Shown here: positions 1-49,857 of the stretch, in pieces
Layout of the letters: each line of letters begins with the position of its first letter
Position numbering within the stretch: the stretch's first letter is position 1
From: Myxococcaceae bacterium
Lineage (GTDB): Bacteria; Myxococcota; Myxococcia; Myxococcales; Myxococcaceae
Direction: 5' to 3'
DNA: 49,857 nt
Assembly: GCA_016926755.1 (NCBI GenBank)
Contig: JAFGNZ010000122.1
Location: forward strand, 1 to 49,857
Position numbers and translations under genes: made by a program
The notes under the pieces: generated by a model
The model's database searches: none
What the model saw: the letters and a program-made list of their open reading frames with translations, nothing else
Told to the model about the DNA's origin: nothing

Positions 1-223
1 AAGCAAGAGGGCTACCTCACGGGTTGAGATGTGGGGTATCCTGAGCCGTCGCTGACGGGTCCGCCCGCCCCGGCGTCCCGCTCTCCCTCGGGCCACGGCC
101 TCAAGCGTGTTGAAGCGATTCGAAGCTCACCCCAGGGCGCGCTCTTTCCGAACCGGTATGGCTGTCCGACAGGTTTGTCCGGAGCGCTCCCGGCGGCGGC
201 TTCGGCAACTTTGCTGAAGGAGA

Positions 224-1033
224 TTAGAGCGCTGTCGGCTTGCCGATCTCCAGCTCCACCACCTTCGCGGCGCCTCGGACCTTCTTCAGCTCCCCTCGAA
301 GCTGCTCGGGGCTGCCCGTGAGCAGGGGGAAGGTGCCGTAGTGCATGGGGATGAGGCGCTGCACCTTGAGCAGCCGGGCCGCCTGGGCCGCATCGGCCGG
401 GTGCATGGTGAAGTGCCCGCCCACCGGCAGCATCGCCACGGTGGGCTTGAACTGCTCGCCGATGGTGGCCATCGAGGAGAACAACCCCGTATCCCCCGCG
501 TGGTAGAGCGTCGGGCCGTTCTCGATCTGGATGACGTAGCCCACCGGCGCCCCGGCGTACTGCGGCGTGGACTTCTCGTCGGCCGCGTAGCTGCTGGAGT
601 GCACCGCCTCCACGAAATGGATGGTGGCGTCCTTCACCTTGAAGGTACCGCCCACGTTGGCACCCACGCCCTTGTCCCCCACGCCCAGCAGGCTGATCAG
701 CTCATAGCAGCCGAACACCTGCGCGCCCGTCTTCTTCGCCAGCTCCTTCGATTGGCCCACATGGTCGAAGTGCCCGTGGGTGATGAGGATGGCATCCACC
801 GCCTCGGGCCATGGAGCGCCCTTGGGGGCCGTGGGGTTCTGCAGCCACGGATCGATCGCGATGACCGCGCCGCCCGGGGTGCGCACGATGAAGGCCGCGT
901 GGCCCCACCACGTCACCTCCGTCTTGCCGCTCGGGGCCGCCTTGGGCCTGGCACTCGCCGGAGGTGTCTGGGCGCTCGCCACTCCCGTGAGTGCCATGAG
1001 CGCCATCGCCACTGCCGCCAGCTTCGTCCGCAT
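224..1033 (-). CDS. Exported metal-dependent hydrolase of the metallo-beta-lactamase fold (UPF0173-like)
   Basis: A 269-residue protein. The ATG at 1033 is chosen over upstream in-frame starts because it follows AGGAGG by 7 bases and opens a signal peptide (basic residues, hydrophobic stretch to about residue 20, ASA-type cleavage near residue 21). After it comes a metallo-beta-lactamase fold: the WWGHAAF motif near residue 42 and the metal-binding HGHFDH at 86-91, then downstream His and Asp ligands (YHAGDTG, MHYG). The order and spacing match UPF0173/YtkL-type metal-dependent hydrolases, whose substrates are largely unknown, but those are usually cytoplasmic; here the signal peptide implies periplasmic action. 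It is followed (minus strand) by 223 bases to the window edge with no supportable gene. The family call is firm, the substrate unknown. Confidence 0.88.
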   Translation of the reverse strand: MRTKLAAVAMALMALTGVASAQTPPASARPKAAPSGKTEVTWWGHAAFIVRTPGGAVIAIDPWLQNPTAPKGAPWPEAVDAILITHGHFDHVGQSKELAKKTGAQVFGCYELISLLGVGDKGVGANVGGTFKVKDATIHFVEAVHSSSYAADEKSTPQYAGAPVGYVIQIENGPTLYHAGDTGLFSSMATIGEQFKPTVAMLPVGGHFTMHPADAAQAARLLKVQRLIPMHYGTFPLLTGSPEQLRGELKKVRGAAKVVELEIGKPTAL

Positions 1034-1293
1034 ACCTGATCCTCCTGGGTAAGACGTCGTGGGCGCCGAGGTGCTCGGAGCACGCCTCGCCCACGCTGGC
1101 GCATAGCACCCCAGGTGCGACGATCCAGAGGCTCGTGAGCCCAAGCCCCCACTGGTCGACAAAGTCCACGGGCTCGCTGGCGGAGCTCTCGGGACACTCA
1201 GCCATCAGCATTGGCGCAGGACGAGTCGAGCCCATGTGGCGCTCCCTCGGCGCAGACGGCGAGGTGTCAGTCTATTGCCCGCTGGGCGCCCGC

Positions 1294-1662
1294 TCAGGAC
1301 TCCTCCTGGGAGCGTGGCTCGGCGGAGCCTGACGCGGCAGGGGCCGGCGTCCAGTTCCGACGCGCGTTGATCTCCTCCTTCAGCCGGAACGCCTCCTCGA
1401 GCTGGATGCCGAAGCGGTTCGCGATCGCGCAGAGGTAGATCAGGATATCCGCCAGCTCTTCGCTCACACTGCCCACCCTCGATTGCGGATCGATCGAAAG
1501 CCCCTGGCTCTTGCGCAGGGCCTTGAAGAGCTCCCCCACCTCCTCGCCCAGCAGCAGCGCCTTCTGCACGACATCCTGTCCCTGGAAGCCGCGCTCCACT
1601 TCCAGTTCAGCCACATAGCGCTGCATGTCCTCGAGGGTCGGTCTCGGAGGAAGGTGGGGCAT
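1294..1662 (-). CDS. MazG-like nucleotide pyrophosphohydrolase
   Basis: A 122-residue protein of the all-alpha NTP pyrophosphohydrolase (MazG) superfamily, which hydrolyses nucleoside triphosphates to monophosphate and pyrophosphate. The Mg-binding signature is visible: EExxE at residues 40-44 (EEVGE) and ExxD at 69-72 (EELAD) followed by a hydrophobic helix. The length equals a single MazG domain, as in small house-cleaning enzymes. GGGAG lies 8 bases before the ATG at 1662. The C-terminal 20 residues are Pro/Ser-rich and probably disordered. The 260 bases to the next gene downstream (1034-1293) hold no supported gene. Substrate preference cannot be read from sequence. Confidence 0.88.
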   Translation of the reverse strand: MPHLPPRPTLEDMQRYVAELEVERGFQGQDVVQKALLLGEEVGELFKALRKSQGLSIDPQSRVGSVSEELADILIYLCAIANRFGIQLEEAFRLKEEINARRNWTPAPAASGSAEPRSQEES

Positions 1663-1713
1663 GGTGTCACTCCCTTCATGAGAGATCTCAACCGGTGAGT
1701 TGCGATCGTGCGG

Positions 1714-2112
1714 TCAAGCTGGTGGCAGCGCCGCTGACACCCGTGCGGCGCGCATGAGGAAGAGGCCGGCCCAGGCGTCGAGGATGCCGATGGTGGCCGG
1801 GAGGACCGCCAAGGCCCCCTTGTCGGTCATGAGCGCCATTCCGGTATCGAAGAACTGTAGCGCAGCATCCGCCAGAAGGAGCCCGGCGATCCCTTCCCGC
1901 TTGCCGCGAATCGCGAGGACGATGAACGCGATTCCCAGGAGTATCGTTCGGCTGGCGAACATCAGAGCGAGCGTCCGCGCTGGTTCATTCGAACTCCCGG
2001 CGATCATCTTCTCGGGCGAGATGAAGAGCATGACCGAGTACAGGGCGAGCACTGCGCCCCGGAGCATGGCAAATGCGCGTGCAAGGCGGTCGGGCCAGGT
2101 GTTGCTCGGCAT
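1714..2112 (-). CDS. Small integral membrane protein, four predicted TM helices (DUF4267-like)
   Basis: A 132-residue hydrophobic protein with about four membrane segments (roughly residues 15-35, 48-68, 74-95, 103-123 of the shorter form). The run ASRTILLGIAFIVLAIRG followed by a second hydrophobic hairpin with FFDTGMAL resembles DUF4267-type membrane proteins; this is recognition by eye only. The start at 2112 is preferred because GGGAG lies about 7 bases upstream. An alternative ATG at 2133 overlaps the stop of a 36-codon upstream frame as ATGA, so coupled translation from there is possible. Function unknown. Confidence 0.7.
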   Translation of the reverse strand: MPSNTWPDRLARAFAMLRGAVLALYSVMLFISPEKMIAGSSNEPARTLALMFASRTILLGIAFIVLAIRGKREGIAGLLLADAALQFFDTGMALMTDKGALAVLPATIGILDAWAGLFLMRAARVSAALPPA

Positions 2113-2129
2113 CGGAGGCTCCCTGTGAG

Positions 2130-2240
2130 TCATCGGTCAAGCGTGTCGACGTAAGCATACACCCGCCCCAGCCACACCTCGATCACTCCGGCGGAAGGGG
2201 CGCCATGGGAAAGGTGCCTCCAGAACTCGAGGCCTTCCAT
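2130..2240 (-). CDS. Possible 36-residue ORF or gene remnant
   Basis: A short minus-strand frame starting at ATG 2240 and ending in TGA at 2130-2132. Its last codons look protein-like (VIEVWLGRVYAYVDTLDR), and its stop overlaps the upstream ATG of the membrane-protein gene as ATGA, an arrangement typical of coupled genes. No good ribosome binding site is visible and the frame is closed by a stop at 2286-2288. It could be a tiny real gene, the 3' end of a decayed larger gene, or chance. The region to 2410 also carries the arsM promoter on the other strand, which I cannot pinpoint. Confidence 0.25.
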   Translation of the reverse strand: MEGLEFWRHLSHGAPSAGVIEVWLGRVYAYVDTLDR

Positions 2241-2410
2241 GCCCCAGATCGTGGGCCACCCTGGTTGCAGGAGCCGTGCTCCCTGCTATCACTCGGGAAT
2301 CAGGGACTCTCCGTGGAGGCGTGACGCTCCCGGAGTGTAGCACGGTTCTCAACGCCACTGCCGAGCGGCAGGATCCAGCGACACGCGGAACCCATCAAGG
2401 AGCGGTCCAC

Positions 2411-3496
2411 ATGAAGGTACACCCGGCAGAACCTGGCCCTCAGGACCTTCAGGCGTTCGTGAGCGAGTACTACGGCAAGCTGCTTGCCTCGAGCGCCGAT
2501 CTGAAAACGAACGCCTGCTGCGCGAGCGGCGCGCCGCCCACATGGCTCGCCTCCCGGTTGGCGAACATCCACCCGGACGTGGCGAACCGCTTCTACGGTT
2601 GCGGGTTCCCGATCCCGCACGGACTGCATGGCGCCACGGTGATGGACCTCGGGTGCGGCACCGGCCGCGACGTCTACGTCCTCGCGCAGCTCGTCGGCCC
2701 GGAGGGACACGTCCATGGGATCGACATGACCGAGGAGCAGCTCGCCCTGGCGCGCGACACCGCGAGCTGGCACGCCGAAAGGTTCCGCTACCCTCGCCCC
2801 AACACGAGCTTCCATCGGGGGTACATCGAAGACCTGCGAAGCATCGGCATCGGCGACCAGAGCGTTGATGTCGTCGTATCGAACTGCGTCGTCAACCTCA
2901 GCCCTCGCAAGGATCTCGTGCTCGCCGAGGTGTTCCGGGTGCTGAAGCCCGGCGGGGAGCTGTACATCAGCGACGTGTTCGCGGACCGGCGGCTCGCTCC
3001 GGAGGTCTCGAGCGACCCCGTGCTCTACGCGGAGTGCCTCGGAGGCGCGCTCTACCAGGCAGACTTCGTCAGCCTCGCCAGACGCGCGGGCTTCACCGAC
3101 CCGAGGGTCGTCAGCAGCTCTCCGATCTCGATTCAAAACGATGAGATCTCCAGCAAGGTCGGCGCGGCGCGCTTCACCTCGGTGACCTATCGGCTCTTCA
3201 AGCTCGAAGGGCTCGACGAGCAGTGCGAGGACTACGGCCAGTCCGCCGTGTACCGGGGTGGCATCGAAGGTTCGGAGTCGCTCTTCTGGCTCGACGACCA
3301 CCACGCCTTCGAGCGTGGCCGGCCCGAGCGCGTGTGCGCGAACACCGCGGCCATGCTGTCGAACACCCGCTTCGCGCCCTGGTTCGAGCTCCGGGGCTCA
3401 CGCACCACGCACTTCGGCGTGTACCCGTGTGGTCCGACCATGGCTGCCGCGCAGTACCAGAGCACGGCTCGGGAGGGCGGCGGCGCCTGCTGCTGA
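2411..3496 (+). CDS. arsM: Arsenite S-adenosylmethionine methyltransferase ArsM
   Basis: A 361-residue cytoplasmic methyltransferase that converts As(III) to methylated, partly volatile arsenicals using SAM. The ATG at 2411 follows AAGGAG by about 9 bases. The SAM-binding motif DLGCGTGRD lies at 79-87, the acidic loop GIDM at 103-106 and post-I NCVVNLSP at 158-165. The cysteines expected of ArsM are present: C36/C37, C64, C159 and C209, matching the four-Cys pattern of characterised ArsM enzymes. The C-terminal part (about 250-361) with terminal GGGACC is typical of bacterial ArsM. No arsR, arsB or arsC lies nearby, so it looks like a stand-alone detoxification gene. Leucine is mostly CTC, unlike most of the window. 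Confidence 0.93.
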   Translation: MKVHPAEPGPQDLQAFVSEYYGKLLASSADLKTNACCASGAPPTWLASRLANIHPDVANRFYGCGFPIPHGLHGATVMDLGCGTGRDVYVLAQLVGPEGHVHGIDMTEEQLALARDTASWHAERFRYPRPNTSFHRGYIEDLRSIGIGDQSVDVVVSNCVVNLSPRKDLVLAEVFRVLKPGGELYISDVFADRRLAPEVSSDPVLYAECLGGALYQADFVSLARRAGFTDPRVVSSSPISIQNDEISSKVGAARFTSVTYRLFKLEGLDEQCEDYGQSAVYRGGIEGSESLFWLDDHHAFERGRPERVCANTAAMLSNTRFAPWFELRGSRTTHFGVYPCGPTMAAAQYQSTAREGGGACC

Positions 3497-3511
3497 CTCA
3501 CCCTCGACACC

Positions 3512-4036
3512 CTATTTGCGCTCCAGGGCTGGAGTCACCCCTTCGACCCGCGCCTTGCCGTCCTTGTCGACCTCGAGCCGCAGGTGCGGGGCCTCCTGGG
3601 CGTCGTAGAGGACGATGCTCGCCACGCCATCCACCACGCCGATGGAGATGCGCTCCTTGCCCTCGTAGCCGAAGGAGATGCTGGGCTTGCCCTTGATGAG
3701 GCTCATGCACATCGCCTCGTAGCCCTCATCGCTGTCGAAGCACAGCGCGCGGCCACCGATGGCGTCGAGCATGGCGAGCCCTCCGAGCTCTTGCCCGGAC
3801 GAGTCCATGAACTGGATGCCGTACGCCTTGAGCGCGCGCTTCAGGCCCTTGGGATCGGGCAACGGCGCGCCAATGCGGATGCGCGGCTGGCCGTGCTCGT
3901 CAACGATGTTCAGCTCGCGCACCGCGAGCGACGCGGTGGGTTGCGGTGCGGCCGTGGCGCTCGCGCACGCGCCGAGGGTGCATACCGCGCAGGAGCCGAC
4001 AACCATCACCACGAGACGGCGGAGGGGATTCGACAT
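3512..4036 (-). CDS. Predicted lipoprotein of unknown function
   Basis: A 174-residue protein with a lipoprotein signal peptide: basic N-terminus (LRR), hydrophobic stretch and lipobox LGAC with Cys at about residue 24. The mature part has beta-rich segments with repeated xGIQFxDSSGxE / RIxIGxxDGxAxIxLYD patterns, reminiscent of proteins with short repeated beta hairpins around residues 40-165. No catalytic motif is seen. A GAAAGG sequence about 10 bases before the ATG is a weak ribosome binding site. It converges with arsM, 15 bases between stops. Likely lipid-anchored in the envelope; role unknown. Confidence 0.75.
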   Translation of the reverse strand: MSNPLRRLVVMVVGSCAVCTLGACASATAAPQPTASLAVRELNIVDEHGQPRIRIGAPLPDPKGLKRALKAYGIQFMDSSGQELGGLAMLDAIGGRALCFDSDEGYEAMCMSLIKGKPSISFGYEGKERISIGVVDGVASIVLYDAQEAPHLRLEVDKDGKARVEGVTPALERK

Positions 4037-4350
4037 AGCGAGCAGGCCTTTCGCTGGGTGGCGTCGTTGAGAGGGGCGTCAACCTCGAGGAGTCCTCACC
4101 CCGCTGATCCATGGCAGTGCGTTCATTTCGTCATGGTTCCGTCATGGCGATCGCACATTCCCCCGAATGTTGGCGGTCATCGCGGAGCGCGGAGATCGGG
4201 TCATCGGTCGCACACCGGCCCCTGAGCGTTGGGACGGGCACGAGCTCATCACGACGGCTATCTTGAGGGCCGCGGGCTTGGAGTTGGGCTGGCACGCGCG
4301 TAGTCCGAGGAAGAGGACGCTCCTCTCCATCCCCGCACCAGCGCTATGAA
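4037..4350. other. Intergenic region with one short inverted repeat
   Basis: 314 bases between the divergent lipoprotein gene and the amidohydrolase gene. No frame in it has a ribosome binding site or recognisable protein. It contains a perfect 6-bp inverted repeat with 4-base loop, ACATTC-CCCC-GAATGT at 4155-4170, which may be an operator or a small hairpin. Promoters for both flanking genes should be here, but no convincing -35/-10 pair was found. Confidence 0.4.
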
Positions 4351-4356
4351 GTGGCA

Positions 4357-5661
4357 ATGAACCCTTCTTCGAAGCGCGTGATCTCCGATCTCAAGGAACT
4401 CGAGAAGCTCACCTCCGACGAGCGCGGCGCCCAGCGCGTCGCGTGGGGCCCCGTCTGGCGCAAGGCGCGCGAGTGGTTCGCGGGCAAGCTGAAAAACGAG
4501 CTCTCCCTCCCCATGCGCCAGGACGGCGCCGGTAACCTCTGGGCCACGCTCCACGGCGACTCCGAGCGGAGCATCGTCATCGGCAGCCACCTCGACTCGG
4601 TCCCCGGTGGCGGCTGGCTCGACGGCTGCCTCGGCGTGCTCGCAGGGCTCGAGGTCCTCCGCGTCTACGCCGCGAAGGGCGAGCGCCCGCCGGTCACGAT
4701 CCACCTCGTCGATTGGGCCGACGAAGAGGGCGCGCGCTTCGGCCGCAGCCTCACCGGGTCCGCCGCGTCCGCGGGCTCGCTCGATCCGCACAAGGAGCTC
4801 GCGCACCTCGTAGACCGCGCCGGCGTGAAGCTCCCCGACGCGCTGAAGGAGAACGGCATCACCCTTGACGGCATGAAGACCGCGCGGAAGTACTTCGACG
4901 GCCTGCGGGCCGAGGCCTACCTCGAGCTGCACATCGAGCAGGGGCCGGTGCTGCAGCAGATGAAGCGCCCGGTCGGCGTGGTCCTCGGGACGATGGGCGT
5001 CGAGCGCCACCACCTGAAGTTCATCGGGCAGGCCGCGCACTCCGGCGCCGCGCCGCTGCATCTCCGCCAGGACGCGTTCCTCGCAGGCGCCCGCTTCGCG
5101 CTCGCCGCGCAGGAGCTGGCGACGAAGCTCTCCGGCAAGACGCCGCGCACGCGCGTGGTGGCGACCTGCGGCGTGGTGAAGGTCGAGCCGAACTTCGTCA
5201 CCGCGGTGCCGGGCCGCACGGAGATCTCCATCGACATGCGCGCGCTCGACGCAGACGTGCTCGCGAAGCTGCTCGCGGGGACGAAGAAGGCGTCGCTCGC
5301 CGCGGCGAAGGAGTTCAACGTCAAGGTCGAGTGGAGCCCGATCCTCAAGATCACCCCGCGCCTCTTCGACGACACGCTCACCGGCTTCGTGCGAAAGGCG
5401 GTCAAGGGCGTCACCGGCCATGCGCCGGAGATCCCGTCGGGTCCGCTCCACGACGCGGCGGAGATGGCCGACATCGTGCCGACCGCGATGATCTTCGCGC
5501 AGTCTTCACCGGGCATCTCGCACACCCGCCTCGAGGACACGCCGGAGCCGGCGCTCGACAAGTCGGTGCGCGCGTTCCTCGCGACGGTCGAGCAGACCGT
5601 GAAGCACCTCGCGCGGAAGGCCGCGCCCCGGCGCAAGCTGGCCGCCGGCGGTCGCCGCTAG
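4357..5661 (+). CDS. M20-family Zn-dependent amidohydrolase (N-carbamoyl-L-amino acid hydrolase / allantoate amidohydrolase type)
   Basis: About 434 residues, normal for the hydantoinase/carbamoylase branch of peptidase family M20, which cleaves N-carbamoyl amino acids, ureidoglycolate or allantoate. Metal and catalytic residues appear in order: SHLDSVPGGGWLDG (His and two Asp), DEEGARF (catalytic Glu pair), ELHIEQGP (His), GxSH near the C-terminus and the inter-subunit loop containing GPLHDAAEM. The dimerisation domain sits in the middle (about 210-325). The start could be ATG 4357 or GTG 4351; neither has a strong ribosome binding site. The C-terminus is Arg/Lys-rich. No purine or hydantoin catabolic genes adjoin it. 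Leucine is strongly CTC-biased, unlike downstream genes, which may indicate transfer. Substrate unknown. Confidence 0.88.
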   Translation: MNPSSKRVISDLKELEKLTSDERGAQRVAWGPVWRKAREWFAGKLKNELSLPMRQDGAGNLWATLHGDSERSIVIGSHLDSVPGGGWLDGCLGVLAGLEVLRVYAAKGERPPVTIHLVDWADEEGARFGRSLTGSAASAGSLDPHKELAHLVDRAGVKLPDALKENGITLDGMKTARKYFDGLRAEAYLELHIEQGPVLQQMKRPVGVVLGTMGVERHHLKFIGQAAHSGAAPLHLRQDAFLAGARFALAAQELATKLSGKTPRTRVVATCGVVKVEPNFVTAVPGRTEISIDMRALDADVLAKLLAGTKKASLAAAKEFNVKVEWSPILKITPRLFDDTLTGFVRKAVKGVTGHAPEIPSGPLHDAAEMADIVPTAMIFAQSSPGISHTRLEDTPEPALDKSVRAFLATVEQTVKHLARKAAPRRKLAAGGRR

Positions 5662-5710
5662 GACCGTTTTCCGCTAAGTCGGGGCGAAACGCTTCAGGAG
5701 GTCGAAGAGC

Positions 5711-6760
5711 ATGGCGACGAAGAATCAGGAACCGCAGCCGATCGACGCATATCTGGCGAGCGTGAAGGATCCGGTGGCGAGGAAGACGCTGGGGGCGCTG
5801 CGCTTGCAACTGCGCAAGCTGCTCCCAGGGGCAGCCGAGACGATCAGCTACCGGATGCCCGCCTTCAAGGTCGATGGGAACGCCGTGGCTGGCTTCGCGT
5901 TCTTCAAGGACCACTGTGGCTACTACCCGTTCAGCGGCAGCGTGGTGCCGGCACTGAAGCCGGAGTTGGAGGGGTACTCCACGTCGAAAAGCGGCGTCAC
6001 CTTCCGGCCCGACAAGCCGCTGCCGGCGAAGCTGGTGAAGCGGCTGGTGCAGGCGCGGCTCGCGGAGCTTGCCACGGGCGGGAAGAAGCCCGCGGCCGCG
6101 AGGAAGAGCGCGCTGATCACCGAGCGCGTGACCGACAGCGCCGTGAAGGATGCCACCGGACGGGATTGGAAGGCTTGGATGCGCGCCCTGGATGCAGCAG
6201 GGGCGGCCGAGCTGAACCACAAGCAGCTCGTCGCGCTCGTGGCCCGGGAGGTCGAGTCCGGTTGGTGGCAGCAGTCGATCGCGGTGGCGTATGAGCAGGC
6301 TCGCGGCAAGCGGGTGGTGGGCGAGACAGCCACGACGGGCTTCCAGGTGGGGGTGGTGCGCACGTTGCGGATGACCGCTCCCGAGTTGTGGGACCTGCTC
6401 ACAAAGCAGGCGGAGCGCTGGCTGGGCCCGGGTGCGACGCTGAAGCTCGAGCCGGGGAAGGGCTATGCGGTCCCCAAGAGGCGCGGAGCCCCCGGCGTGC
6501 GCGGAGAGTTGCGGGTGGTGAAGCCCGGGCAACGCCTGCGCATGACGTGGCAGCCAGACGGCTGGAAGAAGCCGGCCACGTTGCAGCTCACCCTGGAGCC
6601 CAAGGCGAGAGGTACCGCTCTCCACGTGCACCTGGAAAAGCTGCCGGACGCGAAGACCCGGGAGGCCATGCGCGAGCACTGGTCGAAGGTCCTCGCGAAG
6701 ATCGCGGAGAGCGCCTCCTTCAGCCCCTCGCCCACGTCCATCAGGGAGGGCACGAGCTGA
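5711..6760 (+). CDS. Three-domain protein: DUF1801 (YdhG-like) + DUF4287-like helix region + SRPBCC fold
   Basis: A 349-residue protein with AGGAGG 9 bases before the ATG. Residues about 8-118 form a DUF1801 domain (TISYRMPAFK, a hydrophobic core, then SGSVVPALKPEL), a frataxin-like fold whose bacterial members are called iron-chaperone-like on weak evidence. Residues about 135-200 carry a helical region with ATGRDWKAWMRALDAAGA and SGWWQQSIAVAYEQARG, the pattern seen in DUF4287/SRPBCC proteins. Residues about 205-345 look like an SRPBCC (AHSA1/START) ligand-binding domain, with LRMTWQPDGWKKPATLQLTL near the end. No stop or frame break separates the parts, so this is a genuine fusion. Cytoplasmic; ligand unknown. 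Confidence 0.8.
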   Translation: MATKNQEPQPIDAYLASVKDPVARKTLGALRLQLRKLLPGAAETISYRMPAFKVDGNAVAGFAFFKDHCGYYPFSGSVVPALKPELEGYSTSKSGVTFRPDKPLPAKLVKRLVQARLAELATGGKKPAAARKSALITERVTDSAVKDATGRDWKAWMRALDAAGAAELNHKQLVALVAREVESGWWQQSIAVAYEQARGKRVVGETATTGFQVGVVRTLRMTAPELWDLLTKQAERWLGPGATLKLEPGKGYAVPKRRGAPGVRGELRVVKPGQRLRMTWQPDGWKKPATLQLTLEPKARGTALHVHLEKLPDAKTREAMREHWSKVLAKIAESASFSPSPTSIREGTS

Positions 6761-6832
6761 TCGAGGGAGCAGTGCCGAAGCGGCAAGAGGGGTCTGGGCA
6801 TATCCTCCCCGGCTGTCCGATTCACCTTTTGA

Positions 6833-7567
6833 TCAACCCCGCTCCGCTGGCACCGGAGCCCCCGCCGGGAACAGCGGGAGGTGGCTCGCGGCCTCCCGGA
6901 CGAGCCCGAGGAAGGCCCGCGTCGCCTCCGTGAGCGGGATGCCCATCGTCCTCAGCGTGCGGCGGTGGTCCACCAGCACCACGCCCATCGCCGCCAGCGC
7001 CAGGCTCCACCACGCCACCTGCCACGCCGCGCGCAGGGGCACGCCCCAGCCCTGCCGCGCGAAGAACTCGCCGTGGTAGTCCAGGTGATGCTGCTCGTCC
7101 TCGCAGATCTCCTCCAGCCCCCGCCGCAGCCCACCCGCCGGCAGCCGTGAGGCGAGCAACCCGTAGAAGGCGCCGCCCACCACCTCCGCCACCAGCAGCA
7201 CCGTCAGCTTCAGCCGCAGGCCCAGCAGCCGACGCCCGAACACGAAGAGGCGCTCGGTCCAGTTGCGCGCCGCCAGCTTGCCGCCCAGGGCTCGCACCAT
7301 GACTCCAAGGATGCGCCCATGTCGCCCTTCCTCCGCCACGAAGAGCTTCAACGCCGCGCGGTAGTCCGCGTCAATGCCGGGCACCCTCGCGCGCTCTATC
7401 TCGTGCGCGATGCGTCCCTCCCCGGCCTCGCCGAGCTGGAAGGTCGCCAGGGACTTCGCCAGCGCCGGGCGCCACGCCGCTGGCACCTCCTCCGCTCGCT
7501 CCAGCCCCTCGGGAAGGGGACGCCGTCGGTTCACCTCGAAGTGCCTGCGCCAGTCGCTCCATCGCAT
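6833..7567 (-). CDS. Ferritin-like di-iron domain protein with a C-terminal hydrophobic segment
   Basis: A 244-residue protein with AAGGAGAGG before the ATG at 7567. The four-helix pattern of ferritin-like di-iron proteins is visible: Glu near residue 50, E80xxH83 (EEGRH), E128 in VAEVVGG and E158xxH161 (EDEQHH). These six residues would complete a carboxylate-bridged di-iron site. Residues about 175-195 form one strongly hydrophobic segment (WWSLALAAMGVVLVD), suggesting membrane attachment, unusual for soluble ferritin-like enzymes but known in membrane di-iron proteins. It converges with the DUF1801 fusion gene. Activity (oxidase, hydroxylase or iron storage) cannot be assigned. Confidence 0.8.
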   Translation of the reverse strand: MRWSDWRRHFEVNRRRPLPEGLERAEEVPAAWRPALAKSLATFQLGEAGEGRIAHEIERARVPGIDADYRAALKLFVAEEGRHGRILGVMVRALGGKLAARNWTERLFVFGRRLLGLRLKLTVLLVAEVVGGAFYGLLASRLPAGGLRRGLEEICEDEQHHLDYHGEFFARQGWGVPLRAAWQVAWWSLALAAMGVVLVDHRRTLRTMGIPLTEATRAFLGLVREAASHLPLFPAGAPVPAERG

Positions 7568-7655
7568 GGTCCTCTCCTTCGCGGGACGCGCCCTGCGCCC
7601 CTCACGCGAAGAAGAGATGCCTCAGCCCCGAGCGCCCGGAGCGCCCTCGAGCCCC

Positions 7656-7704
7656 AGCGGTCGCGCCATGCCCCCGAGCGGTCGCGCCATACCCCCGAGC
7701 GATC
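7656..7704. repeat. 21-bp tandem repeat, two copies plus partial third
   Basis: Two adjacent 21-base units (7656-7676 and 7677-7697) differ at one base (G/A near the middle) and are followed by the first bases of a third unit. They lie in the 309-base region between the ferritin-like gene and the next plus-strand gene, which otherwise shows no supported gene. Only two full units without spacers, so not CRISPR. The spacing is two helical turns, so an operator pair is possible, as is simple slippage. Confidence 0.75.
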
Positions 7705-7876
7705 CTCCCCCTCGCGAGCCCCTGTGTTCAGTGTCAGCGGATGCGGGCCCCGCTACGACGCCGCGCGCCACGGTGTCGATGGTGGACACACCCGACAAAG
7801 CACGATGAGGCCTCTTGCGCGCACTCGCCACGTGGGCACATTCTTCGTGGTGGCTACACCGATGGGAGGTGGGGCG

Positions 7877-8260
7877 ATGCTTGCCATCCATGAGAACGCG
7901 ACGGTGGAAGAGGCGAGCAGTGATCTGCTCGACTTCATCTTGAAGCCGGCCAACTGGCTCTCTGTCGAGCAGCAGGCGGAGGATCCGTCCGTACGCCCCG
8001 CCCAGAACGTGCTCTACCAGCGGCGCGTGGGCCCGCTGCGCATCTGCGCCTGCGCGGAGGTGTCCTCCTCGCTGGAGGTCTCCCTGCGCATCGCCTTCCG
8101 CGCGCCCGGGCTCACCCCGGTGAAGGCCGCCGATCACCTGGAGGCCTTCCTGCGCACCCGCCTGCCCCTGACGCCCAACTCCGAGTGGCAGGTGGAGGTG
8201 GACGAGCGCCGGTGGATCCACTTCGTGCGGCGCTACGCCAGCGCGCGCCTCCAGGCCTGA
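7877..8260 (+). CDS. Conserved-looking hypothetical protein, 127 aa
   Basis: A 127-residue soluble protein with no recognised domain. The ATG at 7877 follows GGAGG by 7-8 bases, and an in-frame ATG at 7862 overlaps that site, so 7877 is preferred. The sequence has an N-terminal helical part, then alternating strands (VLYQRRVGPLRICACAEV, LEVSLRIAFRAPG) and ends WIHFVRRYAS. No signal peptide or membrane segment. It converges with the cyclase gene with only 4 bases between stops. I do not recognise a family. Confidence 0.72.
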   Translation: MLAIHENATVEEASSDLLDFILKPANWLSVEQQAEDPSVRPAQNVLYQRRVGPLRICACAEVSSSLEVSLRIAFRAPGLTPVKAADHLEAFLRTRLPLTPNSEWQVEVDERRWIHFVRRYASARLQA

Positions 8261-8264
8261 GGCC

Positions 8265-9878
8265 TCACAGCAGCTTGTAGTAGCGCAGCGGCTGGCCCAC
8301 GTTCTTCACCGGCGTCTCCACGAGCTTGCTGAACCTCAGCCCCTGGACCCAGGACTCCTGGGACTCGCCCAGCGCCTGGCGCGCGCGCTCCATCAGCAGC
8401 GTCTCCCGGAAGCCGCCCAGCGACTGCAGCCGCGCCGTCTGGTTCATCCCCGTGGAGAAGGCGGTGTAGTTCCGGTTGGGCCCGAACAGGCCGCAGTGGG
8501 CGTGCGCCAGGTTCACCCCGACGGCCACGCCCAGGCCGGGCAGCTGCACCCGCTGGCAGAGCGCCAGCACCTCGTCCCGGGCGCTGAGGGAGGCGGTGTA
8601 CTCCTGGATGTCCAGCGCGGCGCGCATGGCCGCCTCGGCGCGCTGCACGCGGCTGGTCTCGAAGAAGGGCGGGCCGAACAGGCCGATGACGCAGTCCCCC
8701 ACCATCTTGTCGAAGACGCCGCCGTGCTCCCAGATGAAGTCCACCACGCGCGCGCTCCACTCATCCACGAAGCGGCCGATGCTCTTGGGGCTGTCGAAGC
8801 CGTGCTCGCAAATGCGGGTGAAGCTGTTGATGTCCGCGAAGAGGATGCCCAGCTCCTGATCCTGCGGCCGCAGGTGGTTGGCGTAGGCCGGATCCCTCAG
8901 CAGCTCGTCGATGGCGCGGTTGTGGAAGAACTGCGAGAGGTGGATGCGCTCGCGGTTGTAGTCCAGCAGCCGCTGGCTGAGCCCGGAGGCCAGCAGGCGG
9001 ACGATCTCCATCGTGTACGCCGAGAGGTCCTCGTCGCTCCAGAGGACGATCTTCCCCAGGTGCTCGCCGGAGGAGGCCCCGGAGATGAGCACCACCTCCG
9101 AGGTGCGCCCGCGCGCCTGGCCGAAGAGCTGCCGCGGCGAGCCTTCCACGCGGTTGAGCAGCTCCGGGCCATGCTTCTGGATGAGGCGATCCAGGTGTGG
9201 CCCGCGGCGCTCGGCGCTCTCGTACTCCAGGTGGCCGTGGCGCCACGTGCGGTAGTGCAGCACCTGGGGGCGCACCGCGTCCCGGTACAGCAGCAGGAAG
9301 CCGGGCAGCCGCACCCGCTGCGCCAGGGCCAGCACGGCCTGATCCATCCCCATCTCGAAGACGGGGTTGGCCAGGTGCTGGTTGCACTGGACGATGAGGT
9401 GGTGCTTCTCCACGGCGGTGTGGACCAGGCACAGCACGGTGTCGAGCAGCTCGGCCACCGTCTCCAGCATGCGGGCGATGCGCGCGGACTCCTGCACGCC
9501 CGTGAGCTCGCCCGGGAAGAGCATGCCGATGGAGCCCAGCCGCGTGCCCACCACGTCCAGGGCCTGGGTGACGAGCGTCCCCAGCTCATGGAGCCGCACC
9601 CCGGCGTTCTCCTCCAGCAACGGGCCGGGGTGGCGCTCTCCCCAGTCCCCCTCGGTCCAGGTCTGCTCGGCCAGCTCCTCGTTGCGCGTGGTGAGGGCGA
9701 TGGCGCGCGCGCCCGTCAGCGCCAGGACGCGCGGGAAGCACCGGTTGAACGTCTGGGTGAGGCTCTCGCGCTGCTTGATGCTCTCCTCCAGCAAATCATC
9801 CATGGCGCGCTGGAGGTGGCGCAGCGATCGGAGCTCCTCCAGCGAGGGCTCCGCGGGCAGCGGGTACGACGCTTTCAT
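8265..9878 (-). CDS. Class III adenylate/guanylate cyclase with N-terminal GAF-like sensor region
   Basis: A 537-residue cytoplasmic protein. Residues about 335-510 are a class III nucleotidyl cyclase catalytic domain: metal-binding D349 in LFADINSF and D395 in MVGDCVIG (46 residues apart, as expected), the loop GVAVGVNLAHAHCGLFG, and the late Asn/Arg motif MNQTARL. The usual GEVVVG is GLAHAHCG-like, a variant. The N-terminal 300 residues begin with a coiled coil (QRAMDDLLEESIKQRESL) and probably hold one or two GAF-like folds. No membrane segments. The gene follows the metallophosphoesterase gene by 11 bases on the same strand, so the two are probably one transcript. Whether it makes cAMP or cGMP is not clear. 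Confidence 0.88.
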   Translation of the reverse strand: MKASYPLPAEPSLEELRSLRHLQRAMDDLLEESIKQRESLTQTFNRCFPRVLALTGARAIALTTRNEELAEQTWTEGDWGERHPGPLLEENAGVRLHELGTLVTQALDVVGTRLGSIGMLFPGELTGVQESARIARMLETVAELLDTVLCLVHTAVEKHHLIVQCNQHLANPVFEMGMDQAVLALAQRVRLPGFLLLYRDAVRPQVLHYRTWRHGHLEYESAERRGPHLDRLIQKHGPELLNRVEGSPRQLFGQARGRTSEVVLISGASSGEHLGKIVLWSDEDLSAYTMEIVRLLASGLSQRLLDYNRERIHLSQFFHNRAIDELLRDPAYANHLRPQDQELGILFADINSFTRICEHGFDSPKSIGRFVDEWSARVVDFIWEHGGVFDKMVGDCVIGLFGPPFFETSRVQRAEAAMRAALDIQEYTASLSARDEVLALCQRVQLPGLGVAVGVNLAHAHCGLFGPNRNYTAFSTGMNQTARLQSLGGFRETLLMERARQALGESQESWVQGLRFSKLVETPVKNVGQPLRYYKLL

Positions 9879-9889
9879 GACCCCGGGTT

Positions 9890-10780
9890 CTACAGCCGCC
9901 CGGGCCCGGTGTCACAGCCTCCCCCCGGCACCTGGGGGACGTGCTTCTCCCCCCCGAGCACCTGGCCGTCCGAGACTTCGATGACCCAGTACCCCTCGCG
10001 CCCGGCCATGGTGGACGAGCCGGCGCCGAAGATGTGGGGCCGCTCGGCGGTGGCCGGGTGGTGGTAGCGGTGGTGGATGTGGCCGTGCAGGACGGCGTGG
10101 CGAGGCCCGGGCAGCAGGCGGCAGAGCGCCTCCGCATCCCGCAGCCCGTGAGTCCTGGAGTCCGCCTTCCCGCGGTGCGTCAGGGGCGCATGGTGGACCA
10201 CCACGAGCAGCGCGCGGCCGGCCAGCCGTGGATCCTTCGCCACCGCCTCGAGCCCCTCGAGCTGCGCCGGGCCGATGAGGCCGCTGGAGATGCCCGGCAC
10301 CGGGGGCACCCGCGCCGAGCGGAGCCCCACGACGGCGGCCCCCTCCCCCACCAGCCGGACGAAGGGGAACCCATCCTCCCGGCAGTGCTCGGGCAGATCG
10401 CTCTCCAGGAGGTGGCCGAAGTAGCGCTCGAAGCGCCTGCTGCGGTGGCTGCCCGGCGTGTAGACGTCGTGGTTGCCGGGGATGATGGTGCACCGGCGCC
10501 GATCCTCCGCCAGCTCCCCGAGCGCGGTCCGGGCCCCCTGGAACTCGCTGTCCAGGGCGTAGGCGGTGAGGTCCCCCGAGAGGATGAAGTGGTCGGCCGA
10601 GTGCTCCCTCGCCGCGCGGGCGATGGCGGCGAGCGTCTCCGGGGCACGGCGGTAGGCGCGGGCCCGGCCGCCCACCGTGAGCTCCGCGAGGGCCACCCAG
10701 CGGCGCCAGCCGAGCCGGAGGAACGACTGGGCGAAGTAGTCGGCGGTGATGTGGACGTCGGAGCAGTGGACGAAGCGCAT
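9890..10780 (-). CDS. Calcineurin-like metallophosphoesterase, possibly a cyclic-nucleotide phosphodiesterase
   Basis: A 296-residue protein starting MRFVHCSDVH; this start puts the first metal motif at residues 8-10 as usual, although no strong ribosome binding site precedes it. All calcineurin-like motifs occur in order: DVH (D8, H10), GDL, GNHD, a single His in VVHHAP and GHIHHR. The layout resembles CpdA-type class III cyclic nucleotide phosphodiesterases. Position supports a link: its stop is 11 bases upstream of the cyclase start on the same strand. The known family also includes UDP-2,3-diacylglucosamine hydrolases and other phosphoesterases, so cyclic-nucleotide hydrolysis is an inference from context. 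Confidence 0.85.
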   Translation of the reverse strand: MRFVHCSDVHITADYFAQSFLRLGWRRWVALAELTVGGRARAYRRAPETLAAIARAAREHSADHFILSGDLTAYALDSEFQGARTALGELAEDRRRCTIIPGNHDVYTPGSHRSRRFERYFGHLLESDLPEHCREDGFPFVRLVGEGAAVVGLRSARVPPVPGISSGLIGPAQLEGLEAVAKDPRLAGRALLVVVHHAPLTHRGKADSRTHGLRDAEALCRLLPGPRHAVLHGHIHHRYHHPATAERPHIFGAGSSTMAGREGYWVIEVSDGQVLGGEKHVPQVPGGGCDTGPGRL

Positions 10781-10960
10781 GGAGTGATCCGGGCAGGAAC
10801 GGCCCGAGGGAGGTGGAACATTCTCGCCGAGGAGCCCGGCGAGGGAAGCAGGTTCGACAGGGCCTCGACCCAGGGGAGCACTGCCTCGCGCTCGACTGGC
10901 CCGCCTCGGCGGAGTACGAGTTCTCCGACTGGACCCCTGATTTACCTGCCCCCTGGCCCC

Positions 10961-12163
10961 ATGACGCGAACCGTGCTCCTCCTCAGCCTGCTCCTGGGCG
11001 CCGCCGCCAGCGCCCAGGGGGCGCCCCGGCGTGTGGCCGTACTCCCCTTCCAGGCGATCTCCAGCGACGTGCCCTCGCGAGCGGGCCCCCGGGCGACGGC
11101 GCGGCTCGCCACCGAGGTGCGTGGGATCCCCAGCCTGGAGCTGGCCGAGCCACCCGCGACGGAGCCTCCCAAGGAGGCCCTGGCCCAGGCCCGCGCCGCG
11201 GTGAAGGAGGCGGAAGCCCGGAGAGAGCGCCGCGACTTCGCGGGAGCGGAGGCCTCGCTCGGCCAGGCGCTCGAGGCCTTCTCCACCGCGGCGGTGGCCC
11301 TCCCGGATGGACGCGAGCTGGCGGATGCGTACGCGCTGCTCGCCGCGGTGCGCTACTCCCAGGGCAGGGACGAGGAGGCCGAGCGCGCGCTCGCCTTCGC
11401 CCTGGCGCTCTCTCCCGGACGGGAGCTCCCGCTGACCGCCACCTCTCCGCTCTTCGCGCGCACGGTGGAGCGCGTGCACGCGTCCCTGAGGGAGCAGCCT
11501 CGCGGCGGCGTGCGCTTCGTCTCCGTGCCCTCGGGGGTGGCGGTGACGCTCGACGGCCAGCCCGTGGGGCCTGCTCCGGTGCGGGTGGTGGAGGTCCCTC
11601 CCGGAGCCCACCTGTGGCGCGCGGTGCTGCCCTCCGGCGAGCCGACGGGCGGGATTGTCGAGGCGGTAGGGGGCAAGGAGGTGGATGTGACGGTGCGGCC
11701 TCCGGGCGAGGGCCCAGGCGCGATGCTCGCCTCGGCGCTCGCGGCCAACCGCCTGGACGCGACGGCGGTGGAGGAGGCGGCGGCGCTCGGGCAGGCGCTG
11801 CGCGCGGAGCTCGTCGTCCTCGGCACGGTGTCCCGGACGAGCGCCGGGCTCGCCCTGGATCCCCTCGTGCTCGATCCCGGCTCCAAGGCGCTGCGCCGGC
11901 TGCCTCGCATCGCGCTGGACACGGATCTGCTCGATGCGGGGCCTCCTCTGCGGGAGCTCTCCGCCGCGCTCGCCGCGCGTGGCCTCCAGCTCGGAGAGCC
12001 CGTGTCGCCCCCTGTCGCTCCGGCTCCGGGCCCGGCCCCGGCGTCCCGCCTCGCCCAGGTGAAGTACCCGCTGGCGGACAAGCCCGTGGGCGCCTCGAAG
12101 CCCGCGGCTTCCGCGCCAGATCGCGCCCCTCTCGCTCCCAGGAAGCCCCTCGTCCGCCCATGA
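10961..12163 (+). CDS. Exported TPR/PEGA-domain protein
   Basis: A 400-residue protein with a signal peptide (LLLSLLLGAAASAQG, cleavage near residue 19-20). Then come RRVAVLPF, a typical start of periplasmic TPR proteins, a helical TPR-like region (about 60-170) and a PEGA domain at about 185-240 (VRFVSVPSGVAVTLDG, PVGPAPVRV, PPGAHLWRA). A Pro/Ala-rich tail from about 350 is likely disordered. PEGA proteins are usually cell-surface or periplasmic and bind sugars or peptidoglycan by analogy; no enzyme motif is seen. Its stop overlaps the gluQ start as ATGA, so both are probably co-translated. The 180 bases before it hold no gene. Confidence 0.8.
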   Translation: MTRTVLLLSLLLGAAASAQGAPRRVAVLPFQAISSDVPSRAGPRATARLATEVRGIPSLELAEPPATEPPKEALAQARAAVKEAEARRERRDFAGAEASLGQALEAFSTAAVALPDGRELADAYALLAAVRYSQGRDEEAERALAFALALSPGRELPLTATSPLFARTVERVHASLREQPRGGVRFVSVPSGVAVTLDGQPVGPAPVRVVEVPPGAHLWRAVLPSGEPTGGIVEAVGGKEVDVTVRPPGEGPGAMLASALAANRLDATAVEEAAALGQALRAELVVLGTVSRTSAGLALDPLVLDPGSKALRRLPRIALDTDLLDAGPPLRELSAALAARGLQLGEPVSPPVAPAPGPAPASRLAQVKYPLADKPVGASKPAASAPDRAPLAPRKPLVRP

Positions 12164-13104
12164 GCTTTCGTGGCCGCTTCGCCCCCAGTCCCACCGGACG
12201 CCTCCACCTCGGCAACGCCCGGAGCGCGCTGCTCGGCTGGCTCCAGGCCCGCGCCGCCGGAGGCCAGTTCCTCCTGCGGGTGGAGGACCTCGACCGCGCG
12301 CGCTGCCGCCCCCAGTTCGTCGATGAGCTGATGCGCGATCTGGAGTGGCTGGGGCTCACCTGGGATGAGCAACCCCTCTTCCAGAGCACGCGGGACGAGG
12401 TGTACCGGGAGGCCCTGGCGCGGCTGGAGCGAGAGGGGCTCGTCTACCCCTGCTTCTGCACGCGCGCGGAGATCGCCCGCGCGGCGAGCGCTCCCCACGG
12501 CCTGAGCGAAGAGGGGCCTCGCTACCCGGGCACCTGCTCGCGGCTCTCCGCGGCCGAGCTCTCCGAGCGCTCCCGCACACGCGCTCCCGCGTACCGCTTC
12601 CGCGCCCGGCCCGGCGAGGTGCGCTTCGTGGACGGGCTGCAAGGCCCGTACACCCAGGACGTGGAGGCGCTGGTGGGAGACTTCGTCGTGCGCCGCAATG
12701 ACGGGGTGGCCAGCTACCAGCTCGCGGTGGTGGTGGACGATGCGGCCACGGGCATCACCCACGTGCTGCGCGGGGATGATCTGCTCAGCTCCACGCCCCG
12801 GCAGCTCCAGCTCTACGCCGCGCTCGGGCTGAAGGCGCCGGAGTTCTTCCACGTGCCCCTGGTGCTGGGAGAGGACGGCAAGCGGCTCGCCAAGCGAGAG
12901 GGGGCCTTCGCCCTGGCCGAGCTCCGAGAGCGTGGGCTGCCCGCCGAGCGGGTCCTCGGCGTGCTCGCCGCCTGGAGCGGGCTCGGCGAGGGGGGCCCGG
13001 TGAGCCTGGGAGAGCTGGTGCGGCGCTTCCGGCCCGAGGCCCTCCCCAGGGCTCCCGTGGTGGCCCACGAGCAGACGCTCGTCACCGCGCTCGAGCTCCG
13101 CTGA
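12160..13104 (+). CDS. gluQ: Glutamyl-Q tRNA(Asp) synthetase
   Basis: A 314-residue protein, matching GluQ length (about 300) and lacking the anticodon-binding domain of GluRS. It charges glutamate onto queuosine at position 34 of tRNA(Asp). The HIGH motif is HLGN at 16-19, the KMSKS motif KRLAK at 241-245, and the zinc site fits GluQ: C98, C100, Y122, C126. The start overlaps the TPR/PEGA gene by 4 bases (ATGA). A 6-bp stem with an 11-base loop, GCTCCC/GGGAGC, lies about 40 bases after the stop and may end the transcript. Confidence 0.93.
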   Translation: MSFRGRFAPSPTGRLHLGNARSALLGWLQARAAGGQFLLRVEDLDRARCRPQFVDELMRDLEWLGLTWDEQPLFQSTRDEVYREALARLEREGLVYPCFCTRAEIARAASAPHGLSEEGPRYPGTCSRLSAAELSERSRTRAPAYRFRARPGEVRFVDGLQGPYTQDVEALVGDFVVRRNDGVASYQLAVVVDDAATGITHVLRGDDLLSSTPRQLQLYAALGLKAPEFFHVPLVLGEDGKRLAKREGAFALAELRERGLPAERVLGVLAAWSGLGEGGPVSLGELVRRFRPEALPRAPVVAHEQTLVTALELR

Positions 13105-13234
13105 TCGCCTCCTCGGCCTGCGAAAGATCAAGCCTCGGGGGCTCCCTCCCACCCCCTGGGAGCGTGCCCATCTTCTCCGCGGATACGAGCGTCTCGCTGA
13201 TCGGCCGAGCGCTCCCATCGCAAGAGAGGCTGAC

Positions 13235-14167
13235 ATGGCGGAGATCGTGGAGAAATCGCGGGTGGAGGCAATCCCAGGGGTCCCCTTCAAGCTGAGCTGG
13301 GGCGCCATCTTCGGAGGGGCGTTCGTCGCCCTGGGCATCTGGATCCTGCTGTACTCGCTCGGGCTGGCGCTGGGGCTGTCCTCGGTGGACCCGGGAGATC
13401 CGGGCAGCGCGCGCTCGGCGGGCATCGGCACCGGCATCTGGTCGCTGATCGCGCCGCTCATCGCGCTCTTCATCGGCGGCCTGGTGGCGGCGCGGACCGC
13501 GGGCGTGGTGGACAAGGGCGGCGGCGCGCTCCACGGCGCGGTGCTCTGGGGCCTGACGACGCTGGCCGGCGTCATCGTGATGGGCATGGCGCTCTCGTCG
13601 CTGCTGGGAGCGGTGTTCAGCGTGGGAAAGAGCGCGGTGGGCGCCGCGGGCTCGGCCATCTCCGGCGCCGCCTCGCAGGGAGGTCAGGTGGGCACCATCG
13701 CGCGCTCGTTCGGGCTCAACGCGGAGGACGCGCTCGCGCCCATCAACCAGCGGCTGCAGCAGGAGGGCAAGCCCACCATCACCGCGGATCAGCTCCAGGC
13801 GACCACGAAGGACGTGCTCAACACCGCCATCCAGCAGGGCCGGCTGGATCGCGAGCTGCTGGTGAGCTCCATCGCCGAGAACACGGCGCTCTCGCGCCAG
13901 GACGCGCAGGAGCTCGCCGGCCGCATCGAGACGCAGTGGAATCAGGCCCAGGGGCAGGTGGGCGAGGTGAAGCAGCAGGTCCAGCAGGGCGCGCTCCAGG
14001 CCGCGGACACCACGGGCCGGGTCTTCTGGGGCGTGTTCTTCGCGCTCCTGCTCGGCCTGGCCTCCGCGATCCTCGGCGCCACGCTGGGGGTGAGCAAGCG
14101 CCAGCGCTTCTACGCGGGAGGCACCGTCGCTCCGCCGGTGGGCCCCCGCCGCGAGGTGTACCCGTAG
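13235..14167 (+). CDS. Polytopic membrane protein with a central soluble segment (PhnA-like family)
   Basis: A 310-residue protein with GAGAGG about 7 bases before the ATG. Hydrophobic segments lie at about 22-46, 66-90, 98-125 and 262-285, leaving a soluble, Gln/Ala-rich helical part (about 150-255) with ENTALSRQDAQELAGRI. Gly-rich first helices (GAIFGGAFVALGIWILL) resemble the poorly characterised PhnA-like membrane proteins of alphaproteobacteria. No transport or enzyme motif seen. A strong terminator hairpin follows. Function unknown. Confidence 0.75.
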   Translation: MAEIVEKSRVEAIPGVPFKLSWGAIFGGAFVALGIWILLYSLGLALGLSSVDPGDPGSARSAGIGTGIWSLIAPLIALFIGGLVAARTAGVVDKGGGALHGAVLWGLTTLAGVIVMGMALSSLLGAVFSVGKSAVGAAGSAISGAASQGGQVGTIARSFGLNAEDALAPINQRLQQEGKPTITADQLQATTKDVLNTAIQQGRLDRELLVSSIAENTALSRQDAQELAGRIETQWNQAQGQVGEVKQQVQQGALQAADTTGRVFWGVFFALLLGLASAILGATLGVSKRQRFYAGGTVAPPVGPRREVYP

Positions 14168-14178
14168 GCCGCGGCACC

Positions 14179-14220
14179 CGTGGCTCCCGGGAGGGCTCCA
14201 GCGCTCCGCCGGGAGCCACG
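14179..14220 (+). terminator. Hairpin terminator candidate, 12-bp perfect stem
   Basis: CGTGGCTCCCGG (14179-14190) pairs perfectly with CCGGGAGCCACG (14209-14220) across an 18-base loop that can fold further. It starts 11 bases after the stop of the membrane-protein gene. No T-run follows, as is common in this GC-rich DNA. Confidence 0.65.
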
Positions 14221-14267
14221 CGCGTCACGCGACGAACCGAACCCCATCCGGTGGCATAGTGAGCAGC

Positions 14268-14933
14268 ATGTCGGGCCGCTCCGTCCTTCTCTGGGTCGTG
14301 CTCCCCTTCGTGGGCCTGTGCGCGCTGGCGCTCTGGCTGACGCGGCCCACCTCTTCCGCTCCCGAGCCCACGGCCGAGCAGGAGGAGCAGCCCCCCACGA
14401 GCACCAGCGCCACGCCACGGGCTCCCGCCCCACGGCCGCCTGGCTCGTCCCCCGAGCCCGCAGGCCTGGCCCCCCTCCCTCCCACCACACCGAGCGAAGC
14501 GCCTCCCGCCGCCCCCCCACCGCCCGCTCCCAGCGCGGGCGCGCCCCTCCCCTCCCGCGCTCCATCGCCACCTCCCCTCCGCAGCCCGGAGGCCGGGCCG
14601 CGGGAGCAGGACTCCGAGGGCACGGTGGACAAAGAGGAGATCCGCCAGGCCATCCAGACGGTGGTGCCGTTGATCCGCCAGTGCTTCCTGGACGTGGCCA
14701 AGCGCTACCCCGGGCCCCAGACGGTGACGCTGAAGTTCACCATCGAGGGGCAGGGGCTGACGGGCCACTTCCGGGATGGCGAGGTGGTGGACACCACCAT
14801 CCAGGATCCATTCGCCCTTGCCTGCTTCCTGGACTCCCTGCTGGATGTTCGCTTCCCGCCGCCTCGTGGGGGGGGCAGGGTCACCATCACCTACCCTTTT
14901 CGCTTCGACCCGAACCCGGACGCTGGCCGTTGA
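14268..14933 (+). CDS. Single-pass AgmX/PglI C-terminal domain protein
   Basis: About 221 residues: one N-terminal membrane helix (VLLWVVLPFVGLCALALWL), a Pro/Ala/Ser-rich periplasmic linker (about 30-120) and a C-terminal domain of about 95 residues starting EEIRQAIQTVVPLIRQCF with GPQTVTLKFTIEG, the pattern of the AgmX/PglI C-terminal domain of myxobacteria. That domain resembles a TonB C-terminus, and the architecture (TM, Pro-rich spacer, C-domain) is TonB-like. AgmX is linked to adventurous gliding in Myxococcus xanthus; this protein lacks other AgmX modules, so a motility role is not implied. The start could also be GTG 14259; no clear ribosome binding site for either. Confidence 0.75.
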   Translation: MSGRSVLLWVVLPFVGLCALALWLTRPTSSAPEPTAEQEEQPPTSTSATPRAPAPRPPGSSPEPAGLAPLPPTTPSEAPPAAPPPPAPSAGAPLPSRAPSPPPLRSPEAGPREQDSEGTVDKEEIRQAIQTVVPLIRQCFLDVAKRYPGPQTVTLKFTIEGQGLTGHFRDGEVVDTTIQDPFALACFLDSLLDVRFPPPRGGGRVTITYPFRFDPNPDAGR

Positions 14934-15007
14934 GGCCCCCATCTCGTAAGGTGGTCTCGCCCACGTCCGCATGCCCGCTCCTCTCAGGTGCGCCTGACAC
15001 GCCTCGC

Positions 15008-15850
15008 ATGCCTGCCACCATCGAACAGCTCGGACCCCAGCACTCGGATGCCTTGCGCGCGTTCCTCGCGAAGGACTCGACGCACAACATCTACCTGCTG
15101 GGGCTCTTCGAGGAGTTTGGCATCGTTCCGCGCGCGGGCCGGGCGCGGTTCGCCTTCCACGGGCGCTTCGACGACAAGGGCCTGAGCGCCGCGCTCTTCG
15201 TGGGCGGTAGCGGGGGCCTGGTGGTGCCCTCCGCGAGCGATCCCACCTGCATCACCGAGATCGCCGAGCACCTGGCACCCGAGGTCCGGCTCCAGGCCTC
15301 GCTGGGCGAGAAGTCCGCGGTGGACGCGCTGCTGCGCATCCTCGGCAACAACGCCAAACCCCGGCTGTCCCGAACGCAGCGCCTGTTCGCCGTGTCCGCC
15401 GATGACCTGGGGCCCTTCACCAACCCCACCCTGCGGCTGGCCCGGGAGGAGGATCTGCCCCGGCTGATGCCGCTGGCGGTCGGGGCGGTGCGGGAGCTGC
15501 TGGAGCGCGATCCGCTCGCCGAGGATCCCCACGGCTACGAGGCGCGCGTCATGCAGCGCGTACGGGGCCGGAGGACCTACGTGCTGGAGGAGCACGGCGC
15601 CCTGGTCTTCAAGGTGGACATCGGCAGCCGCTCCCAGCACGGGGCGGAGCTGGAGGGCCTCTACACGGTGCCGAGCGAGCGCCACAAGGGCCACGCGACG
15701 CTGTGCCTGGGGCAGATCTCCCGGCACCTGCTCTCCTCGCTGCCGCGGCTCGTGCTGCGGGTGGACGAGAAGGACGAGAGCCTGGCCCGGATCGCGCGCA
15801 AGGTGGGCTTCCTGGCTGGCAGGGTCCACCGCCTGGTGCTCGTGGAATAG
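15008..15850 (+). CDS. GNAT-family N-acetyltransferase
   Basis: A 280-residue protein. The N-terminal half (about 1-130) is a degenerate GNAT-like fold starting DALRAFLAKDSTHNIYLLGL; the C-terminal half (about 140-280) is a GNAT domain with LRLAREEDLPRLMPLA, the beta4-beta5 region ELEGLYTVPSERHKGHAT (the acetyl-CoA loop, with Q/RxxGxG/A reduced to ERHKGHA) and a C-terminal strand LVLRVDEKDESLARIARKVGF. This two-part layout is typical of DUF4081-GNAT proteins. The ATG at 15008 begins the recognisable domain. Acceptor substrate unknown. Confidence 0.82.
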   Translation: MPATIEQLGPQHSDALRAFLAKDSTHNIYLLGLFEEFGIVPRAGRARFAFHGRFDDKGLSAALFVGGSGGLVVPSASDPTCITEIAEHLAPEVRLQASLGEKSAVDALLRILGNNAKPRLSRTQRLFAVSADDLGPFTNPTLRLAREEDLPRLMPLAVGAVRELLERDPLAEDPHGYEARVMQRVRGRRTYVLEEHGALVFKVDIGSRSQHGAELEGLYTVPSERHKGHATLCLGQISRHLLSSLPRLVLRVDEKDESLARIARKVGFLAGRVHRLVLVE

Positions 15851-15893
15851 CCCCCACCTGCCGGCCCATTGCCGTAGATTGCCCTGCGTCGCC

Positions 15894-16514
15894 ATGGCTC
15901 GCCCGACTCCCAGCCGCCGCCCCCTCTCCGGAGAGGGCCCCGTCCTCCTCCACGCGCCCACGGATCCCCGCTGGCTGCCGCTGGCGCTCGAGCGCTTCGA
16001 CGAGGTGCTCGTCGACCACGCCCACTGCGAGAAGAAGGCCGCCGCCAACGCCCTCTCGCTGCTGCAGGCGTACCCGGAGCTGCCCGGCCTGCCGGCGCAG
16101 ATGGCCCGGCTGGCGCGGGAGGAGAGCGCCCACCTGGCCCGCGTGCTGGATCTGATGGCCGCGCGCGGCCTGACGCTCAACAAGGATGCGGGAGACCCGT
16201 ACGCCCAGGGGCTCCAGAAGCTCATCCGCACGCCATCCGCCGAGCGCAAGATCGACCGGCTGCTGGTGGCGGCCATCATCGAGGCGCGCTCCTGTGAGCG
16301 CCTCTCGCTGCTGGCCGAGGGGCTGGAGGATCCGGCGCTGCGCCGCTTCTATGGAGAGCTGGCGCAGTCGGAGGATGGGCACCAGTCGCTCTTCTTCCGG
16401 CTCGCGGTGACGGCCGGAGGAGACGAGGCGGCGGTGCGCGAGCGGCTGGAGGCGCTGCTGGCCCGCGAGGCCGAGGTGCTGGCCTCCATCGGCCTGCGCG
16501 CCGCCATTCACTGA
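15894..16514 (+). CDS. miaE: tRNA-(ms2io6A)-hydroxylase MiaE
   Basis: About 206 residues, the normal MiaE size. MiaE is a non-heme di-iron monooxygenase of the ferritin-like superfamily that hydroxylates the isopentenyl side chain of 2-methylthio-N6-isopentenyladenosine at tRNA position 37. The Fe ligands are seen as ExxH pairs and single Glu: HCEKKAAANALSLL, EESAHLARV, EARSCERL and SEDGHQSLF. Recognisable MiaE phrases are WLPLALERFDEVLVDHAHCEK and LIRTPSAERKIDRLLVAAIIEARSCER in part. ATG 15894 is used; TTG 15879 is in frame but lacks support. The stop overlaps the permease stop on the other strand by 7 bases. Confidence 0.92.
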   Translation: MARPTPSRRPLSGEGPVLLHAPTDPRWLPLALERFDEVLVDHAHCEKKAAANALSLLQAYPELPGLPAQMARLAREESAHLARVLDLMAARGLTLNKDAGDPYAQGLQKLIRTPSAERKIDRLLVAAIIEARSCERLSLLAEGLEDPALRRFYGELAQSEDGHQSLFFRLAVTAGGDEAAVRERLEALLAREAEVLASIGLRAAIH

Positions 16515-18373
16515 GCCGCGGGGGCGGGAGCGCGCAGGCTCACCGGCGGCCGGGCGCCGGCGGCCTCCGGGCCCTTCGCGCTGAAGGGCCACACCGCCGG
16601 CACCATGAACACCAGGAAGGACACCAGCAGCGCCGTCAGCGGCGTGCCCAGCCGGAAGAAGTCCGTGAAGCGGTAGTGCCCGGGGCCGTAGACCAGCACG
16701 CAGCTCGGCTCCAGCGGGGTGATGAACGAGCAGCTCGCCGCCAGCGTGATGCCGATGGCGAACGGCCGCGCGTCCACCCCCAGCTTCGCCGCCGCGCTGA
16801 TGGCCACCGGCAGCACCACGAGCGCCGCCGCCTGGTTGCTCATGGGCGCTGACAGCAGGATGGTCAGCACCATCAGCAGCGCCAGCACCGCGCGCGGCCC
16901 CCCGTACTCGCCCAGCCCCGCCACCATGCCGCCCAGGTACCTGCCCGCCCCGCTCACGTCCATGGCCACGCCCAGCGCCATCATCGAGCCGATGAGCAGC
17001 ACCACCCGCCAGTCCACCCGGAACGCGATGCGCGAGTCCACGCAGCCGGTGACGATCATCGCCAGCATCCCCGCCAGCCCCGCCACCGACATCGGCACCA
17101 CCTCGAGCGCTCCCGCGGCCAGCGCCCCCAGGAAGAGCAGCACCGCCAGCAGCGCCTTGGCGTAGCGTGGCGGCTGGTACTCCACGTCCGTGAGCACCAG
17201 CAGCGTCGTGCCGTCAGCCAGCTCGGAGACCCGCGAGCGCGGCCCGCGCAGCAGCAGCACGTCTCCCGCCGACAGCGGCATCGCCGAGAGCGTCTGCTCG
17301 CCGAAGATGCGCCCCAACAGCTGCAGCTTGGTGAGCCGCTGGATGGCCGGCTTGCGGTGCAGCGCCAGCGCCACCAGCCCGTAGCGCTCCACGAAGAGCA
17401 CCTCCTTCAAGCTGCGCCCCACCAGCGGACTGCCCGGCGGCACGATCGCCTCCACCAGCAGCGCGTCCTTCGAGCTCAGCTCCCCATCAGCCAGCCTCAC
17501 GTCCGGGCGGATCTCGATGCCCTTCAGATCCTTCACCCGGAGGATGTCCTCGCGCTTGCCCTCGATGATGATGCGCTCTTCCCCCGTCAGCCGGTACCCG
17601 GGCACCGCCGACACGGCGCTCCCCTCCCGGATGAGCCCGATCACCCGCAACCCCAGCCCCTCGGTGATCTCCGCCAGCTCTCGGCCCAGGTACTGCGAGT
17701 CCGGCGGCAGCACCGCCTCCGTGAGGTAGTCGCGCAGCGTCCACTCCCCCACGCCTGCCTGGTCCTCCCGGGCTGGCAGCAGCAGCGGCCCCAGCAGCAG
17801 CACCACCAGGATGCCCACGACCGCCACCGGCAGCCCCACCGGCGCCAGCTCCGCCACCCCGATCCCCTTCATCCCCAGCTTCTCCATGGCCGCCGAGGCC
17901 ACGAGGTTGGTGGACGTGCCGTAGATGAAGATCATCCCGCCCAGCATCGACGCGTACGCCAACGGCAGCAGCACCTTGCTCTTGGGCACCTTGGCCCGGT
18001 GCGCCGCCCCGATGGCCACCGGCAGGAACGCCGCCGTCGTCACCGTGTTGGAGATGATGGACGAGAACGCCGCCACCGCGCCCATCATCGCCAGCACGAA
18101 CACCTGGTGGCCGTAGCGCGCGAAGAAGGCGAGCCGCTGCCCGATCAGCTGCACCACGCCCGTGGAGGCGAGCCCCTGCGTCATCACCAGCAGGGTGAAG
18201 ATGAAGATGACGGTGTCGTTGCTGAACCCCTCGAACGCCTCCTGCGGCGTGAGCACTCCCGTGAGGGCCAGCAGGCACACCACGGTCAGCGAGCTCACCT
18301 CGATGGGAAGCGTATCCAGGGAGAAGAGCACCAGCGCGACGACGACGATGCCCAGGACGATGGCGATGGTCAT
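16508..18373 (-). CDS. SLC13/DASS-type permease with two TrkA-C (RCK_C) domains
   Basis: A 621-residue inner-membrane transporter of the ArsB/NhaD ion-transporter superfamily. N-terminal helices (about 1-195) are followed by two tandem TrkA_C regulatory domains (about 205-290 and 305-385; motifs LRVIGLIREG and LVALALHRK), then a second membrane half (about 400-610). The Asn/Thr sodium-binding motif SNTVTTAAF lies near residue 105, with the corresponding SNQAAALVVL in the second half. Such proteins often carry sulfate, phosphate-like or C4-dicarboxylate anions with sodium; the substrate is not readable here. The ATG at 18373 opens the first helix; no strong ribosome binding site. Confidence 0.88.
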   Translation of the reverse strand: MTIAIVLGIVVVALVLFSLDTLPIEVSSLTVVCLLALTGVLTPQEAFEGFSNDTVIFIFTLLVMTQGLASTGVVQLIGQRLAFFARYGHQVFVLAMMGAVAAFSSIISNTVTTAAFLPVAIGAAHRAKVPKSKVLLPLAYASMLGGMIFIYGTSTNLVASAAMEKLGMKGIGVAELAPVGLPVAVVGILVVLLLGPLLLPAREDQAGVGEWTLRDYLTEAVLPPDSQYLGRELAEITEGLGLRVIGLIREGSAVSAVPGYRLTGEERIIIEGKREDILRVKDLKGIEIRPDVRLADGELSSKDALLVEAIVPPGSPLVGRSLKEVLFVERYGLVALALHRKPAIQRLTKLQLLGRIFGEQTLSAMPLSAGDVLLLRGPRSRVSELADGTTLLVLTDVEYQPPRYAKALLAVLLFLGALAAGALEVVPMSVAGLAGMLAMIVTGCVDSRIAFRVDWRVVLLIGSMMALGVAMDVSGAGRYLGGMVAGLGEYGGPRAVLALLMVLTILLSAPMSNQAAALVVLPVAISAAAKLGVDARPFAIGITLAASCSFITPLEPSCVLVYGPGHYRFTDFFRLGTPLTALLVSFLVFMVPAVWPFSAKGPEAAGARPPVSLRAPAPAAQ

Positions 18374-18642
18374 AGGTTGCGCCCGCCAACGTGGGGACAG
18401 GTGCGCCCCGAGGCAGCCCCTGGACGCGCCGCGACGCACTGCATCGTTGGCCAGTGGAAGCCCCTCGGCTGATAAGTGAAATAAGCAGAGCCCTGCTCGC
18501 CCGGCAGGTTCACTGCTGGACGGGTGTTGCATTTAGGGGGGCCGTTCCCGAAGTTTGACTCTCCCCTGCTTGCTACCGTCTCGCGCCCTCGCAATGGACC
18601 CGGCAAGGGGGACTTCACTTGAGACGACACGAGGACACTTCC

Positions 18643-20436
18643 ATGGCTTCGACGCAGATGGCGGCCGTGAGCAACGCGCCGACGAAGAACCAGGCCCTGC
18701 TGAGCTGGGTGGGCCGGTGCGCGCGGATGACGCAGCCGGACCATATCGTCTGGTGCGATGGCTCCGAGGAGGAGAAGGCCCGGCTGACGGAGCAGGCGGT
18801 GAAGGAGGGCATCCTCATCCCGCTCAACCCGCAGAAGCGGCCCGGCTGCTACCTGCACCGCTCCAACCCCAACGACGTGGCGCGCGTGGAGCACCTCACC
18901 TTCATCTGCACGCCCAACAAGACGGACGCCGGCCCCACCAATAACTGGATGGATCCCGAGGAGGCGTACACCAAGCTGGGCCAGCTCTTCGACGGGTGCA
19001 TGAAGGGCCGCACCCTGTACGTGGTGCCCTACGTGATGGGCCCGCTGGGCAGCCCCTACTCGAAGATCGGCGTGGAGCTCACCGACAGCATCTACGTGGC
19101 GCTCAACATGCGGATCATGACCCGCATGGGCAAGCCGGCGCTGGACATGCTGGGAGACTCGGAGGACTTCAACCGGGGCCTGCACAGCACCGGCGACGTC
19201 AACCCGGACCGCCGCTACATCTGCCACTTCCCCCAGGACAACACGATCTGGAGCTTCGGCTCCGGCTACGGCGGCAACGTGCTGCTGGGCAAGAAGTGCC
19301 TGGCGCTGCGCATCGGCAGCTACCTGGGCCGCGAGGAGGGCTGGCTGGCCGAGCACATGCTCATCCTCGGCGTCACGGATCCCAAGGGGCAGACCACGTA
19401 CGTGGCCGCCGCCTTCCCGTCCGCCTGCGGCAAGACGAACTTCGCGATGATGATCCCGCCCGCCGAGTACAAGGGCTGGAAGGTGGAGACCCTCGGCGAC
19501 GACATCGCCTGGATGCGGGTGGGCCCGGACGGCCGGCTGTACGCCATCAACCCGGAGGCGGGCTACTTCGGCGTGGTGCCCGGCACCAACAACAAGACCA
19601 ACCCCAACGCGATGGCCACCATCTCTCGGGACACGATCTTCACCAACGTGGCCATGACGCCGGACGGGGACGTGTGGTGGGAGGGCAAGGACGGCGAGGT
19701 GCCTCCGGAGCTCACCGACTGGCAGGGCCTGCCCTGGAAGCCGGGCCAGAACAACGGGGAGAAGGCCGCGCACCCCAACAGCCGCTTCACCTCGCCGATG
19801 ACGAACAACCCGGCGCTCAGCGCCAAGGCGAGTGATCCGCAGGGCGTGCCGATCAGCGCCATCATCTTCGGCGGGCGCCGCTCCAACACCGTCCCGCTGG
19901 TGATCCAGGCCTTCAACTGGACGCACGGCGTGTTCCTGGGCGCCACCATGGGCAGCGAGACGACGGCCGCCGCCACCGGCAAGGTGGGCGTGGTGCGGAG
20001 AGATCCCATGGCCATGCTGCCCTTCTGCGGCTACCACATGGGCGACTACCTCCAGCACTGGCTGGACATGCAGAAGTCCATCACCCACCTGCCGAAGATC
20101 TTCCAGGTGAACTGGTTCCGGCAGGACAAGAACGGCAAGTACCTGTGGCCGGGCTACGGCGACAACATGCGCGTGCTGGAGTGGATCGTGAGCCGCGTCC
20201 ATGGCCGCGTGCCCACCCAGGAGACGCTGCTGGGCTGGGTGCCGCGCCAGGGTGACATCAACGCCCGCGGCCTGGACCTCTCGCCGGAAGCCATGGCGGA
20301 GGCCACCTCCATCAAGTCCGACGAGTGGAGGGCCGAGCTCAAGAGCCAGGAGGTCTTCTTCGAGCAGCTGGGCACCAAGGCGCCCGAGGCGCTCATGCTC
20401 CAGCGCAAGCTCCTCATCTCCCGCCTGGGCCACTAG
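18643..20436 (+). CDS. pckG: Phosphoenolpyruvate carboxykinase (GTP)
   Basis: A 597-residue enzyme, the usual size of GTP-dependent PEPCK; it converts oxaloacetate plus GTP to PEP, the entry step of gluconeogenesis. Kinase-1a P-loop with the hyper-reactive Cys: [14 protein letters not shown]262 and K264. Mn-binding and substrate motifs are also seen: [26 protein letters not shown] and [15 protein letters not shown]. The ATG at 18643 follows GAGGA by 8-9 bases. The 269 bases upstream, between it and the divergent permease gene, carry no gene. A strong terminator follows, so the gene is probably monocistronic. Confidence 0.96.
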
Positions 20437-20466
20437 CCTCCTCGCCCCTCCTCCAGGGGAAGCACC

Positions 20467-20501
20467 GAGGCCGTCCCGCCGTGTAGGCGCGGGGCGGCCT
20501 C
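20467..20501 (+). terminator. Terminator hairpin of pckG
   Basis: A 13-bp stem (GAGGCCG + CCCGC pairing with GCGGG + CGGCCTC, with one T/G pair between) encloses a 9-base loop. It begins 30 bases after the pckG stop and is followed by a T-containing stretch (TCGTGTCTCC). The best intrinsic terminator seen in the window. Confidence 0.75.
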
Positions 20502-20603
20502 TCGTGTCTCCAGCGCCCGGAGCTACCCGACCGGGTAGGCGCTCCCACCTCCCGCGCTCCACCCCTTCGCCCCGCGGCGAGTTCAGCGGTAGGCTTGACG
20601 CCC

Positions 20604-21428
20604 ATGAGACTTGCTTTCCTGTTGTCGATGGCCCTGGTGCTTGGCGCTCCGGCGGCGTGGGCCCAGAAGGGGGCGAAGAGCCCCGCCGCGCTCGCGAGGG
20701 AGGGGGAGCGGCTGTACAACGCGGGCAGGTACCGCGAGGCGGCGGAGGTGCTGAAGAAGGCCCAGGCGGCTCAGCCCAACCCGAAGCTGATCTACAACAT
20801 CGCCCGCTCCTATGAGCAGGCCGGCGATCTGCGCGAGGCGCTCAGCTACTACCAGCAGTACGTGGGCACCAGGACGGAGGAGACGGATGCCATCCTCCTC
20901 AAGCGCTCCGCGCTGGCCATTGACCGGCTGCGGGTGCTGCTCGACAAGCAGGAGAAGGCGGCGGCGGCGGCGGAGTCCGAGCGCAAGCGCCTGCAGGAGG
21001 AGGCGGAGGCGGCGCGGCGCAGGGCCGAGGAGGAGCAGGCCGCCGCCCGGCGCGCCGAGGAGGACGCCCGGCAGCAGCGGCTCGCCGAGCAGGAGCGCGC
21101 CATGGCCTCCTATCGCCGCTCGCGGGTGCTCGCCTTCAGCCTGGGAGGCCTGTCCGCGGCCAGCGTGGGCGCCGGCATCTTCTTCGGGCTGCAGTCGCGC
21201 AACACGCGCAAGGCCTTCGATGACGCCACCAACCTGGAGACCAAGAAGGCCAGGGCGGGCGAGACCCGCGGCAAGGCGCTGCTGGCCGACATCGGCTTCG
21301 GCGTGGGGCTGGCCGCCGCCGTCGGCGCCATCATCGTGTTCCCCAAGGAAGGGCCCCCTGCGCAAGGCGAGGTGCGGATGACGCTCGCGCCTGGCGGGCT
21401 CGGGGCCGGAATGGAGGTGAGCTTCTGA
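20604..21428 (+). CDS. Exported TPR/coiled-coil protein with C-terminal membrane segments
   Basis: A 274-residue protein with a signal peptide (FLLSMALVLGAPAAWAQ). Residues about 30-95 contain TPR units (GERLYNAGRYREAAEVLKKA, PKLIYNIARSYEQAGDLREA). Residues about 110-170 form an Ala/Glu/Arg-rich coiled coil (AEEEQAAARRAEEDARQ), then two hydrophobic segments at about 178-198 and 232-254. This is a common layout in myxobacterial envelope proteins. Its TGA overlaps the ATG of the ligand-binding lipoprotein gene by one base (TGATG), so they are co-translated and may work together. Confidence 0.82.
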   Translation: MRLAFLLSMALVLGAPAAWAQKGAKSPAALAREGERLYNAGRYREAAEVLKKAQAAQPNPKLIYNIARSYEQAGDLREALSYYQQYVGTRTEETDAILLKRSALAIDRLRVLLDKQEKAAAAAESERKRLQEEAEAARRRAEEEQAAARRAEEDARQQRLAEQERAMASYRRSRVLAFSLGGLSAASVGAGIFFGLQSRNTRKAFDDATNLETKKARAGETRGKALLADIGFGVGLAAAVGAIIVFPKEGPPAQGEVRMTLAPGGLGAGMEVSF

Positions 21429-22822
21429 TGCGCGCGCTTGGGATCCTGACCCTGTCCACCGCCCTGCTCACGGGCTGCAGCCTCACCACCGCCAGCGGGC
21501 TCACGGAGTGCGAGACCAGCGCCGACTGCGAAGACGACGAGGTCTGCACGAGCGGCTTCTGCCTGCCCCAGCCGATTGGCTGTGGCGTGAGCGAGGGCGA
21601 CAGCTCACCCGACGCCGTGCAGATCGGCGCGGTGCTGCCCCTGAGCGTCTCGGCGACGAACCCGAATGCGGGCACGGACGCCTCCGAGGTGCAGGGGCTC
21701 AACGCCATCCTGCTGGCGCTGAAGTCCATCAACGAGCGCGGCGCGGCGGGCAAGAAGCTCCGCCTGCACGTCTGCGACACCGCCTTCGACACCGACCGGG
21801 CGGCGAAGCAGACCGAGTGGCTGATCACGGAGAAGAAGGTCGTCGCGCTGCTGACGGCCGGCAGCACCCAGACGCTGGCGGCCGCGGCGATCTCCCTGCC
21901 CGCGGGCGTGCTGACGATGAGCTCCAGCGCGACCTCTCCGGAGCTGACGAAGAAGGAGGACAACAGCACGCTGGGCCTGCTGTGGCGCACCTCGCCCTCG
22001 GACGTCATCCAGGGCAAGGTCATCGCCAACCTGCTCCTCACGGACCCTCGCTTCAACACCGCGCAGAAGGTGGGGCTGATCCACCTGGACGATCTCTATG
22101 GCCAGGGCCTGCGGGATGTGCTCCTCACGGAGCTGGGCTCGACCGCCAAGAACCCCACGGTCGTCAGCTACGCGCTCAAGGACGAGGCCGCGATCACCGC
22201 CGCGGTGACGGAGCTCGACCGGCAGGATCCGGATCTCACCATCGTGGTGGGCTTCGAGGATGACGCATCGCTCATCATCAAGCGCGCGGCGAACTCGACC
22301 AACCTCAAGGCCGGGAGTGGCCACCGATGGTTCTTCACGGACAGCGCCAAGGACGCGCAGCTGCTGCAGGACGCCACGGTGCGCGGGCAGATCCAGGGCG
22401 CCTATGGGACCGCCCCCGCCCAGGGAGTCGGCCTGGCCTTCAACTCGTTCCGCTCGACGTTCATCACCGACTTCAAGGCGGACCCGCTCGAGTACTCCTT
22501 CACCTCGCACAGCTATGACTCGATGTACCTGCTGGGGCTCGGGGTGGCCTATAGCCAGGGCACCTCGAACGCAGTGACGAGCCTCAAGATCGCCGAGGGG
22601 CTCACCCAGGTCTCGAACGAGGCCCTGCCCCCCATCGAGCTCGCGCCCTCCAAGTTCACGGAGACCTCGGGCGAGCTCGCGGCGGGCCGCAGCATCAACG
22701 TGGAGGGTGCCAGCGGCAGCCTTCAGTTCAACGAGGCCGGCGAGGCGCCCTCCCCCATCGAGCTGTGGCGTGTCGTGGACGACGGCTTCCAGCGCGAGGA
22801 GACGATCTCGCCTCCTCCTTGA
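21428..22822 (+). CDS. Lipoprotein with Cys-rich module and type-1 periplasmic ligand-binding fold
   Basis: A 464-residue lipoprotein (lipobox LTGC, Cys at 17). Right after the anchor sits a four-Cys module, C-x5-C-x5-C-x4-C (TECETSADCEDDEVCTSGFC), common in myxobacterial surface proteins. From about residue 60 it is a type-1 periplasmic binding fold like Leu/Ile/Val-binding proteins: IGAVLPLS, LLALKSINERGA, LLTAGSTQTLAAA, VGLIHLDDLYGQGL, LTIVVGFEDDASL, TSHSYDSMYLLGLG. No ABC permease or ATPase gene lies nearby, so it may be a sensor or scaffold rather than a transporter subunit. Co-translated with the upstream TPR gene. Converges with the aminotransferase gene, 16 bases apart. Confidence 0.85.
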   Translation: MRALGILTLSTALLTGCSLTTASGLTECETSADCEDDEVCTSGFCLPQPIGCGVSEGDSSPDAVQIGAVLPLSVSATNPNAGTDASEVQGLNAILLALKSINERGAAGKKLRLHVCDTAFDTDRAAKQTEWLITEKKVVALLTAGSTQTLAAAAISLPAGVLTMSSSATSPELTKKEDNSTLGLLWRTSPSDVIQGKVIANLLLTDPRFNTAQKVGLIHLDDLYGQGLRDVLLTELGSTAKNPTVVSYALKDEAAITAAVTELDRQDPDLTIVVGFEDDASLIIKRAANSTNLKAGSGHRWFFTDSAKDAQLLQDATVRGQIQGAYGTAPAQGVGLAFNSFRSTFITDFKADPLEYSFTSHSYDSMYLLGLGVAYSQGTSNAVTSLKIAEGLTQVSNEALPPIELAPSKFTETSGELAAGRSINVEGASGSLQFNEAGEAPSPIELWRVVDDGFQREETISPPP

Positions 22823-22838
22823 CTCGAGCGCCGCGCGC

Positions 22839-24005
22839 TCACCCCGCCAGCACGCGGACGAGCGCGCCGAGCGCGGCCCCGAACACCTCCGGGGGCGGCA
22901 GCAGCGACAGCACCAGGAAGGCGCCGCCCGCGAAGTCGTAGAAGTAGCCCGGCTGAACGAGCACGCCCGCCTCGAGGAGCGCCAGACACGTGGCCTCCTC
23001 GCCCGGCTCGCGGGGGATGCGCAGCACCGCGCACCACCCGCCGTGCGCGGGCACCACGCTCCAGGAGGCGCTCTCGGGCCTCGCGGCCACCAGCTGCCCG
23101 CGGTTCTCCTTCACCCGCGCCAGCAGCGCGGCCTGGAAGCGAGGGGCGTGCCCCAGGAGCGCGGGGAGCGCCTGCTGCACCGGCGTCCCCACCGAGAGGA
23201 AGGTGTCCGCCACCAGCTCCAGCCGCCCCAGCGCCTCGTCCCGCGCCGCCGAGGGCCCTCCCACGTGCGTCCACCCGAGCTTGAGGCCCGGCATTCCCGC
23301 CACCTTGGAGAGCCCGGAGAGCGAGAACGTGAGCATCGGCAACGTTCGCCCCGCCACCGTCGCCACCCGGTCCGGCTCCTCGTCCCAGGAGAACTCCGAG
23401 AACACCTCGTCGCAGATGAGCGCCAGCCCCCGCTCCTCACACACCGCCGCCAGCGCGGCCAGCTCGCCCTCGTGCAGGAAGTGGCCGGTGGGGTTGCCCG
23501 GGTTGACGACGAGCACCGCTCGGCTGCGCGCATCCCCCTCGGCAGCCACCTCTCCCACGTCCAGGCCGAAGCCATGGGCGTGCGGCAGGCGATAGGGCCG
23601 CAGCTCCACGCCCTCCAGGCGCGCGAGGTACTCGAAGAGCGGGTAGCACGGCGCGGGGACGAGCACGTTGTCCCCCGGCTCGCACAGCAGCTTGAAGAGC
23701 CACGCGTAGGCCTCGCTGGTGCTCGCGGACAGGATCAGGTGCTCGGCGGAGACGGCCACCCCGCGCGTGCCGAGGTAGGAGGCCACCGCCTCTCGCGCGG
23801 AGCGCAGGCCCGTGGGCTCCGGCGCGTAGGTGAAGGCCTCGGAGGTGGCCAGCAGCCCTGGATCAGGCAGGGGCAGCCCCGCTCGCGTGGGGTTGGACTC
23901 TGTGAGATCCACCAGCGCCTCCCCTCGGGCCCGCCGCTCCGCCAGGGCTCTGGCCAGCGGGTTCCACTCCCGAGGGAAGTCCGTGCGCGAGGAGAAGCCG
24001 CTCAC
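22839..24005 (-). CDS. PLP-dependent class I/II aminotransferase
   Basis: A 388-residue fold-type I aminotransferase. The PLP lysine is K234 in SLSGLSKVAGMPGLKLGW; NPGNPTG at 168-174 and CDE at 198-200 give the cofactor-binding Asn and Asp; a late Arg is expected near LLPPPEVF. The start LTESNPTRAGL is characteristic of a branch often annotated as aspartate-type aminotransferase. It is not a BioA-type class III enzyme, so it does not obviously complete the biotin pathway encoded upstream. Its ATG overlaps the stop of the 92-residue gene by 4 bases (ATGA), implying coupled translation. Substrate unknown. Confidence 0.88.
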   Translation of the reverse strand: MSGFSSRTDFPREWNPLARALAERRARGEALVDLTESNPTRAGLPLPDPGLLATSEAFTYAPEPTGLRSAREAVASYLGTRGVAVSAEHLILSASTSEAYAWLFKLLCEPGDNVLVPAPCYPLFEYLARLEGVELRPYRLPHAHGFGLDVGEVAAEGDARSRAVLVVNPGNPTGHFLHEGELAALAAVCEERGLALICDEVFSEFSWDEEPDRVATVAGRTLPMLTFSLSGLSKVAGMPGLKLGWTHVGGPSAARDEALGRLELVADTFLSVGTPVQQALPALLGHAPRFQAALLARVKENRGQLVAARPESASWSVVPAHGGWCAVLRIPREPGEEATCLALLEAGVLVQPGYFYDFAGGAFLVLSLLPPPEVFGAALGALVRVLAG

Positions 24006-24280
24006 AGGCCTGTCTGCAGCATCGCGTTGGCGACGCGGCGGATCAGCTCCCGGCGGATCTCCTTGCGGCAGTGCTCCACGGCCTGCTCCGGGGGCTTGGG
24101 CAACCCCGGAGCGCGCGAGCGGAGCGCCGTCCGAATGACGAGCTCAATCTTCGCTGGCTCGATCTGGAAGAGCCGGTGCCCCTCCTTCTGGAGGAAGTAG
24201 GTGAGCCCGCGCGCATCGAGGAGCTTCTGGAGGTAGCGCCTGACGTCGGTCAGGAGCGTGAGGTCGATGATGTCCGCCAT
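24002..24280 (-). CDS. 92-residue hypothetical protein coupled to the aminotransferase
   Basis: A small, helical, basic protein starting MADIIDLTLLTDVRRYLQKLL with a conserved-looking core RGLTYFLQKEGHRLFQ and a C-terminal helix REIRRELIRRV-like. Mild similarity in length and charge to small regulatory proteins, but I recognise no domain. Its stop overlaps the aminotransferase start as ATGA. The gene starts 105 bases after bioD with a hairpin in between, so it may or may not share the bio transcript. Confidence 0.7.
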   Translation of the reverse strand: MADIIDLTLLTDVRRYLQKLLDARGLTYFLQKEGHRLFQIEPAKIELVIRTALRSRAPGLPKPPEQAVEHCRKEIRRELIRRVANAMLQTGL

Positions 24281-24376
24281 TCGCGATCGAGGTTTTGGCG
24301 CAGATCAAAACACGCGTCCATTTCACGGCCGCGACACACGAAAACTTGCGCGACCTGTAGCACTCCGAACGCGCCG

Positions 24377-24396
24377 GAGGCCGATTTATCGGCCTC
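24377..24396 (-). terminator. Hairpin at the end of bioD
   Basis: Perfect 8-bp stem GAGGCCGA/TCGGCCTC with the 4-base loop TTTA. The bioD stop codon (TAA on the minus strand, 24386-24388) lies in the loop. No T-run follows in the minus direction, so termination strength is uncertain; it may attenuate transcription into the small gene and aminotransferase. Confidence 0.5.
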
Positions 24397-25129
24397 GCGC
24401 GTGATGTGGGACAAGGGGCCTCAGCGCCGCACGGAACGCCGCGTGGCGACGGCGCGCGTCTCGCAGGAAGGAAACTGGACCGAGCACGCGAATGCCATGT
24501 CGCTCTTCCAGCAGCAGGCGGTTGTCGCGCTCGGAGGGCTCCCGGGTGGGCGTGCTCCGGCTCAGCAGCACGGCGCGCACCGCCAGCCCGCGATCAGCCA
24601 GGGCCCTCAGCGACAGGGCGGTATGGTTGAGCGTCCCCAGGCCCGCCCGCGCCACCAGCAGCACGGGGAGCCGCAGCGCGCTGATCAGGTCGATGATGTC
24701 GCGCCGCGAGTCGATTGGGACGAAGAGGCCCCCAGCCCCCTCGACCACCACGGGGCCCTGCCGCAGGCGCTCCCACGCCGCGAGCGTGGTGCTCCAATCC
24801 GGCTCCAGGCCGAGCCTGCGCGCGGCCACCCCGGGGGCGAGCGGCGCACGGAAGCGGTGCGGGCAGAGGACCTCCACGGGCAGCTCGCTCCGGGCCGCCG
24901 CCCGCATCGCGAGCGCATCGACCGGGGCCGCCAGGGAGGAGCACCCGCTCTCGTAGGGCTTGAAGCCCTGGGGCCGCAGGCCCGCGTCCACGAGCAGGGA
25001 CAGCAGGGCACAGGACGCCTGCGTCTTTCCCACGCCGGTGTCCGTGCCCGTGACGAAGATCTGGAACGGCCCCTCCGGGCCCTCCGAGAGGGGATCAGGA
25101 GGGAGCGGCTCCGGGGTGCTATCCGCCAC
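24386..25129 (-). CDS. bioD: Dethiobiotin synthetase
   Basis: A 247-residue enzyme that closes the ureido ring of dethiobiotin from 7,8-diaminopelargonate, CO2 and ATP. The P-loop GTDTGVGKT is at 28-36, the substrate-binding GFKPYESGC at 54-62 and [11 protein letters not shown] at about 128-138. It starts with GTG, with CGGAG 7-8 bases upstream inside bioF, which it overlaps by 11 bases. Third gene of a bioB-bioF-bioD operon. The N-terminal 20 residues are Pro/Glu-rich and extra to the fold; the C-terminus is basic. Confidence 0.93.
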
Positions 25130-26333
25130 GGCGCACTCCGAGTTGGCGCAGCACTTCCAGCGCGAAGTCGATGTGCCCCTCGGTGTGGCCCGCGGAGAGG
25201 CAGAAGCGCAGGCGGCTGGTGCCCTCGGGGACAGTGGGGGGGCGGATGGCCTTCACGAGCAGGCCCCGCTCCCGGCAGCGGCGCGCGGCCTCCAGGGCCT
25301 GGTCCGGATCGCCGAGGATGACGGGGAAGATGGCGCTGCGAGGCTCGGCGGGCAGGCCCAGGGCGCGCAGGCCCGCGGAGAAGCGGCGGATGTTGCGCCA
25401 GAGCCGCTCTCGAAGGGGTGCATCCCCCTCGACGAGCTCCACGGCCGCCTCGGCGGCGGCACACAGGGCAGCGGGCAGCGAGGTGGAGAAGATGAAGGGG
25501 CGCGCGCGATTGAGGAGCAGGTCCGCCACGGCGCGCGAGGTGGCGACGTAGGCGCCCAGGCACCCGAAGGCCTTGCTCAGCGTTCCCATGCGCAGCTCCA
25601 CCTCCGCGCCCAGCCCCAGCTCCTCACACAGGCCGGCGCCCCGGGCGCCGAGCACGCCCGTGGCGTGGGCCTCGTCGACCATCAGCGCGGCGCCGTGCTC
25701 GCGACAGGCGGCGAGGATGTCTCGCAGCGGAGCGACGTCCCCATCCATGGAGAAGACCGTGTCGGTGACGACGAGCTTGCGGCGCGCGGGCGTCTCCTTC
25801 AGGGCCCGGGCGAGCGCCTCGGCATCCGCGTGGGGGTAGACGATGACGCGCGCGCGGGACAAGCGGCAGCCGTCCACCAGCGAGGCATGGTTGAGGGCAT
25901 CGGAGAAGACGGCGTCCCCGGAGCCCACGAGGGCGGGGATGATGCCGGTGTTGGCGGCGAAGCCCGTGTTGAACAGGAGGACGGCCTCGGCGCGCTCGAA
26001 GGCCGCGAGCCGGGCCTCCAGGCGCTGGTGCGCGGCGGTGTCTCCCACGACGACGCGGCTGGCGCCCGTGCCCACCCCATGGCGCTCCAGCCCGGCCATG
26101 GCGGCGGCGCGCACGGTGGGCGAGGAGGCCAGGCCCAGATAGTCGTTGGAGGAGAAGTTGATGAGCGCCTCGCCGCCCGCGCGCACCACGGGGCCCTGGG
26201 CGGACTCCAGCGGCTCCAGGAAGCGGCGCAGGCCGCGCGCGGCGAGGGCCTCCAGCTCCTCCCGCGCCCACGCCGTGGCGATCCCCTCCCGCTCCGGGCG
26301 GGAGCCAGCCTCAGGGGGCTTCGCTTCTGCCAT
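25119..26333 (-). CDS. bioF: 8-amino-7-oxononanoate synthase
   Basis: About 404 residues. A PLP-dependent alpha-oxoamine synthase that condenses pimeloyl-ACP/CoA with alanine in biotin synthesis. PLP lysine in [13 protein letters not shown] (K254 counting from ATG 26333; GTG 26336 is the alternative start), [10 protein letters not shown] near 220-229, NDYLGLA near 63-69, and HASLVDG near 149-155. It overlaps the bioB 3' end by about 23 bases and bioD by 11, implying tight translational coupling. No bioA or bioC/H is in the window. Confidence 0.93.
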
Positions 26334-27363
26334 CACGCGCCGGGTGCCGCAGGTTCGGCTCGAGCGGCCGGATGCCAGCCTTCTCGAGCAGGGCCATGTC
26401 CTGGGTGTACTCGGGGTTGCCGGTGGTGAGCAGCTTCTCGCCGAAGAAGAGCGAGTTGGCGCCCGCGAGCATGCACAGCAGCTGCGCCTCCTCGTTCATC
26501 TGCATGCGGCCGGCCGACAGGCGCACCATGGACAGGGGCATGAGCAGGCGCGCGGTGGCGATCGTACGCACCATCTCCACCGTCTCCACGCGCTTCTGCT
26601 CGGCCAGCGGCGTGCCCTCCACCGCCACCAGCGCGTTGATGGGGACGGACTCGGGGTGGACCTCCTGGTTGGCCAGGGTCATCAGCAGCTTGCAGCGATC
26701 ATCCACGGACTCGCCCAGGCCGATGATGCCGCCCGAGCACACGGAGATGCCGGCCTTGCGCACGCGCTCCAGGGTGTTGAGCCGATCCTCGTAGGTGCGC
26801 GTGGAGATGATGTCGCCGTAGTGCTCGGCGGAGGTGTCCAGGTTGTGGTTGTAGGCGGACAGGCCCGCCTCGCGGAGCCGCCGGGCCTGGCTCTCGGTGA
26901 GCATGCCCAGCGTGGCGCATGCCTCCATGCCGAGCTTGCGCACGCCCTGGACCATCTCCAGGACGCTGTCGAACTGGGGGCCGTCCTTCACCTCGCGCCA
27001 GGCGGCGCCCATGCAGAAGCGGGTGGCACCGGCGGCACGAGCCCGGGCGGCGGCCTCCAGCACCTCCTGCACGGCCATCAGCTTCTCGGCCTGGACACCC
27101 GTCTTGTAGCGCGCGGCCTGGGGGCAGTAGGAGCAGTCCTCCGGGCAGCCCCCTGTCTTGATGGAGAGCAGCGAGCACAGCTGCACCTTGTTGTCCTGGA
27201 AGACGGCCCGGTGCACCGTCTGCGCCTCGTGGACCAGCTCCAGCAGGGGCAGCTCGTACAGGGCACGCACCTCCGGCAGCGTCCAGTCGTGGCGGACGGT
27301 GACCCCCGGGGGCGGCGCGGCGAAGTGGGCGTGGCCGTGGAAGGACTCGGCGGCGTCGAACAT
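26311..27363 (-). CDS. bioB: Biotin synthase
   Basis: A 350-residue radical SAM enzyme that inserts sulfur into dethiobiotin. The [4Fe-4S] motif CxxxCxxC is C73-C77-C80 ([12 protein letters not shown]). The second cluster ligands and family motifs are present: [39 protein letters not shown] 27363 is chosen over an in-frame start 29 codons upstream because GAGGAG lies just before it and the BioB domain begins there; the upstream extension lacks conservation cues and would overlap a terminator. First gene of the operon. Confidence 0.95.
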
Positions 27364-27389
27364 GAGCTCCTCGGTTGGGCGAAGGGCGC

Positions 27390-27424
27390 AACCTGCGCGG
27401 ACGCCGGGGCCCTTGTCAACAAGG
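27390..27424 (-). promoter_or_regulatory. Candidate bioB promoter with overlapping palindrome
   Basis: On the minus strand TTGACA (27419-27414) is a perfect -35 box; 18 bases on is CAGGTT (27395-27390), a poor -10 keeping only A2 and T6. The -35 lies inside the inverted repeat CCTTGT-CA-ACAAGG (27411-27424), which could be an operator for a biotin regulator. It does not show the second half expected of a BirA box, so the regulator is unknown. The predicted leader is about 20 bases. Confidence 0.4.
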
Positions 27425-27456
27425 ACCGGTGCCCCCAGCCTCGGGAGCACCGGTCC
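27423..27456 (-). terminator. Terminator hairpin of the GlsB-type gene
   Basis: A perfect 10-bp stem, GGACCGGTGC/GCACCGGTCC (27423-27432 and 27447-27456), with a 14-base loop that can add a CCC/GGG pairing. It lies 27 bases after the stop of the upstream minus-strand gene and is followed in that direction by TTGTTGACAAGG, a weak T-rich tract that also holds the bioB -35 box. Confidence 0.7.
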
Positions 27457-27483
27457 CCGTCACCCCTCCCGGCCGCGAGCCCG

Positions 27484-27753
27484 TCAGACTCGGACGCGCC
27501 TGCTGCGGCCGGCCAGGCCTACGAGGAAGAGCACCAACATCGCGCCGATCACCGAGAAGATCAGCCCCGAGGGATGGAGATCCCACATGCGGCCATCACT
27601 GCGGAAGAACGAGCCGATGAAGCCACCCACGAAAGAGCCGGCGATGCCGATCAGCATGGTGGCGATGAGCCCCATGGACTGATTGCCCGGCAGCAGCGCG
27701 CGCGCGATCAGGCCCGCCAGCAGACCAATCACCAGGAACGCGAGAATACTCAT
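27484..27753 (-). CDS. GlsB/YeaQ/YmgE-family small stress membrane protein
   Basis: An 89-residue inner-membrane protein with three hydrophobic segments (about 3-22, 32-52, 62-82) and Gly-rich helices: SILAFLVIGLLAGLIARALL, then GIAGSFVGGFIG and SVIGAMLVLFLVGLAG. This is the transglycosylase-associated (GlsB/YeaQ/YmgE) family, linked to general stress in several bacteria; biochemical role unknown. The start at 27753 has a textbook AAGGAGGT 7 bases upstream, implying high translation. A strong terminator follows, so it is probably monocistronic. The 215 bases upstream to radA are non-coding and must hold divergent promoters. Confidence 0.88.
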   Translation of the reverse strand: MSILAFLVIGLLAGLIARALLPGNQSMGLIATMLIGIAGSFVGGFIGSFFRSDGRMWDLHPSGLIFSVIGAMLVLFLVGLAGRSRRVRV

Positions 27754-27968
27754 GACACAACCTCCTTGACTGGAGAGCACCGCGTCGTGCGGCGCCTGTT
27801 CGGTAGAAACGTGGGGCGCTCCCTTGCCTGGGACAACTTGACAGCCGCCCTTGGACCGCGGGCGCTCCCCTGCCCGCCCGCTCCACGAACGGCTGCCTGC
27901 TCCCAGGGTGGCCGAGGCCTTCGAAAAGAGAGGGAAACGTCAGAGGGACGGGCTAGAGAACCCTACCC

Positions 27969-29330
<1,362 letters not shown>

Positions 29331-29351
29331 GCCGAGGCAAATTGAGAGCGA

Positions 29352-29375
29352 GCAATCCCTCATAAGTGGGATTGC
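29352..29375 (+). terminator. Hairpin after radA
   Basis: A perfect 8-bp stem GCAATCCC/GGGATTGC with an 8-base loop starts 22 bases after the radA stop. A C-run rather than a T-run follows, so efficiency is uncertain. Its 3' arm overlaps the -35 candidate of the next gene. Confidence 0.55.
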
Positions 29376-29402
29376 AGCCCCCCCCCGCATCGCCTGTATA
29401 AC
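29372..29402 (+). promoter_or_regulatory. Candidate promoter of the Cys-rich lipoprotein gene
   Basis: TTGCAG (29372-29377) and TATAAC (29397-29402) resemble -35 and -10 boxes, but the 19-base spacing is long. The -10 is unusually AT-rich for this window and lies about 34 bases before the start codon. Confidence 0.4.
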
Positions 29403-29435
29403 CCACCACTCCTCACCTACCCATTGGAGGCTCAA

Positions 29436-29738
29436 GTGCGGCGACTTCTGTGTGTTGTGGCTCTGTGTACGATTGGGCTCACGGCTTGCGGTACGGATTA
29501 CACCGAAGCGAATGAAGCGAACGAAGCGTTCGAGACCAGCCGTCAGGGGCTCGCCTGCGTGACCGGCACCGGCGAATGCCCTGGCGACACGGTCTGCGCC
29601 TACTTCCAGGATGACCCATACGCGGAATACGAGGGGCTTTGCCGCCCTCCCTGCATCAACGGCACGTGCCAGAATTCCAACCAAATCTGCTGCACGCACC
29701 CCACCGGCCCGTCGTACTGCAACTGGGCCTGTCTATAG
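29436..29738 (+). CDS. Small Cys-rich predicted lipoprotein
   Basis: A 100-residue protein starting with GTG 29436, with GGAGG 5 bases upstream. Signal peptide with lipobox LTAC (Cys at 18). The mature part has ten further Cys, including an ICC pair, probably disulfide-bonded outside the cytoplasm. Near the N-terminus is the repeat EANEANEAF, encoded by three 9-base direct repeats (29505-29531). Base composition is lower in GC than radA. No enzyme motif. It lies between two copies of the radA 3' end and may have arrived by insertion. Possibly a surface or small-peptide-like lipoprotein; function unknown. Confidence 0.78.
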   Translation: MRRLLCVVALCTIGLTACGTDYTEANEANEAFETSRQGLACVTGTGECPGDTVCAYFQDDPYAEYEGLCRPPCINGTCQNSNQICCTHPTGPSYCNWACL

Positions 29739-29832
29739 CACTGTAACGAAGGCGGACCCGCTGGCCTGGATCCAGGTTGATCGAGGCCAGCCACTCAGGA
29801 TCAGTTCGAGCGCTCGTGGAGCCTCTGACATT

Positions 29833-29851
29833 GCGCTGAGCGCCATGTTCG
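29833..29851 (+). repeat. Direct repeat copy 2, downstream of the lipoprotein gene
   Basis: Exact 19-base copy of the radA 3' end, in the non-coding 29739-29934 interval, and again followed by a TGA in the same reading frame. The interval has no other supported gene and is AT-richer than its surroundings. The two copies bracket 507 bases including the Cys-rich lipoprotein gene. Confidence 0.85.
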
Positions 29852-29934
29852 CCTGAGCGCCGAAGACCGCCGCGGCGACTCCTGTCGGGACTATGCCCTG
29901 GGCGCGATCGGCGCCTACGAGTTGCTCCCGCGGC

Positions 29935-32181
29935 TCACGGCAGCACGGCCGGGAAGCGCAGCACCACCGCGTGAGGCGGTGCCCCATTGGTCACGCGAAG
30001 CGTGATGCGCGCATCTCCTCCCAGGCCGCGGCCGGTGAAGTAGGCCATCGAGCGCGCCGTTCCACTCACACCACTCTCGAGCGAGCCGGTCCCCAGGACC
30101 TGCCACGTTCCGTCGCGCAGGTTGAAGGTGTCGTAGTCGTAGCCAGCGATCGCGTTGGCATGGTCCAGCCTCAGCGCCGCGGCCCAGTCCATCATCAGCT
30201 CGGCGAACGGCATGCCCGTGTGGGCCTCGATGTTGGCGATCCCCGTGCTCGGGCCCTCCATCCAGTTCCGCCAGAAGTTGTCATGCCCCATGAGCTGCGC
30301 CACGCGCCACACGAACAGGAAGTTGTAGCCATAGGTGCAGATGCGCTCTCCGTACTGGCTCGGCTGCTCCGGGTACACGACGCGGAAGGCGTGCGGAGTG
30401 GCCAGGCAATTGCTCGCATAGGGCTGCACCAGCTGCACCTCGGTGCCGAGCCCCGCCAGCTGCTGGGCCGCCATGGCGCTGGCCTCTTCGATCCACGGCT
30501 CCTCCGAGGACGTGCTCGATGCCAGGCGGCGGCCCACCGCGATCAGGTGCTTGAGCTCGTGCACCATGACGGAGGGCATGAGCTTGCCGAAGTACTCGGC
30601 GCGCGGCACGCCCGAGCTGCCCGGGCTGGCCGCGTAGAAGATGTCACCCTCGTTGCTGCGCTTGCCCCACCACCGCACCGTGTCGCTGTCACTGAAGAAG
30701 TCGACCGGGTGCACGTAGCCGTACAGGTTGTCCTGGCCGACCCGGCGGCTGAAGACGATGATGATCTTCTCGTTGGCATCGAGGTCGGCGACCTCTCCGA
30801 AGTAGCGCAGATCCGTCGGCATGACCTTGCTCTCGAAGTCGGCCATGAGGCCTTGCAGCTCGCCCGGGCCGAGCTCCGCCACATCCTCGTTCTGCACGAA
30901 CCAGTAGGCATGCTCACTCACGCTCTTGACCGTGGCGGTGATGCGCTCCTGCTGGGAGTCCACCCCCACCCAGAAGTCGCAGACCTTGACGTCCACGGTG
31001 TAGGGCCCCGGGCAGTTCCTGAAGGCCGCCTGGACGGCCTGGGCCGTGCCCTTGGCCATCAGCGGCTGGACTCCCGCGCGCCGCAGCGTCTCCACTCCCT
31101 GCTGCCCCTGCTCCAAGTGCCTCAGGTGAGCCTCGCGGCGCGCCAGGGCCTCCTCTCGGGCGCTGGCCTGGACGAGCTCCGCCTCCCGTGGCGACGGTGC
31201 GTCAGGAGGCAGCAGCCCCTGCGCTGACACGCCGGTGGTGCTGAGGGTGAAGTCCAGCCCATCCGCCGAGGGGTACTGGCTGGCGTGCACCGGGATGACG
31301 ACCACGCGCTCGGCGATGGACAGGCCCTGGAGGGTGACGGTGGCCGAGCCGTCGACGAAGTCCGCGGGGCGCACGAACACCACGCCCGGCGGCTGGGGCC
31401 TGCCGCCCTTCAGCCTCAGCGGTACGTTCGCGTTCTCCAGCGGCGGGGCCACCACCGCCGCCTCGAGGCCCCCCGTCGAGTAGACCCCCTCATAGTCGCC
31501 GGTGTCCGCCTGGGTGTTTCCGTTGAGATCCTTGAAGGCGCTGAGGAGGTACTGGCCTGGAGTGAGCCCCTCGAAGCTGAACATGCCGCTGGCGCCAGTG
31601 CCCCGGACGACCACCTGCCGGGTGCTGGCGTGGCCTGGAGCGCACTGGCCGTTGCTCACGAAGCATGCCGTCACCTGCGTGCCGTCGACATCGCCACCGG
31701 CGGGCGCGGACACCTTGCCGCTGATGAAGTTGCTCGCGGTGAGCACCACCGACAGGGTGAAGTTGATCCCGCGCATCGGCGGCCTGAGGTACAGCGGGCT
31801 CTGCCGGCCGCCGTAGATGCCGTCGTAGTCGTCGGTGTCGACCACGCCGTTGGCGTTGTTGTCCTTGGAGGCCATGAGCACATACGCGCCCGTAGCCAGG
31901 CCCTCCACGAGGAACTCGGCGCTCGCGCCCTCCCCCTGGACGACCACGGACCGCGTGTTGGGAGACTCGAGGTCGCACTGGCTGTCCACGGTGAAGCAGG
32001 CCGTGACCTTCGTTCCCGCGACGGCGCCACCGTTGGGGACCGTCACCGCCCCGCTGAGTGTCCCCGGCGCCAGCGGGTTGGGATCGACAGGCTTCGGCTC
32101 GTCGTCGTCCTTCCCCGGACACGCGGCGAGAGTCAACACCACCAGGACCCCTGGCACCCACCGCACGGCCCGCTGACGCAT
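29935..32181 (-). CDS. Hyicolysin-like (M30) metallopeptidase lipoprotein with two calcium-loop domains
   Basis: A 748-residue lipoprotein (start 32181, GGGGAG 7-8 bases upstream; lipobox LAAC). After the anchor come two homologous domains of about 85 residues (about 35-120 and 135-220) sharing GTxVTACF and ending in EF-hand-like loops, DNNANGVVDTDDYDGIYG and DLNGNTQADTGDYEGVYS. A middle region with a coiled coil follows (about 310-360). The catalytic part holds HELKH at 541-545 (HExxH zinc motif) and EEPWIEEASA about 20 residues on, matching the M30 hyicolysin type. The C-terminus is beta-rich. Probably a surface or secreted protease stabilised by calcium; substrates unknown. Confidence 0.82.
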   Translation of the reverse strand: MRQRAVRWVPGVLVVLTLAACPGKDDDEPKPVDPNPLAPGTLSGAVTVPNGGAVAGTKVTACFTVDSQCDLESPNTRSVVVQGEGASAEFLVEGLATGAYVLMASKDNNANGVVDTDDYDGIYGGRQSPLYLRPPMRGINFTLSVVLTASNFISGKVSAPAGGDVDGTQVTACFVSNGQCAPGHASTRQVVVRGTGASGMFSFEGLTPGQYLLSAFKDLNGNTQADTGDYEGVYSTGGLEAAVVAPPLENANVPLRLKGGRPQPPGVVFVRPADFVDGSATVTLQGLSIAERVVVIPVHASQYPSADGLDFTLSTTGVSAQGLLPPDAPSPREAELVQASAREEALARREAHLRHLEQGQQGVETLRRAGVQPLMAKGTAQAVQAAFRNCPGPYTVDVKVCDFWVGVDSQQERITATVKSVSEHAYWFVQNEDVAELGPGELQGLMADFESKVMPTDLRYFGEVADLDANEKIIIVFSRRVGQDNLYGYVHPVDFFSDSDTVRWWGKRSNEGDIFYAASPGSSGVPRAEYFGKLMPSVMVHELKHLIAVGRRLASSTSSEEPWIEEASAMAAQQLAGLGTEVQLVQPYASNCLATPHAFRVVYPEQPSQYGERICTYGYNFLFVWRVAQLMGHDNFWRNWMEGPSTGIANIEAHTGMPFAELMMDWAAALRLDHANAIAGYDYDTFNLRDGTWQVLGTGSLESGVSGTARSMAYFTGRGLGGDARITLRVTNGAPPHAVVLRFPAVLP

Positions 32182-32366
32182 CGCTCGCTCCCCTGGAAGC
32201 CGTGGGGGGCGGACCACGCTCCTCGCGCCTCGCGGCAGGAGCACGCCCTTCCCAGGCGAGCGCGATACTACTCAGGCTCCGGCGAGGGTGTCAGCCCGCC
32301 GCCCTGGCCTGACGGTGCGCGTGGGAGAGGGCCTCCTGGGCACTCGGGGCCGTGTCGCGGCTGCCC

Positions 32367-34457
32367 TCATCCGCCCTCCGCGGGAGTGGGTGGTTGCGAT
32401 GCGGGGGGATTCAGCAGGGCCTTCGCGGCCTCCACCGCGGCATGTGTCCCTGCCAGCGCGAGGAGATCCCCCGCCTTGAGCACCTCCTGGGCCGTGGGCA
32501 CGGAGACGTCCGCCCCCTCCCGGTGGATGGCCAGGACGGTCGCCCCCGTCAGCCCGCGGAGGTTCAACGCCGCGAGCGTCTTCCCTACCGCGGGGCTCGT
32601 CTCCTCGAGTTGCACAGGCGTGGGCGCACCGAGGCCGGGGAGCAGCCCGCGGACCTGCTCCAGCTCTCCATGCTCGGCGCCCGGGGCCTTCGCGTGTGAC
32701 TGGGTGGCGAGGGCCTCCACGATGACCTGTGCGCCAGCCCGGACGTGCCCCTGCAGATTCCTGGCGCTGCGCCAGAAGGCAATGCCCAGCACGACCAGGA
32801 GCGCCAGCACGAGCAGCGGCGCCGTGAAGCCGCGGACGAAGGGCTGCGTGACCGCGATCACCGGAGTCCCCACGAGGAGGACGATGATCACCTGCAGCGT
32901 GAGGACGAGGACGTGCCGAGGGGCCGCCGCCAGGTCCATCCTCCCCTCCGCCCGGAGCGGGAGCGCCACCAGCGACAGCGTCCCCGCGAGGCGACGCGCG
33001 ACCTGGACGATGCCCAGGAGGAACGGCAGCGCGAGGAGGATGGCGCCTCCGATGATGAGCTTCTCCGCCAGCCCCTGGCTGACGCCCGCCGCGTCCTCCA
33101 GGAGCAGGGAGATCTTCTCGAGCGAGAGGGAGGTGCCCACCACCAGCGCCACGAGCAGCGCCGCGTCGATGAGCAGCTGCCCCACGAGCCGCCGGATGCT
33201 GGCGCCGAGCGTGTGCCGCCGGGGGGCCTCTCGGAGCTGCTCGACCCAGCTCCCGTACAGCGTGGCGAACGTCTGGAGAGGCTTGGGCAGCTTCCGGTCC
33301 ACGAAGCTCGCCACGGGGCCCGCGGCGCGGATGAGCATGGGCGTGGTCAGCGTGGTGATGGCCGAGACCGCCACCGCGATGGGATAGAGGAACTCCCCGG
33401 TCGCCTTCAGCGACAGCCCCAGGCTCGCGATGATGAACGAGAACTCGCCGATCTGCGCCAGGCTCATCCCCGCCTGCACGGAGGTGCGCGTCCCGTTGCC
33501 GGTGAGGAAGGCGCCCACGGAGACGCTGATGACCTTGCCGAGGACGACCACGACCGTGAACACCAGGATGGCGACCCAGTAGCGCGCGATGATCGCCGGG
33601 TCGATGAGCATCCCCACGGACACGAAGAAGATGGCCGCGAAGATGTCCTTCACGGGCTGGACGAGGTGCTCCACCACCTTCTCCTCTCCGGACTCCGCGA
33701 CGAGCGAGCCGGCCAGGAAGGCGCCCAGCGCCACCGAGTACCCAAACGCCTGGGCCAGCAGCGCGATCGCGAAGCACACGCCGACGCTGGCCACCAGCGT
33801 CGTCTCCGGGCGGTTGAGCCGGATGACCGCGCGGATGGCTCGGGGGACAATCAGCAGCCCGATCGCGACCAGCCCGACGAGGAACGCCAGGAGGCGGCCG
33901 AGGGTGAGCGCCAGGTCTCCGGCCGAGAGGCCGCTCCCCGTCGAGATGCCCGTCAGCATCGCCATCAGCAGAATCGCGATGAGATCCTCGACGATGAGCA
34001 CGCCGACGACGAGCTCGCGGAGCTTTCCGCGGATCCCCTGCTCGTCGAACGCCTTGGCGATGATCGTCGTGCTGGAGATGGCGATGAGCGCCCCCGCGAA
34101 GATGCTCTCCAGCGGGGTCCACCCGAAGGCGCGGCCCACCACGAAGCCGAGCCACACCATGACGCTGCACTGGATGACGGCCGTGAGGCCCGCCGTGGGC
34201 CCCACGGCGAACAGCTTGCGCAGGCTGAACTCCAGCCCGAGTGAGAACATGAGGAGGATGACGCCCAGCTCCGAGAGCACCTGGACGGTGCCCGGGTCCG
34301 CGATGAGCGGGATGGGCACGTAGGGGCCGACGATGAGGCCAGCGAGGATGTAGCCGAGGACGACAGGCTGGCGCAGCCGCTGGAACAACACCGTCGTCAC
34401 CGCGGCGACGCACAGGACCACCGTGATGGCCTTCAAGAACTCGTGCGCGGTGTGCAT
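32367..34457 (-). CDS. CPA2-type cation/proton antiporter with extra membrane block and TrkA-C domain
   Basis: A 696-residue inner-membrane antiporter. Residues about 1-385 form a CPA2 (KefB/C-like) domain with about 12 helices: RQPVVLGYILAGLIVGP, SLGLEFSLRKL, SVALGAFLAGSLVAESG, FFVSVGMLIDPA, AGMSLAQIGEFSFIIASLG. A further block of about four helices (about 410-575) follows, then a C-terminal TrkA_C domain (about 590-690) with LRGLTGATVLAIHREGADV. There is no TrkA_N (NAD-binding) domain. Start 34457 is used; ATG 34487 is also possible. It probably exchanges K+ or Na+ for H+; the next gene upstream is a CPA1 antiporter in the same direction. Confidence 0.85.
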   Translation of the reverse strand: MHTAHEFLKAITVVLCVAAVTTVLFQRLRQPVVLGYILAGLIVGPYVPIPLIADPGTVQVLSELGVILLMFSLGLEFSLRKLFAVGPTAGLTAVIQCSVMVWLGFVVGRAFGWTPLESIFAGALIAISSTTIIAKAFDEQGIRGKLRELVVGVLIVEDLIAILLMAMLTGISTGSGLSAGDLALTLGRLLAFLVGLVAIGLLIVPRAIRAVIRLNRPETTLVASVGVCFAIALLAQAFGYSVALGAFLAGSLVAESGEEKVVEHLVQPVKDIFAAIFFVSVGMLIDPAIIARYWVAILVFTVVVVLGKVISVSVGAFLTGNGTRTSVQAGMSLAQIGEFSFIIASLGLSLKATGEFLYPIAVAVSAITTLTTPMLIRAAGPVASFVDRKLPKPLQTFATLYGSWVEQLREAPRRHTLGASIRRLVGQLLIDAALLVALVVGTSLSLEKISLLLEDAAGVSQGLAEKLIIGGAILLALPFLLGIVQVARRLAGTLSLVALPLRAEGRMDLAAAPRHVLVLTLQVIIVLLVGTPVIAVTQPFVRGFTAPLLVLALLVVLGIAFWRSARNLQGHVRAGAQVIVEALATQSHAKAPGAEHGELEQVRGLLPGLGAPTPVQLEETSPAVGKTLAALNLRGLTGATVLAIHREGADVSVPTAQEVLKAGDLLALAGTHAAVEAAKALLNPPASQPPTPAEGG

Positions 34458-34579
34458 GGATTCACCCCATGAGGTGAGGATGGGCATGCGACGGGGCAGT
34501 CCCCATCGCTGAGGTGGGAGTCGAAAGTCGGGCCAGCATCCTTACCCGTAAAGCGATTCCGACGCCTGCCGCGCGCGCC

Positions 34580-36052
34580 CTACTCGTCCTCGCGTTGGCC
34601 GAACATGAGGCGCAGGAAGGGCAGATCCTCCGAGCGGGAGAAGACATAGACGTGGTCCCCCGCCTGGAGGACCGTGTCCCCCTTGGGCGCCAGCAGCTCC
34701 AGGCCCCGGACGATGAGCATGGCGGCGGACTCGGGCGGGAACGGGAGCTCCGAGATGCGCGCGCCGGCCGTGGCCGAGGCCGCGTCGATGTAGAAGGCGC
34801 TCAGCTCGCCGTTGAGGAGCTGGGTGGAGGCGATCTCCAGGACGGCGGGCGGCGGCTCGGGAACGTTGGCCGCCAGCCCCAGCTTGCGTGTCACCCACGG
34901 CACCGTCGCCCCGGGGATGAAGCCGTTCACCACGACGATGAAGAAGACGATGTTGAAGATCGCCTGGGCCCCCTGCGCTCCCGCCAGCACCGGGAAGGTG
35001 GCCAGGATGATGGGCACCGCGCCCCGCAGCCCCACCCACCCCGTGTAGAGGATCTCCCCCGCCGGGAAGCGGAAGGGCAGCAGGCACAGGAGTACAGCCA
35101 CGGGGCGGGCGATGAAGGCCAGGAAGAGGCTCAGGCCCAGCCCCACCCAGGCCACCTCGAGCAGCTGCTCGGGGTAGACGAGCAGCCCCAGCACCAGGAA
35201 CATCGCCACCTGGGAGAGCCACGCGAGCGCGTCATGCACCCGGAGCAGGCCCGTGCGGTAGCGCAAGGTCTCGTTGCCGAGGAGGACGCCCACCACGTAC
35301 ACGGACAGGAAGCCGCTGCCATGAAAGAGCGTGGGCAGCCCGAAGGCGAGGAAGGCCAGCGCCAGCGTCATCACCGGGTAGAGGCCCGCCGCCTGGAGGC
35401 GCAGGCGCTTGAGGAGCTGACGCCCCCCCCAGCCGAGCGCCAGGCCCAGCCCTCCGCCCACCACCATCTGCACCACCGCGTCCAGCAGCAGCCGCCAGCC
35501 CAGGCCCTCCCCCTGCAACAGGTTCTGCGTGAGGGCCATGGTGAGGATGACGGCCATTGGATCATTGAGGCCGGACTCCAGCTCGAGCGTCGTGCCCACG
35601 CGGCGCTTGAGGTGCAGCCCGCTGCCGCGCAGCACGGAGAAGACGGCCGCCGCGTCCGTGGAGGAGACGATGGCGCCCAGCAGGAGGGCCACGGGCCAGG
35701 AGAAGCCGAACACCAGGTGGGCCGCGAGCGCCAGGATGGCCGCCGTGGCCACCACACCCACCGTGGCGAGGAGGGAGGCGGGGCGGATGGCGGCGCGGAC
35801 GGCGGCCAGGGGGGTGTTGAGGCCACCATCAAAGAGGATGAGGACGAGCGCCACCGTGCCCAGGCGGAAGGCGAAGCCGTAGTCACTGAACTCGATGCCC
35901 CCCGGCCCATCCGAGCCGGCGGCCATGCCAATGCCCAGGAAGAGCATCGCCACGGGCAGCCCGAAGCGCCCCGAGGCGCGGCTGAGCAGGACGCTCAGCC
36001 CCATCAGCAGGCCCGCGACGACGAGCAGGAAGGCGGTAGGCAACGGTTCCAT
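34580..36052 (-). CDS. CPA1-type cation/proton antiporter with TrkA-C domain (NhaP2/CvrA-like)
   Basis: A 490-residue inner-membrane antiporter. Residues about 1-390 have some 12-13 helices with LFDGGLNTPLAAVRAA, the catalytic-site region STDAAAVFSVLRGSGL and LESGLNDPMAVILTMAL (Asn-Asp pair of the CPA1 family), and GLRGAVPIILATFP. A C-terminal TrkA_C domain (about 395-490) with LNGELSAFYIDAASATAGA probably senses a ligand. The family exchanges K+ or Na+ for H+. It lies 122 bases upstream of the CPA2 gene in the same direction and is divergent (83 bases) from the KefC-like gene. Confidence 0.88.
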   Translation of the reverse strand: MEPLPTAFLLVVAGLLMGLSVLLSRASGRFGLPVAMLFLGIGMAAGSDGPGGIEFSDYGFAFRLGTVALVLILFDGGLNTPLAAVRAAIRPASLLATVGVVATAAILALAAHLVFGFSWPVALLLGAIVSSTDAAAVFSVLRGSGLHLKRRVGTTLELESGLNDPMAVILTMALTQNLLQGEGLGWRLLLDAVVQMVVGGGLGLALGWGGRQLLKRLRLQAAGLYPVMTLALAFLAFGLPTLFHGSGFLSVYVVGVLLGNETLRYRTGLLRVHDALAWLSQVAMFLVLGLLVYPEQLLEVAWVGLGLSLFLAFIARPVAVLLCLLPFRFPAGEILYTGWVGLRGAVPIILATFPVLAGAQGAQAIFNIVFFIVVVNGFIPGATVPWVTRKLGLAANVPEPPPAVLEIASTQLLNGELSAFYIDAASATAGARISELPFPPESAAMLIVRGLELLAPKGDTVLQAGDHVYVFSRSEDLPFLRLMFGQREDE

Positions 36053-36135
36053 CGAAGGCCCTCCGAATACCTCACCCTTGCCCCCGCGGCGCCATGAGAT
36101 TGTTCCCCGACCTGCCCCTGTGCAATGAGGAGGAC

Positions 36136-37917
36136 ATGTCCTTCCTCCCGCAGGCCCTGGTCTTCCTCGCCGCCGCCGTGGTGGCGGTCCCCCTCTTCAA
36201 GCGGCTCGGGCTGGGCTCGGTGCTGGGCTACCTGGCCGCGGGGATGATCATCGGCCCGTGGGGCATCGGCGTCATCTCGGACGTGGAGAGCATCCTCCAC
36301 TTCGCCGAGTTCGGCGTGGTGCTCCTGCTCTTCCTCATCGGGCTGGAGCTGCAGCCCTCGCGGCTCTGGGAGCTGCGCAAGTCGGTGTTCGGGCTGGGTG
36401 GCATGCAGGTGCTGGGCACCGGAGCGCTGCTGACGGCCGCGGGGCTGCTGCTCGGGCTGAAGCCGACCACCGCCGTCATCATCGGGCTGGGCCTGTCCCT
36501 GTCCTCCACCGCCTTCGCCCTCCAGCTGCTGGCCGAGAAGAACGAGCTGCCCACGGAGTACGGGCGGGCCTCCTTCGGCATCCTCCTGTTCCAGGATCTG
36601 GCCGTCATCCCGCTGCTGGCCCTGCTGCCCATCCTGGGCGCCTCCGACACCCCGTCCACCGAGCCGGCGTGGCTCTCCGCCCTCAAGGGCGCCGGCGTGC
36701 TGATCGCCGTCGTCCTGGCGGGCCGCTACGTGCTGCGCCCCGTCTTCAAGCTGGTGGCCTCGTTCCACAGCCAGGAGCTGTTCACCGCCACGGCGCTGCT
36801 GCTCGTCATGGGCACCGCGGCGCTGGTGAGCGCCGTGGGGCTCTCCATGGCCCTGGGCGCGTTCCTCGCCGGCGTCCTCCTGGCGGACTCGGAGTTCCGC
36901 CATGAGCTGGAGGCGGACATCGAGCCCTTCAAGGGCCTGCTGCTGGGCCTGTTCTTCATCGCCGTGGGCATGTCGGTGAACATCGGCCTGGTCTCCACCA
37001 GCCCGCTGCTAGTCACCGGCCTGGTGCTGGGGCTGGTGGCGATCAAGGCGGTGGCGCTCTTCGCCATCGGCCGGTGGACCTTCGGAGGCTCCGAGCAGGC
37101 CCTGAGCATGGCCATCGTCATCTCCCAGGGCGGCGAGTTCGCCTTCGTACTCTTCCGGCTCGCGGTGGACTTCCAGGTGATGGAGGGCTCGCTGGCGGAC
37201 CTGATGGTCGTGGTGGTCAGCCTCTCCATGGTCACCACCCCGCTGCTGTTCACCGCCTACGCGCGGTGGCTACGCCCCCGCTTCCAGAAGAAGGTCCACC
37301 GCGAGTTCGACGTGGCCCCCGAGCAGGACAACCCCGTCATCATCGCCGGCATGGGGCGCGTGGGGCAGGTGGTGGCTCGCCTCCTGCGGGCCAGGCGCAT
37401 CGGCTTCACCGCCCTGGACGCCAGCCCCGAGCACATCGACTTCCTCAAGCGCTTCGGCAACAAGATCTACTACGGCGACGCCTCCCGGCTGGACCTGCTG
37501 CGGGCCGCCCGCGCGGACAAGGCGAAGGTCTTCGTGCTGGCCATTGACGACATCGAGGCCTCCGTGCGGACGGCGGAGACCGTCATCCAGCACTTCCCCC
37601 ACCTCACCATCTTCGCGCGCGCCCGCAACCGCCAGCACAGCTACCGGCTGCTGAACATGGGCATCCAGCACGTCATCCGCGAGACCTGGGTCTCCAGCCT
37701 GGAGATGGCCAGAGAGGTGCTGGAGGATCTGGGGTACTCGTACTCGGAGAGCCGGAGGACTCTGGAGCGCTTCCGGCAGCATGATGAGGAGCTGCTGCTG
37801 GCCACCTACCCGTACCACAAGGACGAGAAGAAGCTCGTCGAGATGGCGGCCCAGGCGCGCAAGGAGCTGGAGAGCCTCTTCGAGCAGGACGCCAACGAGC
37901 AGAAGAAGGTGGGCTGA
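36136..37917 (+). CDS. KefC-like CPA2 cation/proton antiporter with TrkA-N domain
   Basis: A 593-residue inner-membrane protein. The first 380 residues are a CPA2 transporter (about 12 helices): GSVLGYLAAGMIIGPWG, LFLIGLELQPSRLWELR, GLSLSSTAFALQLLAE, ILLFQDLAVIPLLALLP, SMALGAFLAGVLLADSE. Residues about 398-520 are a TrkA_N nucleotide-binding domain (PVIIAGMGRVGQVVARLL, the GxGxxG fold). The C-terminal 60 residues are charged and helical. ATG 36136 has GAGGAGG directly upstream. A KefC-type K+ efflux or K+/H+ exchange role is inferred. The histidine kinase gene begins 10 bases after its stop, so they form an operon. Confidence 0.9.
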   Translation: MSFLPQALVFLAAAVVAVPLFKRLGLGSVLGYLAAGMIIGPWGIGVISDVESILHFAEFGVVLLLFLIGLELQPSRLWELRKSVFGLGGMQVLGTGALLTAAGLLLGLKPTTAVIIGLGLSLSSTAFALQLLAEKNELPTEYGRASFGILLFQDLAVIPLLALLPILGASDTPSTEPAWLSALKGAGVLIAVVLAGRYVLRPVFKLVASFHSQELFTATALLLVMGTAALVSAVGLSMALGAFLAGVLLADSEFRHELEADIEPFKGLLLGLFFIAVGMSVNIGLVSTSPLLVTGLVLGLVAIKAVALFAIGRWTFGGSEQALSMAIVISQGGEFAFVLFRLAVDFQVMEGSLADLMVVVVSLSMVTTPLLFTAYARWLRPRFQKKVHREFDVAPEQDNPVIIAGMGRVGQVVARLLRARRIGFTALDASPEHIDFLKRFGNKIYYGDASRLDLLRAARADKAKVFVLAIDDIEASVRTAETVIQHFPHLTIFARARNRQHSYRLLNMGIQHVIRETWVSSLEMAREVLEDLGYSYSESRRTLERFRQHDEELLLATYPYHKDEKKLVEMAAQARKELESLFEQDANEQKKVG

Positions 37918-37927
37918 GCCGCGCGCC

Positions 37928-39397
<1,470 letters not shown>

Positions 39398-39406
39398 CCA
39401 GGGGCC

Positions 39407-41197
39407 TCAGTTCACGGTGAACTGCCGGGCCATCTCGCTCACCTCGGTGGACACGGACTCCAGTGTGCCGGTGGCCTGCTGGGTGGACTCGAGCCGCCGG
39501 AGCGTCCCGTCCATGATCTGCGACAGGTCCGCGATGGCGCTGAAGATCTGCGAGATGCCCGCGTTCTGCTGATTGACGGCCGCGACGATCTGCCGCATCG
39601 CGGACGAGTTCTCCTGCGAGAGGCGGGACAGCTCGCGCAGGCTGTTGCTGGAGGCCTTCATCCGCTCCAGGCCGCCCTGGATGTCCCGCGAGCCCTGCTC
39701 CACCATGGTGGCCGCGGCGCGGATGGCGCCGATGACTTCGCCCAGGATGGTGCGGATGCGCGTGGTGCTCTTGACGGACTGATCGGCCAGCGCGCGGATC
39801 TCCCGGGCCAGCACGGCGAACCCCTTGCCGTTGTCCCCGGCCCGCGCCGCCTCGATGGCGGCGTTGACGGCCAGCAGGTTGGACTGGTCCGCCATGTCCT
39901 TCACGGCCTCGGTGATCTCGCCGATCTGCGTGGCGCTCTCCGCCAGCCGGTTGAGCTTCACCTGCATGGCGTCCACGAAGCCTTGGATGGTGGACAGGCC
40001 CTGCATGGACTGCTCGATGGCGGCCTCGCCCTCGTGGCCCAGCTCCTCGGCGCGCCGCGCCACCCGGAGCATGGCCTCGGCGCGCTCGGACGTCATCTGC
40101 GAGGTGTGCTTGATCTCCTGCGAGGTGACCTGCGTCTCCTGGATGGCCGCGGCCTGCTGGTTGAGGCTCTGCTGCTGCTCGTTGTTGGCCTCGCTCAGCT
40201 CCTTGCCCGCCGCCACCAGCCGAGAGGCCGAAGAGGCCAGCGTCTCGGGGATCTGCCGCAGCTTGGAGAGCACGGAGTTCAGGGCGAACGACAGATCGCC
40301 AATCTCATCGGTGGAGACCCACTCGGGAGAGGAGATCCGCCCCGCCGCCAGCCCCTCGATGGCCTTGCCCACCGCGCTGGCGCCCTGCGCCTGCCGGCGC
40401 GCCAGCATCCACGCGGTGATGGTGGGCAGGATGAGGGCGAGCACGGCGATCCACGGCAGCACCAGGGCCAGATCCGAGAAGAGCGAGCCGCCCAGGCTCT
40501 GGATCTTCTCCTCGGAGGCCCCGGCCGCCAGCAGCTCCGCCCGGAGCGAGTCCCGCAGCTCCAGCAGCTTCACCACCACCACGCAGCTACAGGCCATCAG
40601 CGTGGCGACGATGGAGGCGATGAAGGAGAAGGGCAGGAACCAGGCCTGGCGCGGCCAGAACACGCCCGAGCCCTGGAGTTGGAGCGACTCGTGAAGCTTG
40701 CGCTCCTCCATGGCCTGCGGCAGGCACAGCTTCTCCAGGCTGATCCCGAAGGGGAAGGCCACCACCACGCCGAAGCACAGCGCGATCAGGGTGCCCAGCA
40801 GGACGCGCAGCGGCCCCACCTCGTGCTCCACCGTGAGGCTGACGATCAGCGCGAAGGCCAGGCCCCCCACGGTCCAGGCGGTGCCGGAGATGAAGAAGCC
40901 GGCGCGCCAGGGCAGCAGGAGGATGCGGCGCAGGCGCTCACCGGGAGCGTCCGTCTGCTGGCGCCTCAGCTTCCTGGACGCCATGTGGCGCAGAGCCGCG
41001 TAGGGGTAGGCAAGGCAGGTGGCCGCGGCGATGGGCAGCATGACGACCATCACCGTCGAGAAGGCTTTCTCGCTCGGCACCCCCAACGCCATGGCGATGA
41101 GGTACGCGCAGATGAGGATGGGAGCCAGGACCCACATCAGGAACTGCAGGCTCCCGCGCTTGGCGAAATCTCGAATGAGTTGATCGTCGTTGGTCAT
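39407..41197 (-). CDS. Methyl-accepting chemotaxis protein with a multi-helix membrane sensor
   Basis: A 596-residue receptor. Instead of a periplasmic domain the N-terminus has about six membrane helices in the first 265 residues, so sensing is probably within the membrane. A HAMP-like linker precedes the long coiled-coil signalling domain (about 310-596), whose hairpin tip is AVKDMADQSNLLAVNAAIEA with GFAVLAREIRALADQS, the standard CheA/CheW contact. No C-terminal CheR/B pentapeptide is seen (ends QFTVN). No che genes adjoin it. Myxobacterial receptors often serve motility or development circuits; the signal is unknown. Confidence 0.88.
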   Translation of the reverse strand: MTNDDQLIRDFAKRGSLQFLMWVLAPILICAYLIAMALGVPSEKAFSTVMVVMLPIAAATCLAYPYAALRHMASRKLRRQQTDAPGERLRRILLLPWRAGFFISGTAWTVGGLAFALIVSLTVEHEVGPLRVLLGTLIALCFGVVVAFPFGISLEKLCLPQAMEERKLHESLQLQGSGVFWPRQAWFLPFSFIASIVATLMACSCVVVVKLLELRDSLRAELLAAGASEEKIQSLGGSLFSDLALVLPWIAVLALILPTITAWMLARRQAQGASAVGKAIEGLAAGRISSPEWVSTDEIGDLSFALNSVLSKLRQIPETLASSASRLVAAGKELSEANNEQQQSLNQQAAAIQETQVTSQEIKHTSQMTSERAEAMLRVARRAEELGHEGEAAIEQSMQGLSTIQGFVDAMQVKLNRLAESATQIGEITEAVKDMADQSNLLAVNAAIEAARAGDNGKGFAVLAREIRALADQSVKSTTRIRTILGEVIGAIRAAATMVEQGSRDIQGGLERMKASSNSLRELSRLSQENSSAMRQIVAAVNQQNAGISQIFSAIADLSQIMDGTLRRLESTQQATGTLESVSTEVSEMARQFTVN

Positions 41198-41396
41198 GGC
41201 GGCGGCTGCCCCCCCAAAGGCGCTTCTGGCACCAGGGGTGGGATGGCACGGCCGCCATTCAATCCAAGAATTTCGCCGCTGTGAACTGCCCGATGGAAGA
41301 AAAAGCCGGGGAAGGCACGGGTCCCAGCCCGCCAGGCTGCTTCAGGTTCACGGAATGTCGTACTTCTCCGCACTCCCGGCTCGGATTCGCAGGAGC

Positions 41397-41975
41397 TCAG
41401 GGTTCAGTCCCACGCGCGGCGGCCTGGGCCTTGCGCAGCAGCCGGCTCAAGGGCGCCTCATCCGCCCGCGCCAGCGCCTCGCTCCACGCCAGCCACTGGG
41501 CGCCGAAGGACTCGTTGGGATCGTGCCTGAGCGCCTCCGGGTCCTCCGCGATGACGAGGAAGCGCACGTCCAGGTGGAGGTGCTCGGGCTCGTCCTTGCG
41601 CGCGGGGATCCGGTGGATGTCCACATCCAGCGGGCGCGGCGCGGAGGGGTGCAGCCGCACCTGACAGCCCGTCTCCTCCCGAGCCTCCCGCAGCGCCGCG
41701 GCCTCCATGCTGCCCCCGTCCGCCTCCTCCGCGTGCCCGCCCGGCTGCAGCCAGCGCTGGAGCTTGCCGTGGTGGATGAGGACCACGCGCTCTCCGGCCG
41801 GGTCCACCACCACGGCGCTGCCCGTGAAGTGCGCGGGGGCCTGCGCGCGGGAGAAGGGGCGCTCCAGCTCGGTGGCGAAGGCGCGCATGCGCTCCAGGTC
41901 CTCGCGCTCCTTCGGGTCCGCGGGGACGTGGCGCGCGAGCAACTCCAGCAGCGGGGACTCCGTCATCGAAGGCAT
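41397..41975 (-). CDS. Nudix hydrolase
   Basis: About 192 residues; the start is uncertain (ATG 41975 used; 41993 and 41966 also in frame, none with a good ribosome binding site). The Nudix box is near the middle: GGHAEEADGGSMEAAALREAREETG, here cited by its halves GGHAEEAD and REAREETG. The REAREETG half is canonical, but two residues are inserted between the first Gly and the Arg compared with G-x5-E-x7-REUxEExGU, so metal binding relies on the second half. Substrate unknown; the family usually cleaves nucleoside diphosphates linked to X. It is divergent from the sigma-54 activator gene. Confidence 0.85.
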   Translation of the reverse strand: MPSMTESPLLELLARHVPADPKEREDLERMRAFATELERPFSRAQAPAHFTGSAVVVDPAGERVVLIHHGKLQRWLQPGGHAEEADGGSMEAAALREAREETGCQVRLHPSAPRPLDVDIHRIPARKDEPEHLHLDVRFLVIAEDPEALRHDPNESFGAQWLAWSEALARADEAPLSRLLRKAQAAARGTEP

Positions 41976-42112
41976 GGCGCGGATAAAGCGCATGTGGCCG
42001 CGCGGCGCCAGCGACTTCGCGCGGCGGACACCTGCTCGCGCGGCGCGGGTGCCGAGACGGGCCGCCTTTGTTGTAGTGACACCTGCCCCCCATCTGGGGG
42101 AGAAGACAGCCC

Positions 42113-43522
<1,410 letters not shown>

Positions 43523-43534
43523 TCCCTCGAAAAT

Positions 43535-43574
43535 CCGTGACTACGACCATCCCCCCGTGACTTTCCACCATCCC
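43535..43574 (+). promoter_or_regulatory. Tandem repeats, candidate upstream activating sequences for the NtrC-type regulator
   Basis: Two direct copies of CCGTGACT-N3/4-ACCATCCC (43535-43553 and 43555-43574), spaced exactly 20 bp (two helical turns). They start 12 bases after the activator stop and end 92 bases before the sigma-54 promoter. This position suits binding of the enhancer-binding protein encoded immediately upstream. Confidence 0.6.
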
Positions 43575-43665
43575 ACCCCGACTGGGGGCTTCTCCCCCCG
43601 GCTCCCAACCCCCTGGAATGGCTCGGCTTTCGCCACCAGCGAAGGACTCCAGGAGCCCCGTGGGC

Positions 43666-43681
43666 TGGCATTCCCCTTGCT
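43666..43681 (+). promoter_or_regulatory. Sigma-54 (-24/-12) promoter
   Basis: TGGCATTCCCCTTGCT matches the consensus TGGCAC-N5-TTGCA, with GG and GC exactly 10 bases apart. A second, poorer GG-N10-GC match is at 43619-43634. The predicted start of transcription would be only about 5 bases before the ATG at 43697, so the mRNA may be nearly leaderless, or the start site may be displaced. Confidence 0.65.
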
Positions 43682-43696
43682 CAAAAGGTGGGACTC

Positions 43697-44758
43697 ATGA
43701 AGCGCCACCTGTCCTCCCTGCTGCTGTGCCTGCTGATCGGAGCGCCCGCCTGGGCCGCCTCCGCGCTGGATGCGGTGCGCTCCCAGGCCCAGGTGGCCCG
43801 CACGGAGGTTCGCACCCTGCGCGAGCGCCAGCAGGCGCTGCGGGGGGAGCTCAACGGACTGGCCGAGCGCATCGAGACCCTCAAGGCGCAGCGCGAGGGC
43901 CAGCTCACCACGAGCGCGGAGCTGGAGCAGGCGCTGCGGCGCTCGCAGGAGCTGAGCGGAGAGCTGACGGGGCTGGCGCAGGCGGTGTCGAGCGCGGAGG
44001 GCGAGTCGGAGCGCGCCCACATGGCGCTGCACGCGGCGCTCTCCGAGGAGCTGACGCGGGTGCTGGCGGCGTGGGACTCCACCCAGGATCGTCGGGAGCG
44101 CACCCGGCTGGTCTCCCGGATGCGCGAGCTGCGCGCGGAGCGGGACGCGGTGCGCGCGGCGCTGCCGGCCTCGCAGGTGCCCGCGCTGAACCGCTCGGAG
44201 ACGAGTGATGATCCCGAGGATCTGCTGGAGCAGGCGGACGCGCTGCGCGACTCCGAGGACAAGGTGCGGCAGCGGCTGGGCGCCCTGAAGGCCCGCATCA
44301 CCGAGGTGCGCGAGGAGCGCGATCTCGAGCGCCGGATGGGCGACTTCCTCGGCGAGGAGGCCATGTTCGACGAGCAGGATCGGCGCCTGCGCCTGCGGCT
44401 GAACTCCAGCCGGGGCGTGGAGGTGGACGCGACGCCCGCCTCCGGCGGCAGCACGCCCCAGGGGGATGTCTCGACCGACTCGCAGGATCCTCCAGGCTTT
44501 GCGCCGACGAACGGCCCCGCCGAGCCGACCCCTCAGCCCCAGGACGGCCCCCAGCCGCGGACGCTCGCCCCCGGCTCCACCTCCCACGCCAGCGACCACC
44601 GGCCGCAGGTGAACGGGGTGCGCGCGCAGCAGCTGGCCGCCGGGGACTTCGACGATCTGAACTCCCTGGAGGCCGAGGCGAAGCGGCTGGAGTCGCTGGC
44701 CCGCGAGCTGGACTCTCGCGCCAACGCGCTCGAGCGCAAGGTGCGCGAGCTGGAGTAG
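43697..44758 (+). CDS. Exported coiled-coil protein, probable sigma-54 target
   Basis: A 353-residue protein with a signal peptide (LLLCLLIGAPAWA, cleavage near residue 20). The mature part is largely coiled coil: about 25-235 (VARTEVRTLRERQQALRGEL; EELTRVLAAWDSTQDRRERT) and again at about 320-353 (LEAEAKRLESLARELDS), with a Pro/Gly-rich linker between. No enzyme motif. ATG 43697 is preceded by AAGGTGG, but if the sigma-54 promoter is used that site may not be transcribed. It converges with the lipoprotein gene, 16 bases apart. Likely periplasmic; function unknown. Confidence 0.8.
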   Translation: MKRHLSSLLLCLLIGAPAWAASALDAVRSQAQVARTEVRTLRERQQALRGELNGLAERIETLKAQREGQLTTSAELEQALRRSQELSGELTGLAQAVSSAEGESERAHMALHAALSEELTRVLAAWDSTQDRRERTRLVSRMRELRAERDAVRAALPASQVPALNRSETSDDPEDLLEQADALRDSEDKVRQRLGALKARITEVREERDLERRMGDFLGEEAMFDEQDRRLRLRLNSSRGVEVDATPASGGSTPQGDVSTDSQDPPGFAPTNGPAEPTPQPQDGPQPRTLAPGSTSHASDHRPQVNGVRAQQLAAGDFDDLNSLEAEAKRLESLARELDSRANALERKVRELE

Positions 44759-44774
44759 CTCGCGGCGCCGAGGC

Positions 44775-45314
44775 TCAGAAGAGGTCCACGCTCACGCTCA
44801 GCACGACGACGGCCTGGAGGCGCACCTCCTGCTCGGGCAGGCGGCCCCGGCCGCGCACGATGATGCTCATGGAGGGCGCGGCGACGAAGGGCTGCAGCTC
44901 CACGTCCTCCCGCTCCAGCTTCAGCACGGGGTTGGGGGCGTTCAGCCTCTGGCGGGAGATGTCCTGCTGCCGGGCGAAGCGCGCCTCCTGATCCCCCGCC
45001 TTCGCGGAGAACTCCAGGGTGTCCAGGAAGCCGAAGTCCGCGTCGCTGGGGCTCAGCAGCCGCAGCTCGATGGACTGGGGCTTGACGGAGCCGACCTCAT
45101 CCTTGGTGATGCCCTGGTTCTTGAAGTCCTGGTTCTGGTTGAAGTCGAGCCCCGCGAAGCTCGAGATGGCCGGCAAGGCGTTGAGGACCGTGGTGCCGCC
45201 GGGGGTGGCTGCGGGGACGGTGGTCTCGCCCTTGAGCTCCGTCTCGAAGGAGGCGGGGGCACAGGCGACGAGCGTGAGGCAGGCCCACGCGGAGAAGAGC
45301 GACACAGGACGCAT
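44775..45314 (-). CDS. Predicted lipoprotein of unknown function
   Basis: A 179-residue protein with lipobox LVAC (Cys near 17) after MRPVSLFSAWACLT. Residues 20-60 are low-complexity with Asn/Gln repeats (GLDFNQNQDFKNQGI); the rest is beta-rich (SIELRLLSPSDADFGFLDTL; VRLQAVVVLSVSVDLF). No recognised domain. The start is chosen because it opens the signal peptide; no ribosome binding site is evident. It is divergent from the outer-membrane protein gene (106 bases) with a palindrome between. Confidence 0.7.
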   Translation of the reverse strand: MRPVSLFSAWACLTLVACAPASFETELKGETTVPAATPGGTTVLNALPAISSFAGLDFNQNQDFKNQGITKDEVGSVKPQSIELRLLSPSDADFGFLDTLEFSAKAGDQEARFARQQDISRQRLNAPNPVLKLEREDVELQPFVAAPSMSIIVRGRGRLPEQEVRLQAVVVLSVSVDLF

Positions 45315-45330
45315 GGGGGTGACTGTAACG

Positions 45331-45345
45331 GGGGCGTGACGCCCC
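45331..45345. promoter_or_regulatory. 15-bp perfect palindrome between divergent envelope genes
   Basis: GGGGCGT-G-ACGCCCC, symmetric over 7+1+7 bases, in the 106-base gap between the lipoprotein and outer-membrane-protein genes. Could be an operator shared by both promoters or a GC-rich hairpin. Confidence 0.45.
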
Positions 45346-45420
45346 GTCACCGGCGGGGCGAGCAGCCCGACCTCTCGTGAACAAGGCGTGCAGCCAGGGC
45401 CCACGGTATGGTGGGCGCGC

Positions 45421-46464
45421 GTGTCCCGCCTGCTCTGCGCTCTCCTGCTGGCCACCCTCTGCGGTGGCGCCCACGCGGCCGACGTGGAGGGTGCCGTGCG
45501 CGTCACGGGCCGGCTGGGGGTGGACTCCAACGCGCCGCGCGACTTCCGCGACAGCCAGGTGCAGGGGCCGAAGCCGGACGTGACCTTCAGCCTCCTGGCC
45601 GCGGGAGACGGCCGCATCACCGGCGAGCGCCTCCAGCTGGTGGGGCGCTACGAGCTGGGGGGCCGCAAGTACGTGCGCTACAGCACCGAGGACGTGCTGG
45701 TGCAGGCCACGGCGGTGGAGGGCTCCCTGGCGCTGGGGCCCCTGCTGGGGCTGGGCGTGGAGGGGCGTGCCAAGGACCGGCGGGGAGGCAGCCGGGACTA
45801 CTCGGACCTGGGAGCCGATGTCTTCACCGAGTACGTCCCGGACGTGCGCCTGGCGCTGCGCGTACGCGCGGGGGCACACCGCTTCATCTACCGCCCGGAC
45901 GGGCGGGCGAACTTCGGCGGGCCCGAGATGGGGTTCCTGGGGCGCTACCGCTTCGACCGCCGCCACTCGCTGAGCGTCTTCGGCGAGTACGGCTCGCGCC
46001 GCCATGGCTCGCAGGCGCGGCCCCCACCCGGCAGTGAGGGCACCTCGCTCGGTCGGAGACAGGACGGGGCGCTGTCGGCGGGCGCCAGCTACACCTACCG
46101 GGGGCCCCTGGCGCTGGGGCTCACCTACACGTTCCAGGAGCTCAGCTCCAACAGCTTCGGCGAGACGGCGCTGCGGCACCGGCTGAGCGGGAGCGCGGGG
46201 CTCCGGCTGCCCTGGCGCCTGACGGTGCTGGCCCAGGGCGCGCTCGGGCTGAGCCGCTACCCGGACGGCATCTTCCTCTCTCCGGAGATCATCCTCGTGG
46301 AGGAGGACGAGGGGCAGAACTCGCTCTCGCTCAAGCTGGCTCGGCCCTTGAGCGAGCACGTGGACGCGGAGCTGTCCTACGCCATCTACGGCACCCGCCT
46401 GCCGCGCAATGATCTGTCCTATCTCCGACAGGTGGCGGGCCTGGGCTTCACCTGGAGGCTGTAG
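45421..46464 (+). CDS. Predicted outer-membrane beta-barrel protein
   Basis: A 347-residue protein, start GTG 45421 (GTG 45388 also possible), with signal peptide LLCALLLATLCGGAHA. The mature chain is alternating strands with aromatic girdles (GLGVEGRAKDRRGG, YVPDVRLALRVRAGAHRF, GASYTYRGPLALGLTYTFQE, ELSYAIYGTRL) and ends in an aromatic/Leu residue pattern (GLGFTWRL), typical of an outer-membrane barrel C-terminus. No specific porin or transport family is recognised. Roughly 14-16 strands would fit. Confidence 0.78.
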   Translation: MSRLLCALLLATLCGGAHAADVEGAVRVTGRLGVDSNAPRDFRDSQVQGPKPDVTFSLLAAGDGRITGERLQLVGRYELGGRKYVRYSTEDVLVQATAVEGSLALGPLLGLGVEGRAKDRRGGSRDYSDLGADVFTEYVPDVRLALRVRAGAHRFIYRPDGRANFGGPEMGFLGRYRFDRRHSLSVFGEYGSRRHGSQARPPPGSEGTSLGRRQDGALSAGASYTYRGPLALGLTYTFQELSSNSFGETALRHRLSGSAGLRLPWRLTVLAQGALGLSRYPDGIFLSPEIILVEEDEGQNSLSLKLARPLSEHVDAELSYAIYGTRLPRNDLSYLRQVAGLGFTWRL

Positions 46465-46593
46465 GGCCTGGGTAGGCCATGTGCCCCCTCCTTCACACAT
46501 GGATGGTGGAGAGCTTCGAGTGCCCGCGAGGATGTGAGAGCATGGGCGCGTCGCAGGCAGAGCCCCGGTCTTCAGCCAGGAGAGGAGACACCG

Positions 46594-47772
46594 TTGGACT
46601 GGTCCGCCTATGCCCAGGAGCAGGGACTCGGCCGAGAAGTGGGAGAGAACCTCGTCCGCGCAAGGCAGCTCTCTCGGAGCCCACACCTGACGACGGGAGA
46701 TCTGCTGCGCGCCCTGGTGCGGGACACGGGCCATGCGGGTGCCGCCTGCGCCGCGCTCGGCCTCGAGCAGGCCCGGGTGGAGCCGCCCCTCGAGGAGCTG
46801 GCGGTGACGCCGGAGCCGCTCGTCCTCCAGGGCCCGACGGAGCTGTCGGGGCCGCTCGCGTCCGTCCTCCTCCACGTCCAGGACGAAGGGAACCTTCTCG
46901 GCCTGCAGAGCTCGGGCTCGCTGCTGCTGGCGCTGCGTCCGGATCGGCTGGACGTGGTGCCGAGCCCGCCGGATCCGCTGGACTCGCCCGGGCACGGCGA
47001 GCTGGCCCTGGAGATGCTGGGCGTGGAGCGGCACCGGCTGCGCAACGCGGTGCTGGAGGCGATCGCGAAGAGCCACCCGGACGCGCGGGACTGGGAGACG
47101 CGGAGCGAGGGCTTCCTGCGCCTGAGCCGCTTCCACATGGCCTACCCCTACCCGGGAGAGCCGGAGCCTGCCTCCGCGCAGTCCGAGGCGGCGCAGGAGG
47201 CCGCGCTCCTGCCCGCCATGGCGGCGCACTACCTGCACGCCTCCGCCGAGGATCTGAAGTGGCTGGGCACGGCGCTCTACGACGAGCGGAAGAAGTGGTT
47301 CGTCGTCCGCCTGGTGCGGCTGACGGAGTCGGTGCCGTCCGAGCTGCTCGAGCCGCTGATCTGCGCCTCCATCTACGAGCAGGACCCGAGCCGCAACCGC
47401 CACTTCGTGGAGGCGGCGATCCGCGGGGTGGGGCTGGCGCCCGTCCACGAGCGGCTGCTCTGGTACATGCGGCAGGGCGTGGACGCCGAGAAGGCCGGCG
47501 CCATGCGAGCGCTCTACTGGTGCCCGCCGCCTGACGCGGACTCGGTGAAGGAAACGGCCCAGGGGCTGCTCGACGCGTTCCAGCGCGAGAGCGATCTCGA
47601 CGTGCGGCGCCACGCGCTCTCGAAGCTGGCCCTGATCGACTGGCGGGCCATGGACGCGGCGCTGCGGACGCGACTGGCCGAGGTGCTCGAGCTGGCGGCC
47701 ACCCACCCGGACGTCTACATCCGCCAGCGGGCCGACGCGATCCGGATGGATCTGCGAGGCGTCCTCTCCTGA
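46594..47772 (+). CDS. Hypothetical protein with Clp_N-like N-terminus and helical-repeat C-terminus
   Basis: A 392-residue soluble protein. The start is assigned to TTG 46594, with GGAG 7 bases upstream; GTG 46534 is an upstream alternative. Residues about 8-65 (GENLVRARQLSRSPHLTTGDLLRALVRD in part) resemble one Clp N-terminal repeat. Residues about 230-390 look like HEAT-type helical repeats (VRLVRLTESVPSELLEPLI; RRHALSKLALIDWRAMD). No ATPase motif, so it is not a Clp ATPase. Possibly an adaptor-like protein; function unknown. Converges with the TPR gene. Confidence 0.7.
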   Translation: MDWSAYAQEQGLGREVGENLVRARQLSRSPHLTTGDLLRALVRDTGHAGAACAALGLEQARVEPPLEELAVTPEPLVLQGPTELSGPLASVLLHVQDEGNLLGLQSSGSLLLALRPDRLDVVPSPPDPLDSPGHGELALEMLGVERHRLRNAVLEAIAKSHPDARDWETRSEGFLRLSRFHMAYPYPGEPEPASAQSEAAQEAALLPAMAAHYLHASAEDLKWLGTALYDERKKWFVVRLVRLTESVPSELLEPLICASIYEQDPSRNRHFVEAAIRGVGLAPVHERLLWYMRQGVDAEKAGAMRALYWCPPPDADSVKETAQGLLDAFQRESDLDVRRHALSKLALIDWRAMDAALRTRLAEVLELAATHPDVYIRQRADAIRMDLRGVLS

Positions 47773-47779
47773 GGCCCCC

Positions 47780-48091
47780 TCAGAGGTCCGCGAGCCGCTC
47801 GTCGATCTCCTCGGCGAGGCCCGGGTGGCTCTGGGCCAGCGCCACCTCCCGGGCGCGGGTGAGCACCTCGCGCGCCTGCGCCCCCTGCCCTGCCCCGGCG
47901 TAGGCATCCCCCAGCGACACCAGGGCCGCCGCATAGGTGGAGTCCAGCCGGACGGCCTGCTCCAGGCTCTTCACCGCCTCCGGGTACTGCCGGCGCTCCA
48001 GGTACAGCTTGCCCAGCGAGAAGTGGGCCATGGGGGAGTCCGGAAACTCAGCCGCCATCTGCTTGAACTGCTCCAACCGGGCATCGCTCAT
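47780..48091 (-). CDS. Small TPR-repeat protein
   Basis: A 103-residue cytoplasmic protein: two to three TPR units (PMAHFSLGKLYLERRQYPEA; AAALVSLGDAYAGAGQGAQA) starting after a short N-terminal helix. ATG 48091 is used; ATG 48115 is in frame and would overlap the proA start codon. It is divergent from proA with only 22 bases between start codons. Probably a protein-interaction module; partner unknown. Confidence 0.75.
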   Translation of the reverse strand: MSDARLEQFKQMAAEFPDSPMAHFSLGKLYLERRQYPEAVKSLEQAVRLDSTYAAALVSLGDAYAGAGQGAQAREVLTRAREVALAQSHPGLAEEIDERLADL

Positions 48092-48092
48092 G

Positions 48093-48109
48093 CTCCTCTG
48101 ATAGAGGAG
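48093..48109. promoter_or_regulatory. Palindrome holding both divergent ribosome binding sites
   Basis: CTCCTCT-GAT-AGAGGAG, a perfect 7-bp inverted repeat. Read rightward, its right arm is the proA ribosome binding site (GAGGAG, 5 bases before ATG 48114); read leftward, its left arm is the likely site for the TPR gene. In either mRNA the hairpin could hide the site. Confidence 0.6.
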
Positions 48110-48113
48110 AGAC

Positions 48114-49382
48114 ATGACGGTTGCCAAGGAAGACGTGCGCTCCCTCGCCGAGACGGCCAAGGCCGCCTCCCGCGTGCTTGCCATCGCCCCCACCGAGCAG
48201 AAGGACGCGGCCCTCCGGAGCATGGCCCGGCACCTGCGCGCCGCGGCCCCCGCCCTCCTCGCCGCCAACGCCGAGGACGTGGCCGCCGCCCGCGCGGCCG
48301 GGAAGAACGCGGCCTTCGTGGACCGGCTGCTGCTGGATGCCAGCCGCCTGGAGGCCATGGCCCGAGCCGTGGAGGCGGTGGCCGACCTGAAGGACCCGGT
48401 GGGCGAGGTGACGGAGCACTGGAAGCGCCCCAACGGGCTGCAGGTGAGCAAGGTGCGCCTGCCGCTGGGCGTGGTGCTGATGATCTACGAGTCCCGCCCC
48501 AACGTGACGAGCGACGCGGCGGCCCTGTGCCTCAAGAGCGGCAACGCGGTGCTGCTGCGCGGCGGCAGCGAGTCCGCGCGCTCCAACCAGGCCATCTCGG
48601 CGGCGCTCTCCACGGGGCTGCGCGAGGCGGGGCTCCCGGAGCGCTGCGTCCAGGTGGTGCCCGCCGGCGAGCACGAGTCCCTGCTGGAGCTGCTGAAGCT
48701 GGAGGGGCTCATCGACCTGTGCATCCCCCGCGGCGGAGAGGGGCTCATCCGCTTCGTGGCGGAGAACGCTCGAATCCCCGTGGTGAAGCACTACAAGGGC
48801 GTCTGCCACGTGTACGTGCACGAGGCCGCGGACCTGGACATGGCCACGCGCATCACCGTCAACGCCAAGGCCAGCCGCCCGGGCGTGTGCAACGCGGCCG
48901 AGTGTCTGCTGGTGGACCGCGCGGTGGCCGAGCGCTTCCTGCCCGAGGTGGGGCGCGCGCTGGCGGACAAGAAGGTGGAGCTGCGCGGCTGCCCCACGGC
49001 GGTGGCGGTGCTCTCTCGCGCCGGGGTACCGGTGAAGCCCGCGGCGGAGGACGACTTCGGGCGCGAGTTCCTGGACCTCATCCTCGCCGTGCGGGTGGTG
49101 AAGGACGTGGACGCGGCGCTGGCGCACATCGCTCGCTACGGCAGTGAGCACACCGAGGCCATCGTCACCCAGGACAAGGAGGTGGCGGCCCGCTTCACCC
49201 GGGAGGTGACGGCCAGCGGGGTGATGTGGAACGCCTCCACCCGGTTCAACGATGGGGGCGAGCTGGGGCTGGGGGCGGAGATTGGAATCTCCACGAGCCG
49301 ACTGCACGCTTTCGGGCCGATGGGCCTCCGAGAGTTGACGAGTCAGAAGTACGTCGTCCACGGACGCGGTCAGGTGCGCTAG
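48114..49382 (+). CDS. proA: Gamma-glutamyl phosphate reductase
   Basis: A 422-residue enzyme of the aldehyde dehydrogenase superfamily that reduces gamma-glutamyl phosphate with NADPH in proline synthesis. Nucleophile C259 in [12 protein letters not shown]; other motifs include [15 protein letters not shown] (about 119-133), [11 protein letters not shown] and PRGGEGLI, and [19 protein letters not shown] near the C-terminus. GAGGAG is 5 bases upstream. proB is not in the window. The rsfS gene starts 15 bases after its stop in the same direction; nadD, often found between them, is absent here. Confidence 0.95.
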
Positions 49383-49397
49383 GGTGGTGCTCCACAC

Positions 49398-49857
49398 ATG
49401 GCACTGAAGAAGAAGACGAGTTCCTCCAAGGCGAAGGGCGGCGCGAAGAAGGCGCCAGCGGCACGTAAGACACCCCAGGCGAAGAAGCCGGCGGCGCGCA
49501 AGAAGGCGGGCCCCCCGAGGGCGGCACGCAAGAAGCCGCTCATCAAGGGCGGAGGGGAGCTCCCCGCGGCCCCACCCGAGAACCCCCGAGCCAAGGCGCT
49601 CGCGCACAAGATTGGCCAGCTCCTGCTCGACAAGAAGGCCTCGGACGTGCTCGTCCTGGACGTGCGCGGGATGTCGTCCTACGCGGACTACATCGTCCTG
49701 GCCTCGGCCGAGAGCGACCGGCAGGTGAGCGCCATGGCCGAGAACGTCCACGTGAAGCTGAAGGCAGAGGACGGCCTCCACCCCACGGGCACCGAGGGCA
49801 CGGAGACGGGCCAGTGGGTGCTGCTGGACTACGGCGAGGTGGTGGCGCACCTGTTCC
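49398..49857 (+). CDS. rsfS: Ribosomal silencing factor RsfS, 3' end outside window
   Basis: The first 153 residues are visible; the gene has no stop before the window ends. Residues about 68-153 are the RsfS (Iojap) domain: KALAHKIGQLLLDKKASDVL, VLDVRGMSSYADYIVLASA, SDRQVSAMAENVH and GQWVLLDYGEVVAHLF. RsfS binds ribosomal protein uL14 and blocks subunit joining. The first 55-60 residues are an Lys/Ala/Pro-rich extension (AKKPAARKKAGPP and similar) absent from the usual 105-120-residue family and resembling a histone-H1-like tail. Start ATG 49398. Confidence 0.9.
   Translation, partial: MALKKKTSSSKAKGGAKKAPAARKTPQAKKPAARKKAGPPRAARKKPLIKGGGELPAAPPENPRAKALAHKIGQLLLDKKASDVLVLDVRGMSSYADYIVLASAESDRQVSAMAENVHVKLKAEDGLHPTGTEGTETGQWVLLDYGEVVAHLF

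Follow-up and report, generated by a model that had tools for sequence, protein, structure and literature searches.

A directly repeated radA tail flanking a small cysteine-rich lipoprotein gene in a Myxococcaceae genome, most likely the scar of one small rearrangement

Why does the 3' end of radA occur a second time about half a kilobase downstream, beyond a small lipoprotein gene, and does such an arrangement mark an integrated element? The stretch of DNA analyzed (hereafter the window, 49,857 nucleotides) corresponds to contig C201 of a draft genome that totals 9.59 Mb in 409 contigs. A repeat search of the window gave a 26-bp direct repeat with a spacing of 526 (Table 1). The near copy comprises the last 21 coding bases of radA, the TGA stop codon and two further bases (GC). 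The copies are identical over the 19 bases from 29307 to 29325 and differ once, in the last codon (GAC in radA, GCC in the far copy), after which TGA and GC agree again. The original prediction, a 19-bp copy of the radA tail 526 bp downstream that again ran into TGA, was right as to the repeat, its spacing and its stop codon, and the likeness reaches 25 of 26 bases over 26 bp; the 19 exact bases are not the last coding bases of radA, as two more follow, one of them the mismatch. Judged by sequence, the near copy looks like the original, because its last codon agrees with the radA ends of relatives and that of the far copy does not.

Table 1. Positions of the radA tail copies, the lipoprotein module and the neighboring genes in the window
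Feature	Position	Strand	Evidence
radA (sms), 453 aa, complete	27969..29330	+	TIGR00416 sms, 595.6 bits (cut-off 403)
Near repeat copy, 26 bp (end of radA with its stop codon plus 2 bases)	29307..29332	+	Agrees with radA ends of relatives
Module (leader, gene and about 54 bases past the stop)	29368..29792	+	Aligns at the DNA level with lipoprotein loci elsewhere
Probable ribosome-binding site (GGAGG) of the lipoprotein gene	29426..29430	+	TTGGAGG conserved before the start in relatives
Small Cys-rich lipoprotein gene, 100 aa, probable GTG start; no family match in Pfam or NCBIfam	29436..29738	+	Homologues, lipobox
Far copy of the 26-bp repeat, 25/26 identical	29833..29858	+	Repeat and mismatch searches
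Large lipoprotein-like protein	29935..32244	-	DUF2141 and carboxypeptidase-regulatory-like Pfam matches, HELKH motif
Cation:proton antiporter (CPA2-like) gene	32367..34487	-	PF00999 and TrkA_C

The 26-bp block was searched at up to 3 mismatches, and neither the window (expectation from 100 shuffles, 0) nor the whole 9.6-Mb draft genome contained a third place. A dispersed repeat was rejected on the grounds that the block has just two places in the genome. Across 39 genomes the window's 26-mer was matched in 8 at the same threshold: at two places in its own genome, at one place, in radA, in each of six others, and at a single 3-mismatch place outside radA in genome G017.

The last 60 bases of radA were scored against the next 3 kb (ungapped, +1/-2), giving a score of 23 where the best of 500 dinucleotide shuffles was 14; whole radA against a 603-bp stretch scored 21 (best of 200 shuffles, 15). 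A Gumbel fit extrapolated to p ~1e-7 for the score of 23, but shuffles flatter real sequence, and 414 gene ends were therefore compared with their own next 3 kb. These ends were called by a simple GC rule in 59 loci of related or antiporter-bearing genomes and from the window, and ends with <1 kb behind them were skipped. Scores of at least 20 were reached by 6/414, radA included. The others were a C-terminal tail common to two genes (locus L108), a pair of similar gene ends (L042), a dispersed repeat (L105) and, judged by position, two close repeats (L127 and L131); the radA case was the only one of the six to be a bare block with no longer likeness around it. Elsewhere in the window one direct repeat scored equally high, a near-tandem pair at 7652/7673 (two 29-bp copies, 21 bp apart and 93% identical, spanning 7652-7701). 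At L108, two genes, at 7615-9255 and about 2.3 kb past its end, have a C-terminal tail that is nearly identical in DNA (GVLGWWLLAGLVWKPRRARR), perhaps a sorting tail that conversion has kept similar. A repeated gene tail by itself, then, does not make an island, and some caution is due.

The DNA between the copies has a GC content of 60.6% (29333-29832), compared with 71.0% for radA and 70.6% for the window, and the small Cys-rich lipoprotein gene that had been proposed in this lower-GC interval is real by its homologues. Its start is most likely GTG 29436 and not TTG 29424; the former was preferred because TTGGAGG is conserved ahead of the ATG of relatives, where it appears as L-E in extended frames. 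The predicted protein has the lipobox LTAC, and past the lipidated Cys it has ten more. Homologues were found, patchily, in 28 of the 96 family genomes (its own included) and 6 of 26 genera. G002 is the only other member of the genus with a homologue (42%, E 1.7e-4); the window's own genome has a second, weak one on contig C67. Pairwise DNA alignments of the module ran from 29368 to 29774 with G106 and from 29368 to 29792 with G100, were shorter with G096 and G062, and with G086 extended to 29286 through weak likeness. Since homology begins at 29368 and ends by 29792, 35 and 40 bases lie between the module and the two copies. The GC content of the module (61.5%) is the lowest among 30 lipoprotein loci. 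In the lipoprotein tree the window's copy groups with that of G100 at 86/79, below the 95/80 mark, and 15 of the 25 inner branches are open.

Flanks were compared across the same 30 loci. Those of the genus labelled g43 often have flanks in common, and the window's locus has flanks in common with none of the other loci compared. For flanking repeats the window's own locus was set aside, and L064, whose two test flanks overlap close to a contig end, was excluded. None of the 28 remaining loci had comparable repeats (best scores 9-13, against 23 in the window; shuffle maxima 12-16), and only L057 exceeded its shuffle maximum, by one point (13 vs 12). A lipoprotein family marked by flanking repeats was rejected accordingly, 27/28 other loci lying within their shuffle maxima. 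Among 26 loci tested for a gene end like the radA tail upstream of the lipoprotein gene, the sister genomes G086 and G034 gave loose likenesses, with scores of 18.5 (0/200 shuffles, best 18) and 17.0 (3/200), which were taken as chance.

A lipoprotein pattern search of genome contigs returned 68 matches with no relative among them. Phages, plasmids and viral contigs likewise held no relative (three stretches fitted a pattern and were not relatives), and known phage, plasmid or viral cargo was rejected on that basis. A known RNA element was rejected as well, there being no Rfam match at gathering thresholds over 29200-30000, and the same span held no consensus match to a sigma-70-type promoter or intrinsic terminator. 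For the protein-like frame past the far copy the best match outside its own genome had E 0.06, and no Pfam match was found. Five inverted pairs were found in 28800-30400 and none of them flanks the interval on both sides, which leaves an insertion sequence or MITE without the terminal inverted repeats by which it would be recognized.

The position behind radA was compared between species. The radA protein is 95-96% identical to those of genus mates; the genus includes G005 and G006. The antiporter gene is conserved, convergent with radA and syntenic in G001-G006 and G020, and forms the right border of a gap (29331-32366 in the window) of which the contents differ between species. Over the matching gaps covered (L032-L038), the length ranged from 12 bp to about 15.8 kb. 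The shortest, 12 bp between the stop codons of radA and the antiporter gene, is that of G002, which is the nearest relative by downstream DNA identity among those compared (87% over 34.6-41.2 kb). A gap of about 2.6 kb with one 855-861-aa gene was found in G001, G003, G004 and G005, and gaps of about 8.3 kb and 15.8 kb in G006 and G020, respectively. In the window, the gene for the large lipoprotein-like protein lies beyond the interval and bounds the gap there. Strong relatives of this protein were found only in G020, G062, G033 and G013 among the 96 genomes, and a 55% relative adjoins the antiporter gene of G020. By eye its HELKH motif appears zinc-peptidase-like; no peptidase family was matched in Pfam or NCBIfam.

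A second radA tail was found in none of 14 relatives up to 18 kb past radA, where other genes lie. Their best matches, of 28 bases, were 17-20 forward and 16-19 on the other strand, as against 25 in the window's own genome. The lipoprotein gene is absent from the same place in the relatives examined, and none was seen to have the same neighborhood minus just the 526-bp unit. The comparison downstream of radA that had been proposed as a check for an empty site therefore came out in part: relatives do have a single tail, but G002 is not a clean empty site because the next gene is also missing there. Relatives with the same layout, which would have spoken against an insertion, were not encountered, the interval being specific to its own genome among the relatives examined.

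The explanation we favor, and to which we attach about an even chance, is that a lipoprotein module became joined into a gap that tolerates change and that repair or illegitimate recombination produced the second tail, once. On this view genes can be gained and lost between radA and the antiporter gene; directly behind radA, this lineage would have acquired some half a kilobase of DNA that brought the lipoprotein gene with its own leader; and the far 26-bp copy would be a by-product of the joining event. We infer that the gain of the gene and the second tail arose together, and also that a repair route produced the latter. Either the radA tail may have been copied into the far junction by end joining or template-switch repair, or incoming DNA that already had a short radA tail may have recombined with the chromosomal radA. 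Two Ku homologues above cut-off were found in the window's own genome, and G002 and G020 have two as well; these homologues indicate an end-joining capability and are not proof of the route. G005 has a similarly variable gap and no Ku, so Ku is unnecessary for gap change.

The result that speaks most against this origin is the likeness that the far copy also bears to the 5' end of an alpha/beta-hydrolase gene. The far copy could then be a remnant of such a gene start (MRAMFAGAPK near the start), or a coincidence of preferred codons, and we regard this pair of explanations as unlikely yet deserving of weight. Positions 29833-29865 match the hydrolase gene start at 29/33 bases in G085, G034 and G062, and at 88% in G002; the single mismatch of the far copy to radA agrees with the hydrolase gene, as does ATCAGTTC upstream of the far copy; and with the 26-bp core fixed, the alignment scored 30, above all 500 flank shuffles (best 29). 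Against these stand the better fit of radA to the 26-bp block (25 vs 22 of 26, by eye), the abrupt end of the likeness directly behind 29865 with only weak likeness upstream, and the unrelated matches at E 0.001-0.01 that other parts of this flank had in the 96-genome scan from which the hydrolase match came. No hydrolase variant closer to the far copy was found in the 96 genomes. For plain coincidence it may be said that the exact 19-mer also occurs within a reading frame of unrelated viral contigs, and against it that the shuffle-based p of about 1e-7 is small, even if shuffles flatter real sequence. The hydrolase itself is whole in G062; at L157 (1950-2150) and L159 (1850-2100) the match is limited to the first 28 (G034) or 37 (G002) residues, and the G034 and G002 genes look like broken copies for that reason.

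Site-specific insertion, the reading first offered for this locus, supposes that the radA 3' end is an attachment site and that an element decayed to attL, lipoprotein gene and attR, or that an integrase elsewhere moved the passenger. A direct repeat of a gene 3' end at both sides, identical at 25/26 bases, is what such an event would leave, and its length lies within the 8-60 bp given for repeats of this kind in the available text of PMC5704250. If the two copies recombined, radA would stay complete and end in Ala instead of Asp; the genome also has ten PF00589 matches. All ten are on other contigs, so that the observation of no integrase gene in the interval can be extended, for tyrosine integrases, to the whole contig of the window. 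The integrase search covered this class (PF00589) only. In seven relatives the nearest PF00589 match on the radA contig was about 89 kb off (G002) and below cut-off; the contig of G006 begins 739 bases ahead of radA, so that in G006 the search covered one side of the gene. Around the radA end, 36 bases were weakly matched by 32 phage records, two of them under genes annotated as integrase, but these two matches (83%, E 5) are at chance level. As a possible attP, two viral contigs with the exact 19-mer were rejected, the match lying inside an open frame; their flanks are identical to each other over 60 bases on each side. Among the listed titles and abstract openings on radA as an integration site, the term 'radA gene' did not occur. 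With no tyrosine integrase near, no second tail in the 14 relatives, no comparable repeats beside the lipoprotein homologues at the 28 loci tested and no lipoprotein relative among phage, plasmid and viral sequences, the att-like reading is not upheld, and we think it improbable. Its boldest form, in which a half-kilobase passenger lacks a recombinase and a resident enzyme of that kind moves it in trans, with the radA 3' end as attachment site, appears very improbable.

Slipped duplication, the other origin suggested initially, was rejected because the interval is no second copy of adjoining DNA: it resembles no adjoining unit, and only the 26-bp block and a 14-bp match are repeated. A decayed form can be conceived, in which a tandem duplication ran from the radA tail into the lipoprotein start and its second copy was later mostly deleted. 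The lipoprotein start (29438-29451) does match 29872-29885, past the far tail, at 13/14 bases, but 14-bp matches in two copies are frequently fortuitous in GC-rich DNA, the spacing past the tail differs (106 vs 14 bp) and the rest of the unit is gone; this history seems very unlikely. Slighter still is the chance of an assembly error that misjoined two pieces at a short common sequence, for although this is one assembly of a draft genome in many contigs, both copies are well inside a 49.9-kb contig, and 26 bp is short for assemblers.

The locus was also compared with known systems. A CIME is a decayed element that keeps attL and attR and has no integrase, according to the available text of PMC5704250, which also gives the repeat lengths quoted above. 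The locus resembles an integrative element or CIME so described in the direct repetition of the 3' end of a conserved gene at both sides with no integrase inside, and differs in measuring about half a kilobase and in having no intact relative and no integrase near the radA of relatives. Genomic islands of the Islander type, which in the accessible part of PMC4383910 use tRNA/tmRNA genes as targets and require an integrase gene, likewise show a gene end and a displaced fragment of the same gene further downstream; here the target is a protein gene and there is no integrase. Templated insertion at a repaired break is similar in placing a single short copy of neighboring sequence at a junction, and the host has Ku. 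It differs in that, as far as the sources seen go, it is known from eukaryotic work, including mostly 5-34-bp inverted copies in yeast, whereas the copy here is direct and the route a proposed one. Gain of short genes in a variable gap is like the present case in that gap contents differ between related species, and unlike it in that a copy of the neighbor gene's tail occurs only here.

Taken together, the repeat is most likely the scar of one small rearrangement and not a new mobile element. If the favored origin, a lipoprotein module joined into the gap with the second tail as its by-product, is true, the second radA tail would be a readable scar of a small lipoprotein gene entering a new place in a myxobacterial chromosome, and the entry would have occurred without visible transposon machinery, at a gap that differs between related species.
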